Below are positions 1 to 64,000 of a stretch of DNA of 64,000 nucleotides, piece after piece; within the stretch, counting starts at the first letter, position 1, and the number at the start of each line of letters is the position of its first letter. The notes below the pieces were generated by a model. It saw only the letters and a program-made list of their open reading frames with translations, was not told the origin of the DNA and ran no database searches. Position numbers and translations under genes: made by a program. This DNA is from Rhodospirillaceae bacterium. GTDB taxonomy: Bacteria > Pseudomonadota > Alphaproteobacteria > Rhodospirillales > Rhodospirillaceae. Location: positions 620,001-684,000 of the forward strand of contig JAQWQC010000006.1 in the NCBI GenBank assembly GCA_029245025.1, read 5' to 3'.

Positions 1-1
1 C

Positions 2-607
2 CTTGAAACTGTGGACATTCGGGACTTTGCGAGCGATAAACACCGCTCCGTCGACGACACTCCCTTTGGTGGCGGCGCCGGTATGGTGATGCGGCCAGAC
101 GTTATTGATGCCGCTCTTCATCAGGCCCATTCCGACGGCCGGCCGTTGATATATTTAACCCCGCGTGGACGCCTTTTTGATCAGGCCACGGCGAGGACTT
201 TGGCTAAGGCTGACGGTGTGACCCTGCTTTGTGGACGCTATGAAGGTGTCGACCAGAGGGTGATTGAGGCTTGGGATATGGATGAGGTCAGCGTCGGTGA
301 CTTTGTTCTGTCCGGTGGTGAAGCTGCGGCGATTACGGTTCTCGATGCGGTTGTCCGGCTGCTCCCAGGTGTGATGGGGAGCGCTGATTCTCTAACAGAA
401 GAAAGTTTCGAAACGGGGATCTTGGAATATCCCCACTACACGCGACCAGAAGAATGGAACGGTCGCACGGTGCCCGAAGTTTTACGGTCTGGTCACCACA
501 AAAATATTGAAACCTGGCGTCAGGACCAGGCTGAAACGATAACCCGCGCACGGCGGCCCGACCTTTGGGGCCGACACGTGGCGGCAAACACGAACAAGAA
601 AGGTTGA
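2..607 (+). CDS. trmD: tRNA (guanine-N1)-methyltransferase TrmD, 5' truncated by window edge
   Basis: [29 protein letters not shown] and [12 protein letters not shown]...[12 protein letters not shown] TrmD motifs; frame open to the window start; followed by rplS. Confidence 0.96.
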
Positions 608-612
608 GGACA

Positions 613-1038
613 ATGAATACGATCCAACAACTCGAGCAGGAGCAAATTGCTCAGCTGACAGAAGGTAAAGAAATCCCGGACTTCACTCCAGGTGACACTG
701 TTCGGGTGCATGTTAAAGTGAAGGAAGGCCAACGCGAACGTGTCCAGGCCTATGAAGGGGTCTGTATCGCTCGCAAGAATTCAGGTCTGAATTCGGCATT
801 CACGGTGCGCAAGATCTCTTTTGGTGAAGGCGTTGAACGTGTGTTCCCGCTTTACGCACCAATCATTGATCACATTGAATTGGTTCGTCACGGCCGTGTC
901 CGTCGCGCCAAGTTGTATTATTTGCGCAGCCGTCGCGGTAAATCTGCTCGTATCGCTGAAGATTCCGCAGCCGTGCAAAAAGAGCGTGAAGCAAACAAGG
1001 CCGCTAAGTCTGCAAAGGCAGACGCAGCTGACGCCTAG
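613..1038 (+). CDS. rplS: 50S ribosomal protein L19
   Basis: [57 protein letters not shown] at 613 (the track's 565 start is too far upstream). Confidence 0.97.
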
Positions 1039-1080
1039 CGCTAGTCGTTTCGATCAAGTTTCTTTTCTGGGTGCTTTGTT

Positions 1081-2496
1081 ATGACTCAGCCGCGCACATT
1101 GTATGACAAGCTGTGGGATAGCCACGCCGTTCATCAAGACGATGACGGTGCGACCCTCATCTATATTGATCTGCATCTGACCCATGAAGTTACGACGCCA
1201 CAGGCTTATGAAGGCCTACGCATGTCTAACCGCAGGATGCATCGCACAGACAAGACCATCGCTGTGCCCGATCACAACGTGCCGAGTACACCCGACCGAT
1301 TAGAAAAAATCGATGATCCAGAAAGCCGACTGCAGCTGGAAACGCTCAAGCAGAACAGCAAAGACTTTGGTGTCGAGTATATTCCCATGGACGATATTCG
1401 TCAGGGGATAGTTCATATTATTGGACCGGAACAAGGGCTGACTCAGCCCGGTAAAACCATCGTTTGTGGTGATAGTCATACGGCCACACACGGTGCTTTT
1501 GGTGCGTTGGCGTTCGGGATCGGCACCTCCGATGTTGAGCACACTCTGGCCACTCAAACCCTCTCTATGCAGAAGTCAAAGAACATGCTGGTCCGGGTTG
1601 ACGGTAAACTACCTTTGGGCACAACTTCTAAGGATCTTATTCTCGCGATCATTGGTCGCATTGGTACCGCTGGCGGCACCGGCCATGTCATTGAGTACCA
1701 AGGGGAAGCGTTTACCGATCTCTCCATGGAAGGGCGGATGACGGTATGCAACATGACCATCGAAGGTGGTGCCCGCGCCGGGCTTGTCGCGCCCGATGAA
1801 AAAACTTTTGAGTACCTAAAAGGCAAACCACGCTCCCCCAAGAGCACTGCTTGGGAGGCAGCCGTTGAATTTTGGAAGACACTCAAGACCGATGACGGCG
1901 CCAAGTTTGATAAAGAGGTCATCATTAATGCCGACGAGATCATTCCCCATGTGACTTGGGGAACATCGCCGGAAGATGTGTTGCCGATCACTGGCGTTGT
2001 TCCGAACCCAGATAATTTTGACGACCCCAACAAAAAGGCCAGTATTAGCCGTTCTCTTGAATACATGGGTCTAGAGGCTGACACCGCGTTGGACGGCATT
2101 TCCGTCGACAAAGTATTCATCGGGTCGTGTACCAATGGTCGCATTGAAGATCTTCGCGCCGCCGCGGCTGTCGTCGAAGGGCGCAAGGTGGCAGATACCG
2201 TGCAAATGCTTGTCGTGCCTGGCTCTGGTCTTGTGAAGCATCAGGCGGAAGAAGAAGGTCTCAATGAAATTTTTCTCGCTGCCGGGGCAGATTGGCGGGA
2301 ACCAAGCTGCTCGATGTGTCTAGGCATGAACCCCGATATTTTACAGCCAGGTGAGCGTTGCGCGTCGACCTCAAACCGTAATTTTGAAGGCCGACAAGGG
2401 CGGGGCGGACGCACGCACCTGTTGAGCCCAGAAATGGCAGCGGCAGCGGCTGTGACAGGTCATTTGACCGACGTGCGGAAGGTCGTGTCACCGTGA
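1081..2496 (+). CDS. leuC: 3-isopropylmalate dehydratase large subunit
   Basis: LeuC/aconitase motifs ([51 protein letters not shown]). Confidence 0.97.
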
Positions 2497-2690
2497 AGCG
2501 CGTTCTCGAAATTGCGAATGCAGGGAATACGATCCACGTCGATATTGATGCCCCCTGGCGTAAAGCGGCTGATGACGGCCGTGATGTAAAGGCACACGCA
2601 AAGTTCTCCGGCGCGGCTGATGTGGTAAGTGATATGGGTGTGCTGGCCATTTTGTCGGCAATGGCGCGCGGAAAAGGCAAAAAGGGATAA
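2493..2690 (+). CDS. small conserved-looking hypothetical protein between leuC and leuD
   Basis: GTG start overlapping the leuC stop, ends 4 nt before leuD, 65 aa. Confidence 0.65.
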
Positions 2691-2693
2691 GGC

Positions 2694-3296
2694 ATGGAAA
2701 AGTTTTCAGTACTGACAGGTGTTACCGCACCGATGCCTATGGTCAATGTCGATACAGACATGATTATGCCAAAGCAGTTTCTTAAGACGATCAAGCGGAC
2801 CGGACTTGGCATCTCCGTGTTCTACGATATGCGTTATGATGAAACTGAAGCTGAGCGCCCCGAGTTTATTCTCAACCAAGACGCCTACCGCAATTCCAAG
2901 ATTTTGATTGCGGGCCGCAATTTTGGATGCGGGTCGTCGCGAGAGCATGCACCATGGGGCCTTCTGGATTTCGGCTTTCGCTGCATGATTGCCCCCAGCT
3001 TTGCCGACATTTTCTACAACAACTGTTTTAAGAACGGCATTCTCTGCATCACGCTGTCTGAAGAGCAGGTTGAAGCGCTGACCGCCCAAGCTGATGGCAG
3101 CGACTTCACAGTTGATCTGGAGAAAATGGAAATCACAGCGCCCGATGGTTCGGTGACGCCGTTCGACCTAGACCCGACCCGTCGGCACAACATGTTGAAT
3201 GGTCTTGATGACATTGCTCTGACGCTGGAGCGCCTGGATAAAATCAAAGCCTTTGAAGCCAAGCAGCAGGCGGAGCAGCCCTGGCTTTACACGTAA
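2694..3296 (+). CDS. leuD: 3-isopropylmalate dehydratase small subunit
   Basis: [20 protein letters not shown]...[17 protein letters not shown]. Confidence 0.97.
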
Positions 3297-3313
3297 GCGC
3301 CACGGGAACTTCC

Positions 3314-4423
3314 ATGACCACTAAGAAAATCCTTGTCCTTGCCGGTGATTGCATCGGCCCTGAAGTGATGGTTCAAGCGCGACGCGTGTTGGATTGGTTC
3401 ATCGAGACTGGTGCCGCCTCGTTTGAGTTTGAAGAAGGCTTGGTCGGCGGAGCATCCTACGATGCCTACGGTACGCCGCTCACGGACGAGACGACGGAAT
3501 TGGCAAAGGCTGCGGATGCGGTGCTGTTTGGGTCCATCGGTGGCCCGAAATGGGATGGCGTCGACTACGATGTGCGCCCGGAGAACGGGCTGCTCCGTCT
3601 TCGTAAGGCAATGGGTCTGTTTGCCAACTTGCGTCCGGCTATCGTTTTTGATGCGCTTGCAGGTGCGTCTTCTCTTAAGACCGATCTGGTGAGTGGGTTG
3701 GACATCATGATTGTCCGGGAGCTGATCGGCGGCATCTATTTTGGCGAGCCTCGAGGCATCGAAGAGCTGCCCAACGGTCATCAACGCGGCTACAATACGC
3801 AGTCCTACGCCACAGACGAAGTGCTTCGCATCGCCCATGTAGCTTTTGATCTCGCACGCAAGCGTGACCGACGGGTGTGTTCCGTCGACAAAGCAAACGT
3901 GATGGAAAGTGGAGTAGTCTGGCGAGACGTGACCACCACGTTGCGCGATGATTCTTATACGGACGTCGAGCTCAGCCACATGTTCGTCGACAACTGTGCC
4001 ATGCAATTGGTGCGGACACCCAAACAGTTTGACGTCATCCTGACTGATAATCTGTTTGGGGATATTCTTTCTGATCTTGCGGCCATGTTGACGGGATCAC
4101 TCGGGATGCTGCCATCGGCAAGTTTTGGTGCCGCTGATGAAGACGGTCGCCAACCCGCACTTTATGAGCCGGTTCATGGGTCGGCGCCAGATATCGCCGG
4201 ACAGAACATTGGCAACCCTCTCGCACAAATTCTCTCCACGTCCATGATGCTGCGTTATTCCTTTAATATGGCGACAGAGGCAGACTTGGTGGAGAACGCT
4301 GTTGAAGCTGTTCTGAGTAAAAATATCCGTACTGGGGACATAGCCGCAGATGGCGTGGCGGCCGTCGGCACTATCGAAATTGGTGACGCGGTGTTGGCGG
4401 AAATGGCGGCACTCGCCGGTTAG
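3314..4423 (+). CDS. leuB: 3-isopropylmalate dehydrogenase
   Basis: IPMDH motifs ([53 protein letters not shown]). Confidence 0.96.
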
Positions 4424-4746
4424 GTGATCCCGGCTTTTTTAAGGTGCGGTCCTAAGCGGCCAGTTATCCATAGCCCAAACGTGCGGAAATCACTGACTAA
4501 AGACCACAAAGGGTAGGTAAGGGTCGCCGGGCGATTTTTCTCAATAAAGAAATGCTCGATCCAGGCAAAACTGTATCCAGCCAAAGGGATGAAAAACAGC
4601 AGTCCTGGCTCAAATGTCACCCCGAGAATGAGGTAGGCCAGGGCACCGACAGCCCCAAGATAATGTAAAGCCCGGAATGCAGGCTTCCTGTGTTCTTTAA
4701 GGTAGTACGACCAAAAAGCGGAGTATGTGGTCAGGCTCTTGGCCAT
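4420..4746 (-). CDS. DUF962/Mpo1-like family membrane protein
   Basis: [26 protein letters not shown]...[31 protein letters not shown]; start placed at MAKSLTTYS. Confidence 0.8.
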
Positions 4747-4878
4747 ATTCTGCAATCCTGTCTGTCGCCCGTGCTGCCGCAGCAGTCCGAGTTTCTTGTG
4801 TTTCAAGAGCGTTGGCGGTATTGAAGCGCCCCAAACGCACGCCCCGCTCTTAGAAAATCAAACCACGGGGCGACAACA

Positions 4879-5955
4879 GTGAGCAAGACAATGTTAGACG
4901 ATCCGAACAAACGCGAGAATGGTGCGGGCTATACGGTTGCTGTGGTGGGCGCCACTGGCAACGTCGGGCGCGAGGTTCTCAATACGTTATGGGAGCGTCA
5001 ATTTCCCGCGGGCAAGATCATTGCTCTCGCATCAGCGCGGTCTGTCGGTGCCGAGGTCTCCTATGGTGAAGACGAGGTTCTGACGGTTCAGAATCTGGCT
5101 GAATTTGATTTTTCCGGTGTGGATATTGTTTTGTCATCACCGGGGGCAAAGGTCTCTGCCGAGTTCAGCCCCAAGGCTGCAGCGGCCGGGGCGGTGGTTA
5201 TCGACAATACGTCTCATTTCCGTATGGATCCCGATGTTCCTTTAATCGTACCCGAGGTCAATGCGAAAGCGATCGCCGGGTATACGAAAAAAGGCATCAT
5301 CGCCAATCCCAATTGCTCGACCATTCAGATGGTTGTCGCGCTGAAGCCGTTACATGAGGCGTTCGGAATTACGCGTGTTGTGGTGTCGACCTATCAGTCG
5401 ACGTCTGGCGCGGGCAAAGACGCTATGGACGAATTGTTCAACCAGACCAAAGGCATCTACGTCAATCAACCGTCGTCGGAAAGCCAAGAGGTTTTTCCAA
5501 AGCAGATCGCATTCAACGTGATCCCGCATATCGACAAGTTCATGGATGATGGCGCCACCAAAGAAGAGTGGAAAATGATGGTCGAGACCAAGAAAATTCT
5601 CGATCCCAAAATCAAAGTGCATGCGAATTGTGCGCGGGTACCGACGTTTATTGGTCATGCCGAATACGTGAATATCGAAACCGAAAAGCCGGTTGAAGAT
5701 GCGGAAGCGCGTGCTGTTCTTAAGAAGGCAGCGGGCGTCACGGTGGTCGACCATCGTCTGAACGAAGGTTATGTCACTCCCGCTGAAGTCCCAGGTGAAG
5801 ATGCGGTGTATCTTTCCCGTATTCGGGCAGATGCAACTGTGGATAACGGTTTGTCGTTCTGGTGTGTTTCAGACAACCTGCGCAAAGGCGCGGCCTTGAA
5901 TGCGGTGCAAATCGCTGAGGTCTTGGTCCGTGATCACCTGAGCGTTTCTGGCTGA
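4879..5955 (+). CDS. asd: aspartate-semialdehyde dehydrogenase
   Basis: VAVVGATGNVGREVLNTLWER...IANPNCSTIQMVVALKPLH. Confidence 0.96.
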   Translation: MSKTMLDDPNKRENGAGYTVAVVGATGNVGREVLNTLWERQFPAGKIIALASARSVGAEVSYGEDEVLTVQNLAEFDFSGVDIVLSSPGAKVSAEFSPKAAAAGAVVIDNTSHFRMDPDVPLIVPEVNAKAIAGYTKKGIIANPNCSTIQMVVALKPLHEAFGITRVVVSTYQSTSGAGKDAMDELFNQTKGIYVNQPSSESQEVFPKQIAFNVIPHIDKFMDDGATKEEWKMMVETKKILDPKIKVHANCARVPTFIGHAEYVNIETEKPVEDAEARAVLKKAAGVTVVDHRLNEGYVTPAEVPGEDAVYLSRIRADATVDNGLSFWCVSDNLRKGAALNAVQIAEVLVRDHLSVSG

Positions 5956-5963
5956 TCTTTAGC

Positions 5964-6428
5964 CTAGGGCGACCCTTGCCAATAACGACAGTCCAAAAGC
6001 CAAAAATAGGCTTTGGTTTTAACAAAGCCACGCGGCTGCTCGATGATCGCCCTTATTCGACTGCACAGAGATCGTGGCGATACGGGCTTCAATAGATACT
6101 CGTTAATCCCCGAATCCCGCGCTGACGCGGTTCGGCCGCGTTCCGAAAATCCGGTCGGCATGTACTTGAGTTTGTCATTATTGGATTGGCGCATGGTCTT
6201 CGCCATTTCGACGCCGCTCATTGGCTCCATAGCCCAATCGGTAATCACAATATCAGGTTCAACTTCGGCGGCGACTTTTAGTTTCTCACCACCGTCCGAG
6301 GCATCCAGAATGTTGCGCCCACCCAAAGCAAAAAGAATCGTTCGAACCAACGACCGTATTTAGGCATGGTCGTCAACCACGAGAAATTGAAGGTTTGTGA
6401 GACCAGGGTCGCCCCCAGGGATGGACAT
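5964..6428 (-). pseudogene. CheY-like response regulator receiver domain with in-frame TAA
   Basis: Reverse strand reads MSIPGGDPGLTNLQFLVVDDHA*IRSLVRTILFALGGRNILDASDGGE...PDIVITDWAMEPMSG...INEYLLKPVSPRSL; TAA at 6360-6362, both sides in the same frame. Confidence 0.8.
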
Positions 6429-6571
6429 ATAGGAAGCAACCTCAACTGAGATGCAGTCTTATGGTGCATTCTATAACGAGCCGCCTTTGGTCACTAGCCG
6501 TGCCTTGTCTGGCTCTCGGCACGACGGTATACCGGCGCTACGCCAAGATGCGCGACCAAGGAGCTTTGAAG

Positions 6572-7459
6572 ATGTCCGCAGTTGATCGACCTCGCCGCAG
6601 CGCGCTTTATATGCCGGCATCTAATGCACGCGCTATTGAGAAAGCTAAAAACCTTCTCGCCGATATGTTGATTTTCGATCTTGAGGATGCGGTCGCGCCA
6701 GATGCCAAGGTAGCTGCGAGAGATGCCGCGGTGGCGGCGGTAAATTCTGGGGGCTATGGCCAGAGAGAACTGCTTATTCGGGTCAACGGCCTGGACACGT
6801 TTTGGGCGGAGGATGATCTGAAGGCCGTCGCGACATCGAACGCGAATGGTGTGGTTGTACCCAAAGTATCAAGTGCTGAAGATGTTGCTCAAATAGACGC
6901 CATCTTGACTGCCGCCGGCGCCGATACAGACTTTCCGGTCTGGGCGATGATGGAAACGCCGCGCAGTATTCTTTCGGCGGATGCCATTGCACAGGCTTCA
7001 CCTCGGCTCTCAGGGTTGTGTATTGGCACAGCAGATCTTTCGAAAGAGCTGCAATGTGCGCATCCTGCTGACCGCGCGCCAATGCTGGTTTCGCTTCAAC
7101 TAGTCATCCTTGCGGCACGTGCCAACGACCTTGTTGTCCTGGATGGTGTGCATGTAGAGCTCAACGAAGCTGAGGGATTCGAAGCGGCCTGTCGTCAAGG
7201 GCGTGATCTGGGCTTTGATGGGAAGACACTCATTCACCCAAACCAGATTGATGGCGCAAACACGGCCTATGCACCCAGCGCTGAGGAGGTTGAAGATGCT
7301 CACCGACTCATTGCGGCTCATGAGGACGCCGAGGCCAAAGGGGCTGGTGTCACAACATTGGATGGTCGTTTGGTAGAGGTGTTGCATGTGGCCGAAGCGA
7401 AACGTCTTTTAGCTAAAGCAGAAATGATCGCCGCCCTATCTCAAAGCACGGGTGCCTAG
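6572..7459 (+). CDS. HpcH/HpaI aldolase / CitE-like CoA ester lyase
   Basis: RRSALYMPASNARAIEKAKNLLADMLIFDLEDAVAPDAK...KTLIHPNQI; start placed at MSAVDRP. Confidence 0.88.
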   Translation: MSAVDRPRRSALYMPASNARAIEKAKNLLADMLIFDLEDAVAPDAKVAARDAAVAAVNSGGYGQRELLIRVNGLDTFWAEDDLKAVATSNANGVVVPKVSSAEDVAQIDAILTAAGADTDFPVWAMMETPRSILSADAIAQASPRLSGLCIGTADLSKELQCAHPADRAPMLVSLQLVILAARANDLVVLDGVHVELNEAEGFEAACRQGRDLGFDGKTLIHPNQIDGANTAYAPSAEEVEDAHRLIAAHEDAEAKGAGVTTLDGRLVEVLHVAEAKRLLAKAEMIAALSQSTGA

Positions 7460-7463
7460 CGTG

Positions 7464-8480
7464 ATGCTCAAGCTTAGCGTTCTTGATCAAACACCCATTC
7501 GTTCCGGCGGTACGGCTGTGGAGGCGATTGATGAAACGCTCAAGTTGGCGCGCGTAACAGAAGAGCTTGGGTATCACCGCTACTGGCTGGCCGAACACCA
7601 CGGTACGGAAGGTTTGGCAGGGTGCTCGCCGGAAATTCTTATTGCCCGGGTTGCAGCGGTGACATCACGTATTCGCGTCGGCTCCGGCGGCGTCATGCTC
7701 AGCCACTATAGCCCCCTCAAGGTGGCGGAGAACTTTTCGCTGTTGGCAACGATGTATCCCGATCGCATTGATGTCGGGCTTGGTCGAGCGCCGGGCGGCG
7801 ACCAACTGACGACCTTGGGAATGGCCTATGGGTCAAAAATCGGGGTCGAGTACTACCCGACCAAGATCGTCGACTTGAAAGCGTTCTTGAATGGCACAGA
7901 GTTGGCAAACCAGGCTCTTTCCCGGGTCAAGATCACACCCAAACCTGAGGTGCCGCCCGAAATGTGGTTGCTTGGGTCGTCCGGCGAAAGCGCAAAGCTC
8001 GCTGCCATGTTTGGTCTGCCCTATTCGTTCGCACACTTTATCCATCCAGAAGGGGCCGAAGACATACTCAAGCTCTATCGGGATAACTTTGAGCCATCAG
8101 ATATTTTGTCTGAACCCCGCGCCAATATGTGCGTTGGTGTGGTTTGTGCCGAAACGCAAGAAGAAGCGGATCATCTGGCACTCAGTCGTAAGCTCTGGCG
8201 CTTGCAATTGACCAAGGGTGAACTTGGGCCCTATCCCACGCCAGAAGAAGCCGAGGCTTATCCGTATACGGAGCGGGAGCGAAGCATAGCCGATTCCGCC
8301 AATCGCACTGGCTTGGTCGGTCCGCCCGGCAAGATCAAATACGAAATAGAAAACCTCGCGGCCAATTGTGGAATTGACGAAATGATGGTGGTGACCATTA
8401 CCCACGACTTTGAAGCCCGCAAGAAATCATACGCACTAGTGTCAGACGCTTTTGGCCTAGCCCAAACTGCCGCCGCCTAA
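7464..8480 (+). CDS. luciferase-like (LLM class) flavin-dependent oxidoreductase
   Basis: LSVLDQTPIRSGGTAVEAIDETLKLARVTEELGYHRYWLAEHHGTEGLAGCSPEILIARVAA. Confidence 0.9.
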   Translation: MLKLSVLDQTPIRSGGTAVEAIDETLKLARVTEELGYHRYWLAEHHGTEGLAGCSPEILIARVAAVTSRIRVGSGGVMLSHYSPLKVAENFSLLATMYPDRIDVGLGRAPGGDQLTTLGMAYGSKIGVEYYPTKIVDLKAFLNGTELANQALSRVKITPKPEVPPEMWLLGSSGESAKLAAMFGLPYSFAHFIHPEGAEDILKLYRDNFEPSDILSEPRANMCVGVVCAETQEEADHLALSRKLWRLQLTKGELGPYPTPEEAEAYPYTERERSIADSANRTGLVGPPGKIKYEIENLAANCGIDEMMVVTITHDFEARKKSYALVSDAFGLAQTAAA

Positions 8481-8496
8481 AAGATAGGAGCATACA

Positions 8497-9012
8497 ATGC
8501 CCAACTTTAGCCCCATGATCCGCGCCGCTTTGATGGTCTCCGACTTGGACGTCAGTCGCGCATTTTATGAAGATGTTCTTGGACTCGATGATGTCTTTGT
8601 TGAAGGCGAAATGAGCGAGGGTAACATCGCTGACGTTCTCGCCGTGCCTAATTCAACCCACACCCGGGCGGCCATTCTCAAACGTTCCGGTCAACCGGAC
8701 TACGGCATGTTGGGTTTGTTTGAACTAACCAATCCACAGCCGACGCCTATCACGCGTGAAAACACGGGAATGAACCGCGGCGAAGTTTGCATCGTGTTTT
8801 ATTGCGATGATCTTGATGTGGTGACCGCCAAACTTGCGGCCGGAGGCCACACGATAGTTAGCCCGGCTGCGCCGTTGCGTATTCGGGGCTTCGTCAAACA
8901 GCGTGAAATGATTTTCAGAGACCCCGACGGCGTTTTGGTCAACTTGATTGAGTGGGACCCGGCACGAGAAGACAAACCAGAAAAATGGGCTGGCGTTCCA
9001 GAGGACGCTTAA
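8497..9012 (+). CDS. VOC family (glyoxalase/bleomycin-resistance-like) protein
   Basis: MIRAALMVSDLDVSRAFYEDVLGL...REMIFRDPDGVLVNLIEW. Confidence 0.85.
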   Translation: MPNFSPMIRAALMVSDLDVSRAFYEDVLGLDDVFVEGEMSEGNIADVLAVPNSTHTRAAILKRSGQPDYGMLGLFELTNPQPTPITRENTGMNRGEVCIVFYCDDLDVVTAKLAAGGHTIVSPAAPLRIRGFVKQREMIFRDPDGVLVNLIEWDPAREDKPEKWAGVPEDA

Positions 9013-10400
9013 GGGTTTGTATTATCGGTGTCTTGTCTCAAACGTCGCAGACTATCTTCGTCCAAGTTATAAGCCTTTAGAATCACCAACCCAGCCAGCA
9101 TCAAGACAACAGGCACGGCTGAAAACGCGATCAGAATTCCACCCAGCGCCGATTCTGTCTGTTCCACCGGCACGCCGCCGGTGGATTCAACAAATCCCAT
9201 AATCGACAATACTAGTCCGACAACCAGCGCGCCCATGGCGTTCCCGGCTTTCTCGATGGCCATCCAAAAGCCAGAGAACACACCTTCGCGCCGGAGGCCT
9301 GTCTTGATCCGATCGTATTCAATGGTATCCGGCAGCATGGCCACTGCGGTCATGAGCATGCCCGTGTTGGTTAGTCCGACGAAGATGCCCCGCAACACAA
9401 CCATGAAATCTTGACCCGGCGCAGCCGTCAGCCAAGACAAGACCGTGGCGCAATAGGCGAAGGTTGAAATGTAATAGGTCGGTTTCTTGCCGATCCGACC
9501 GGCCAACCAAGTCCACGCAGGTATGGCGATGAAGGCAGCCAGTGTCATATAGAAAGCCAGGTCGAAGAACAGGCCAGCAGATCCAAGAATAATGTAGCTG
9601 AACATGTACGGCAGCCCGGCATACACACAACTGGCAGCGATCCAATAAAGCGTCACTGCTGCGGCAATCACGAGATAAGGCTTGTTGTCCAGAGCTGTCC
9701 GTATTTGTTCACGTAACGGCATTTGTGGTGTATCGACGGACTCCGTAGGCCCGTTCCGGGCGGCAAAGAAGGGCGATAGCATCGTGATCATGCAGGTGGC
9801 GCTGAGTACGGCGCCCATAAATGTATAGCCCGCCAAGCCACCGCCACCCCATTCAACCAGATATCGAATCAAGCCAATCCCAACCAATATGCCAATGGAT
9901 TGAAAGGCCATGCGGTAGGCCATGATGGTTGTTCGGTCTTTATAGCCGGGCGCAAGCTCGCCAGCCTTGGCGAGATATGGGACAGAAAAGATTGAGAACG
10001 CCGTCGAAACCATGGTGAACATCACCGTCATGTAGATGAAGCGCTCGGTCACGGTATCGAAAGCAGGAACATCAAACAAAAAATAGAATCCGACGCCACA
10101 GCCTAGGGCGCCTGCAAGGATATAAGGCCGCCGCCGTCCCCAACGGCTGTTGGTGTGGTCAGAAATCCGTCCCATCAACGGATCAAAGACAATCACCCAT
10201 AACTTGGGAATAAATACGGCAAGGCCTGCAAGCGCCGGCGGAATCGCCAGCATATCGGTCATGAAGAAAAGAAGTATAAGCGCAGGCGTATTGGCCAGGA
10301 TCGACCCACCAACTTGGCCGATACCAAAGCCTAATTGAAATGGGACAGAAAGCTTTGGTCCTGAAGCATTAGAGTCCGGCGCGTGAGTTTGATCCATCAC
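9009..10400 (-). CDS. MFS transporter, GPH/MelB-like
   Basis: ~12 hydrophobic segments; FDPLMGRISDHTNSRWGRRRPYIL motif. Confidence 0.88.
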   Translation of the reverse strand: MMDQTHAPDSNASGPKLSVPFQLGFGIGQVGGSILANTPALILLFFMTDMLAIPPALAGLAVFIPKLWVIVFDPLMGRISDHTNSRWGRRRPYILAGALGCGVGFYFLFDVPAFDTVTERFIYMTVMFTMVSTAFSIFSVPYLAKAGELAPGYKDRTTIMAYRMAFQSIGILVGIGLIRYLVEWGGGGLAGYTFMGAVLSATCMITMLSPFFAARNGPTESVDTPQMPLREQIRTALDNKPYLVIAAAVTLYWIAASCVYAGLPYMFSYIILGSAGLFFDLAFYMTLAAFIAIPAWTWLAGRIGKKPTYYISTFAYCATVLSWLTAAPGQDFMVVLRGIFVGLTNTGMLMTAVAMLPDTIEYDRIKTGLRREGVFSGFWMAIEKAGNAMGALVVGLVLSIMGFVESTGGVPVEQTESALGGILIAFSAVPVVLMLAGLVILKAYNLDEDSLRRLRQDTDNTNP

Positions 10401-10439
10401 CGGAATTCCATTCGTTATTATCGACGTTTAAAGGCGCAG

Positions 10440-10796
10440 CTACGGCAGAGATGGCGCTGGCGGCTCTTCTTCCGGTTCTGCTGCGAGAGACTCTGCCTCT
10501 TCACGCAAGGTGAAGAAAATACGGTCAATGAAGCCCTGCTTCTCGGCATCCAACGCGGCGCTTTGTTCGTCTGTAAAGGTGTGGCCCTCTACGTCGTCCG
10601 GCAAGACAACGCCTTTCTCAGCTGCAACGGATTCGAGCGCCGCTTGGCGTTCTTTAATAACCCACATTTCTTGGGCCAGTCCCATGCAAATGGCAACCAA
10701 TTCATCGACACCTTGGGCGCCGAAGAAACGCATCCGCTTGCCCTTAACGCTGTACCGTAGCGGTGTGCTTTCTGGATTTACTGAATGGTCTGCCAT
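10440..10796 (-). CDS. hypothetical protein
   Basis: ORF MADHSVNPESTPLRYSVKGKRMRFF...; start abuts the upstream methyltransferase stop (probable translational coupling). Confidence 0.6.
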   Translation of the reverse strand: MADHSVNPESTPLRYSVKGKRMRFFGAQGVDELVAICMGLAQEMWVIKERQAALESVAAEKGVVLPDDVEGHTFTDEQSAALDAEKQGFIDRIFFTLREEAESLAAEPEEEPPAPSLP

Positions 10797-11992
10797 TATT
10801 TGCGTGCTCCGAAGAAGTACCACATCACGCCATCGCCAAAGCGGCCGACACGGCTATCATTCTTGGCCCCGTCTTGTCGGGCGGCGTCCATCAACGCGTC
10901 GGTACCGTAGAGATTGCGGCTCGGCGCAACGTGTTCAAAGAAGCTGTCTTTCTTGAAGCCAGCTTCCTCAATTTCAGCCTTGGCGTCGGCATCGCGGAAC
11001 GCTTTGTAGAAGGGTTCTTTGTTGTAATATGAATCCCAATCTAAATAGAATCCGTCATAAGGCGATGTCATGGAGTTGGGCGGCAATTCGTAATGGAGCA
11101 TCACGCCACCTGGTTTAAGCAAGCGATGCGCTTCCTTAAACACGCCTTTGATATTCTTCAGCGGAACCTCGTGCAGGAACATGCAGGAGTAGACGACATC
11201 AAAAGACTCGTCTTCAAAATCCGTATGTTCCGCATCCACTTGATGAAAGTGAGCGGTTACGCCGTATGATTGCGCCCGCGCATGCGCGTAGCGCACGCAT
11301 GGCCCACCCACATCAACACCGTGAATTTCTGCGTCCGGGTATCGGGCTTTCCACGGCAGGGTCGAATGCCCAAGCGTGCAGCCTAGATCGAGAATCTTCT
11401 TGGGTTGTTCGTCTGGGTAGCGAGCTTGGAAAAACGTTGAGACCGACTCCGTTATGTCCTCCATGCGATCGCCGAGAAGCCCAAAAGAGAACACAGACAA
11501 ACCATTATCGAACACAGCCCCTTGCGTCACGTCGTAATCGATGCGTTCTTCATGGTAATTGCCCGGCATCATGTGGACATCAAGCTCGGAGACATAGCGT
11601 GGTACCTGAAAATTCGGGTTAGTCTCGACAGTCCCTTCGGCCTTATCTCCCGCTTGACTGAGAACTTGAGCGCGACGCGACAAATCGGCACCTTCGCGTT
11701 CAACCGCGGGCATAACCGAGCGCCACACCATTTCCTGAGTGTTGCATCGCATTGCGGAATAAAATTTGAAAATCGTTTCCGGCTTGAAGGTTTTGTGAAC
11801 TTCTGGCCCATCTTCTGGTAGGCGGCCATTGGCTTTTTCGAAGGCGGGTTCAACTTTGCGGTCCCACACAGTCTTCATGTGCCCAGACAGGTTGTTCAAT
11901 ACGTATCCGCGCATACCAGCGACAAAGCCTTGGCGAGACGCCTCGTCTTTGGTGTGGCTGACTTTGAGGTCGTGGTCGATAGACTCAGTCAT
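10796..11992 (-). CDS. class I SAM-dependent methyltransferase
   Basis: KKILDLGCTLGHSTLPWKARYPDAEIHGVDVGGPCVRYAHARAQ...FDVVYSCMFLHEVPLKNIKGVFKEAHRLLKPGG. Confidence 0.87.
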   Translation of the reverse strand: MTESIDHDLKVSHTKDEASRQGFVAGMRGYVLNNLSGHMKTVWDRKVEPAFEKANGRLPEDGPEVHKTFKPETIFKFYSAMRCNTQEMVWRSVMPAVEREGADLSRRAQVLSQAGDKAEGTVETNPNFQVPRYVSELDVHMMPGNYHEERIDYDVTQGAVFDNGLSVFSFGLLGDRMEDITESVSTFFQARYPDEQPKKILDLGCTLGHSTLPWKARYPDAEIHGVDVGGPCVRYAHARAQSYGVTAHFHQVDAEHTDFEDESFDVVYSCMFLHEVPLKNIKGVFKEAHRLLKPGGVMLHYELPPNSMTSPYDGFYLDWDSYYNKEPFYKAFRDADAKAEIEEAGFKKDSFFEHVAPSRNLYGTDALMDAARQDGAKNDSRVGRFGDGVMWYFFGARK

Positions 11993-12129
11993 GGATCAAA
12001 CCTTTATCGCGTTAATTGGATCTGTTTACCGCAGTATAGCGGATGACACCGACTGTGAGTCTATAAAGACTGGTTGGCACTGACAGAAATCAACACTGTT
12101 CCATATTTTGTGGTCGTTAGTTGATCAGA

Positions 12130-12660
12130 TTAGCGCCCTGTTTTAGGTGTTGTCAGCACGTAGTCCCCATCTGCTGGAATTCACTGGATTGGCAACATAT
12201 GGGCGCCGGGGCCCAGGGCGTAGAGGTCAACCGTGTCTTCAATACGGAAATGATCCACGGTAAACGTCCCATTGGGCGCAGTCATTTCCTCTTCACCAAG
12301 TAATTCCAAAGACTGGTTGTAGGTTTTGCCGAGCATGGAGCTGACGGCTTCAGCGCCTGCATTAATGTTATCGACGGCCATGGTCTAGGCGTTGTCTTCG
12401 GATTTTTAGTAGTAGCATGTGGGTCAACAGTTGGTTGAGAGCGGGTGGGGAATCATAGATAAGTGATCCGGTAAGGCTCGCGTTAGTTCAATCATGCTGT
12501 CTGGCGTTTTGATAAAGGCCTGAAGCTGGTTGCCGGTGATGACAAAAAAGCCAGTGCCGCGCCATTCTCCTTTAACCCAAGAGGTAGACGTTAATTCTAA
12601 AGGTCGAAAGTTTTCCGCAACGCGGCAGCTTTAGTCGTCACAACGGACGTTTTAAGCCAT
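12130..12660 (-). pseudogene. decayed DUF3108/DUF6134-like gene, single frame with several internal stops
   Basis: One reverse frame: MA*NVRCDD*SCRVAENFRPLELTSTSWVKGEWRGTGFFVITGNQLQAFIKTPDSMIELTRALPDHLSMIPHPLSTNC*PTCYY*KSEDNA*TMAVDNINAGAEAVSSMLGKTYNQSLELLGEEEMTAPNGTFTVDHFRIEDTVDLYALGPGAHMLPIQ*IPADGDYVLTTPKTGR*. Confidence 0.55.
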
Positions 12661-12828
12661 GGTCACTCGCCTCTGGGTCTGGCGTAACCGAATCCGAGGA
12701 TTTCAAAGAACCGCTCTAAACCGCCCGTTCCGTTGACTTGGCAGGGGGCTGGGAGTAGGTATGATGAAGCGCACGTTGGTGCAATTCCGGGGTGTAAACC
12801 CCCTGAAAACAAAAGGCCTTGGCCGATT

Positions 12829-13206
12829 ATGGCGACTCAAAACCGACCTCTTTCGCCGCACCTGCAGGTGTATCGCCTGCCGCTGACGGCTCTAATGTCT
12901 ATTACTCACCGGATGACCGGTATTGGACTGACCTTGGGCACGCTCTTGTTGGCTTGGTGGATCTCAGCCGCCGCTTACGGTCAGGCGGAATATGAACAGG
13001 TTCAAGCGTTCCTTGTTTCATGGATTGGATTGATCCTATTGCTGGGCTTTTCCTTCGCGCTGTTCTTCCATCTGTGCAACGGCATACGACATTTGTTTTG
13101 GGACTTCGGCAATTACTTTGAGCTTCATGAGACCCGCCGCGCCGACATCTGTGTGTTAATCGGCGCCGCTGCATTGACCGCAGCAACTTGGTTCATGGTT
13201 TTGTAG
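12829..13206 (+). CDS. sdhC: succinate dehydrogenase cytochrome b556 subunit
   Basis: RPLSPHLQVYRLPLTALMSITHRMTGIGL...LCNGIRHLFWD. Confidence 0.94.
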   Translation: MATQNRPLSPHLQVYRLPLTALMSITHRMTGIGLTLGTLLLAWWISAAAYGQAEYEQVQAFLVSWIGLILLLGFSFALFFHLCNGIRHLFWDFGNYFELHETRRADICVLIGAAALTAATWFMVL

Positions 13207-13217
13207 GGGCGGGTGGC

Positions 13218-13613
13218 ATGCCAACAGATTCTCATTCACTCCGCTCCGCTCTAGGCCGCGCTCGCGGCCTCGGCTCTGCCAAAGAAGGCACTCATCACTG
13301 GTGGCTGCAACGCGTAACGGCGATTGCTTTGGTGCCGCTGACCATGTGGTTGGTGGCTTCGATCGTCGCCTTGTCAGGCTTTGGTCATGAAGCCTTTGTG
13401 GTGTGGTTTGGTCGCCCACTAAATGCCACTTTGATAATTCTCTTTTTAGGGGTCAGCTTTCATCACGCCCAGCTAGGTATGCAAGTGGTGATCGAAGACT
13501 ACGTCAGTCACCATGGCTGGCGCACAACTCTCAATCTTCTTGTGAAGTTCGCCTGCTATGGCTTGGCGACACTTTCCATCGTTTCCATTCTTACAATCGC
13601 GTTCGGGGCTTAG
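13218..13613 (+). CDS. sdhD: succinate dehydrogenase membrane anchor subunit
   Basis: [35 protein letters not shown]; three TM helices; between sdhC and sdhA. Confidence 0.94.
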
Positions 13614-13618
13614 ACGGT

Positions 13619-15403
13619 ATGGCTGCCTACGACATTATTGATCACGACTACGATGTTATTGTTGTCGGTGCTGGCGGTGCCGGCCTGCGCGCAACTTTTG
13701 GCATGGTTGAGAAAGGCTTTAAGACCGCATGTATCACCAAAGTCTTTCCTACTCGCAGCCATACGGTTGCCGCTCAGGGCGGCGTCGGTGCGGCGCTCGG
13801 TAATATGGCCGAGGACAAGTGGGAATGGCACATGTACGACACGGTCAAAGGGTCAGACTGGCTTGGTGACCAAGACGCTATTGAGTATATGTGTCGCGAA
13901 GCCATCCCATCCGTGCGTGAGCTAGAGCATTACGGTGTGCCGTTCTCTCGCACTCCCGAAGGCAAGATTTACCAGCGGCCTTTCGGCGGTCACATGCGCG
14001 ACTTTGGAGAAGCGCCGGTGCAGCGGGCCTGTGCTGCAGCTGACAGGACAGGTCACGCGATTTTACACACGCTCTATCAGCAGAGCCTGAAGCATAATGC
14101 CGAGTTCTTTGTTGAGTTCTTTGCCATAGACCTGATCACTGATGGCGAACGCTGTGTTGGTGTTATGGCCATTGATATGGCGACCGGTGAAATTCATCGC
14201 TTCCGTGGCAATAAAGTTGTTTTGGCGACGGGCGGGTACGGTCGGTCTTATTTTTCTTGCACCTCCGCCCATACGTGTACCGGCGACGGCAATGCCATGG
14301 TCGCCCGTGCGGGGCTGCCTTTGCAGGATATGGAATTCGTTCAGTTTCATCCAACCGGTGTATATGGAGCTGGCGTTCTCATTACTGAGGGCGCGCGTGG
14401 TGAGGGCGGCTACCTGACCAACTCCGAGGGCGATCGCTTCATGGAGCGCTATGCGCCCACGGCGAAAGACTTGGCGTCTCGTGACGTTGTGTCTCGGGCG
14501 ATGACCATGGAAATTCGTGAACAACGCGGCGTTGGCTCCAATAACGATCACATCCTGCTGCACCTAGAGCACCTTGGATCGGATGTGTTGTGGGAGCGTT
14601 TGCCGGGTATCACTGAAACCGCGAAGATTTTTGCTGGTATCGATGCGACCAAAGAGCCGATTCCTGTATTGCCAACGGTGCACTACAACATGGGCGGCAT
14701 TCCGACCAACTACCTCGGTGAAGTGTTGAAACCTACTGCCGACAATCCGGATGCCGTATTCCCGGGTCTGATGGCGGTCGGTGAATGTTCCAGCGTGTCC
14801 GTGCATGGGGCCAATCGTCTCGGCACCAACTCTTTGCTCGATATTGTTGTGTTTGGTCGTGCTGCCGCCTTACGCTGCGCTGAAACCATGATCCCTGGGT
14901 CCACACTTCCTGAACTACCACAAGATTCAGCGGACTACGCCCTTGGCCGTTTGGATAAGGCGCGCAACGCTAATGGCGGATCAACCACTGCTGAGATTCG
15001 AGGCAACATGCAGCATGCTATGCAGAACGACGCCGCTGTGTTCCGTACGTCTAAGACCTTGAAGGAAGGCTGCGACAAGCTTGACGTTATTGCCAAATCC
15101 CTGACTGACCTGAAGGTCTCGGACCGCAGCTTGATCTTCAACACGGATTTGATTGAGGCGCTTGAACTCGACAACCTGATGGCCTGTGCGCTGTCGACCA
15201 TTTTTGGGGCCGAGGCCCGCCAAGAAAGCCGTGGTGCGCATGCTCACGAAGATTATCCAGATCGCGATGATGAAAACTGGATGAAACACTCACTGGCGTA
15301 CCTGAAAGAAGACTGGTCTATCGATCTCGATTACCGTCCGGTCCATACCTACACCCTGTCTGATGATGTCGAGTACATCGAGCCCAGAGCGCGCGTGTAC
15401 TAG
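13619..15403 (+). CDS. sdhA: succinate dehydrogenase flavoprotein subunit
   Basis: [14 protein letters not shown]...[20 protein letters not shown]...[26 protein letters not shown] at 13619. Confidence 0.97.
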
Positions 15404-15412
15404 GAGAGAACG

Positions 15413-16195
15413 ATGGCTGAATTTACCCTGCCGAAGAATTCTAAGGTCAAGAAGGGCACGGCGCACCCCAAACCCGAGGGTGCCACCAACACTCGCAAGT
15501 TCTCTATCTATCGCTACGATCCGGATACCGAAGGCAATCCACAGTTGGACACCTATGAAGTCGATATGGATACCTGCGGCCCTATGGTGTTGGACGCGCT
15601 ACTCAAGATTAAAGATGAAATGGATGCGACACTGACTTTGCGTCGCTCCTGCCGCGAGGGTATTTGCGGGTCTTGCGCCATGAACATTGATGGCCGCAAC
15701 ACGCTGGCGTGCTTAAAGCCCATCGAAGAGTGCAAGAAAGACGCCAAAGTGTATCCGCTGCCGCATCTACCGGTGGTTAAAGACCTCGTTCCTGACGTCA
15801 ATCACATCTATGCCCAACTCACATCCATCGAACCGTGGATGAAGGCTGACACAGCGCCGCCACCCAACGGAGAGCGTAAACAATCTCCTGAAGAACGCGC
15901 TGAGCTAGACGGCCTGTGGGAGTGCATCCTATGTTTTTGCTGCACCACAAGTTGTCCAAGCTATTGGTGGAACGGAGACCGCTACCTTGGCCCTGCTGTG
16001 TTGTTGCAAGCTGCACGTTGGATCAACGACAGCCGCGACGAGGCCACCGGCGAACGCCTAGATCAGTTGGAAGACCCATTCCGTCTGTATCGCTGTCACA
16101 CAATTATGAACTGCACGAATGCCTGCCCTAAGGGTCTTAACCCCGCCAAGGCTATTGCAGACATTAAGACAAAGATGGTGGAGCGACTCGGCTAA
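15413..16195 (+). CDS. sdhB: succinate dehydrogenase iron-sulfur subunit
   Basis: [60 protein letters not shown]. Confidence 0.97.
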
Positions 16196-16219
16196 CGAAC
16201 CGCACTTTTTCCGTTTTCG

Positions 16220-16253
16220 AAAGGCCGTTGGTTCCCACCGGCGGCCTTTTTCT
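16220..16253 (+). terminator. Rho-independent terminator after sdhB
   Basis: AAGGCCG-N14-CGGCCTT followed by a T-rich run, 25 nt after the sdhB stop. Confidence 0.75.
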
Positions 16254-16269
16254 TCGTAAGGAGGTCGAT

Positions 16270-16392
16270 ATGAGCATTATCCCAGAGGTCAGACGGACCG
16301 ACCGCTTCTTGTCGGAAAAAGACACACTCACCATGCTTGAGCAGGGGTTTAGCGGAACATTGTCGACTGTCGGTTCTGGCGGTCAACCGTGA
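16270..16392 (+). pseudogene. N-terminal remnant of a pyridoxamine 5'-phosphate oxidase (PPOX)-family FMN protein
   Basis: MSIIPEVRRTDRFLSEKDTLTMLEQGFSGTLSTVGSGGQP* resembles PPOX-family N-termini (..L.ERGF.G.LATVGPDGQPY) and stops at TGA. Confidence 0.55.
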
Positions 16393-16538
16393 GGCTAGGT
16401 CTGACTCTTCTCCATTACTCAGGGGGCGGACTGTTTCTTGTTAACCTATTGCTTGGAGGTCGCGGTCAGGCCCCGCAAGAAGCGCCATCGGTCTCTATCG
16501 AGGCAGAATAAAGCTTTCTATATCCATCGGCTCTGGCG

Positions 16539-17090
16539 CTACTTTTCTTGATGAGTCACCCGGACGCCGTTGAGGGCGGCCATCTCTGCGTCGTCAGGTG
16601 GCTCCCACATATCTTCGACGAAGTTGAACATCTCGCGGTCGAATACTAGCTGAAAGGTGCTGCCCTTTTTCTTGTTGCGTTGCTGCACCCGCTTCCAGCG
16701 GTCGTCACGCGGCAGGTCGAGGAAATGCAGTTGTGCGGTTAGGTCCGCTTCTTTCGCCGGCTTAGCAAACTTGGTGGGGTGATCTTTAGTGGTGAGACCT
16801 AAGTTGAGGGTCGACGGGACACCGTACTGGGTCAGTTGAACTGCCATTTACCATATCTGGGTCTCGCAGCGGTTGATGCGTTCCATAGTCCATTCGGATT
16901 CAATCGGGTCCGGGCTGTCATCCCAAAACAAAGTCACCATCCATTCATCAATGGATAAGTGCACGCCATCGATCGCCTGTCACAGGTCCAACGAATAGGT
17001 CGACTTTCCCGCTCCGGTGGAGCCGCAGACGAGATGAATCAGATGGTCGGGTTTGTATCGGTCCAACTGCGTAGCTCGCTTCGTTTCTAC
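16539..17090 (-). pseudogene. P-loop ATPase (AAA_33/zeta-toxin-like) with two in-frame stops
   Basis: RYKPDHLIHLVCGSTGAGKSTYSLDL*QAIDGVHLSIDEWMVTLFWDDSPDPIESEWTMERINRCETQIW*MAVQLTQYGVPSTLNLGLTT...FLDLPRDDRWKRVQQRN...MWEPPDDAEMAALNGVRV; TGA at 16980-16982, TAA at 16848-16850, same frame. Confidence 0.82.
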
Positions 17091-17290
17091 TCAATCCGCT
17101 CAGGCTCAAAGCCAGCGATGATGAAATACCCAGCGTCTTTGCGCAGTGGTAAAATTTCAGACTTGACTTGGCTGAGGCTGGGCAGTTTCGCTCAACGCTG
17201 TGCCAGTGCCGAGCCAAAAACCGATGGTGGCAAAGAACACTGTCTTCAATTCAGTTCGCCGGGTCAAATGCAATTCCTGGAGTTACAGGG

Positions 17291-17632
17291 TTAGCTAGAA
17301 GGCGCCACGCATCGAAAAAATACCCGCGTTGGGCTGGCTAGAGAGCAAGAAAGGATGTCTTCTCCATCATAAAGGGGGGCACGGTCGGTTTTGGCGCATT
17401 CGGATTCGGCCAACTGGAGCACGGCCTGTTGGGTTGTTGAGCGGCTGTTGTAGCAAATTGCCACTCTATTGAGCCCCGATAGGCCAACCTGCCGAGATGA
17501 CCCGGCCTCCCTGCGGCCGTCAACGAAAGGTTCAGAGGCGCACCCGATCAATGTGGATAACACAAGAAAACCAACTAGAATGCGAGCCCTAGCGCTGCTC
17601 TTCTGAGATTCGAAGGGAGCCGCATCGCTCAT
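17291..17632 (-). CDS. putative lipoprotein of unknown function
   Basis: N-terminal hydrophobic stretch with lipobox-like LSTLIGC; start uncertain. Confidence 0.55.
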   Translation of the reverse strand: MSDAAPFESQKSSARARILVGFLVLSTLIGCASEPFVDGRREAGSSRQVGLSGLNRVAICYNSRSTTQQAVLQLAESECAKTDRAPLYDGEDILSCSLASPTRVFFRCVAPSS

Positions 17633-18010
17633 TCTACTAGCTATAAATTGTATTCTCGGTTGCACCGTGTTCTGTTCCGTCATAAGTCAGCTTTTCGTTC
17701 AGGCAAGAGGCGTTGTCACTCTCAAGCAATGCTGATTATCTTTGTCGCAGAACGCGCGTATGTCGAGGGAAGTTTTCCATGACAGTCAGCCCTAACGACC
17801 AATCTGACTCGGTTCTGCGCGGCTTGGTCGAACGGATGAATGTCGAAGGATAGTCTTCGGTAATAAACGTTATAAATTTAGCAAACTCGGCACACCTGTA
17901 TCGGGCGCCGCGCTTTTCTTTTTCGCATCATTCTTTTTTGTAAGCTTGTCTTCTGAACGTATTGCCGGATAACTTGAAAGACTCCTCGTGATTAAGTTTT
18001 TACCCCTAGT

Positions 18011-19132
18011 ATGACTGATGGTCCTCTTACCCGGTATCGGGCTTTGGTCGATGATGGCACGCTTAAGCCAGACCCTGCGCAAGAACTCGCGGCAGAAAAA
18101 CTCAACAGCCTGTTTCATGCGCTCCAGTCCTATAAGCTAAAAAGCGGCGGTAAGGGCTGGATGGATCGCTTTGGTTTGGCGGGCGTGTATGGCGCCGAAC
18201 CGCCTCCGCTGGGCCTTTATCTATTTGGAGGTGTTGGCGCGGGAAAGTCGATGCTGATGGATTTTCTGTTCGACTCTATGCCCGCGAGGGCGACCCGTGT
18301 TCATTTCCACGAGTTCATGCGGGATATCCACACTGAAGTTCATCGCATGCGCCAGTTGCCTGGTAACGATGACGGCGATCCCATCCCGGGTATTGCCGAC
18401 GGAATTGCAGGTGCTTCAACCCTGTTATGTTTCGATGAAATGGAAGTGCGCGACATTGCCGACGCGATGATTGTCGCGCGTGTTTTTGCCTGCTTATTCG
18501 AGCGAGGTGTCGTTGTGGTGACGACGTCAAACCGTCACCCTAACGACTTATACAAAGACGGACTGCAGCGAGATAAATTCCTACCGTTCATTGAATTACT
18601 CAAAAAGAGCTTGGATATTTTGCAACTTGAAGCCCGGCAAGATTATCGCCTTGGCCGTATTCTCGGCGAGGCGGTGTACCACACGCCGTCAGGATATGAG
18701 GCAACGGCGGCGTTGGACGCGGCGTGGAATCGCCTGACAGATAATTCAGATCCCCAGCCGGATAGCCTAACAGTGAAGGGGCGCCAGATTGTTGTTCCGG
18801 CTGCTGCTCACCAGGTTGCTCGCTTTTCGTTTTCTGATTTGTGTGAGCAACCAATGGGCGCGTCTGACTATCTCGCAATTGGCGCACAATTCTGCACGGT
18901 GATCGTCGATAGCATTCCGGCGCTCGGTCCGGAAAAACGAGATATCGCGCGGCGGTTTGTTACTATGATCGATGCTTTGTACGAACATCGGTCCGTGTTG
19001 ATTTGTTCTGCGGCGACACCACCGGATACGATATACGATGGTGATGACTGGAAGTTTGAGTTCCAACGAACCGTGTCACGGTTGGTGGAGATGCAAGCCG
19101 AAGATTACATCTGCCAACGCCACGTGGAATAA
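18011..19132 (+). CDS. zapE: cell division protein ZapE / AFG1-family ATPase
   Basis: GLYLFGGVGAGKSMLMDFLFD...LLCFDEMEVRDIADAMIV...TTSNRHPNDLYKDGLQR. Confidence 0.94.
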   Translation: MTDGPLTRYRALVDDGTLKPDPAQELAAEKLNSLFHALQSYKLKSGGKGWMDRFGLAGVYGAEPPPLGLYLFGGVGAGKSMLMDFLFDSMPARATRVHFHEFMRDIHTEVHRMRQLPGNDDGDPIPGIADGIAGASTLLCFDEMEVRDIADAMIVARVFACLFERGVVVVTTSNRHPNDLYKDGLQRDKFLPFIELLKKSLDILQLEARQDYRLGRILGEAVYHTPSGYEATAALDAAWNRLTDNSDPQPDSLTVKGRQIVVPAAAHQVARFSFSDLCEQPMGASDYLAIGAQFCTVIVDSIPALGPEKRDIARRFVTMIDALYEHRSVLICSAATPPDTIYDGDDWKFEFQRTVSRLVEMQAEDYICQRHVE

Positions 19133-19136
19133 ACAA

Positions 19137-20150
19137 CTACAATTCGCAGTCAACGCTCTTACGAAACTTCATCTGCGCGATGATAGCGTCGCGCTCTTCT
19201 TCGTCGGACACATAGGAATTTGGTTCAGGCTTTATCAGCAGCAATAGAGTGCCTTCGCCTCGCAGGTCTTCGGGAATTGCTGGATTGTCTGGATCGGTCA
19301 CTTCAATCGGATGGATCACGGCAACCTCAAGGTCAGGCCGATCCCACATCACCCGTTCGGCCGCGCCTAAGAACCCAGCTGAGTGAAAAGACCCATTTAT
19401 GTGCACAACGCGATGCCCAGGGTTGGAGTTGATGTGCTGGACGATAGATTGGGCCATGGTTTCGTCTCGGGTGACTTGCGCCGCGAAACTTCTGAGAACC
19501 GCTGCACTCACTGTATCGTTTTCCCCGGTCGATTCGCCGTGTCCAGCATTGCCGCCTGCAAACTCGAAAAAACGATCTTTGTAGGGTCCGTCTTCAAGGC
19601 GCAGGGTCAGGGCCGACCAATGCTGTTTATCGGCGGGTAGAGTGGCCAGAAAGTCAGGGCCCTGACGTCCGACGCAGCGCACCACTGTGTTCGGTGCTTC
19701 GGAGGCAATGACGGCGAGGCCATTCTCTTTGGCGTATTCCACCAGAGGGCGATAGCTCATCGGATAATTGTCCCAAGCTCTGCCTTTCTCACGTAGGGTG
19801 GCTTCGCCGATATCTCCCGCAAGGTATTGGTCGACGATCGGCTGCACGTCCCGCTCAAATTGCTCGAGGGAGAGCGCAGTGTCGAAATATCTTTCGTGAA
19901 GCGCCCTAAACAGCGCCATTTGCGCCAAATGATTACCTGGGTGACGATGTGTTTCTCCGAGAAAAACCACGTCAGCATTCGAGAGTTTTGCCGCAGCTTG
20001 TGCAGCAGACAGGACGGTGTCTGTAGATGGATCGATGATGTGATAAGCGGTCAGGTCGGCCAGGGGTGATAGGCCTATGATATTGGGCGTAGCGCAGCCC
20101 GCCATCAAGAAAGCTGCTATTGCGGCGAAGAGCGGGGTTAGGCGAAACAT
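19137..20150 (-). CDS. ChaN-family lipoprotein
   Basis: Lipobox FLMAGCATP; VVFLGETHRHPGNHLAQMALFRAL...SLEQFERDVQPIVDQYLAG. Confidence 0.85.
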   Translation of the reverse strand: MFRLTPLFAAIAAFLMAGCATPNIIGLSPLADLTAYHIIDPSTDTVLSAAQAAAKLSNADVVFLGETHRHPGNHLAQMALFRALHERYFDTALSLEQFERDVQPIVDQYLAGDIGEATLREKGRAWDNYPMSYRPLVEYAKENGLAVIASEAPNTVVRCVGRQGPDFLATLPADKQHWSALTLRLEDGPYKDRFFEFAGGNAGHGESTGENDTVSAAVLRSFAAQVTRDETMAQSIVQHINSNPGHRVVHINGSFHSAGFLGAAERVMWDRPDLEVAVIHPIEVTDPDNPAIPEDLRGEGTLLLLIKPEPNSYVSDEEERDAIIAQMKFRKSVDCEL

Positions 20151-20326
20151 CTGGGTCTACTTAAAATGAGACGTGAGGGATCCAGTATGATAGCCCAAAT
20201 ACCGCGGAACAGCCATTTTCTGGCGGTCCAGGCCAGGCCCACCCTTGCTCCACCAGCCGTTTCGCGCTACCAACCGCGCGCGGGGTTTCGCCTCCTAACG
20301 GATCGGGCGCGACCTCCAAAACTTAA

Positions 20327-21340
<1,014 letters not shown>

Positions 21341-21407
21341 GACACGATAAGCAGGAGTAGACTGAACACCTTCGGTCTTTCCGTGGTCACGGCTATAGGG
21401 GAAAGCC

Positions 21408-22607
21408 ATGAATATCCATGAGTATCAAGCCAAGCAGGTCTTAAAAAAGTACGGCGTGCCCGTGCCCGTTGGTGGTGTTGCGTATACCGCCGCCGAGGCA
21501 GAGAAGGTAGCATCCGGTATGGGTGAAGATGTCTTCGTTGTGAAGTCGCAGATCCATGCTGGCGGCCGCGGTAAAGGCACCTTCAAAGAAGACGAGGGCA
21601 AGGGCAAGGGTGGTGTCCGCATTTGCAAGTCCGTCGCTGAAGTAAAAGAAAACGCGGCCGACATGATCGGTAAGACATTGGTTACGCACCAGACTGGACC
21701 TGTCGGTAAAGAAGTTAAACGTATTTACGTTGAGGCCGGCTGTGCCATCGACCGCGAACTGTATCTTTCGATGTTGATTGATCGCGGAACTAGCCGCGTC
21801 ACAATTATGGCGTCGACAGAAGGTGGTATGAACATCGAAGAAGTGGCCTATGAAACACCAGAGAAAATTCTTTTCCAGTCGATTGATCCTGCCGCGGGCA
21901 TTCAGGGCTTTCATTGCCGCAATATTGCCTTTGCTCTTGGATTAGAAGGGGGGCAAATCAAATCCTGCTCCAAGCTACTCGAGGCCTTGTATGAGGCGTT
22001 CCTCGCCACCGATGCCTCACTGCTTGAGATCAACCCTTTGGTTGTGACTAAAGACGGTGATGTAATTCCGCTTGATGCGAAGATGAACTTCGATTCCAAC
22101 GCTATGTATCGGCAACCCGATATTCATGATCTGCGTGATGAAGATGAAGAAGATGCGATGGAGCTAAAGGCGTCCAAGCATGATCTCAACTACATCAAGC
22201 TGGATGGCACCATAGGCTGCATGGTCAACGGCGCTGGCTTGGCAATGTCGACCATGGATATCATTCAACTCCACGGTGGAACGCCAGCTAACTTCCTAGA
22301 TGTTGGTGGCGGTGCGACCGCTGAGCGCGTGACGACCGCATTTAAGATCATTCTGTCTGACCCAAATGTCGAGGGGATTTTGGTCAATATCTTTGGCGGC
22401 ATCATGCGCTGCGATGTCATCGCCGAAGGCGTGGTGGAAGCGGTCAAGGAGGTCAGCTTGGAAGTTCCGCTGGTGGTGCGACTTGAAGGCACCAATGTTG
22501 AGCTCGGCAAAAAAATCATGGCCGACTCTGGTCTTCCAATTATTTCAGCCGACGATCTCGGCGACGCTGCTGCGAAAGTCGTGGCCGCAGTGAAGGAGGC
22601 TGCGTAA
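21408..22607 (+). CDS. sucC: succinyl-CoA ligase beta subunit
   Basis: [25 protein letters not shown]...[16 protein letters not shown] overlap with sucD. Confidence 0.97.
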
Positions 22608-23482
22608 TGGCGGTTCTCGTTGATAAGAATACCAAGGTGCTTTGCCAAGGATTTACCGGCAGTCAGGGAACCTTTCACTCAGAGCAAGCCATTGCCTATG
22701 GCACGCAGATGGTCGGTGGTGTGACGCCGGGTAAGGGCGGCACCAAGCATCTTGATTTGCCCGTGTTCAATACGGTTGCAGACGCTGTTAAAGATACCGG
22801 CGCCAATGCTTCAGTCATTTATGTTCCGCCACCGTTTGCGGCAGACGCTATTCTTGAAGCCATAGATGCAGAGATTCCTCTGGTGGTGTGTATCACTGAG
22901 GGTATCCCCGTGCTCGACATGGTGCGCGTTAAGCGAGCTTTGGATGGCGGTAGCACACGGCTCATTGGCCCTAATTGCCCCGGCATAATTACGCCGGGTG
23001 AATCTAAGATCGGCATTATGCCGGGCCACATTCACCAGAAGGGCAAGATCGGCGTGGTTTCTCGTTCCGGAACGTTGACTTACGAAGCGGTTGGACAAAC
23101 CACTGCAGCCGGTCTTGGTCAAACAACATGTATCGGCATTGGTGGTGATCCTATCAATGGCACGAACTTCATTGACTGCCTTGATGCATTTTTGTCCGAC
23201 GATGAAACCGAAGGCATTATCATGATTGGTGAGATCGGCGGCACCGCTGAAGAAGAAGCGGCCGAGTTCTACACTCAGTCCAAGGTTAAAAAGCCAATTT
23301 GTGGGTTCGTTGCCGGGGTCACCGCTCCGCCAGGTAAGCGCATGGGGCATGCCGGTGCGATTATCTCCGGCGGCCAAGGCACGGCAGACTCCAAGATTGA
23401 AGCCATGAAATCAGCTGGGTTCTTGGTGGCTGAAAGTCCAGCGGCTTTGGGCTCGACCATGCTTGAGGCCATGAAGGGCTAA
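22607..23482 (+). CDS. sucD: succinyl-CoA ligase alpha subunit
   Basis: [29 protein letters not shown]...[12 protein letters not shown]...[14 protein letters not shown]. Confidence 0.97.
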
Positions 23483-23713
23483 TGCGCGCGGCGAGCGTGG
23501 AGACTTAACAGTTGATCGGCTACGTATACCGCAGAGTGCGTCTGTTGGTGCTTTTTTTCATTCTCCTATTGCCGCACACCGCGGTGGCGGGGCATCGCTC
23601 GGCCATAACGGTGTCGCGCTAACTATATAAATACATACTTTATTATTGGCGAAAATAGATGCGCTTGGTAGTATTCGACAAAACGCTAAATTTAAAATCT
23701 ATAGGAAAAACCT

Positions 23714-25906
23714 ATGTTTAATCACCCTGCCCTTTTCGCGACTGTCGCTGTTGTAAGTCTGGTCGCTGGCTCTTCATCATCTGCGCTTGCCCAGTCGGGC
23801 AACTTAGAACTTGAAGAGATTGTTGTTACTGCGTTGAAGCGCAGCCAGTCACTCCAAGATGTTCCAGCGGCTATCACCGCAATTACTGGTGAAATGCTTG
23901 ATGATCTTGCCGTCGATGACATTCAAGATCTTTATGTGCAAACACCTGGTTTGGCGTTTAGCCGTGCAGGAGGTGAAGGGCAGGTTTACATTCGTGGTGT
24001 CGGATCTTCGGCCTTTGGGGTGACCAATGACCCCAGCTCTGCCATTAACCAAGATGGTGTTTACCTTACCCTCGCAAACATGGGGCTGACCCAATTCCTT
24101 GACGTTGATCGCATCGAAGTGCTGCGCGGTCCGCAAGGCACCTTGTACGGTCGCAATGCGACGGCCGGCGCAATTAATATTATTTCTCGCGCGCCGACAG
24201 AAGAAGCAGAAGGCTACGCCAAGGCTTCTTACGGCAACTGGAACCGCCGCCAACTTGAAGGCGCCGTCGGTGGCTCAATCGGAGATGGTGTACGTGCCCG
24301 AATTGCTGCCAAGTACCTCAACGACGATGGGTACACGAAGGACCTGGAGCCTGGTGGATCAGACGATATCGACGATCAGGAGTTAGGGGCTTTCCGTGCG
24401 ACATTCGAATTTGATCTCGGAGACAGCGCTACATTGAAACTGATTGGTGACTGGTCGGATTTTAAAAGCAACAACAGAACCGCTAAGCCGCTTGATGATC
24501 TTTCTTTCGCGGTACTGCTTAATGCTGCACCCCAGGATGGTATCGATGTCACCCGGAACAATCTCGATACATTCTTCGATTGGGAAACCGGCGGTATTAC
24601 AGCAGACCTCCAGTGGGATCTTTCAGATACAGTTACGCTCACATCGATTAGTGCCTTCCGCACTTACGAGAGTGACTTTTTCTTTAATACAGATGGAACT
24701 GAGCAAGAGGTTACTCGGTCTACATTCGTGTATGAAACCGACCAATATTCTCAGGAGCTCCGTCTCGCTTCCAATGGCCTCGACGGCTGGTCATGGTTGA
24801 TCGGTGGGTACTTCCTTGACGAAGATAAGTCTGGGGCTCTTGGTCTCGGTCGCGCAACCCACCCCTCTTTAGGCCAAGTCAGCTTTATCATTCCTAACGA
24901 TGATACGGCTGAATCCATTGCCGCTTTTGGGCAGATTACTTACGATGTCTCTGACGCCATCACCTTGTCTGTCGGCGCGCGTTACTCAGACGAAAAGAAA
25001 ACTGACGAATCGTCTGTTGGCGCTATCTTCGGTGATTTCCGAGGCCTCGCTGCAGTGGGTAATGTCGTTCAGTTCAATTCTCGATCTGATGAAGCGTCTT
25101 ACAACGAGTTCACGCCGCGTTTTGGTCTTGAATACCGTCCCGATGAAGACAGCCTGTTCTATGCGACGATTAGTAAAGGTTTTAAGTCTGGTGGCTGGAA
25201 CGCATTTGACAACTCGCCGTCCTTCGAGCCGGAGACGCTTTGGTCTTACGAAATTGGGTCTAAATCTGAGCTAGCTGATGGACTTGTTCGTTTCAACACG
25301 TCGGCCTTCTATTACGACTATAAAAACCTACAGGTCTCCGCCTTTAGAAATGGCTTGACGATCACAACCAACGCGGCAGAGGCTACCGTTTGGGGTCTGG
25401 AAGCAGAAGTGAATATGCGCGCTAGCGAGCAGCTGAGCATCAACGGATCGGCCGCCTATCTTGATGCGACCTATGATGAGTTTATCTCCACCTTCGGTAA
25501 TGCCACAGGTGTTGATCTCTCAGGTAACCGCTTGAATAACGCACCCAAAGTTTCGTTGAACGTCAACGCTACATACGAGGTTCCGCTGTCGAGCGGCGCG
25601 CGGGTCGATATCTTTGGTCAGCTCAGCTACCAGTCTCGTGTCTTCCACACGCAGAACAATGAGGACCTAATCGGTCAAGACGGTTTTGCCTTGTTAGATG
25701 TGCGAATTGCTTATGTCGCTGAAGACGAGTCTTGGGAATTTGCAATCTTCGGGAAAAACCTAACCGATGAGGAGTATTTCCAAAATACGGTGCGCTTTAC
25801 ATCTTTGAGCCAGGGCAATCCTGCCGATGTAAATAACATAGGCGCGGGTCTCGGGTATCCTGGTGAAGGATTGTCCTACGGAGTCCAGGCGTCCTATCGC
25901 TTCTAG
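23714..25906 (+). CDS. TonB-dependent receptor
   Basis: Signal peptide, TonB box-like EEIVVTALKR, plug DVPAAITAITGEML, C-terminal beta-barrel strand ending YRF. Confidence 0.93.
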   Translation: MFNHPALFATVAVVSLVAGSSSSALAQSGNLELEEIVVTALKRSQSLQDVPAAITAITGEMLDDLAVDDIQDLYVQTPGLAFSRAGGEGQVYIRGVGSSAFGVTNDPSSAINQDGVYLTLANMGLTQFLDVDRIEVLRGPQGTLYGRNATAGAINIISRAPTEEAEGYAKASYGNWNRRQLEGAVGGSIGDGVRARIAAKYLNDDGYTKDLEPGGSDDIDDQELGAFRATFEFDLGDSATLKLIGDWSDFKSNNRTAKPLDDLSFAVLLNAAPQDGIDVTRNNLDTFFDWETGGITADLQWDLSDTVTLTSISAFRTYESDFFFNTDGTEQEVTRSTFVYETDQYSQELRLASNGLDGWSWLIGGYFLDEDKSGALGLGRATHPSLGQVSFIIPNDDTAESIAAFGQITYDVSDAITLSVGARYSDEKKTDESSVGAIFGDFRGLAAVGNVVQFNSRSDEASYNEFTPRFGLEYRPDEDSLFYATISKGFKSGGWNAFDNSPSFEPETLWSYEIGSKSELADGLVRFNTSAFYYDYKNLQVSAFRNGLTITTNAAEATVWGLEAEVNMRASEQLSINGSAAYLDATYDEFISTFGNATGVDLSGNRLNNAPKVSLNVNATYEVPLSSGARVDIFGQLSYQSRVFHTQNNEDLIGQDGFALLDVRIAYVAEDESWEFAIFGKNLTDEEYFQNTVRFTSLSQGNPADVNNIGAGLGYPGEGLSYGVQASYRF

Positions 25907-25926
25907 GGAAGCTAACTAACTCAATT

Positions 25927-25960
25927 AACCCCGCCCGGCGTTTCGTTGGGCGGGGTTTTC
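25927..25960 (+). terminator. Rho-independent terminator after TonB receptor
   Basis: AACCCCGCCC-GGCGTTTCGTT-GGGCGGGGTTTT perfect 10-bp stem with T tract. Confidence 0.9.
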
Positions 25961-26078
25961 TATACCAGAAATTTGCTAGTGAGGTTTGTCGGCTCCAGAG
26001 ATGCTATTCCGGCCACTTCAAGACTAAATGTCGCCGCTAAATGCTAGACATTATCGCGCGGGCAGTCTTTGATGCTGA

Positions 26079-26975
26079 ATGCATTTACCAGGACCCTTTG
26101 ACATCATTCGTGTCGTCGAGTTGGAAGGCGCATTCCGCGTTCCCGACTTTCTTTTTCCTGATGCGACCGAAGAGGTAATCAAAGCGTCTAAAGTGGGCAG
26201 TGACCCTCGGTTTTATAACGCCGAGACCAATATGCTGTTCATGTCGTTCCATACGTTGGTCATTAGAACGCAACGTCACACCATTTTGGTCGACACGTGT
26301 ATTGGCAATGACAAAGAGCGCCCCGAGCTACTCGACTGGCATCATCGCAGCGGACCGTTTTTAGCTGACCTCGCGGCTGCCGGTGTGCCTGCCGAAAGCA
26401 TTGATTTTGTTCTTTGCACACACCTTCATGCCGATCACGTTGGTTGGAATACAAAACTTTTGGATGGCCGCTGGGTTCCCACGTTTCCCAATGCCAAATA
26501 CTTGATGGCACGCACCGAAGTTGAGCATTGGTCCCATGTAGCTCTTTCATCAGCAGCAGCGGCCAATCACCGGTCTTGGGATGATAGCGTTCAGCCAATT
26601 CTCGATGCTGGGCAGGCTCTGATTGTCGATTCCGACTACGAAATTGAACCGGGTATTCACCTAATCCCAGCGCCTGGACACACACCTGGCAATGTTATTT
26701 TGCATGTCAGCGATGGCAAAGAACGAGCTTATCTTATCGGCGATACCATTCATCACCCGTTGCAGATCGAGCACCCGGATTGGTCGAGTAGTTTTTGTTT
26801 CGATCCCGAGCAATCGAGGGCAACACGTAAGGCCTTTTTAGATGGCGTGGCAGAGACCCCTTCTCTTGTTATACCGGCTCATTTTGCCGCACCCACGGCG
26901 GTCCGAATCACGGGTGACGCGCACGGGTACGATTTTGAGACGGTAGAAAAAGACCAACGCCTTGCGTTAAAGTAA
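26079..26975 (+). CDS. metallo-beta-lactamase fold hydrolase
   Basis: FVLCTHLHADHVGWN (HxHxDH), PAPGHTPGN, YLIGDTIHHP. Confidence 0.92.
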   Translation: MHLPGPFDIIRVVELEGAFRVPDFLFPDATEEVIKASKVGSDPRFYNAETNMLFMSFHTLVIRTQRHTILVDTCIGNDKERPELLDWHHRSGPFLADLAAAGVPAESIDFVLCTHLHADHVGWNTKLLDGRWVPTFPNAKYLMARTEVEHWSHVALSSAAAANHRSWDDSVQPILDAGQALIVDSDYEIEPGIHLIPAPGHTPGNVILHVSDGKERAYLIGDTIHHPLQIEHPDWSSSFCFDPEQSRATRKAFLDGVAETPSLVIPAHFAAPTAVRITGDAHGYDFETVEKDQRLALK

Positions 26976-27004
26976 GGGGCACAGCCATTAAGAGACTTTG
27001 TGCA

Positions 27005-27229
27005 ATGGCGGATGAAGGTTCTTCTGTTAAAGGATTCCTGTGGCGCTGGGGGTTGTGCTTCGTTCTTGTACTCGCGACTTTTAATCCGCCTGGATTTTCC
27101 TGATGCGATTGGGTTATGGGTGGAGGCGGCGCGTAACCGATGAAAGCTCTAACTGGCAAAGTGCTCCTTTCTGCCTATACGTTTGTTGTAAATGCCACCT
27201 GGGAATCTCAGGGTCCGTTTGGCTCATAG
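27005..27229 (+). pseudogene. decayed DUF6524-like membrane protein gene with in-frame stops
   Basis: One frame: MADEGSSVKGFLWRWGLCFVLVLATFNPPGFS*CDWVMGGGGA*PMKALTGKVLLSAYTFVVNATWESQGPFGS*. Confidence 0.6.
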
Positions 27230-27299
27230 TCACCAGTCAGGTGGATGTCGATGACGTTGATGGGTGACGTGAGCCCTTGGCCGAAATAGGAGATCACAC

Positions 27300-27956
27300 A
27301 TGATAGATTGGCCCATAGACCCAAAGCGGACGGCTTTGATCAATGTTGATCTTCAGAATGTTTTCGTTGAAGGTTTTGACATTTCGGCGACTGATGGTCC
27401 TGAAGTGGTCCAGCGGCTGAACAAGCTTTCCCGGGTTTGTCGAGACCATGGCATGATGGTGATTCATACCATCAATGAATTGCGGGCCGATAGTTCCAAT
27501 AGGGGCATCGCTTCAGAGGTCGTCACCTCTTACCTGAAAAGCACCGGCACTAATAGAAAAGGTGGCATCACAGCTGGCACCGACGGAGCTAAACTGCATG
27601 CGTCTCTAGAAGTAGAGCCTTCAGATGTATTGCTGATCAAGCCCCGCTACGGATCCTTCACAGGCACGGACCTCGATCTCATCTTACGTACCAATGACAT
27701 TGAAGCCGTCTTGATTGGCGGTATCGCAACAAATGTGTGTTGCGATACCACGGCCCGTGAAGCCAATCAGCGGGACTATAAGGTGTTCTTTCTGTCCGAT
27801 GGTACAGGAAACCACGGCATGCAGGGCCTTTCGGCCGAAGAGATCAAAGCGGCAACCCTGGCGGCGGTCCGTCTCGCATTTGGGCAGGTTCTGACCGTAG
27901 ACGAGGCCATCGCTAAGATTGAAGAGGGTGGTCAGGAGATAATTGCGGCGGATTAA
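27300..27956 (+). CDS. isochorismatase-family cysteine hydrolase
   Basis: ALINVDLQNVFVEG (D), LLIKPRYGSFTGT (K), IGGIATNVCCDTTAREA (C). Confidence 0.92.
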   Translation: MIDWPIDPKRTALINVDLQNVFVEGFDISATDGPEVVQRLNKLSRVCRDHGMMVIHTINELRADSSNRGIASEVVTSYLKSTGTNRKGGITAGTDGAKLHASLEVEPSDVLLIKPRYGSFTGTDLDLILRTNDIEAVLIGGIATNVCCDTTAREANQRDYKVFFLSDGTGNHGMQGLSAEEIKAATLAAVRLAFGQVLTVDEAIAKIEEGGQEIIAAD

Positions 27957-28077
27957 ACGCCTGAATCTTATCCACAGGAACCCCATAACGCGTTGTTTTG
28001 CCGTATCTTTTCGGCTAATACTTGCGCGTTAGGGCATCGAAAATGCTCAGCCGCGCACCTATTAGGGACAGATCACG

Positions 28078-30993
28078 GTGGATCCCACTTTTCTAACCGG
28101 AGCGAACGCAACGTTCGTAGCCGAACTCTACGCACAGTTCTTACGCAGTCCGTCGTCTGTAGACCCATCCTGGTCTAACTTTTTCCGGGACCTCGGTGAC
28201 GAGGCTGGCGATCTACTTGGTGAATTAGATGGCGCCACCTGGGCCCCGTCCGAAGCGGGCGTGATCGGTGTTAACGAAGAATATGCGGCCGCATCTAAAA
28301 AAGGAAAGTCTAGCGGTAAAGGCACCCCAGTTAATCAGGGCAGCCTAATCAAACAAACCGAAGACTCTATTCATGCCCTGCAAATGATCCGCGCCTACCG
28401 TGCCCGCGGTCATCAGATCGCGAGTCTTGATCCGTTGGATTTGCAGAAGCAGGAGCCTCATCCGGAACTTGATCCAAAAGTTCACGGCTTTGACGAAGCT
28501 GACATGGATCGCGAGATTTATCTCGGTGGTGTGATGGGCATGGACAAGGCGACGCCGCGTCACATGTTGCAAATCTTAAAAGACACCTACTGCGGCACCA
28601 TTGGTGTTGAATTCACCCACATTCAAGACCCTGATCAAAAATACTGGCTGCAGAAGCGCATTGAAAGCGAACGCAACCACACTGATTTTTCGATGGAGGG
28701 CAAGCAGGCCATTCTCGAGCGTTTGACTGAATCCGAAGGCTTCGAGAAATTTCTTGGCACCAAATACACTGGCACTAAACGGTTTGGGTTGGATGGGGGT
28801 GAGGCCTCCGTCCCCGCTATTGAGCAAATTCTAAAAGTTGGTGGCAAACTCGGTGTTGAACAGGTTGTTCTTGGTATGGCACACCGCGGGCGGCTCAATG
28901 TCCTCGTTAACGTGATGCATAAACCTTTCACGGCGATTTTCTCAGAGTTTCAAGGTAACTCGCCAAACCCCGATGATGTAGAGGGGTCAGGTGATGTGAA
29001 GTATCACCTTGGTACGTCGGCGGACCGTGAGTTCGACGGCAATACTGTACACTTGTCGCTGACTGCTAACCCATCTCACCTTGAAGTGGTTGATCCGGTC
29101 GTGCTCGGTAAAGTGCGCGCCAAGCAAGAGCAAATGAAGGATGTCGACCGCAAGAAGGTTATGGGTCTGTTGTTGCACGGCGACGCGGCTTTTGCTGGGC
29201 AGGGCGTCATCGCTGAGTGTTTTGGGTTCTCTCAGATCGAAGGGTACACCACCGGCGGCACCGTTCACTTTGTCATCAATAATCAGATCGGCTTTACCAC
29301 AACCCCTCAGTACAGCCGTTCAGGGTTGTATTGTACCGACATTGCTAAAATGGTTGAGGCGCCGATCTTCCACGTCAACGGGGATGATGCGGAGGCGGTT
29401 GTTCACTGCGCTCGCATCGCGACTGAATTCCGCCAGGCGTTCGGCGTCGACGTTGTGCTCGATCTCGTCTGTTACCGTCGCCATGGTCACAACGAGGGCG
29501 ACGAACCAAAATTCACTCAGCCTCTAATGTACGGCCGGATTGGCGAGCATAAGACGGCTCGCAACGTTTACGCCGACAAGTTGGTTGCTGAAGGGACCAT
29601 TACTCAAGAGCAAGCCGATAGGCAATTAAGTCAATTTCTAAACATGATGGAGCTGGATTTTGAATCCGCTTCATCCTATCGCCCCAACAAAGCCGACTGG
29701 CTTGAAGGCGCGTGGAAGGGCCTAGATCAACTCGCAGGTGAGGAAGAATACCAAGAGCACTCGACCGGTGTTGCAGAAAAAATTCTGAAGGAAGTCGGTC
29801 ATGTGATCTCGAGCGTGCCTGATGACTTCAAGGTGAACTCCAAGATTGAGCGGCAACTTAAGGCGAAACGCAAAGCCATCGACGGTGGCGAAGGAATCGA
29901 TTGGGCGACCGCCGAGGCGCTGGCCTTTGGCACGTTGCTAGTAGAGGGGGCGCCTGTCCGCCTTTCAGGGCAGGACTGCTGTCGCGGTACCTTCTCCCAA
30001 CGCCATGCATCTTTGGTCGATCAGAAGACCGAGGAGCGCTATGTCATGCTCAACAACATCCGTAAAAATCAGGCTTTCTTTGAGGTTATCGACAGTCCCT
30101 TATCAGAGTTGTCCATTGTCGGGTTTGAGTACGGCTATTCGTTAACGGAACCGCATGCGCTGGTGATGTGGGAAGCGCAGTTCGGTGATTTCTCCAACGC
30201 GGCCCAAATGATCATCGATCAGTTCATCTCATCTGGTGAGAGCAAGTGGTTACGCCTATCCGGTTTGGTGCTGTTGTTGCCGCACGGCTACGAGGGCCAG
30301 GGACCGGAGCACTCTTCCGCCCGGTTTGAACGATATTTGCAGATGTGCGGTAACGACAATTGGCAGGTATGCAACATAACAACGCCAGCCAACTATTACC
30401 ATGCGTTACGTCGCCAGGTTCGGCGCGATTTCCGCAAGCCATTGGTGATAATGACGCCTAAGTCTTTGTTGCGGCATAAGAAGTGTGTGAGTTCACTATC
30501 GGACATGAACGCCAAGTCGCAGTTCCAACGCGTGATTGGGGAGACTGAGCAGATTGATTCTGCCACTAAGGTTCGCCGCGTCGTCTTATGCACGGGTAAA
30601 GTCTACTACGACTTAATACAGGCGCGTGAAGATGCCAGCATTAAAGATGTTGCTATCGTCCGGATCGAGCAGTTGTACCCGTGGCCTAAGGACACGCTCA
30701 ACAAAGAGCTTGAAAAATATAAGAACGCTGAGGTCGTGTGGTGCCAGGAAGAGCCCGCCAATATGGGCAGCTGGACGTTCGTTGACCGGCGTATCGAATA
30801 CGCCCTTGAAGATATCAACATTAAAGCCAAGCGGCCTGTTTACGCCGGACGATTGCCGTCAGCATCTCCTGCTACTGGCTTGATGAAGGTTCACGTCGAT
30901 GAACAAAATCAGTTGGTCGAGTGGGCATTGAATACCCCCCTTGATGATATTCCGAAACCGTTCCGCCGCCTAACAAAGCTGGCAGCTGAATAA
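28078..30993 (+). CDS. sucA: 2-oxoglutarate dehydrogenase E1 component
   Basis: GTG start; [61 protein letters not shown]. Confidence 0.97.
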
Positions 30994-31019
30994 CATTATC
31001 CGTAAGGACCGAGGACGCT

Positions 31020-32258
31020 ATGTCGACAGAAATCAAAGTACCCCAGCTCGGCGAGTCCGTTAGCGAGGCCACCGTTGCCAAGTGGTTGAAGCAGCCGGGC
31101 GAGGCTGTGGCCCAGGATGAGCCACTTGTTGAGCTTGAGACCGACAAGGTGACGCTGGAAGTAAATGCTCCCGTCTCGGGGTCCCTTTCCGAGATTGTTG
31201 CCGAAGAGGGCGCGGATGTTGAAGTTGATGCGGTGTTGGCGCTGCTGGCCGAGAGCGAGGGTGGTGCAGTCCCGGCACCTAAGGAAGAGGCGCCGAAGCC
31301 GGTGCCCGCGGCCGCAGCCCCGGCACCTAAGGAAAGGGCGCTGAAGGCGGCACCTGCCGCCGTCGCGTCCGTCGCGTCTGCTGCGGCTGATTATCCTTTG
31401 GCGCCGTCAGTCCGCCGTCTGGTTGATGAGCACAATCTTGATCCCAAGGTGATTCCTGCGACTGGAAAGAACGGCCGCTTGACCAAGGTAGATATTCTTA
31501 AGTTTGTCGCGTCTGGCGGAGAAGGGGCAACGTCGCCAACTGTTCCAGAGCGCGGACCGCGTGAAGAGCGCGTGAAGATGACACGCTTACGTCGCAGCAT
31601 CGCTGGACGATTGAAAGAGGCGCAAAACACAGCAGCCATGCTGACCACCTTCAACGAGGTTGACATGACAGCAGTGATGCAAGCGCGCAAGCAATATCAA
31701 GATGCGTTTGTAAGAAAGAACGGCATTAAGTTGGGCTTCATGTCGTTCTTTGCCAAAGCTTGTGTCACCGCGCTTAAAGAACTTCCAGCGGTTAACGGTT
31801 CTATCGATGGGAATGATATCGTCTACAAAAACTATTATGATATCGGCGTTGCTGTTGGTACGCCGCAAGGTCTGGTAGTTCCTGTGGTGCGTGACTGTGA
31901 CCTAAAAGGTTTGGCAGAAATTGAGGCCGATATCTCGGGTTATGGCACTAAAGCTCGCGAAGGCAAGTTGACGGTTGAGGAGATGACCGGCGGCACCTTC
32001 ACTATTTCGAACGGCGGGATATACGGGTCTATGCTCTCGACGCCGATTTTGAACACGCCCCAGTCGGCCATTCTCGGCATGCACAACATCACACAACGGG
32101 CCATGGTTATGCCCGACGGGTCGATTGCAGCGCGGCCGATGATGTATCTCGCGCTCTCCTACGATCACCGCATTATCGACGGTCGTGAGGCTGTCACCTT
32201 CCTGGTTCGAGTTAAGCAGTGCCTCGAAGATCCCGCTCGTATGCTCTACGACGTATAA
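31020..32258 (+). CDS. odhB: 2-oxoglutarate dehydrogenase E2 (dihydrolipoyl succinyltransferase)
   Basis: Lipoyl motif [14 protein letters not shown]; peripheral subunit-binding domain; [19 protein letters not shown]. Confidence 0.97.
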
Positions 32259-32270
32259 GGCAAATTGATT

Positions 32271-33695
32271 ATGAGTGACTCCTCATACGATGTCATCGTT
32301 ATTGGCGGTGGCCCAGGCGGTTACGTCTGCGCTATTCGCGCCGCTCAACTGGGATTGAAAACGGCCTGCGTTGAAAGTAGAGGCGCCCTTGGCGGTACCT
32401 GCCTGAATGTTGGGTGTATTCCGTCAAAGGCACTACTGCAGTCTTCTCATTTGTATGAAGAGGCCAACGAGCACTTTGCTGATCACGGTATTAAATTCGT
32501 GGATGTCAAACTTGATCTCAAAAAAATGATGGCCCGCAAAGATGACGTGGTGACGCAGCTCACCCAAGGTATTGAATTCCTGTTCAAGAAAAACAAGGTT
32601 GATTACCTAAAGGGCAAGGGTAGCATCACCAAGTCAGAGCTAGGCGCTCATGAAGTTACGGTGAAGCTAGACGGCAAGGGTAAGGCGCAACAAATCACCG
32701 CGAAGAATGTTGTCATCGCGACTGGGTCGGAGGTAACGCCTTTGCCTGGTGTTGAGATAGACGAGAAAACAATAGTCAGTTCCACCGGTGCGCTGGATTT
32801 GAAAGAAGTGCCGAAGTCTATGATCGTCATTGGTGCAGGCGTTATAGGGCTCGAAATGGGGTCTGTGTGGCGTCGTCTCGGAGCGGATGTTACCGTTGTT
32901 GAGTACCTTGATTTCATCCTGCCGCCCATGGATGCAGAGGTACGCAGAAACATGCAGCGCATCCTCGAAAAGCAGGGCATTAAGTTTAAGTTGGGATGCA
33001 AGGTCACCGGCGTCAAGGCTGCGAAATCAGGCGCAACGGTTTCCGTTGAACCGGCGGCCGGCGGTAAGGCAGAAGACATCAAGGCGAATGTTGTGTTGGT
33101 GGCCATTGGTCGCCGCCCCTTTACCGACGGACTCGGACTCGATAAGGCTGGTGTCAAAGTCTCAGACCGTGGCTTTGTCGAAGTGGATGACCATTTTCAA
33201 ACCAATGTGGAGGGCATCTTTGCCATCGGCGATGTTATTGGCGGCATGATGCTCGCCCACAAGGCTGAAGACGAAGGCGTTGTGGTGGCGGAATCCCTAA
33301 CCGGTCTGACGCCACACATCAATTACGATACCATCGCCTCGGTTGTCTATACATGGCCCGAAGTGGCGGCTGTTGGCAAAACCGAAGAACAGCTCAAAGA
33401 CGCTGGTGTTAAATATAAATTCGGCAAGTTCCCGTTCACAGCCAACTCACGGGCCCGCGCGAACGGCGACACTGACGGTTTTGTAAAAATTCTAGCGGAT
33501 GCGGAATCCGACGAGCTTTTGGGGTGTCACATCATTGGCCCTGCCGCCGGCGATCTGATTATGGAACTTTCAGTTGGCATGGAATTCACCACCTCAGCAG
33601 AGGACATTGGGCGTACCTGTCACGCCCATCCGCAGTTGGGTGAGGCGGTGAAGGAAGCAGCGTTGGCCGTGCACAAGCGCTCAATCCATATGTAG
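32271..33695 (+). CDS. lpd: dihydrolipoyl dehydrogenase (E3)
   Basis: [22 protein letters not shown]...[16 protein letters not shown]...[16 protein letters not shown]. Confidence 0.96.
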
Positions 33696-34164
33696 TGGAC
33701 TGTTAGTTCAATATGGCAATGAACCAAACTGTATGATTTGGGGTCTTTACCTTGTTTGTCTTAGCTGACGTCTGAACCGCCTTAAGAAAAGACTCAACTG
33801 CAGGCGGTGTATTCACCTCTGCTTTGGTTATAGCTTAGATGGGGTGCACTGTTATCGGGTTCTTCCTTACGTATAGCTATACCAACGTGCTCACCCCAAA
33901 TTCTGTGTCGCGTCAATACAGTTTTTCGTATGAAACCCGAAGGGTGGATGTTTATCCACTATGCAGATCTGGCGTACTCGGCTTTGACCTATAAGGAGCA
34001 CTTGTATCATAAGTCTGTGTCTGAGAAGTTTTCCCGGAAAACAGCATGCCCTATAAGGACAATTGGCAGCAGGCAGACGCCGATAAAGAATTCGTGCAAT
34101 AAGGTCTAATCAACCGGCTCATTTGAGGTGGTCGGCATGGGGCAGAACATGACACAGTATCATC

Positions 34165-34959
34165 ATGTTTCGTGTTCGCGCGCCCTCTATCGCCGTTATC
34201 ATTCAGGCCTGTAACGAAGCGGAAACCCTCGATCGCACGCTGCAAAGCGTCGTCGATAGCATTGCTGCTGCAAAAAACAAAATCCCAGAATTGATTCCTG
34301 AAATTGCGGTGGTTGACGATGTTTCAACCGACAACACTCGCGACATCATAACCGCGTGGACCGAAAAGCACCCCGAAATCAAATTGGTAACTTATGAAGA
34401 AAATCAGGGTCCCGGTTTCGCCCGTAATGAAGGGGTGCGAAAAACAACCGGGGCTTATCTGTTCTTTCTCGATGCCGATGATGTATTCTACCCCAATCAT
34501 ATTCGATTGTGCCTGACGCATCTGATGGACAATGACGAACTCGGCTACGTGTTTACCAAGCTCCATGTGGATGCGCCGGTGCATGAGCAGTGGCGTCGCT
34601 CCATTGATGAGCGCAACCCTATCAACTTTTGTGTTCGCCGGGTATGGCACGACATGATTCTGGGATTCGCCGAAGAGCCTGACTTCCGGACCTATCGGAC
34701 CGAGGACACGCTTTATCTCTTGTGCTTGCGTGACCTTGTAGCTCACGAGAAAATTGAAGTGGAAACTTGCGAGCAGTTTGTTTCAACCGGTAACACCCTT
34801 GATCGCCAGAGAGAAAAGCTGGGAATTACCATAGCAGAGTGGAATACCAAAGTTGCCGCTGGTGAAGGCGATCACTGCTTTGTTATGACCGATGAAATGA
34901 AGCGCGTGGTCGAAGCACGCCTCAGCCATGTCCGCAACTTGTTAGGTGGAGACGCTTAA
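34165..34959 (+). CDS. family 2 glycosyltransferase
   Basis: IAVIIQACNEAETLDRTLQSVV...VVDDVSTDNTRDII...NQGPGFARNEGVRKTTGAYLFFLDADD. Confidence 0.9.
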   Translation: MFRVRAPSIAVIIQACNEAETLDRTLQSVVDSIAAAKNKIPELIPEIAVVDDVSTDNTRDIITAWTEKHPEIKLVTYEENQGPGFARNEGVRKTTGAYLFFLDADDVFYPNHIRLCLTHLMDNDELGYVFTKLHVDAPVHEQWRRSIDERNPINFCVRRVWHDMILGFAEEPDFRTYRTEDTLYLLCLRDLVAHEKIEVETCEQFVSTGNTLDRQREKLGITIAEWNTKVAAGEGDHCFVMTDEMKRVVEARLSHVRNLLGGDA

Positions 34960-35172
34960 GCGGTTTTCTTGGCGTCAAACGACTTCTTGAAGTCTCTTCC
35001 AAAGCCGCTGAATTCAGCCAAGAACATTTGCGTTCTCCGCTATTTCACTGCGGACTTGTTTGTATCTCGGTTTAGGTCTTTGACCTTTACGGATAAATTA
35101 TCAGAAATGGCGTCGTACATGGGCTCGTTCTTCGCAGGCACACTAAAAAATCTTGCAAGACAGGTCTTTGCC

Positions 35173-36669
35173 TCATTCTGTGAAAACCTCGGCCTCATGC
35201 AACATCAGCCGATCATTGACCGGTGACCAGGTCTTGACGCGCGGCCCCAAGCCGTCGAGGCCGAGGATCGGAAATAATAAAATCGATGAGGCTTGATCTC
35301 GATAACGCTTGATCACTTGTCGCGTGAGGTCAATGCGTGCAGATTCATCGACAGCGGTCTTTGCTTGTTGGTATAGCGCCTCCGCCACCGGGTCGCAGTA
35401 CCACGGCGCACCCCAGGTACAGGAGTGCAAACGGAAGGGTCTTAAGCCATCCATGGTTGGGCCGGTCGCGAAGTCGACACTGAACATATGACCGTCCCAC
35501 CCTCCATTGGTCATTTTTGACACAACCTGGCTGTAAAGGATGGGCCGGACTTCCACACGCACATTGACCCGTGCTAGGTCCGCCGCCACTTGCTGCATCA
35601 CTGCGTCCGTCGCACTGTTGGCGCCGGTTACCACTTCAAAGATGACGTCAAAGCCATCGGCCATGCCGGTTTCACTAAGCAATGACCGGGCTTTGTCTGG
35701 GTCATAAGGGTAAGGCTCAAGGCTCGGATCAAAGCCGATGGCATTGGCGGGAGTCGGTTGGCTGGCTGGCTCTACATAACCGCCGATTAGCGTTTTCGTT
35801 ATCGTATCTGTATCCACGGCATAATTCATAGCCTGGCGCACCCGAACATCGGCAAAGGGTGTGCCTTTGGTTTGAGTGTTCAAGGCGATGACGGAGATGC
35901 GCACGGGATTGCGCGGATGCAGTCGTAGGCCTTTTGCGCTCATGCGCGGCTTATCGTCAGGTCCAAGATTGATCGCCACATCAATTCGGCCTGACTCTAG
36001 GGCTTGACGTCGCGTTGTCGCTTGAGTCAGGACTAAGGCCTCCACGCGATCAATCTTCGGCGCCCGCCACGACGCTGGGTTAGCGCGTAGCATCACGCGT
36101 TCCGCCAGCCATTCTTCAACAACATAGGGGCCAGAGCCAATTGGGTTGGATGCCAATCCCGCTGCCCCGTTGTCTGATAAATGCTGTGGCGGAACCATGT
36201 AGAAAAACGACATGTACCGCGGGACAAGCGCATGTGGAGCAACCGTTTTGATTTCCACAGTGTCCGCATCTAGTGCGCGGGCGCTGGCGATGAAATCAAA
36301 CTCTCGCGGTAGACTGAACGGGATAAAATCTTCGCGTTCAAATGCCGCGACCATTGCCACGACGGTTTCAGCGTTGATTGGCTCGCCATTAGAAAACGCG
36401 GCGTCTGTTCTGATGCCGAAGGTCCAGGTGAGATCGTCAAGCCGAGACCATGATGTTGCAAGCTGGGGGACAACCTTACCCTGTTCATTGACCCGGGTCA
36501 GCGTGTCGTAGATCGCAGGATAAAACATATGCGGTGTCGTGCCGGTGGTGAAGAACGGATTCCCCTGCGCTGGTGGCATAGCGATCATGCCAATGCGCAA
36601 CAGGCTGTCCGCATAGGAGACAGGCATCAGCCATAACAAGCTGGCAGAAAGTAAAGCCAGGTGCTTCAT
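35173..36669 (-). CDS. ABC transporter substrate-binding protein, peptide/nickel family (SBP_bac_5)
   Basis: Signal peptide; IYDTLTRVNEQGKVVPQLATSWSRLDDLTWTFGIRTDAAFSNGEPINAETVV; YDPDKARSLLSETG. Confidence 0.9.
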   Translation of the reverse strand: MKHLALLSASLLWLMPVSYADSLLRIGMIAMPPAQGNPFFTTGTTPHMFYPAIYDTLTRVNEQGKVVPQLATSWSRLDDLTWTFGIRTDAAFSNGEPINAETVVAMVAAFEREDFIPFSLPREFDFIASARALDADTVEIKTVAPHALVPRYMSFFYMVPPQHLSDNGAAGLASNPIGSGPYVVEEWLAERVMLRANPASWRAPKIDRVEALVLTQATTRRQALESGRIDVAINLGPDDKPRMSAKGLRLHPRNPVRISVIALNTQTKGTPFADVRVRQAMNYAVDTDTITKTLIGGYVEPASQPTPANAIGFDPSLEPYPYDPDKARSLLSETGMADGFDVIFEVVTGANSATDAVMQQVAADLARVNVRVEVRPILYSQVVSKMTNGGWDGHMFSVDFATGPTMDGLRPFRLHSCTWGAPWYCDPVAEALYQQAKTAVDESARIDLTRQVIKRYRDQASSILLFPILGLDGLGPRVKTWSPVNDRLMLHEAEVFTE

Positions 36670-36671
36670 TT

Positions 36672-38177
36672 TCAGTCGTCCAGAGAAATGGCGTGGATCG
36701 GGATGATACCACCTTCTTGGTTATATCCACGCACCCGTGGATTAACACCATCGAGCCCAATGCTCTCCACCAGCATTAGTGAGACCGCCTCATCCCGATA
36801 ATGTCGAAGCACTTTGTGGACTGATGCGATCCGTTCATCGGGGTTCATATTGTGTTTTGCGTCTTCGATAAATGGTTGAATCGTTTCATCACAATACCAG
36901 GGATAAGACCAGGCGCAGGAGTGTAGACGGAAGGGGCGCATACTGCCGCCCGTGGGAAGTACTTCGTATTCAAACCCAAAGGCCTGGCCTCCCCAATCTC
37001 CCTGCAGTACGCCGCGGACATACTGGCTAAAGGGTAAGGGGCGCACCTCCATATTGACCCCGATCTTCGCGAGGTCGGATGCGACTTGTTGATGCATCGC
37101 CGCCATATGAGTTCCCCCGGTGCCAAAACTGAATTCGAAAGCAAAAGAAAAGCCGTCGGAATATCCGGCTTCGGCCAACAGCGCGCGGGCTTTGTCAGGA
37201 TCATAGGGATACGGCTCTAGAGAATTGTCCCGTTCTGGATTGATGCCAGCTGTCATCTGGTCGACGACTCTGGTTCGACCATCCATAATCGCCATGGCGA
37301 TGGCGTCCTTGTTTACAGCGTAGTTGAGTGCGCGGCGGACGCGAACGTCTTTGAGGGGCGAGTCCACCATTGTGTTGAAGGCGATAACTTGCGTTGCTGT
37401 CGCTGGACGTTGATAGGTTTTGAACCCCGCGGCTTCTATGTTGAACACATCGTCGGGGCCAATTTCAGAGGCAACATCGACTCGATCTGTCATCAGTGCT
37501 GCAACGCGGGCTGATGTCTCTGGCAGGGCTAGGATCTCGAGTTTGTCGACTTTTGGCGGGCGCCAAGAGTTAGGTTGAGCATCGAGGAGAATCTGTGTGG
37601 CGTTCCATTCGGTTACGGCAAAAGGACCGCTTCCAACAGGATCAAAAGCGAAGCTGGTGCGCCCACCCTTTTCCCAGTGCGCGGGCGCAACAATGGGAAT
37701 AATCGCCATCAGGCGAGAAAATTCAGGGATCGGCACATCTGTTACAAAGCGTATGGTCAGCGGATCAATTTCTTCCATGCTAACGATGTCTGCGACATCC
37801 CGGGCCAACGACTCCCGCATTCCTTCATCTGTTTTCAGATAGCCGTAGCTGGCAATAACGGCTTCTGCGTCTAATACCTCTCCGTTGGAGAACTTGACGC
37901 CATCACGCAGTTTGATGACCCAGGTTAAATCATCTGTGTGTTCCCACGAGGTCGCTATACCGGATTGAATTGCCAGGTTAGAGCCGAGATGGGTCAATGT
38001 GTCGAATATTGCCCGGTGGGTATACCAAGAGGTTCGGGCACTTGAGAAATATGGATTACCGTTTCCATTCGGTAAAGATGCCAAGCTAATGCGGAATGTT
38101 GTCTCTGCGACCGCCGTGTGCGACACGATGAGTGCAGCAGTACCGCAGAAAAAAGACAGTGTGGGTAAAAGTTTCAT
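36672..38177 (-). CDS. ABC transporter substrate-binding protein, peptide/nickel family, tandem paralogue
   Basis: Signal peptide; IFDTLTHLGSN..IATSWEHTDDLTWVIKLRDGVKFSNGEVLDAEAV; shares RPFRLHSC.W..PWYCD with its neighbour. Confidence 0.9.
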   Translation of the reverse strand: MKLLPTLSFFCGTAALIVSHTAVAETTFRISLASLPNGNGNPYFSSARTSWYTHRAIFDTLTHLGSNLAIQSGIATSWEHTDDLTWVIKLRDGVKFSNGEVLDAEAVIASYGYLKTDEGMRESLARDVADIVSMEEIDPLTIRFVTDVPIPEFSRLMAIIPIVAPAHWEKGGRTSFAFDPVGSGPFAVTEWNATQILLDAQPNSWRPPKVDKLEILALPETSARVAALMTDRVDVASEIGPDDVFNIEAAGFKTYQRPATATQVIAFNTMVDSPLKDVRVRRALNYAVNKDAIAMAIMDGRTRVVDQMTAGINPERDNSLEPYPYDPDKARALLAEAGYSDGFSFAFEFSFGTGGTHMAAMHQQVASDLAKIGVNMEVRPLPFSQYVRGVLQGDWGGQAFGFEYEVLPTGGSMRPFRLHSCAWSYPWYCDETIQPFIEDAKHNMNPDERIASVHKVLRHYRDEAVSLMLVESIGLDGVNPRVRGYNQEGGIIPIHAISLDD

Positions 38178-38244
38178 GGCTTTGAGAGTACGGAGGGATT
38201 ACATCCTGTGTCTAGGCAAGGCTGGATTTGAGTAGACTACAATC

Positions 38245-39054
38245 ATGGCAAATATGCGGAATTTACGATTGCTTCTGTGCGCTGCTATAGCAGGTAGTGT
38301 CTTACCGTCGACAGCAATGGCGCAAACAGACGACCGTCACTTTCGCATAAATTTCGGGCTTGATTACACTACCGGCTCGTACGGGGATGATGAGAAGACA
38401 GAAATTCTCTATGTCCCATTGTCTCTAAGAGCAGAGGATGGCCCCTGGACCGCACGTGCTGTTGTACCTTGGCTTCACGTTAATGGCCCGGCGTTGATTC
38501 TAGATGGCGCTGACGGAGGTAGCGTCGGCACACGAACAACGGAGAGCGCATCAGGACTAGGTGATATATCTCTATCTCTGATGTACAGCTTCGAACAATT
38601 CTACGAAAAGAACTTATTTATTGATTTGACCACGCGTGTAAAAATTCCGACGGCGAGCCTCGAAGCGGGCCTTGGTACGGGCAAGGCCGACGCGGCAGTT
38701 CAAGTTGATTTGGCCCAAGCGATCGGACATTTCATTCCGTTTGCAACGCTTGGTTATAAATGGGCGGGTGTGCCGGAAGGATTCGCTCTTCGAAATACTG
38801 CCTACGGCAGTGTTGGCGTGCAGTATTCTTGGTCAGATACCGTCGCGACCGGGGTGTCTTATGACTATCGGCAATCGTCATTGGAGACGTCATCCGATCC
38901 GCAAGACGCAACCGCCTACCTCAACATTCGGTTTGCCGATGATTGGTCGGTCAACATATACGGTGTGATGGGTTTCGCAGAAAACAGTCCAGACGCTGGC
39001 GGTGGAGTTTCGTTTGTCTACCGCTTCCCTCAGAGAGAGCGACCGGTTCGCTAA
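38245..39054 (+). CDS. putative outer-membrane beta-barrel / transporter-like protein
   Basis: Signal peptide ending AMAQ; alternating beta-strand pattern; C-terminal GGVSFVYRFPQ. Confidence 0.65.
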   Translation: MANMRNLRLLLCAAIAGSVLPSTAMAQTDDRHFRINFGLDYTTGSYGDDEKTEILYVPLSLRAEDGPWTARAVVPWLHVNGPALILDGADGGSVGTRTTESASGLGDISLSLMYSFEQFYEKNLFIDLTTRVKIPTASLEAGLGTGKADAAVQVDLAQAIGHFIPFATLGYKWAGVPEGFALRNTAYGSVGVQYSWSDTVATGVSYDYRQSSLETSSDPQDATAYLNIRFADDWSVNIYGVMGFAENSPDAGGGVSFVYRFPQRERPVR

Positions 39055-39067
39055 AAGCGTTTCTCGC

Positions 39068-40309
39068 TTAAACCATCGGCGGGCGGAAATCGCCGGGACG
39101 TTCTCGTTGAGGGCGTTCTGGTACCGTCGGGCGCTCGACAGGCCGTTGCCGCTCCATGCGCTCTGGCCGCTGGATCGTCGTAGGCCGGATCCGGGCCGGC
39201 CGAACCATTCTAGATGGCCGTAGAACCGTAATCACCGTCCGCACATGGTTGATCTCGCGAGCAGCAATGACTCCATCGACACCTACACGGCCGGTCACGA
39301 CAACCCGATCTCCAGGTTTGATATCTTCTTGCAAACCAAGGCCAGTGACCGGTGCGCCTTGAATGGAAAGACTAACGGTCGCATCGCTTGGGACGTAACC
39401 CTCCAAGTAAACCTCGGTGACACGCTCATCAAACGGCAGCCCTGGTCTTGCCACGACAACATCGGCAGAGAAGGTATCCGCAAGCATACGGCCTGCGACA
39501 AACGCGCGGTTTCCAGCCTCAAGAGGTTCGGCTAAAGCAGCGGAAGACAGATTAACGGTGAGGCCGCCAATCGTGACCGCGTTATTGTCTGCTGTTGTGA
39601 CCGGGCCACGAACCAGAACACGCCCATCGTCGTCGGTCTGATCCAAACGCGATGCTACGATCATGCCGTCATCCATGCGCAAGCCAGAGACCCGAACGAG
39701 GTCGCCCACATTAAGTGCTACGAAAGCTGTTTTCTGGCTCTTATCGCCGGCTAGATTGACGCGAACCGTCTGACCTAGAACGACAAGACGTTCGTTGTCA
39801 TGATCGATACTTGAAATCGGACCGGTGACGGCATGCCGGATTTCCAGTTGCTCTAGTCTCAGGTCACCGCGTGCATCGCGTCTGGCCACCCCTTCAATTA
39901 CCTGACCAATCTTAAGGTCAGAAAGCGTTGCGGGCCGACCGTCACTTTCGACAGCTGTTTTATTGTTGTACTCGAGCTTGAGGCCATTAACGATGATGCT
40001 GCCGAAGCCTGAAATGGTGCCGATGATGCCCGTGCCGCCGATTCCATCGCCACCCGCCTGAGTAACCACACCGGTGCCGCCAATACCGTCACCACCGTCG
40101 TAACTGGCGACAATACCAGTGCCACTGATGCCATCGTCGGAGGTATTCTGGGCAACAATTCCAGTACCGCTGATGCCATCGTCGTAGAGAGCTGCGGAGC
40201 GTTGATTGGGTGGAGTGGCGGCGCAGCCGGCGATCAGGGTGAGCGCGAGGGTTGCGGCGACGGTGCGTCGCAGCGCAAATTTCTCTGTCCTCACCCGGTT
40301 TTTGTCCAT
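39068..40309 (-). CDS. DUF5666-type repeat lipoprotein with N-terminal DGI(S/G)GTG(I/V) repeats
   Basis: Lipobox TLIAGCAAT; four DGIxGTGxx units; repeated beta modules FGSIIVNGLKLEYNN..; Pro/Arg-rich tail. Confidence 0.75.
   Translation of the reverse strand: MDKNRVRTEKFALRRTVAATLALTLIAGCAATPPNQRSAALYDDGISGTGIVAQNTSDDGISGTGIVASYDGGDGIGGTGVVTQAGGDGIGGTGIIGTISGFGSIIVNGLKLEYNNKTAVESDGRPATLSDLKIGQVIEGVARRDARGDLRLEQLEIRHAVTGPISSIDHDNERLVVLGQTVRVNLAGDKSQKTAFVALNVGDLVRVSGLRMDDGMIVASRLDQTDDDGRVLVRGPVTTADNNAVTIGGLTVNLSSAALAEPLEAGNRAFVAGRMLADTFSADVVVARPGLPFDERVTEVYLEGYVPSDATVSLSIQGAPVTGLGLQEDIKPGDRVVVTGRVGVDGVIAAREINHVRTVITVLRPSRMVRPARIRPTTIQRPERMERQRPVERPTVPERPQRERPGDFRPPMV
40016..40183 (-). repeat. 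in-frame tandem repeat DGI(S/G)GTG(I/V)(V/I) x4 in the DUF5666 protein
   Basis: DDGISGTGIVAQNTS / DDGISGTGIVASYDG / GDGIGGTGVVTQAG / GDGIGGTGIIGTISG. Confidence 0.9.
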
Positions 40310-40331
40310 TTTGGTCCGAATCGCTACCTTG

Positions 40332-41168
40332 TTATTCGTCTAGGCTGTGGTCGTCGTCGAAGAAATACAAGCCGAAATTGAAGCGCTGATCTGCCCCGTC
40401 TTTTCCCTTATCTGCATCAACGTACTCCCTAGCCAGACGGTTTAGAGTCAAAAGGGCTTCCATACCAACCTTTTCCGCCTCTTTTGCCAGTGAATTGACC
40501 GATGATTCGGTTAATTCCCCATAGTGAACGCTACGCTCCAGCATAGGTTTCCCATCACCAATCAGGTTATTAGTGGTTGCGGCTAAATGATCGTGAATAT
40601 TGCGGCCAAAGTAGAACGCTTTTTCATCAAATCCATTTTCCGGCACGAAAGCTTGGCGATTAAGCACAACTCGGTCGTTTTCATCTATGCTGGCAACACC
40701 CAGTCTCAGCCATTCATCGAGCACGGCACGCGGTCTGACATCTTTGGAAATACCTTCTACCAATCCGTCAAATGACGGATCTGCAGGGGATTTCCCTTGT
40801 CTCAATAAAGGGATGGGCTGGCCTTCTGAGTCGGTGGTTAAAGGGTCGCTGACCCATCGAGAGACGATTTGGGCCCCTAAGCCAATAGTTTTTGGCATCT
40901 GCCGAGCTGACGGTTGTTCTGCGCGTAGGCGTTTTACGTCTTTGCGATGAACACCGGTCAACAGGTTTATTCTACTATCTGTTTGGCGTTTCCCTGGGAC
41001 CGGAAAGTCTTCCTCTGCCAAGGCAACGAAAGTCTCTTTGAGAAGATTAGTTAATATGGGCAGAGTAACGCCCTTGCTGATCATAAGGCGCACTAGCGGG
41101 CGCAGCATACGACGCAGCGCAGCAATGAGAGCGTCTGGCGGGCCCACAGAGTTATTAGGCCCGCTCAT
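40332..41168 (-). CDS. DUF6502-family protein, putative HTH regulator
   Basis: LRRMLRPLVRLMISKGVTLPILTNLLKETFVALAEEDF...QTDSRINLLTGVHRKDVKRLR (HTH-like); 22 nt upstream of the DUF5666 gene on the same strand. Confidence 0.75.
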   Translation of the reverse strand: MSGPNNSVGPPDALIAALRRMLRPLVRLMISKGVTLPILTNLLKETFVALAEEDFPVPGKRQTDSRINLLTGVHRKDVKRLRAEQPSARQMPKTIGLGAQIVSRWVSDPLTTDSEGQPIPLLRQGKSPADPSFDGLVEGISKDVRPRAVLDEWLRLGVASIDENDRVVLNRQAFVPENGFDEKAFYFGRNIHDHLAATTNNLIGDGKPMLERSVHYGELTESSVNSLAKEAEKVGMEALLTLNRLAREYVDADKGKDGADQRFNFGLYFFDDDHSLDE

Positions 41169-41218
41169 CAGTTATCGGGCCGAGCCTGATTCTTATTCAT
41201 TCCTATACTTTAGCCCAT

Positions 41219-41237
41219 TGTGGGAAAAATTCCCACA
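41219..41237. promoter_or_regulatory. perfect palindrome, putative operator 1
   Basis: TGTGGGAA-AAA-TTCCCACA, 8-bp perfect half-sites, about 50 bp upstream of the DUF6502 start. Confidence 0.75.
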
Positions 41238-41283
41238 TTTTTATTGACGGAACCCTATATTCTAAACTATCTTAAACCTGTTC

Positions 41284-41300
41284 GTGGGAATATTTCCCAC
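41284..41300. promoter_or_regulatory. palindrome, putative operator 2
   Basis: GTGGGAA-TAT-TTCCCAC, same half-sites as operator 1; centres 64 bp apart. Confidence 0.75.
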
Positions 41301-41363
41301 AAAATGAAACAACGAAGCAGTTGAAACCAACAAGGAAATGCCAACCCAGAGAAACGTGTTCAG

Positions 41364-41507
41364 TACCCCATGTGATCTCGCTTTCTTGTCACTGTCCCTG
41401 AGTCAGTTCTTACCCCGGTGACAGAAAGCTCTAGTTGCCTCCCGCTTTTTCTTGAGGTTCGTTGACGAACGATCAGCTTGAGAGGGCGGGAGGTAGCATT
41501 TTGGGGT
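41364..41507 (+). ncRNA. structured small RNA candidate, possibly 6S RNA (ssrS)-like
   Basis: Closing helix ACCCCA(41365-41370)/TGGGGT(41502-41507); hairpin GCTTTCtTGTCAC(41380-41392)/GTGACAGAAAGC(41418-41429); 14-bp helix CCTCCCGCTTTTTC(41438-41451)/GAGAGGGCGGGAGG(41480-41493). Confidence 0.5.
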
Positions 41508-41576
41508 CTAGGGTTTTAGCGGAGCCATTCGGTTGACTTTGTTTGCCCCTATCTTTTCGAGTTGAGCTTTTGCACA

Positions 41577-41607
41577 CTCCGCCGCCTCACATAAAGCGGA
41601 GTTTTTA
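41577..41607 (+). terminator. hairpin plus T tract immediately upstream of the start codon at 41609
   Basis: CTCCGC-CGCCTCACATAAA-GCGGAG-TTTTTA. Confidence 0.7.
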
Positions 41608-41608
41608 T

Positions 41609-41896
41609 ATGTCTGAAGAAATCTATGCGGATGGGATCGGAGAGATTACGGTGACCGGAAGCGTTGTTCGTGTTGACTTGATGACGATGGCTGTTAACGA
41701 CAAAGATGAAGAAGGCCGACTTAAGCCTACATTCAAGCAGCGTATCATTTTTCCTATTGAAGGTTTCGCACATGCTGCTGAGGCCATGCTGCAGATGCGC
41801 CAACAGCTATTGGACCGGGGCATTCTCACACGCAAGGATGATACGACACCACAAATGCGATTCACGGAAAGTGGACCTACGGGACAGCCAAATTAG
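41609..41896 (+). CDS. small hypothetical protein
   Basis: MSEEIYADGIGEITVTGSVVRVDLMTMAV...; start inferred at the internal Met after the hairpin. Confidence 0.65.
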   Translation: MSEEIYADGIGEITVTGSVVRVDLMTMAVNDKDEEGRLKPTFKQRIIFPIEGFAHAAEAMLQMRQQLLDRGILTRKDDTTPQMRFTESGPTGQPN

Positions 41897-41932
41897 TCAG
41901 TCGGTTTGGCAAAACGCGAAACTTGCTGCGCT

Positions 41933-42010
41933 TCAAAAGGCGAGCACTATGGTTACAATAAGGATCAGTAACGCTAAACGAAATAGAAAATTGTCGCCTT
42001 CAAATACCAT
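41933..42010 (-). CDS. candidate 25-aa single-TM microprotein
   Basis: MVFEGDNFLFRLALLILIVTIVLAF*; preceded by GGTGAGGAAAACAACC (SD-like GAGG). Confidence 0.4.
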   Translation of the reverse strand: MVFEGDNFLFRLALLILIVTIVLAF

Positions 42011-42134
42011 GGTTGTTTTCCTCACCACTTAGACTAGGAACCAGGAAGGAACAGAAAAAATCTGGCGTCTATTGCTCTATGACATGGTCGAGATATGGTG
42101 ATGTCTAGGCAATTTTATGGCGATTATACTCCGG

Positions 42135-44135
42135 CTATGCTCTCCCCCGTTTTAGATCGCGGGCAATAAAACGGCCCGGGTGCAGTGCTTGTGAAAGTGA
42201 ACGCGGAAGAAGAGACGGATCACCAAAGATCTGGCTCGCGATTACTTCCGCTGCGAGGGGCGCGATTACCGTACCGTGAGCGCCTAATCCGGTCATTACA
42301 TAAAGGCCATTGTGATACCGAGCGTCTGGATACTCACTCCAGCGATGGCCGTGGCGAAGTTCGCTGAAGTCTTGAATGTATGAATCATGATCTGGTAAGG
42401 GACCAATAATAGGTAGGTGATCATTTGTTGTGCATCTTAACCCTACCCAAGACTCACCGGAACTGATGACGCGCTCAAACAAGCCTGGGACAACAGTGTT
42501 GACGAGTTCTAGGTTACGTTGATCAGACTTACTATCGGGCTTTAGAGCTGCAGCGTGTTCTCCTTCTCTTACATGATCAAATGTCGCCCCCATGGCATGT
42601 AAGCCGTCTCTGGCAGGCGTTATATAACCCTCTCCACCTATCACACATTTCAGGGTCTGACTTGTTGGCGTGGATGGAACCTGGGTGATTTGGCCGCGCC
42701 GTGCCGTTAGTGGTAGCCAAGCTGTTTGTTCAAAGGCGGCGCTATCGAGTCCGCCAGCTATGACAACAAAATCAGCATTTGCGATTTTTGTATTGTTGTT
42801 ATCGTTGACGATCCATTGAGCACCCTCACAGTCTAATCGATCGGCTCTCTGATTAAAGAGGACGCTCACGCTGTCTAATAATGCTTCACAGAGGCGGGGT
42901 GCGGACAAAAATCCAGCATCTGGAAAATACAGCCCACCCTGTTCAAGACTGTGACCCGCTCGTGCCGACGCATCCCCCGCTGATAGCATTTGGAGAAATT
43001 GTTTTGGTAAGACTCCGCTTGCGCTGATGGTCGTTTGGCGTCGTTTCTCGTCTGGTGTTAGCGCCGGGAGCAGCGCTCCGCATTGGTGTAATCCAAAGTC
43101 ATGTCCTTTGGTTACTAGGTCTTGGAGCTCATAAAGAAGATGGGACCAAGCATGTGCATAGACGCCACCGTCCAAACTGGCGCCAGCCGTGAGTCGCGGC
43201 ATGAACACCGCAGCTGGCGTCGCGGAGGTTTCTTCGGCAACATTCGGATTCCGTTCGATGACGGTCACCGCGCAGCCACGTCGCTTTAGCGCGTGTGCAG
43301 TAAAAGCCCCGGCCAACCCGCTGCCAATAACGACGGCCGTTTTATGCTGGGCAATGGGCGGTTTCTTAAGCCTGTACCAGGGTTCAGTCGGAGGTTCTGG
43401 AGGTGGGTGAATTGGCGAGGCGCTGTACCGTCCCGCGAGAACGTGCCGCTTGTTACCCAATCCGGATCTTTTCTGAAGATTAAACCCAGCTTTTTCGAGG
43501 TCACGACGCACCTGACCTGCAACAGTGAACGTCGCCAGCTTTGCATCTGGTGTGCTGAGCCGGGCGATTTCTTGAAAGAGATCTGGGTGCCACATATCTG
43601 GGTTGCGATCTGGCGCGAAGCCGTCAAGAAACCATGCATCCACACGAGCATCGAGTGTTGTGAGAATCGGGAGTGCCTGACCGAAAAGCAGCGTTAGAGA
43701 GATCTGACCATTTTCAAAGAACCGTCTGTGGTAACCCGGTTGGGGGATCGGATAGCTCTCGATAAGTTGCTTGGCAATCGGATCAAGCTCTGGCCAAGGC
43801 CTTAAGACGTCATTCAACTTCCCTGCGTCTAAAGGGAATCCTTCTACTGAGACATAATTTAATCGGGTTGGTCTGTTGTGCGACGTGAGCCAGGCTTGCC
43901 ACGCTGAGAGAAAATTCAGGCCGGTCCCAAATCCGGTTTCCCCAATCGTATAGGTGTCATGGCCCGCCCATGCTTTTGGTAGATCGCACCCTTTGAGAAA
44001 GACGTGCCTGCTTTCTCCAAGGCCATCACGCGCGTCATAATAGGTGTCCTCAAATTGGATCGAGCGAGGTGTGCCGTTTGCCAAAATTTCAATTTGGGCC
44101 TCTCCGATCGCTCTTTCTGGAGTTTCTGATGTCAT
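42135..44135 (-). CDS. mnmC: bifunctional tRNA (5-methylaminomethyl-2-thiouridine) methyltransferase/FAD oxidoreductase
   Basis: Methyltransferase (IGETGFGTGLNFL; VDAWFLDGFAPDRNPDMW) fused to an FAD oxidoreductase (AVVIGSGLAGAFTAHALKRRG). Confidence 0.93.
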   Translation of the reverse strand: MTSETPERAIGEAQIEILANGTPRSIQFEDTYYDARDGLGESRHVFLKGCDLPKAWAGHDTYTIGETGFGTGLNFLSAWQAWLTSHNRPTRLNYVSVEGFPLDAGKLNDVLRPWPELDPIAKQLIESYPIPQPGYHRRFFENGQISLTLLFGQALPILTTLDARVDAWFLDGFAPDRNPDMWHPDLFQEIARLSTPDAKLATFTVAGQVRRDLEKAGFNLQKRSGLGNKRHVLAGRYSASPIHPPPEPPTEPWYRLKKPPIAQHKTAVVIGSGLAGAFTAHALKRRGCAVTVIERNPNVAEETSATPAAVFMPRLTAGASLDGGVYAHAWSHLLYELQDLVTKGHDFGLHQCGALLPALTPDEKRRQTTISASGVLPKQFLQMLSAGDASARAGHSLEQGGLYFPDAGFLSAPRLCEALLDSVSVLFNQRADRLDCEGAQWIVNDNNNTKIANADFVVIAGGLDSAAFEQTAWLPLTARRGQITQVPSTPTSQTLKCVIGGEGYITPARDGLHAMGATFDHVREGEHAAALKPDSKSDQRNLELVNTVVPGLFERVISSGESWVGLRCTTNDHLPIIGPLPDHDSYIQDFSELRHGHRWSEYPDARYHNGLYVMTGLGAHGTVIAPLAAEVIASQIFGDPSLLPRSLSQALHPGRFIARDLKRGRA

Positions 44136-44225
44136 GACGTCGTGTCAGCTATCATATCTATTTGGCGGGCACACTGTGTTAAGGTTGATCTCCGAGTGTA
44201 TGCCGATACGACCCAGGTTGTGACA

Positions 44226-46031
44226 ATGAAACGATCCATCACAAAGAGCTTTACGCCCATCAGCAGCTTTTTGCTTATTGTCGGCCTGCTTGCGTCACCT
44301 TCGCCGACAATGGCGGCAGACGGTATAAAGGAAGACGTGGTCTCTATCACAACTGCGGACGGCGTCGTTCTTCCCGCCCTTTTGGTCTATCCCGACGCGG
44401 GCTTGAACACCAATGGCCCAGCAATCCTTCACCTGCATGGTGGACCGGGCGGATCACCGATCCGGGTCAATAGTGCAGCCCGTTATGCAGCGACTGGGCT
44501 TGCCCAGGCTGGTTACACCAATTTGTCAATCGAGACCCGGCATGCGACGCGATACAGCTTCACGCGTTTTGATGAAGTGATTGAAGATATTCGTGGCGGT
44601 GTCGATATGCTCGCCGCTCGCGGCTTTACCGAGATTATTCTTGCCGGTGCGGGCTTGGGATCATTGCGCGTTGCGAGGTACATGGTTGAAACGGATGACC
44701 CGCGCGTGAAAGCGGTTGTCCATTATTCACCAACTCAAAATATGGCTGACAATTGGCGACAGCGCGTTGGCGAAGACGTGTATTGGGCGACGGTGGACCA
44801 AGCCGCTCGTGCTGTTGAGGAAGGGGGGCGGCAACCGTTTATCGATCTTGGTGATGGGCTGATATTTATCCCAACCAGCTTTCTCGACTGGTTTGGTCCT
44901 CAAGCCAAAACCTCACTCTCGGCCAACATTGCGGGGATCAATCGCCCGATGTTGATGCTGGCCGGTGAGGCTGACCCCTTAGTGCCCAAAGGACGACTGG
45001 AGGAGCTTCAGGCCGTGGCGTTTATTAGCCCGCGGGTTGATATCAAATACTACCCAGGTGTTGGGCGAATCTTTGATGGCGTGCGTGCAGACATGGTCGC
45101 GGATACGCTCTCGTGGCTGACCGATATTGGCCTGCCACCCCTGCCGTTTGTCCAAACTGATGTGGTCGATGTTGTGGCTCCTGGCGGAAGAACGCTCTCA
45201 GGAATTTTGTATTCCCCCGCCACAGGTGAAGAAAAAACGAAACCGGTCTTTATGTTAATGCATGGCTGGACCAGCGACGTTATGCGCTCGTCGACCCATT
45301 GGCTCGGTGTTCGCCTCGCCCAAGCGGGATACACGGCAGTGGCGTTCCAGCATCGCGCGTCGGGCTATCGGGGTGTGGTGACCGGCAAGTTGGAAGACAT
45401 TCCGCCCGATATTGGGGCTTGGGTCGATTTTGTAGCTGCCCGAGGCTACAGCGCTGTTGTTGGGGCAGGTCATGGGGTTGGTGGGCTGTGGTGGACCTAC
45501 TACCTCAGTGAAACCAAGGACGCACGCATCAAAGGCATGGTCTATCTGTCGCCGACCCGGGGTATGCCTCTTCATGCGCGGACCGGGATGGGGGAAGATC
45601 TTTACGCCCGTGCCGTCTTAGAAGCTCAGGAAGCGGTGCGAGATGGTGAGGGCGCAACATACTTGATCGATTATCCGATGCCCCAGGCCGGGTATCCTGA
45701 TGACCCCCGGCAGCCGATGTTTCTGCCACCGCCCGGGTCTGGCTTTACTTACTATTATGCGGATAGTTTTTTGAGCTATTGGGGCCCCGCTTCAAAAGCG
45801 GTCCACCTGGAGCGAATCTCTGAAACCAATGTGCCTATACTTGCTCTTGGTGGATCACAGGATCCGTTCGCCCAGAGCGCCTATCTAATTACGTTCACTG
45901 AAGCAGCAGCAGGTCCGGCCAAGTACGTTTTTTATGGCGGACCTAACGGCGCCCCCTATTCTTTTGAGGGATATGAGAACCGCGTTGCTAAAGATGTACT
46001 CACGTGGATAAAACAAACTCTAGAAAAATAG
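44226..46031 (+). CDS. secreted tandem double alpha/beta-hydrolase-fold protein
   Basis: Signal peptide; two repeats (HLHGGPGGSP...GAGLGS...AGEADPLVP; LMHGWTSD...GHGVGG...LGGSQDPFAQ); start inferred at MKRSITK. Confidence 0.8.
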   Translation: MKRSITKSFTPISSFLLIVGLLASPSPTMAADGIKEDVVSITTADGVVLPALLVYPDAGLNTNGPAILHLHGGPGGSPIRVNSAARYAATGLAQAGYTNLSIETRHATRYSFTRFDEVIEDIRGGVDMLAARGFTEIILAGAGLGSLRVARYMVETDDPRVKAVVHYSPTQNMADNWRQRVGEDVYWATVDQAARAVEEGGRQPFIDLGDGLIFIPTSFLDWFGPQAKTSLSANIAGINRPMLMLAGEADPLVPKGRLEELQAVAFISPRVDIKYYPGVGRIFDGVRADMVADTLSWLTDIGLPPLPFVQTDVVDVVAPGGRTLSGILYSPATGEEKTKPVFMLMHGWTSDVMRSSTHWLGVRLAQAGYTAVAFQHRASGYRGVVTGKLEDIPPDIGAWVDFVAARGYSAVVGAGHGVGGLWWTYYLSETKDARIKGMVYLSPTRGMPLHARTGMGEDLYARAVLEAQEAVRDGEGATYLIDYPMPQAGYPDDPRQPMFLPPPGSGFTYYYADSFLSYWGPASKAVHLERISETNVPILALGGSQDPFAQSAYLITFTEAAAGPAKYVFYGGPNGAPYSFEGYENRVAKDVLTWIKQTLEK

Positions 46032-46050
46032 ATACTTTGTCGGGGGAGCT

Positions 46051-47058
46051 ATGTCGGGTCAGATAAATCGCCAAGTGCTTGTCAAAAAGTTGCCGGATGG
46101 AATTCCGGTTGAAGATGATTTTGAAATGGGCGAGGCATCCATTCCCGATCCCGCTGATGGAACGTTCCTTGCCCGGACATTGATATTATCGCTAGACCCA
46201 TACGTACGAGCGGTGATGTCCGGTCGGCATTTTTACGGTGCGCCCAAACCAGGGGATGTGATGCGCGGCCGGGCTGTTGCGCGGGTTGAGGCGTCACGCC
46301 ATCCACAATATCGAGACGGTGATATCGTGGTTATGGAGTCCGGGTTGCAAGATTATGTAATCTCAAACGGCGACGATGTCCGCCGAGCTGATACTGGTAC
46401 GGCCCCTCTTTCGACGGCGTTGGGTGTATTGGGTATGCCAGGTCTGACAGCCTATGCGGCATTGTTGGGACCTGCGCAAATTAAAGAGCACGAAACTGTT
46501 CTGGTTTCCGCAGCGTCCGGTGCCGTCGGCTCGATGGTGGGTCAAATTGCCAAAATAAATGGCTGCACCGCGATCGGTATTGCTGGGTCTGATGAAAAAT
46601 GCAGGTGGACAGAATCCGAGGCTGGGTTTGATGCGTGTCTCAATCGTAAGACGGACGATCTCCACGCGCGGCTCTCTGAATTGGCGACAGACGGTGCGGA
46701 TATTTTTTTCGACAACACCGGCGGTGATATACAAAATCTAGTAATGACACAGCATTTGGCGCTGAACAGCCGCGTGATTCTGTCAGGGTTAATCACCCAG
46801 TATAACCTTACTGAATCACCCCCAGGGCCGAACCTGGGCAATCTTTGTAAGATGCGGACAACCGTGTTTGGTTTTGTTGTGTACGACTTCGAGCACATGC
46901 GGGAACGCTTCCTGACCGATGCAAAGCGCTGGTTTGCTGAGGGCAAGATCAGGTTTAAGGAAGATATGACTGAGGGGCTAGAAACCGCGCCTGCGCAATT
47001 CAGCAGGCTGTTGCATGGTGATAATTTTGGGAAGACGCTGGTTAAGGTGGCTGACTAG
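46051..47058 (+). CDS. NADP-dependent oxidoreductase (CurA/PTGR-like MDR)
   Basis: LSLDPYVRAVMSGRHFYGAPKPGDVMRGRAVARV...VSAASGAVGSMVGQIAKINGC. Confidence 0.9.
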   Translation: MSGQINRQVLVKKLPDGIPVEDDFEMGEASIPDPADGTFLARTLILSLDPYVRAVMSGRHFYGAPKPGDVMRGRAVARVEASRHPQYRDGDIVVMESGLQDYVISNGDDVRRADTGTAPLSTALGVLGMPGLTAYAALLGPAQIKEHETVLVSAASGAVGSMVGQIAKINGCTAIGIAGSDEKCRWTESEAGFDACLNRKTDDLHARLSELATDGADIFFDNTGGDIQNLVMTQHLALNSRVILSGLITQYNLTESPPGPNLGNLCKMRTTVFGFVVYDFEHMRERFLTDAKRWFAEGKIRFKEDMTEGLETAPAQFSRLLHGDNFGKTLVKVAD

Positions 47059-47156
47059 AACATTTTGGAGCTGTTGCTTCACGTGTCTTGGGCAGACAAA
47101 CCGCCTCTAACATCGTAGAGTTCGCTGATTAACCTAACTCTCTAGGTCACCCACTC

Positions 47157-48236
47157 ATGAAATTAATCCGCAACTGGTTCAAAACCATTTCCGACAATCC
47201 GCAGCTGACGCTGCTCATTTTACTCCTGGTCGTCGCGACCACGGCATTGGTGTTGACCGCAGATATTTTGGCCCCGTTCCTCGCGGCCGTGGTTTTGGCC
47301 TACTTGCTGCAGGTCTTCGTAGACCGACTTGAGGGGTATGGCGTTTCCCCATGGTTGTCGATGACACTGGTGTTCGTGGTATTTGTGCTGCTGGCTCTGG
47401 CCGTAATTTTTGGTCTGATTCCGCTGTTGATTCGACAAGTTACCCAGCTCACGCGACAGGCGCCCGAATTCATAACCAACCTGCAAGAGACGGTGAGCCA
47501 ACTACCAGATCAGTATCCGTCTCTCATCACGCCGGCACAGGCGTCTCAGGTTATGAACCAATTGCAAACCGAGGTGCTGGATTTCTCTCAATCGTTGGTG
47601 GGGTCACTTGGCGGTACCGTCGTCGGGCTGATGACTTGGGTGGTGTACCTCATCATCGTTCCCTTAATGGTGTTCTTCCTGATTAAAGACAAAGACAAGA
47701 TTGTCACTTGGATGGCGTCGTTCCTGCCAAATGACAGGAGGCTTACGGGGCAGGTATGGATAGAAGTGCATCGCCAGCTGCAGAACTATGTCGGTGGCAA
47801 GGCGCTGGAAATTCTTATTGTTGCAGTCGTGACCTATGTCACTTTCTCGTTCATTCATCTGCAATATTCTCTGTTGCTGGCTGTGATTACCGGCTTTTCA
47901 GTTCTCATCCCATATATTGGCGCCGCCGTTGTCGCGCTTCCGATTGGTGTGGTTGCGATATTGCAGTGGGGTTTCACCAGTGAAGCCGGGGTGGCCATGA
48001 TCGCCTATGGAATCATTCAAGCCTTAGACGGCAACGTGTTGGTCCCGTTTGTGTTCTCAGAGGTGGTTGATCTCCATCCCGTCGCAATTATCGTCGCCAT
48101 TTTGTTTTTTGGCGGCATTTGGGGGTTTTGGGGCGTGTTTTTTGCCATTCCTTTGGCTGTGGTTGTGCATGCTGTTATAGGGGCTTGGCCGCGCAGCACT
48201 GAAGACAGCGAGCCCGAGTCCGTCACCGCCGACTAA
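47157..48236 (+). CDS. AI-2E family (PerM-like) transporter
   Basis: Multiple TM helices; VLAYLLQVFVDRLEGYGVSPWLSM...GFSVLIPYIGAAVVALPIGVVA. Confidence 0.9.
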   Translation: MKLIRNWFKTISDNPQLTLLILLLVVATTALVLTADILAPFLAAVVLAYLLQVFVDRLEGYGVSPWLSMTLVFVVFVLLALAVIFGLIPLLIRQVTQLTRQAPEFITNLQETVSQLPDQYPSLITPAQASQVMNQLQTEVLDFSQSLVGSLGGTVVGLMTWVVYLIIVPLMVFFLIKDKDKIVTWMASFLPNDRRLTGQVWIEVHRQLQNYVGGKALEILIVAVVTYVTFSFIHLQYSLLLAVITGFSVLIPYIGAAVVALPIGVVAILQWGFTSEAGVAMIAYGIIQALDGNVLVPFVFSEVVDLHPVAIIVAILFFGGIWGFWGVFFAIPLAVVVHAVIGAWPRSTEDSEPESVTAD

Positions 48237-48245
48237 ACGCGTCCG

Positions 48246-48728
48246 ATGCCTGCGTGCCCAGAATACCTGCTGGCCCCATTGTCCGAATTGGACGTTGCGG
48301 TTACGACTATTGATCACCCGCCAGCGTATACAGTTGAAGACGGCGAAGCATATGTCGGGCATTTGCCGGGTATGCATATGAAGAATTCTTTCTTTGCGCC
48401 GCGAAGAAGAAGATGTGGTTAGTAACTGTCCCATGGGATAGGCAAGTTGACCTCAAAGCACTCCCGCCTTTTATTGAGTTCAAGCGTTTATCATTCGGTT
48501 GCTCCGAACCCTGGGTGTAACGCCGGGTCTGTGTCACCGTTCTGTGTCATCAATGATCCAGATACCGATGTGCAGATTGTGCTCGACGCTTGGGTGATGT
48601 AGTAACAATTAATCAACGCTCACCCGCTGGTTAACAGCAAGACAACGATTGTTTCTGCGGACGATTTACTTAAATTCATGCGTGCATGTGGCCACACTCC
48701 CCTTATAGTTGACTTCAGAAAAGTATAA
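48246..48728 (+). pseudogene. frameshifted prolyl-tRNA deacylase (PrdX/YbaK-type) gene
   Basis: Consecutive segments: MPACPEYLLAPLSELDVAVTTIDHPPAYTVEDGEAYVGHLPGMHMKNSFF / KKKMWLVTVPWDRQVDLKALPPFIEFKRLSFGCSEPWV / VSPFCVINDPDTDVQIVLDAWVM / NAHPLVNSKTTIVSADDLLKFMRACGHTPLIVDFRKV*. Confidence 0.85.
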
Positions 48729-48739
48729 CGGGACGCATA

Positions 48740-49408
48740 GTGACCGAGCACCTCAACGCCGACTTTGCTCAGGCGGTGGTGGTACACACCAGCGCCATGG
48801 AGTGGCAGCAAAGCCCAAGCCCGCGCGTGTGGCGCAAGAGGCTCGACTTGTCTGGTCCGAAAGAGCGCGGACGGGTCACATCAGTCGTGCGCTATGACGC
48901 CAATAGCAAATTCCATCCGCATCTACACCCGGATGGCGAAGAAATTTTGGTGCTTGATGGGGTGTTCTCGGATGGGCACGGTGATTTTCCAGCAGGATCT
49001 TATCTACTGAACCCGGAAGGGTTTGAGCATGCACCGTTTTCCAAATCCGGTTGCGTCTTGTTTGTGAAGCTTAAACAGTATCCTGGATCGGCCCGTCGTC
49101 AGATCGCAATCAACATGCTTGAGCAGCGATGGGCAGACCAAGGTAACGGTGTATCGAGACTGTCTTTATATGAAGAAGAGGGGTACCCCGAGCGCATGGC
49201 GATGGTTCGTGTGGAAAGTGGCGCAACCTTGACTATTGATGGCGGCCTGAATGGCGGCGAGATGTTTCTGTTGTCAGGAGCGTTTTCCGATGACGATGGG
49301 TCTTACGCGACAGGCGATTGGCTGAGATGGCCAACTCTTGAAGACCGGGTCTTTACTGCGGCGGATGCTGTTACCGCTTACTTAAAAACAGGACACTTGC
49401 CCATATGA
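48740..49408 (+). CDS. ChrR-like bicupin protein
   Basis: SVVRYDANSKFHPHLHPDGEEILVLDGVFSDGHGDFPAGSYLLNPEGFEHAPFS; second cupin half GGEMFLLSGAFSDDDGSYATGDWLRWP; GTG start. Confidence 0.85.
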   Translation: MTEHLNADFAQAVVVHTSAMEWQQSPSPRVWRKRLDLSGPKERGRVTSVVRYDANSKFHPHLHPDGEEILVLDGVFSDGHGDFPAGSYLLNPEGFEHAPFSKSGCVLFVKLKQYPGSARRQIAINMLEQRWADQGNGVSRLSLYEEEGYPERMAMVRVESGATLTIDGGLNGGEMFLLSGAFSDDDGSYATGDWLRWPTLEDRVFTAADAVTAYLKTGHLPI

Positions 49409-50415
49409 ACGCACCGTTAACGCGGCGCACGGTCATAACAACAGCGCTTGCCGCTGGTGTTGCCGGGTGCGAGCGCCTAGAGCCGGGTATCCACTGGGAT
49501 CTCTCAATGCCTTGGGGGCCTAGCGAGTACCACGTGATGAACGCAATTCGCTTTGCCGCGGAGGCGAAAGGGCTGACCGATGGGTTGCTGAATATACATG
49601 TTCACCCAGGCGCAATTCTCGGCATAAAAGGACCCGAAACCATGCGTGCGGTTGAAGAAGGCCTCGTCGACATGGCTGATTCCTCAAGTTTTCAGCAAGT
49701 TGGCACCGAACCGATCCTCGGGTTTGAGTCCTTACCATATCTCCTAGATGACATCGACGAATTGGCGCTGCTCTATTCTATTATCCGCCCCTCTATTGAG
49801 GCGGCGTATGCGCGACATGGTCAACGCATCATCTACATCGTGCCATGGCCTAACCAAAATTTCTTTTTTGACCAGCCAATTGAGACTGTCGCCGATTTCG
49901 AGGGGCTCACCATGCGATCCTATGACAAATTGTCTACGGATCTGGTACGGGGTCTCAACATGACGCCAATCCAAATGCCGTCTCCTGATGTGGTGCCGGC
50001 GTTAGCATCGGGAGCGATCGATGGCGTCATGACATCTACAACGACAGCCTTCGCTCAAAAATTTTGGGAGTTCCTGAGCTATACCATCAGGACAAACCAC
50101 ACCTGGGCGAGCACCATAATGGCTGTCAATGAAGATGCATGGCAGGCCCTGCCCGAAAAGCATCAGGTCGAGTTGGAGGTATTGGCTAAGCGACTGGAGC
50201 CTGAGTTCTGGGCGATCGCGCGGCGGGATGATCGCGACAAACTGCGTGATCTGGAGGCAAACGGGATGATCACCAAAGATCCGTCACCTCAGTTGATGGC
50301 CGGAATGCAATCTTTGGCGCGACCAATTTGGCGTGATTTTATTGCTCAAGTGCCTGAGGCTGAGCCGCTGCTCATAGCGTTTCTTGATGCCGCTGGGAAA
50401 TCTTCCCGGATATGA
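49405..50415 (+). CDS. TRAP transporter substrate-binding protein (DctP-like)
   Basis: RR plus lipobox-like leader (LTRRTVITTALAAGVAGC); SFFDQPIETVADFEGLTMRSYD-type DctP region; overlaps cupin and dctQ. Confidence 0.88.
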   Translation: MNAPLTRRTVITTALAAGVAGCERLEPGIHWDLSMPWGPSEYHVMNAIRFAAEAKGLTDGLLNIHVHPGAILGIKGPETMRAVEEGLVDMADSSSFQQVGTEPILGFESLPYLLDDIDELALLYSIIRPSIEAAYARHGQRIIYIVPWPNQNFFFDQPIETVADFEGLTMRSYDKLSTDLVRGLNMTPIQMPSPDVVPALASGAIDGVMTSTTTAFAQKFWEFLSYTIRTNHTWASTIMAVNEDAWQALPEKHQVELEVLAKRLEPEFWAIARRDDRDKLRDLEANGMITKDPSPQLMAGMQSLARPIWRDFIAQVPEAEPLLIAFLDAAGKSSRI

Positions 50416-50924
50416 GCGCTATTCTGAAAGGCATAGACCGGATCTGTTTTTTCGCGGCTGGTACAGCGGCCGTTTTTCTGGGCGCCCTGTTTATCCTTGG
50501 CATTACAGAGATCATCCTGCGCAGTGCTTTCAGCATCAGTCTGTCGTTCTCTGCGGAGTACTCTGGATACCTCTTGGTGCTGGTTTTGTTTTTAGGGTCG
50601 GGATGGACTCTCTCCACGGCGGGACACATTCGAGTGTCTCTTTTGAGTGAGCACGTGCCTGCTAAGACGGCGCGTCTCCTTGATGGTGTGAGTACAGCAA
50701 TTGCGCTGACCGTATCTGTGATTCTTACTGTGGCTCTGATGGGCTATGCCTATGGCACCTGGGTAAGAGGGACGGTGTCCTACTACTCATCGGAGACGCC
50801 GCTCGCGTATCCTCAAGCGCTGCTCGCTGTGGGGCTGATTGTTCTAACGCTGGCGCTTGTCGCGCGTTTAACCCGGCTGCTGACAGGTATCTCTATCGAC
50901 GTTCAGAACGGAGACCAAACCTAA
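50412..50924 (+). CDS. TRAP transporter small permease (DctQ-like)
   Basis: Four TM helices; between dctP and dctM with ATGA/TAATG overlaps. Confidence 0.88.
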   Translation: MSAILKGIDRICFFAAGTAAVFLGALFILGITEIILRSAFSISLSFSAEYSGYLLVLVLFLGSGWTLSTAGHIRVSLLSEHVPAKTARLLDGVSTAIALTVSVILTVALMGYAYGTWVRGTVSYYSSETPLAYPQALLAVGLIVLTLALVARLTRLLTGISIDVQNGDQT

Positions 50925-52216
50925 TGGGTGCGCCGATTGCTGTTGTTCTCACGTCTTTGATTCTATTTCTGGGTGCCGGTGTCTGGATCGGCTTCAGTCT
51001 CATGGGGGTTGGCCTCATCAGTCTCAGCGTGTTCCGTGACATGCCAGCAGCAACCTTTCTCGCTTTCGATTTATGGAACAGCCTCAATACGCCAGAGTTG
51101 GTTGCGTTACCCTTGTTCGTGTTGATGGGTGAAATTTTGTTTCACACACGATTGTCAGAAAACTTGTTTCGCGGACTAGCGCCGTGGCTCGGGGCGGTGC
51201 CGGGTCGGTTGCTACATGTGAATGTGGTCGGATGTACATTGTTTGCCGCGGTATCTGGATCATCTGCGGCAACAACTGCGACCATAGGCCGTATGACCCT
51301 GGCAGAGCTCAAGGCCCGCGGATATGACGAGAACTTGGCGATGGGATCGTTGTGCGGTTCCGGCACACTTGGATTTCTTATTCCGCCGAGCATCATTCTT
51401 ATTCTCTACGGGGTGCTATCCGAGACGTCTATCATTGATCTTTTTGTCGCTGGCATAGTGCCAGGTGCCCTGCTTGCGGCTGCCTACATGGCGTACATCG
51501 CCGTCCGTGCCTTTTTAAAACCGTCACTGGTTCCCAGAGATCAAGGCGTAGCGTCGTGGCGAGAACGGCTTCACGCCATCGGAGACCTTGGTCCCATATT
51601 CGGGCTTATCATTGTGATAATCGGGTCAATGTATGCTGGCATCGCAAGTCCCTCTGAAGCCGCCACGATTGGAGTTGCAGGTGCTCTTGTTCTTGCAGCC
51701 GTGCAGCGCGCGTTGTCCAGAGAAATACTAACGCTGGCGTTGTTCGGGGCTATCAAAACGTGTTCGATGATCGGCCTGATCGTCGGTGGCGCCTTATTTC
51801 TGTCCAAGGCTATGGCTTTTCTCGGGTTACCTCAAGCCGTTGCGAGTGCTATCGGGGCCCTTGAATTAAGCCCGCTTGCCCTCATCCTATTGCTCACCCT
51901 TTTTTACATTGCGTTGGGATGCGTCATTGACGGTTTATCTGCCATTGTCATGACCTTGGCGCTTGTACTGCCATTAGTTGTCGGTGCAGGATTTGATCAA
52001 GTTTGGTTTGGTATCTTTCTCGTGATTGTTGTGGAAATGTCGCAGATTACGCCCCCTGTTGGGTTCAATTTGTTTGTCGTTCAGGCACTCACAGGAGCGC
52101 CGATTAGCCGAATTGCCAAAGCGTCACTGCCGTTCTTCTTGATTATGGTTGCCATGGTCATTGTTATTGCTCTGTTGCCTGATCTTGTTACGTTTCTTCC
52201 AAGATCCATGGGATAG
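50924..52216 (+). CDS. TRAP transporter large permease (DctM-like)
   Basis: LVALPLFVLMGEILF...GSLCGSGTLGFLIPPSIILILYGVLSETSIIDLFVAGIVPG...ITPPVGFNLFVV. Confidence 0.95.
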   Translation: MGAPIAVVLTSLILFLGAGVWIGFSLMGVGLISLSVFRDMPAATFLAFDLWNSLNTPELVALPLFVLMGEILFHTRLSENLFRGLAPWLGAVPGRLLHVNVVGCTLFAAVSGSSAATTATIGRMTLAELKARGYDENLAMGSLCGSGTLGFLIPPSIILILYGVLSETSIIDLFVAGIVPGALLAAAYMAYIAVRAFLKPSLVPRDQGVASWRERLHAIGDLGPIFGLIIVIIGSMYAGIASPSEAATIGVAGALVLAAVQRALSREILTLALFGAIKTCSMIGLIVGGALFLSKAMAFLGLPQAVASAIGALELSPLALILLLTLFYIALGCVIDGLSAIVMTLALVLPLVVGAGFDQVWFGIFLVIVVEMSQITPPVGFNLFVVQALTGAPISRIAKASLPFFLIMVAMVIVIALLPDLVTFLPRSMG

Positions 52217-52243
52217 TCTATCTCAACTTTTCGGGAAAGTTTT

Positions 52244-52528
52244 ATGCCGCGCGCTCTTTGGAATAACCAAATCATTGCCGAAACCGAAAACTTCGAGTCT
52301 GTCGATGGAAATGTGTACTTTCCGCCCGGTACTGTGAAAGCAGACAAGTTAGAGCCAAGCGGCCACACGTCCTTTTGTCCATGGAAGGGCACGGCAAGCT
52401 ATTACGATGTCGTTGTTGACGGTGAGCGAAACAAAAATGCGGCCTGGTATTACCCAGAGCCCAAAGAAAAAGCGTTGAACATCAAAGACCATATCGCCTT
52501 CTGGAAAGGAGTCACGGTCGAGAAGTAG
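52244..52528 (+). CDS. DUF427 domain protein
   Basis: SVDGNVYFPPGTVK...SGHTSFCPWKGTASYYDVVVDGERNKNAAWYYPEPKEKALNIKDHIAFWKGV. Confidence 0.9.
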   Translation: MPRALWNNQIIAETENFESVDGNVYFPPGTVKADKLEPSGHTSFCPWKGTASYYDVVVDGERNKNAAWYYPEPKEKALNIKDHIAFWKGVTVEK

Positions 52529-52539
52529 TGTGGCTTTTC

Positions 52540-53121
52540 TTATGTGAGGGCGACCGTTTGAGGTGCATCCCCTAGTGTGAACATTCGCGTTTGTGTGCGC
52601 CCGCCAAAAGTTACATTAACAGTGTTAATCTGCGACGGATGAGTTTCCGTCAGCATTTGGTTGGCGATGACTATGCCACTCAGGCCGCTTTCAATATGGC
52701 CGTCTTGATATGCAAGTACATCTTTGATGTTGAGTTCCGCGCCAACCCAGGTCAACGGAATTGCTCGCCCATCTGCTGTGGCTAGAGAGAAATAATTACT
52801 CAAGTAACTGGCGATTAAGTTTTCAATATCTGGTGTGTCTTCTAACCGTATGGTTTGTCCAGTACGGGCGGTAAGAGCAATCTCTAGGTCTAACACCATC
52901 AGGCGATGAATGACCTCCACGGTGCCAGCGCGGGCGTTGTGTTCAATGACCGTAAAGGCCGCATGTGCGCCATCCGCGTGAGCGGCACCCGTAAACCCGA
53001 GTGCTAGTCCGCCGGATAAGAATTCTCGTCGGCTTTGAGCGCGGGCTTTAAACAACGATTTACTCGGCCCCGCCTGGGCGTCCACCTTCTCCGTTGTCTT
53101 CGTCGCCTGTTTTGAGTTCAA
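52540..53121 (-). CDS. DUF6702-like exported protein
   Basis: RREFLSGGLALGFTGAAHA signal; HAAFTVIEHNARAGTVEVIHRLMVLDLE; overlaps the end of the M1 peptidase. Confidence 0.7.
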   Translation of the reverse strand: MNSKQATKTTEKVDAQAGPSKSLFKARAQSRREFLSGGLALGFTGAAHADGAHAAFTVIEHNARAGTVEVIHRLMVLDLEIALTARTGQTIRLEDTPDIENLIASYLSNYFSLATADGRAIPLTWVGAELNIKDVLAYQDGHIESGLSGIVIANQMLTETHPSQINTVNVTFGGRTQTRMFTLGDAPQTVALT

Positions 53122-55447
53122 CTGACATGTCTTTCATGAGATTGCGGCCTCGGCGACGTTCACGTTTGAATAATTCAAGCCGAGATTCTGCGCCACGGCT
53201 CGGCCAGTAATTATTGCTGAGGTCGGTATCAGCTGTTTCCCATCGTGGATCAAGGGTAATGCTTGCGACTTTGCGATCGGTGATCAGGAGTTTGGAGAAC
53301 TTCTTGGGGTTATGGCGCCACACTTCAGCGGGTATGCGGACAATCTCGCTTTTGCCGTTGTCGTAGGTGAGCTCTAGGATCACCGGCATAACAAGGCCTC
53401 CATTGTTCTTGAAATCAACCATTGTGAAATGATCTTCGTTTTCAAGTAGCTCCGATTCCCATTCCTTCAGTTTTTTAACAGACGAGTTGTATTTATTGCG
53501 ATCGGCATTGGTGACAGTGAATCTGTCTTTCTGGTTATAGAGATCAAGCAAGCGTGGATTATCATCGACCTTCTTGTCGATGTCTTCGTTGCGCTCGCGT
53601 GTTAGAGAAAGCGGCTCCCCTTCATATCGCTCCCTCTTCCAAGGCATTTCCACATCTGGGTCTTTGGTGTCGATCTGATAATGGATCACATTCTCAATCG
53701 AAATATCCACGTGGTCTGTAGTGTAGAACCAGCCGTGCCAAAACCAATCGAGGTCCACGCCTGACGCATCTTCCATCGTACGGAAGAAATCGAATGGCGT
53801 GGGGTGCTTGAATTTCCATCGCCTGGCGTATTCCGCGAAAGCGAAGTCGAACAAGTCTCGTCCTAAAATCGTTTCTCGCAGAATGTTTAATGCCGTAGCC
53901 GGTTTAGCATAGGCATTTGCGCCAGTATTTTTGAGAGACTCACCGTCGGTCATGATGGGAACCTGATTCTGGCTCTTCATGAAATTCACGATGTCACGTG
54001 GTTCACCTCGCCGGGATGGAAATTCATCTTCCCATAACTGCTCTGCCAGAAACTGTAGATAAGTGTTGAGGCCTTCATCCATCCAGGTCCAGTGTCGTTC
54101 ATCCGAATTTACGATCATCGGGAACCAGTTGTGCCCGGCTTCGTGGATGACGACCGCGATCAAGGCATTCTTTGTGGCGCGAGAGTACGTGATCTCGTCG
54201 GTCTTTTTGTCTTTCACCGGACGTGGCCCGTTGAACGCCAACATCGGGTATTCCATACCGCCAACTTGGCCGTTAACTGAACTCATGACCGGGTAGGGGT
54301 AGGGAAAAACTTTGTCTCCGAACACGTCCATGGAATGAATTTGAGCGGCGGTTGAGTAGAGATCCCACAACGGGCTGGCCTCTTTGGGATAATAAGACAT
54401 GGCCATAACTAAGCGGTCATCACGAGTTTGATATCCCTGCGCGTCCCATTGAAACTTGCGTGATGAGGCCCAGGCAAAGTCACGGACATTCTCCGCTTTG
54501 AAGTGCCAGGTCTTACTTCGTCGCGACTTACTCTTTTCGTTGCGCAAGGCTTCCTGCTGATTGACGATCATCACCGGTGCTTTGGCAGTTTCAGCTTGCT
54601 TTAAGCGTGCTCGTTGTTCGTCCGTCAGAATTGTGTCCGGATTCTGTAGGACGCCGGTTGACGCAACGATGTGATCGTCAGGTACGGTGATTTCAACATC
54701 AAAATCACCAAACTGAAGGGTAAACTCGCTTCTACCCATGAAGCTTTGTTGGTGCCACCCTCCGTCGTCAGAATAGACGGCAGGACGAGGGTACCACTGT
54801 GAGATTTGAAAAATGTCGTTGCCGTCATCTTCGAAATGCTCGTAGCCACCGCGGCTAAAATAGACTTCTGACTCAACAATTTTGTGCGACCAGCTAACGG
54901 TGAAGGTCGTTTGGCCGCTTGAGGGCAGGGAGACTGGAAGGTCTATCCGCATAAGAGTGTCCACAATCGTGTAACTGAGATCGTTGCCTGATCCGTCGAC
55001 TATGCTTTTGACCTTAAAACCATACTTTCCATCTCGATGCCCATAACCGGCACGGAGCGTTCCATAGGATTCTTTTGCATCCCCATCTGAATTTCTCTGT
55101 GCCACATATTTGGAATCTTCCGAGAAGCGGTTCTGATCCATATTAAGCCAGACATAGCGCAGCGTGTCTGGCGAGTTATTCGTGTAGGTGATTGCGGCTG
55201 ACCCAGTCAGCTCACGATCTTTTTCATCCAAAGCAATCTTGATCACGTAGTCAGCGCGCTGTTGCCAATAGTCATGGCCCGGTGCACCGGACGCTGTACG
55301 ATAGGTATTCGCAGTTGGCCAAATCTCATCCAGTTGGCGGAATTTATCATCCCAGGGCACTTTGGTTTGACGGACCGCTTGAGCCGTTGCGTCGGGCGCT
55401 CCAGCAAGTAGGAGAGACATCGATAGGAGTGTGGCAAGCGTGCGCAT
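53060..55447 (-). CDS. M1-family metallopeptidase
   Basis: HEAGHNWFPMIVNSDERHWTWMDEGLNTYLQFLAEQ; GGMEYP; signal peptide from MRTLATLL. Confidence 0.93.
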   Translation of the reverse strand: MRTLATLLSMSLLLAGAPDATAQAVRQTKVPWDDKFRQLDEIWPTANTYRTASGAPGHDYWQQRADYVIKIALDEKDRELTGSAAITYTNNSPDTLRYVWLNMDQNRFSEDSKYVAQRNSDGDAKESYGTLRAGYGHRDGKYGFKVKSIVDGSGNDLSYTIVDTLMRIDLPVSLPSSGQTTFTVSWSHKIVESEVYFSRGGYEHFEDDGNDIFQISQWYPRPAVYSDDGGWHQQSFMGRSEFTLQFGDFDVEITVPDDHIVASTGVLQNPDTILTDEQRARLKQAETAKAPVMIVNQQEALRNEKSKSRRSKTWHFKAENVRDFAWASSRKFQWDAQGYQTRDDRLVMAMSYYPKEASPLWDLYSTAAQIHSMDVFGDKVFPYPYPVMSSVNGQVGGMEYPMLAFNGPRPVKDKKTDEITYSRATKNALIAVVIHEAGHNWFPMIVNSDERHWTWMDEGLNTYLQFLAEQLWEDEFPSRRGEPRDIVNFMKSQNQVPIMTDGESLKNTGANAYAKPATALNILRETILGRDLFDFAFAEYARRWKFKHPTPFDFFRTMEDASGVDLDWFWHGWFYTTDHVDISIENVIHYQIDTKDPDVEMPWKRERYEGEPLSLTRERNEDIDKKVDDNPRLLDLYNQKDRFTVTNADRNKYNSSVKKLKEWESELLENEDHFTMVDFKNNGGLVMPVILELTYDNGKSEIVRIPAEVWRHNPKKFSKLLITDRKVASITLDPRWETADTDLSNNYWPSRGAESRLELFKRERRRGRNLMKDMSVELKTGDEDNGEGGRPGGAE

Positions 55448-55540
55448 GAAAATGCCCTCAAATGCAGTGGTGTCTTGTTTCCTATCGCATAGCCAAGCAG
55501 ACCACCGGTTTCTGTTCAACCTTGAACTGCTATGGGTGCG

Positions 55541-56335
55541 TTAATTGGGCTTGATGGCGAGGAACAGGAAGCGGGTGATACTGAAGAAAAACTGCCCATC
55601 AGCATCCAGGTCGGTTAATTCTTTGAGCCAAGCGGCACAGACCGCGGGGGCGACCCCCCCTTTGCGTTCGGCAAACTTGGCAATAGTGAAAATGACATCC
55701 CCAGCGTAGGTGTTCTTGTCCAGGGAAGCGTTAACCACCGGTGTCCCGCCCATAAAAGTCATTTCAAAACCAGCGTCACGAATCAAACTGGGCAATCGCC
55801 CCGGCAGGTTTGCATGATAAAAGTGGGGTCGCCAGGCTTCTATCATCATGGCCATGCGCTCCCGGTGTTGAGTATTGACGACTGCGCTGTCCCAGTCCGT
55901 ATCTAATGCAAGGATTCGTCCCCCTGGTTTGAGAACTCGAAGGCATTCCTCCAATGCCAAAGGCATATCTGGAACGTATTCAAACACCTGTGTAGCGACC
56001 ACCGCATCAAGGGAGGCGTCAGCAGCGGGGAGTGCTGTGGCATCGCCCTCCGTCACAGTAATCCAGTTAGTGCCGTCACATCGTTGATTCGCAATGGCTC
56101 TCATGTCCTCACTGGGATCAAGGGCGATGACTTGTCCTTGCGAACCGACTTCGTTGGCCATTTCTAGCGCGAGCAAACCAGGTCCCGCTCCGACATCGAT
56201 TACCTTCTCTCCCGGCTGAAGGGCAAGGTGCTCTCGTACGAAGACCCGCTGCGCCACGACATCGGGGTTTTGATACATACGGTCGACTCGCGCCGAAGCT
56301 ACAGCATCAAACTTGCGGGGTTTTTTGCTTGTCAC
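55541..56335 (-). CDS. SAM-dependent methyltransferase
   Basis: EKVIDVGAGPGLLALEMANEVGSQGQVIALDPSEDM...VVATQVFEYVPDMPLALEECLRVLKPGGRILALD. Confidence 0.9.
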   Translation of the reverse strand: MTSKKPRKFDAVASARVDRMYQNPDVVAQRVFVREHLALQPGEKVIDVGAGPGLLALEMANEVGSQGQVIALDPSEDMRAIANQRCDGTNWITVTEGDATALPAADASLDAVVATQVFEYVPDMPLALEECLRVLKPGGRILALDTDWDSAVVNTQHRERMAMMIEAWRPHFYHANLPGRLPSLIRDAGFEMTFMGGTPVVNASLDKNTYAGDVIFTIAKFAERKGGVAPAVCAAWLKELTDLDADGQFFFSITRFLFLAIKPN

Positions 56336-56360
56336 GTTGCGTTAGTTACGTGCGACGCCG

Positions 56361-57770
56361 TTACCAAGAGAGCAAACTTTCTCCAAGGATCTTTCCAAAT
56401 GCCAACGCAGGTGTAAGAGAGAGTCCGCCGACGAAAGCGTTTCCGGATGTGCGACCAAAGCCAAGTACTTCTCCAGCAGCATACAAATTGGGAATGGCTT
56501 CACCTTTGGTGTTTAAAACGCGCAGTTGGTTGTCGACTTCTAATCCTTCTGGGCTGAGGACCGTAATACCCATGGCCTTAATGCCATAGAAGGGACCGTT
56601 CCCTATTTTTCTAATCAAGAAAAACTTATCCCAATCCTTATCTTCTTCTGCCTCAACCGCCGCGTTGTAGTCGGCAATCGTTTTCTCTAAGGCATCGACG
56701 GGCACATCAAGTTCTTTCGCCAAACCTGCAATAGTATCGGCTTTGACAAAGTTGGGGTGGTTGCCAAACTTGGCGCGATACACATCTGGCTCTAACAGGG
56801 TGATTGGTCCTGCATTCATCATAATGCCCTGGTCGAATACGATGTTCATGCGCATGCCGGGCTGTTCCAGGAGGGACCGCTCCCGGTAATCGATGCTCTG
56901 ATGATCTTCCTTCATGAACCTCTTGCCGTTCACGTCGACAAAGATCTCCCAGATGTTGCGGGCTTTTGGGGACAGCGCCAAAAATTCGCCCGAGGTTGGG
57001 TCGTTGGGATCTTCTAGATAACCAGCAAACGTGCAGAGAAACTTTTCTTTGCCGTCGATCTGTGCGTCCAACTCCTTGGCGGCGACAAGACCATCTCCAC
57101 GGGAGTACGGATTGCAATGGGAGCACAGCGGAATGTCTGGGTTGAGGTCGTTCCACAGGCTCGGTCCCGCTGCGTACCCGCCGCACGCGAGCACAATATT
57201 TTTGCCATGGAATGTTTTCTCGCCTTTTGGCGTATCAACTTTTACACCGGTCACTGCACCGCTGTCGTCAGCAATCAATCCAGTAAGTCGGTGTTTGAGA
57301 CGGAGGTCTATGTTGCCCGCGTTGACAAGTTGTTCGTGAATGGGGCGCAATGCGTCGAGGATCGAGATGGCTTGGTTGTCACCCCATAGATAACGCCGCG
57401 TGCTGTAAGCTTCGTGTGCCTCGCCAGCAACCGGTGTGCCGGCCGCTGGTTTGAAGCCGATGTCCATAAGCCAGTCTATGGTGTGGGCGGCATTATCAAC
57501 GAAGAGTCGCATTACGACAGGGTCGATATTGCCGTGGGCAACCCGTTGCGCATCTTCGTAGTGCTCATCTGCGGTGTCCTCAATGCCATTTTCTTTTTGC
57601 AGTCGAGTGCCCGCTGCAGCGATCTGTCCCGACGACCAATGCATCGTTCCCCCGATCCGATTGTCGGCTTCTATTTGTAGAACCTTGGCGCCCCGTTCCG
57701 CAGCCCGAATGGCCAATGGTAAACCGGCTGATCCGGCACCGACGCAAATAATATCCCAACGATCTGACAT
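56361..57770 (-). CDS. FAD-dependent oxidoreductase (fumarate reductase/flavocytochrome c-like)
   Basis: DIICVGAGSAGLPLAIRAAERGAKVLQIEAD..GGTMHWSSGQIAAAGT...LYAAGEVLGFGRTSGNAFVGGLSLTPALAFGKI. Confidence 0.9.
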   Translation of the reverse strand: MSDRWDIICVGAGSAGLPLAIRAAERGAKVLQIEADNRIGGTMHWSSGQIAAAGTRLQKENGIEDTADEHYEDAQRVAHGNIDPVVMRLFVDNAAHTIDWLMDIGFKPAAGTPVAGEAHEAYSTRRYLWGDNQAISILDALRPIHEQLVNAGNIDLRLKHRLTGLIADDSGAVTGVKVDTPKGEKTFHGKNIVLACGGYAAGPSLWNDLNPDIPLCSHCNPYSRGDGLVAAKELDAQIDGKEKFLCTFAGYLEDPNDPTSGEFLALSPKARNIWEIFVDVNGKRFMKEDHQSIDYRERSLLEQPGMRMNIVFDQGIMMNAGPITLLEPDVYRAKFGNHPNFVKADTIAGLAKELDVPVDALEKTIADYNAAVEAEEDKDWDKFFLIRKIGNGPFYGIKAMGITVLSPEGLEVDNQLRVLNTKGEAIPNLYAAGEVLGFGRTSGNAFVGGLSLTPALAFGKILGESLLSW

Positions 57771-57815
57771 GGCGCTTCTCCCTAAATATAGCTAGAAATT
57801 AAATGCATTCTACTG

Positions 57816-57828
57816 CGCATAGTATGCG
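57816..57828. promoter_or_regulatory. palindrome CGCATA-G-TATGCG, possible operator
   Basis: Perfect 6-bp half-sites about 46 bp upstream of the FAD oxidoreductase start. Confidence 0.35.
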
Positions 57829-57984
57829 TAGACCATAGTTCTGGTAATCGTAGAAAGGCAGAACAGAAGCCGTTGCTAGACGTAAGTTTAGGTAAAAAAT
57901 GTTGATTTTCGGATAGAAATCTCTGCCACCACTTCTTTGGTGCTAATAAATTCAAATGCGTAAAAATATTAAAAGGAGAATACC

Positions 57985-58137
57985 ATTCGGGAGCACAACA
58001 AGAGAACGAGGCGTAAATCTGGTCTGCCTGCGAAGATCTGCGCTACTTGTGGCCGGCCCTTCTCTTGGCGAAAAAAGTGGTCGAAGGTTTGGAATAAGGT
58101 GCGCTATTGCTCCAAAAGATGCAGGCCTAGTTCATGA
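57985..58137 (+). CDS. DUF2256-family zinc-finger-like small protein, apparent ATT start
   Basis: IREHNKRTRRKSGLPAKICATCGRPFSWRKKWSKVWNKVRYCSKRCRPSS*; in-frame TAA at 57970; GGAG SD at 57975-57978; no ATG/GTG/TTG available; different frame from the track ORF 57956..58147. Confidence 0.8.
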   Translation: MREHNKRTRRKSGLPAKICATCGRPFSWRKKWSKVWNKVRYCSKRCRPSS

Positions 58138-59339
58138 GCGCTTATGAGATGTTCCCAGAACCTGAGATCGATGAGGGGGGAGTTAGATTCACACCAACGC
58201 GGCAGGCTGGGTTGGTTCGGTTAAAACAGTTTGCTGTGCATGCAGGCCGAAGATATGCCACACAGCGGAATTTTGACTTTGGGCCTGAGAAGCGAGGCAA
58301 TGTCTCAGCTCTATCGCCGTGGATACGCCATCGTATGATAACGGAGGAAGAGATACTCGCAGCAACACTTGCATATCATTCTGCGGACCGGGTGCAAAAA
58401 TTCGTTCAGGAGCTATTCTGGCGCACTTATTTTAAAGGGTGGCTAGAACAACACCCTAGTGTGTGGACGACCTACCAAGACGGATTAAGGGAAGCGCTGA
58501 ATGCTGGTGTCTGCAGTGCTGATTACGCCGATGCGATAGCTGGGCGCACTGGGATCGATTGTTTCGACTATTGGGCGCGGGAATTAGTGGAGACCGGGTA
58601 TTTGCACAACCATGCGAGGATGTGGTTCGCCTCTATATGGATATTTACGCTGCGTTTGCCGTGGGAGTTGGGCGCAGATTTTTTCTTGCGGCACCTTTTG
58701 GATGGAGACCCCGCGTCAAACACACTGAGTTGGCGGTGGATCGGTGGTTTGCACACGAAAGGGAAGATTTATCTAGCTTGTGCGGAAAACATCGCCAAAT
58801 ACACAGACGGAAGGTTCAATCCTCACCGTCAATTATCGACTTTTGCGGAGCCTTTGAGTGAGGCAGTTCTGCACCCCCTTATTAAGATGCAAACGGTTGA
58901 GCCATTTTCAGGAAAAAACACCCTGCTAGTCGTAACGGAAGAGGATTGTCAGATCGAAACAAAGCTACCTAATACCCCTGTAGCGCGTCTTGGATTGCTT
59001 GCTACAAAAGAGCTTTCACCGTTGGCTTTAGGAGACATGGTTAAAGCATTTGCTCGAGCTGGTGTTGAAGAGGCGTGTGGGACTGCTTCTTCGGATGCAA
59101 ATTGGACAGATCAGATCATTACTGCCGCTGAGGCCGCTGGAGCGGAAACTGTTGTGACAGCGTATGCCCCGGTTGGACCAGTTGCTCGGAAATTGGCTAC
59201 GCTTGGACCAACCGGCCTCAAAATACGCCGCATCCGGCGTGGCTATGACAACCTATTATGGCCACATTGCACGAAAGGCTTCTTCGGACTGAAAAAAAAG
59301 ATACCTAAGATTCTGAGTGAGCTTGGTATGGCGGCCTAA
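58134..59339 (+). CDS. photolyase/cryptochrome-family FAD-binding domain protein
   Basis: KFVQELFWRTYFKGWLEQHPSVW...DCFDYWARELVETGYLHNHARMWFASIWIFTLRLPWELGADFFLRHLLDGDPASNTLSWRW. Confidence 0.9.
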   Translation: MSAYEMFPEPEIDEGGVRFTPTRQAGLVRLKQFAVHAGRRYATQRNFDFGPEKRGNVSALSPWIRHRMITEEEILAATLAYHSADRVQKFVQELFWRTYFKGWLEQHPSVWTTYQDGLREALNAGVCSADYADAIAGRTGIDCFDYWARELVETGYLHNHARMWFASIWIFTLRLPWELGADFFLRHLLDGDPASNTLSWRWIGGLHTKGKIYLACAENIAKYTDGRFNPHRQLSTFAEPLSEAVLHPLIKMQTVEPFSGKNTLLVVTEEDCQIETKLPNTPVARLGLLATKELSPLALGDMVKAFARAGVEEACGTASSDANWTDQIITAAEAAGAETVVTAYAPVGPVARKLATLGPTGLKIRRIRRGYDNLLWPHCTKGFFGLKKKIPKILSELGMAA

Positions 59340-60868
59340 AGCGCGTTCAGCACGTTTAGAGCGGTCGCACGATACTCCAACTTCTTTTGATCATCCATCC
59401 TGTCCCACATTTTGTATGCACGCCTAAGGCGGTGGTTTCCCCGCAATTTTTCTTCATTGCGAATTAGGAAATCCCAATAAAGCGAGTTAAATGGGCAGGC
59501 TTCAGGGCCGATTTTCTGCTTAACGTCATACATACATCCCCTACAGTGATCCGACATCTTGTTGATATAATTTCCGCTGGCCGCGTAGGGTTTAGAACTT
59601 AAAAACCCACCATCGGCAAACTGGCTCATACCTATCACATTAGGCGCTTCCACCCATTCATAAGCATCCGCATAAACTGCGAGATACCATTCATGCACCT
59701 GATAGGGATTAATACCCGCCAGCATGGCGAAGTTGCCAGTAATCATTAAGCGCTGAATGTGGTGGGCATAAGCTTCGTCGCGCGTCTGCTTTATGGCTGC
59801 TGCCATGCAGGCCATATCTGTGTCAGCAGTCCAGTAAAAGTCAGGCAAGTCGCGCGTCGCCTCAAGGAAGTTTTGTTCTGTGTAACCAGGCATTTTTAAC
59901 CAGTAGATTCCGCGAATATATTCTCTCCATCCGATGATTTGGCGGATATAGCCCTCTACTGCATTCAACGGAGCATGACCGCTGTAATATGACAGCTCAA
60001 CCTTTTGGCAAACCTCCAGTGGGTTCAAGAGGCCAGCATTAATATACTGCGCCAGAACTGAGTGATAGAGGAACGGTTCCCCCTCTAACATCGCGTCTTG
60101 ATAGTCACCGAAATTAGGCAAAGAGTGATCTATGAATTGGTCTAACGCCTTCATAGCGTCGGTGCGTGTGACAGAAAACCAAAAGGACTCCAGAGAGCCG
60201 AAATTCTTGCCGAGGCGAGACCCAACGAGGCTTAGAACCTCTTTGGTGGTGGAATCCGGCATGGAGCGGTATGGGCCAGGCGCATGCAGATCACCCTTGG
60301 GTGGCTTGCGATTATCGCTGTCATAGTTCCATCTACCGCCTTCTGGCTTGTTGCCGTCCATCAATAGCCCAGTTTTGCGGCGCATCTCGCGGTAGAAATA
60401 TTCCATCCGCAACTGGTTGCGCCCCTTGGCCCACCCACGGAACTCTTGATGGCTACAAATGAACCGATCGTCTTCTAGTATTTGTATTTCGCTATCATTA
60501 TTTTTTGCCCAGTCTAAGAATGCCGCTTTTAGGCGATACTCTGCGGGTTCAGTGAGAAGAACGCGTTTGGCAGGGCTTTCTTTCAAGGCCCGTGCGACCT
60601 CGCCGCACAAACTATTAGTATTCCCCGGATCATCTAACTTCACATAACGCAATCTCCATCCCCTCTTCGCCAGTTCAGATCCAAAATGACGCATCGCGGA
60701 AAACAAAAACGCAACTTTCTTTTTATGATGCGGGACGAATTCCATTTCCTCCGTTACTTCAGCCATTAAAACTGTATCGCTGGCGGGGTTCCCTGCGCGA
60801 AGTGACGTAACATTTAAGGTCAGGTGATTTCCTAAGATAAGTATCAAGCTACGATGGTGGTGCACCAA
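59336..60868 (-). CDS. FeS-BCP-type prokaryotic (6-4) photolyase / cryptochrome-related protein
   Basis: LILILGNHL N-terminal domain; GWREYIRGIYW; HIQRLMITGNFAML; Cys cluster HCRGCMYDVKQKIGPEACPFNSLYWDF. Confidence 0.9.
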   Translation of the reverse strand: MVHHHRSLILILGNHLTLNVTSLRAGNPASDTVLMAEVTEEMEFVPHHKKKVAFLFSAMRHFGSELAKRGWRLRYVKLDDPGNTNSLCGEVARALKESPAKRVLLTEPAEYRLKAAFLDWAKNNDSEIQILEDDRFICSHQEFRGWAKGRNQLRMEYFYREMRRKTGLLMDGNKPEGGRWNYDSDNRKPPKGDLHAPGPYRSMPDSTTKEVLSLVGSRLGKNFGSLESFWFSVTRTDAMKALDQFIDHSLPNFGDYQDAMLEGEPFLYHSVLAQYINAGLLNPLEVCQKVELSYYSGHAPLNAVEGYIRQIIGWREYIRGIYWLKMPGYTEQNFLEATRDLPDFYWTADTDMACMAAAIKQTRDEAYAHHIQRLMITGNFAMLAGINPYQVHEWYLAVYADAYEWVEAPNVIGMSQFADGGFLSSKPYAASGNYINKMSDHCRGCMYDVKQKIGPEACPFNSLYWDFLIRNEEKLRGNHRLRRAYKMWDRMDDQKKLEYRATALNVLNAL

Positions 60869-61080
60869 ATATTTCCTCTAAATTTCACCATAGAGATGAC
60901 ATTGTTTTTTTTATCTGGACCGTTGTATTCCCAATTTCACATACTCATGTCTTAAATTGGTAACTGGCCCAATGGCCCTAAAAGTTTGTGTGCGCAATGG
61001 ATTAAACGGACTTCTTGTTTACACGTAGTAAGACCGATAAGCAGTCTATATTGGATGGGCATGAAGCCTAAAGTAACATT

Positions 61081-61338
61081 ATGTTTGGTAAGCTTATGAG
61101 TAAGAAGTCTCGTGAACATCGTGAACATGAACTAATTAGTGAAATAGAGACATATCTTGATGAGCCAATGGGCGTCACAGATTCTCGGCAGAGAGAATAT
61201 GAGGCCAACAAACGTTACTATATAGCTTACTCTGGTCGCTCTTTCGCATTTAATGAATGTAGCGAAACCAAGCAAGATGAGCGCCTTGATGAGCTGGAGG
61301 AAATCCTAGCTGTCTTTACGGGTATTTGTGAAAAATGA
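61081..61338 (+). CDS. hypothetical protein
   Basis: 85-aa charged ORF; no recognised family. Confidence 0.45.
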   Translation: MFGKLMSKKSREHREHELISEIETYLDEPMGVTDSRQREYEANKRYYIAYSGRSFAFNECSETKQDERLDELEEILAVFTGICEK

Positions 61339-61380
61339 GACAAGATGTGAGTTCCAAAACTAAGGTGTCTTAGCCCCGGT

Positions 61381-61658
61381 GAATCTGGCCGCCGCCTGGA
61401 GGAGAGCGCTAACGGTAGTACCGTTCACGGCTCTGAAGCGTTTTATTTGCCCTTGGTGGCGGAGTTCGTGATGGGAAGGTGTATGGCTAGTGGCCAAGTT
61501 TAAAGGTGAACAAATTGCGCGAAGGTGATCTCCGTATCACGACAGAATATCGGCAGGTCATTAATGAGATTCCTACAAATCGAAGAGGTGAGGTATCCCC
61601 TGAGAAGGTTTTCCCCTCTCTGGAGTATAGGCGGGTTCGATTTAACCGGTCACTTTAG
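61381..61658 (+). pseudogene. C-terminal remnant of a DUF1501 (secreted sulfatase-like) gene
   Basis: ESGRRLEESANGSTVHGSEAF, frameshift, then VLFALGGGVRDGKVYG*WPSLKVNKLREGDLRITTEYRQVINEIPTNRRGEVSPEKVFPSLEYRRV; TAG where the family usually has a residue before WPGL. Confidence 0.78.
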
Positions 61659-61729
61659 TTTTGTTTGCCGCGCTCAAAGGTAACCCACCCCATCAGCGGC
61701 GCGACGAGTAAGTTAATAAGGATTGCCCT

Positions 61730-62965
61730 ATGAAATTCTTAAAAAACGCTTCTTCCCAGACAGCAACAACACGTCGTAAGGCGTTGATCACTGGTGTAGG
61801 TCTGGCTGCTACGGCTGGGGTTATCGATAGCGCCAAGGCTCAAGTGGGCCTCGCAAAGGACACGGCGCCAATGTATCCGCCAGTTGCGCCAGGCATAGAT
61901 CCAAGCGGACGCAAAGTGGAGCCTTATAAGGCGGCGTGTGTTCAGTCCGCCGCAATCCCAACTTTTAATCAAGACGGAAAATTTCTTCCCGAAATGCTGG
62001 AGCGCAACCTACAAAATATGATCGCTCTCGTGAAACAGAGCACTGAAGATCATGGCGCGCGTCTGATGTGTTTTCCTGAGTTTGGCCTGCAAATTCCAAG
62101 TGGCCCGTTACGCGCGGAACAGTGGATGCCTGGCACGATTGTGGCAGACGGCCCTGAGCTAGAGCGCATAGGCCGGGCGGCTCAGGACGCAAATGCTTTC
62201 GTCGCATTTAATGGCATAGAGCGCATAAATGCATTTCCGGGACGCTATTTTCTGTCTGGCATGATTGTGGGGCCCTCTGGTGATTTGGTCCTCAACTACC
62301 GAAAGCTCACAAGCCTTAGCAACAAAACGCGACCTGGCGATGTGTTGTCTGAATGGCTCGGCCATTTTGGTGAAGAAAGTTTATTTCCTGTCGTAGATAC
62401 GGAGATAGGCAGGTTGGCCTGCGTGATTGCGGCGGACATGTATGTGCCCGAAGTGATGAGAGGCATGGTCCTCAGGGGAGGCGCTGAGGTCATTATGAAC
62501 CCGACTGCTTCAGCAGCTCTTCCCGAAGAAAACAATTTTGATATTCCAATCGTGACCACAATGGCCCGCCGAGTTAGGGCGTATGAAAATTTAGCCTTTA
62601 TTTTGTTGTCAAACCTTGGACCCTATGGGAATGACCCGCAGCCGCCACATTCCCGCAAACAGCCGTCACAAATTATAGACTTTAAGGGCAACATGTTGGC
62701 CGGTAGTCAAACGGGTGGACAAGAAATCGTGACGGCGACAATCGATATCAACGCGCAGAGAAAGGCGCGGACGGCCTTGGGCAGCGGAAACCTCCTGGCC
62801 GCACTTCAAACACCGCTATACAGGCAAACCTATGAGGCCGATTTCGCTCCGGTAGATGGGCTAGAGGAGAGCCCCATTCAAGAGACACCTGAACACAATA
62901 ACCTGTTGCGCCAAACGATCGGCCAACTTGTCGAGCGCGGAACCTTGGTTGCTCCGGGTTTGTAG
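61730..62965 (+). CDS. Tat-exported nitrilase/amidase-superfamily protein
   Basis: TTRRKALITGVGLAATAG Tat leader; LMCFPEFGL (Glu), LNYRKLT (Lys), ACVIAADMYVPEVMRGMVLRGAEVIMNPT. Confidence 0.85.
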   Translation: MKFLKNASSQTATTRRKALITGVGLAATAGVIDSAKAQVGLAKDTAPMYPPVAPGIDPSGRKVEPYKAACVQSAAIPTFNQDGKFLPEMLERNLQNMIALVKQSTEDHGARLMCFPEFGLQIPSGPLRAEQWMPGTIVADGPELERIGRAAQDANAFVAFNGIERINAFPGRYFLSGMIVGPSGDLVLNYRKLTSLSNKTRPGDVLSEWLGHFGEESLFPVVDTEIGRLACVIAADMYVPEVMRGMVLRGGAEVIMNPTASAALPEENNFDIPIVTTMARRVRAYENLAFILLSNLGPYGNDPQPPHSRKQPSQIIDFKGNMLAGSQTGGQEIVTATIDINAQRKARTALGSGNLLAALQTPLYRQTYEADFAPVDGLEESPIQETPEHNNLLRQTIGQLVERGTLVAPGL

Positions 62966-63096
62966 GATTGGGGGCTCATCATAAGAATATTGGGGAATGA
63001 GGATGAATTCAGGTTGGTTTGGGCATCTGTTCCGTTGTCTGGAGGAGCATTATAACTTAGGGTTAATCAGGGAAGGCTGAAAAACCGGGGGCAGCG

Positions 63097-64000
63097 TTGC
63101 GTAAGCTAGGACTGATTCTCTTATGTAAGTGTTTAATACTGGCTGTGTTGCCTTCGGCGGCACAAGATTTGCCAGCAATTCCTTTCGTAGCGGAAGATAC
63201 CCATCTCGGCGTCGCGTCTTGTGCCGGATCAAGCTGCCATGGCGCGTTAGAGCCCTGGACGAACTCTACAGTTCTGCAGAACGAGTACATTATTTGGGAA
63301 GAGCAGGATCCTCATTCTGGCGCGTACAAAACGCTACTCACAGATGAGTCTCAACGGATTGCAACTAACCTTGGCTTAGGACGTGCGGAAGAGGCTGACC
63401 TATGCCTTGACTGTCACGCGGACAATGTTCCTGTCGAACGGCGAGCCAAAGGCTTTCAAATATCAGACGGAGTCGGCTGCGAGGCCTGTCACGGCGGAGC
63501 AGTGAACTGGTTGGGCCAACACATTTCCGGTGACGCCAACCACAAAGCAAATCTAGCGGCTGGATTATATCCCAGCGAGAATCCTGTAGCTCGAGCCAAG
63601 CTATGCTTGTCCTGCCACTTTGGAACCAAAGATCGGTTTGTAACCCACCGAATTATGGGGGCGGGCCACCCTCGGATGGCCTTTGAGTTGGATACGTATA
63701 CTTGGACTCAGCCAGCTCATGTAGTGGTTGATGATGACTACTGGGCAAGAAAGGGCACCATTCCAAGCGTTCAAGTTTGGGCGTTGGGCCAAGTCGTAGC
63801 CGTCGACTCTCTTCTTGACGCTATGCTGGACCCAAACCGCAACACCGATGGTATTTTCCCTGAGTTGGTCTTTTTTGATTGCTACGCCTGTCATCATCCA
63901 CTGTCGAATATTCGGTGGGCGCCGCGCGATAGCCATGAGATTGGCCCTGGTATCCCGCGTATTTACGACGCAAACATCATCATGATGAAGGTTCTATTGC
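63097..64000 (+). CDS. multiheme cytochrome c (cytochrome c554-like), 3' truncated by window
   Basis: TTG start; LRKLGLILLCKCLILAVLPSAAQ signal; heme motifs CAGSSCH (CX4CH), CLDCH, CEACH, CLSCH, CYACH; absent from the supplied ORF track. Confidence 0.85.
   Translation, partial: MRKLGLILLCKCLILAVLPSAAQDLPAIPFVAEDTHLGVASCAGSSCHGALEPWTNSTVLQNEYIIWEEQDPHSGAYKTLLTDESQRIATNLGLGRAEEADLCLDCHADNVPVERRAKGFQISDGVGCEACHGGAVNWLGQHISGDANHKANLAAGLYPSENPVARAKLCLSCHFGTKDRFVTHRIMGAGHPRMAFELDTYTWTQPAHVVVDDDYWARKGTIPSVQVWALGQVVAVDSLLDAMLDPNRNTDGIFPELVFFDCYACHHPLSNIRWAPRDSHEIGPGIPRIYDANIIMMKVLL

Follow-up and report, generated by a model that had tools for sequence, protein, structure and literature searches.

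Regulators of the TetR/TetO and phage CI/Cro types are local autorepressors, and their operators lie between divergent promoters. The locus described here belongs to a window of 64,000 nucleotides (the whole stretch of DNA that was analysed; Rhodospirillaceae bacterium, contig JAQWQC010000006.1, positions 620,001 to 684,000). It resembles these systems in having palindromic operators between divergent promoters, the gene of the putative regulator heading its operon, several sites at helical spacing, and what appears to be a very small regulon. It differs from them in that the divergent product in the clade of the window is an RNA, and from TetR and Xre regulators in that the candidate regulator, DUF6502, matches only PF20112 by sequence, and no solved structure at E<=0.001. 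The HTH folds of BusR, HetR and GntR/IclR-type winged-HTH regulators are among its weak Foldseek matches (probability up to 0.47), yet with E>0.1 and TM-scores <=0.40 among those named. Likewise, the half-site of the operators is GTGGGA-like, as in the MraZ box. MraZ boxes, however, are direct TGGG repeats upstream of mraZ, and this candidate was rejected on geometry, the half-sites of the present operators being inverted around a 3-bp centre and preceding DUF6502, not mraZ. A literature search retrieved no paper naming DUF6502 or PF20112, and a joint search with the half-site strings gave unrelated work only, among the matches listed.

The palindromes and their conservation

Two palindromes with identical half-sites precede the DUF6502 gene:

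41220 to 41236, strandless: operator O1, GTGGGAA-AAA-TTCCCAC (GTGGGAAAAATTCCCAC); exact match, position kept in relatives
41284 to 41300, strandless: operator O2, GTGGGAA-TAT-TTCCCAC (GTGGGAATATTTCCCAC); exact match, position kept in relatives

The earlier note had described them as twin sites with AT-only centres 64 bp apart, and so they are: the start-to-start distance is 64 bp, both centres are AT-only, and the dyad of O1 is lengthened by one base through T/A flanks. O1 and O2 are the only two exact matches to GTGGGAA-N3-TTCCCAC in the window, as against none in 100 dinucleotide shuffles, and the whole 3.09-Mb genome contains three, the third being located between metZ and an allA-like gene.

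The sample for comparison comprised 80 DUF6502 genes from GTDB genomes labelled as alpha-, beta-, gamma- and deltaproteobacteria, together with some MAGs labelled otherwise. A near-consensus palindrome occurs within 350 bp upstream of 71 of the 80 genes, against 5 of 80 control stretches of equal length taken inside the genes; the motif therefore recurs upstream of other DUF6502 genes, a point on which the earlier note had made its proposal depend. Sites with at most two mismatches number 126 in 28 kb of upstream DNA versus 17 in the 480 kb of the remaining loci, and several of these 17 form tight pairs. When 16 other DUF6502 genomes were scanned whole for GTGGGAW-N3-WTCCCAC, sites were found in 14, almost all of them at the DUF6502 locus. 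Near-exact sites are also present in Pseudohongiella sp. O18 (L103), a relative in culture. The exact motif is absent from all of 298 other proteobacterial genomes drawn evenly across the phylum, 14 of which carry a distant DUF6502, with near-consensus sites in several; no such site was found near distant DUF6502 proteins with a GLTRK recognition helix (L138-L140).

Closer to the window, among 41 genomes (its own and 40 relatives), exact sites are present in 14, and 13 of these have a DUF6502 orthologue. The fourteenth (G040) has a single match inside a LysR-type coding sequence, deemed to be due to chance; this match apart, the relatives lacking the gene have no site. Nearly all orthologues in the relatives are directly preceded by a pair of sites 62-66 bp apart, one genome (G002) having only one site upstream of the gene. 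The family of the window as a whole has two operators at a spacing of 61-66 bp (mode 63), while several betaproteobacteria have three, about 29 and 34 bp apart and spanning 61-64 bp in total; of that three-site layout, the window's family retains only the outer two.

The best evidence that DUF6502 itself would read the site is the co-divergence of operator and recognition helix. Where VH or IH stands directly before the recognition helix (residues 73-74), 191 of 200 half-sites have A at position 6, as against 0 of 20 for DUF6502 paralogues with LQ at these residues. Operator specificity thus shifts with the recognition helix (VH/IH versus LQ); the shift concerns one paralogue clade, and the LQ proteins probably belong to a single clade. 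Paralogues with variant operators of their own (GTGGGT/C..., GTGTGTATATTACACAC) were observed at loci L034-L040.

The DUF6502 protein and its operon

The genes of the locus are as follows:

40332 to 41168, minus strand: DUF6502 gene, 278 aa, proposed autorepressor (Pfam PF20112, E=1.2e-32; AlphaFold)
39068 to 40309, minus strand: DUF5666 protein, second gene of the operon (Pfam PF18914, E=7e-21)
38245 to 39054, plus strand: DUF3187-like protein of beta-barrel type, convergent (Pfam, below the curated cut-off)
41168 to 41200, minus strand: upstream ORF of 10 codons, probably leaderless (read by eye from the sequence)

The PF20112 match is full length (residues 13-274) and scores 113 bits against a curated cut-off of 27. 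It is the sole family matched by all 74 members, HTH families being hit weakly and in at most 2 members, and NCBIfam has no match for DUF6502. AlphaFold (AF2) gave a pLDDT of 87.6 with a 74-sequence alignment and of 70 in a run with 20 sequences. HTH helices are predicted at residues 64-71 and 75-83, the mean pLDDT of residues 61-80 being about 92-95, and the model thereby backs the HTH-like segment that had been noticed earlier in the protein. The same model places another HTH-like unit, whose wing has two strands, at about residues 133-169 and a long helix near the C terminus at residues 221-253.

Foldseek searches against PDB and viral structures returned no match at E<=0.001; in the weak part of the PDB list, HTH regulators and sigma factors occur frequently. 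A profile search of solved structures yielded marginal or spurious matches only, including a marginal one to the phage immunity repressor 8bny (E=0.079) that was not reproduced with a larger alignment. Membership of DUF6502 in a known HTH family (TetR, MarR, GntR, Xre, IclR and others) was rejected, as no significant Pfam, NCBIfam or structure match was obtained (Foldseek E>0.1).

A DUF5666 relative is found in 64 of the 80 DUF6502 loci, almost always downstream, and a DUF3187-like relative in 47. The stop codon of the upstream ORF overlaps the DUF6502 start (TGATG) and relatives have similar short ORFs, which suggest that translation of the two may be coupled. In one relative (G004), the DUF6502 gene (L030/L062, G004:C12) is split over frames, with two TGA codons inside one match and three partial matches, owing to a frameshift or an assembly error.

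Operators are also seen elsewhere. In some gammaproteobacterial loci (L084, L122) a further one lies upstream of the DUF3187-like gene. In two gammaproteobacteria, related secreted proteins with no Pfam match (L157:457-1164, minus strand; L158:1265-1987, plus strand) each have an operator just upstream of their gene, and a gene for an ABC-transporter ATPase is adjacent. In the genus of the window, an RNA-like element of high conservation follows the third exact site in the interval that separates metZ from the allA-like gene; it was seen in L013:1501-1640, L001 (reverse), L005, L011, L012, L015, L155 and L156. This element begins at about CGTGCCCGTCAGCGCATGGCCGGAC, directly after the exact operator and a -10-like box, and a weaker palindrome, TTGGGAAnnnTTCCCAA, is located 45 bp upstream in most of them.

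Promoter geometry and the candidate divergent RNA

Between and around the operators, the following elements are predicted:

41244 to 41249, plus strand: TTGACG, -35 of the promoter for the divergent RNA, located between O1 and O2 (family alignment; TTGAC kept)
41268 to 41273, plus strand: TATCTT, -10 of the promoter for the divergent RNA (family alignment)
41207 to 41212, minus strand: TAAAGT, -10-like hexamer of the promoter ahead of DUF6502, 7 bp past O1 (family alignment)
41281 to 41502, plus strand: non-coding RNA candidate of about 220 nt with two covarying helices (fold, covariation)

Relative to the predicted promoter of DUF6502, O1 extends from about -36 to -20; with respect to the divergent promoter, it lies shortly before the -35. 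In the family, the divergent promoter has a TATnnT -10 in most relatives and a spacer of 16-18 bp. The earlier note had placed O2 upstream of the structured RNA; instead, counted from the start predicted for the RNA, it covers about +4 to +20, and the first covarying helix starts about 100 bp beyond it.

Other lineages have a different arrangement. Outside the window's family, 34 of 51 loci have the operator closest to DUF6502 followed after 5-8 nucleotides by TANNNT toward DUF6502, as opposed to only 4 of 29 inside it. TTGAC, scored when 4 of its 5 letters were present (background 1.4% per position), is found immediately before the operator in 27 of the 51 outside loci when the divergent strand is read and in 3 of 51 on the other strand, and in most of those TTGAC loci a -10 lies on the far side of the operator. 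With TTGAC before it and a -10 beyond it, the operator takes up the entire 17-bp spacing between the two elements of a sigma-70 promoter, an arrangement encountered in beta-, gamma- and some alphaproteobacteria. A protein bound there would block RNA polymerase, and repression is therefore the simplest reading; judged from promoter sequences, the spacer-filling operator, together with a proximal operator abutting the -10 of the DUF6502 promoter, points to an autorepressor. A very compact form of divergent switch was noted at L073, L080, L081, L098 and L114, where two promoters that face each other and overlap share one operator (ATTATACTTGAC-operator). Several gammaproteobacteria have an alpha/beta hydrolase gene in the divergent position, where some betaproteobacteria encode small proteins that look secreted.

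In the window, the divergent switch that had been suspected is backed by a conserved promoter, located between O1 and O2, which reads into a covarying RNA conserved in the bacterial family of the window. Its second helix spans about 41434-41497 and is followed by a T tract (41499-41502). Folding favours the plus strand (z -5.6, versus z -1.1 on the minus strand), as do G-U pairs. In the helices, 96.4% of cells are paired and 11 pairs are changed on both sides; none of 500 shuffles was as good on these measures, and slid controls were 40-65% paired. An Rfam scan of the region and its relatives gave no match above threshold. The RNA is similar in length to 6S RNA, a candidate rejected because the locus has no RF00013 match and the 6S RNA of this genome is on contig C13. 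A small ORF within the RNA (MPTQRNVF...) was likewise discarded, its start being missing in relatives and its frame broken by indels in some.

Probable repression and its alternatives

Very probably, DUF6502 is a sequence-specific HTH repressor, a dimer of which binds GTGGGAA-N3-TTCCCAC before its own gene and shuts both promoters, as judged from sequence conservation and the structure model. In the mechanism that I infer, the protein dimerises, binds and represses instead of activating, the two sites come into contact, and there is a signal. A DUF6502 dimer would sit on the palindrome ahead of its own gene; O1 would cover the -35 and spacer of the promoter that serves DUF6502-DUF5666, and the two operators together would bracket the divergent promoter of the structured RNA of about 220 nt. 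Once the operators are occupied, both promoters would be shut, DUF6502 holding down its own level and the RNA staying off until some signal releases the protein. The six-turn spacing would allow contact between two dimers, and the conserved distance of 61-66 bp makes cooperative binding or looping plausible. The idea of autoregulation, raised in the earlier note, is favoured by the excess of sites upstream of the gene (71 of 80 versus 5 of 80), by the way gene and site track each other, and by their co-divergence at the recognition helix. Against it, in the window's family the operator is inside the spacer of neither promoter, as it is where repression is argued most strongly, and the forward promoter has a weak -10 (4 of 29).

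This last arrangement bears on the possibility that DUF6502, once bound, works as an activator of one or both promoters, for instance of the RNA promoter from O1, in a class I or MerR-type manner. Such a role would fit the placement of O1 in the window's family, a short distance before the -35 of the RNA promoter (operator at about -24 relative to it), and a DUF6502 promoter that has a weak -10 and no evident -35. Activation is nonetheless unlikely: in most other lineages the operator separates the two elements of a near-consensus promoter (TTGAC...TAtnAT) that requires no activator and that a bound protein would block, and in the window O2 lies just past the predicted RNA start. Clearly less probable still is that another regulator binds the sites and that DUF6502 is merely its conserved target gene. 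Binding by DUF6502 is itself inferred, and the operon might be conserved as a target under the control of some other factor; however, each genome has the sites almost exclusively at its DUF6502 locus, they are absent where the gene is missing, those of the paralogues change together with the recognition helix, and an HTH is predicted in DUF6502 by the model.

Two further explanations do not involve a DNA-binding protein. The palindromes might be RNA hairpins in a leader, with a 7-bp stem and a 3-nt loop, rather than operators; each could form a strong hairpin, and O2 is near the 5' end of the divergent RNA. O1, however, is upstream of both predicted starts and would therefore be in neither transcript, the half-site sequence is kept and not pairing alone, and in many lineages the sites are within promoter spacers, all of which leaves this explanation highly improbable. 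Two near-identical inverted repeats in close proximity might also be expected from chance or from a dispersed repeat of REP/MITE type, to which next to no weight can be given; it is refuted by the genome copy number (three exact copies only), by their absence from shuffles, and by a position kept over many proteobacterial groups.

Implications

It is concluded that DUF6502 constitutes an undescribed family of putative DNA-binding repressors with a traceable operator code. A broader proposal is advanced tentatively and with somewhat less than even confidence: DUF6502 may be a new, Proteobacteria-wide family of two-HTH repressors acting through two to three phased operators (about 29, 34 and 63 bp) at a divergent promoter, whose main output in the clade of the window would be an undescribed regulatory RNA, joined by a second operator-controlled RNA-like element (that between metZ and the allA-like gene) in a small RNA-based envelope or metabolic circuit.

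To sum up, a protein family with no assigned function, found in many Proteobacteria, becomes a candidate transcription factor with a predicted DNA target, GTGGGAAnnnTTCCCAC, and a predicted pair of specificity residues. Its predicted regulon consists of its own operon with DUF5666 and of the divergent gene or RNA, to which a nearby outer-membrane-type gene and a secreted protein would be added in some species; along the same line, the new structured RNA gains a promoter and a likely regulator.
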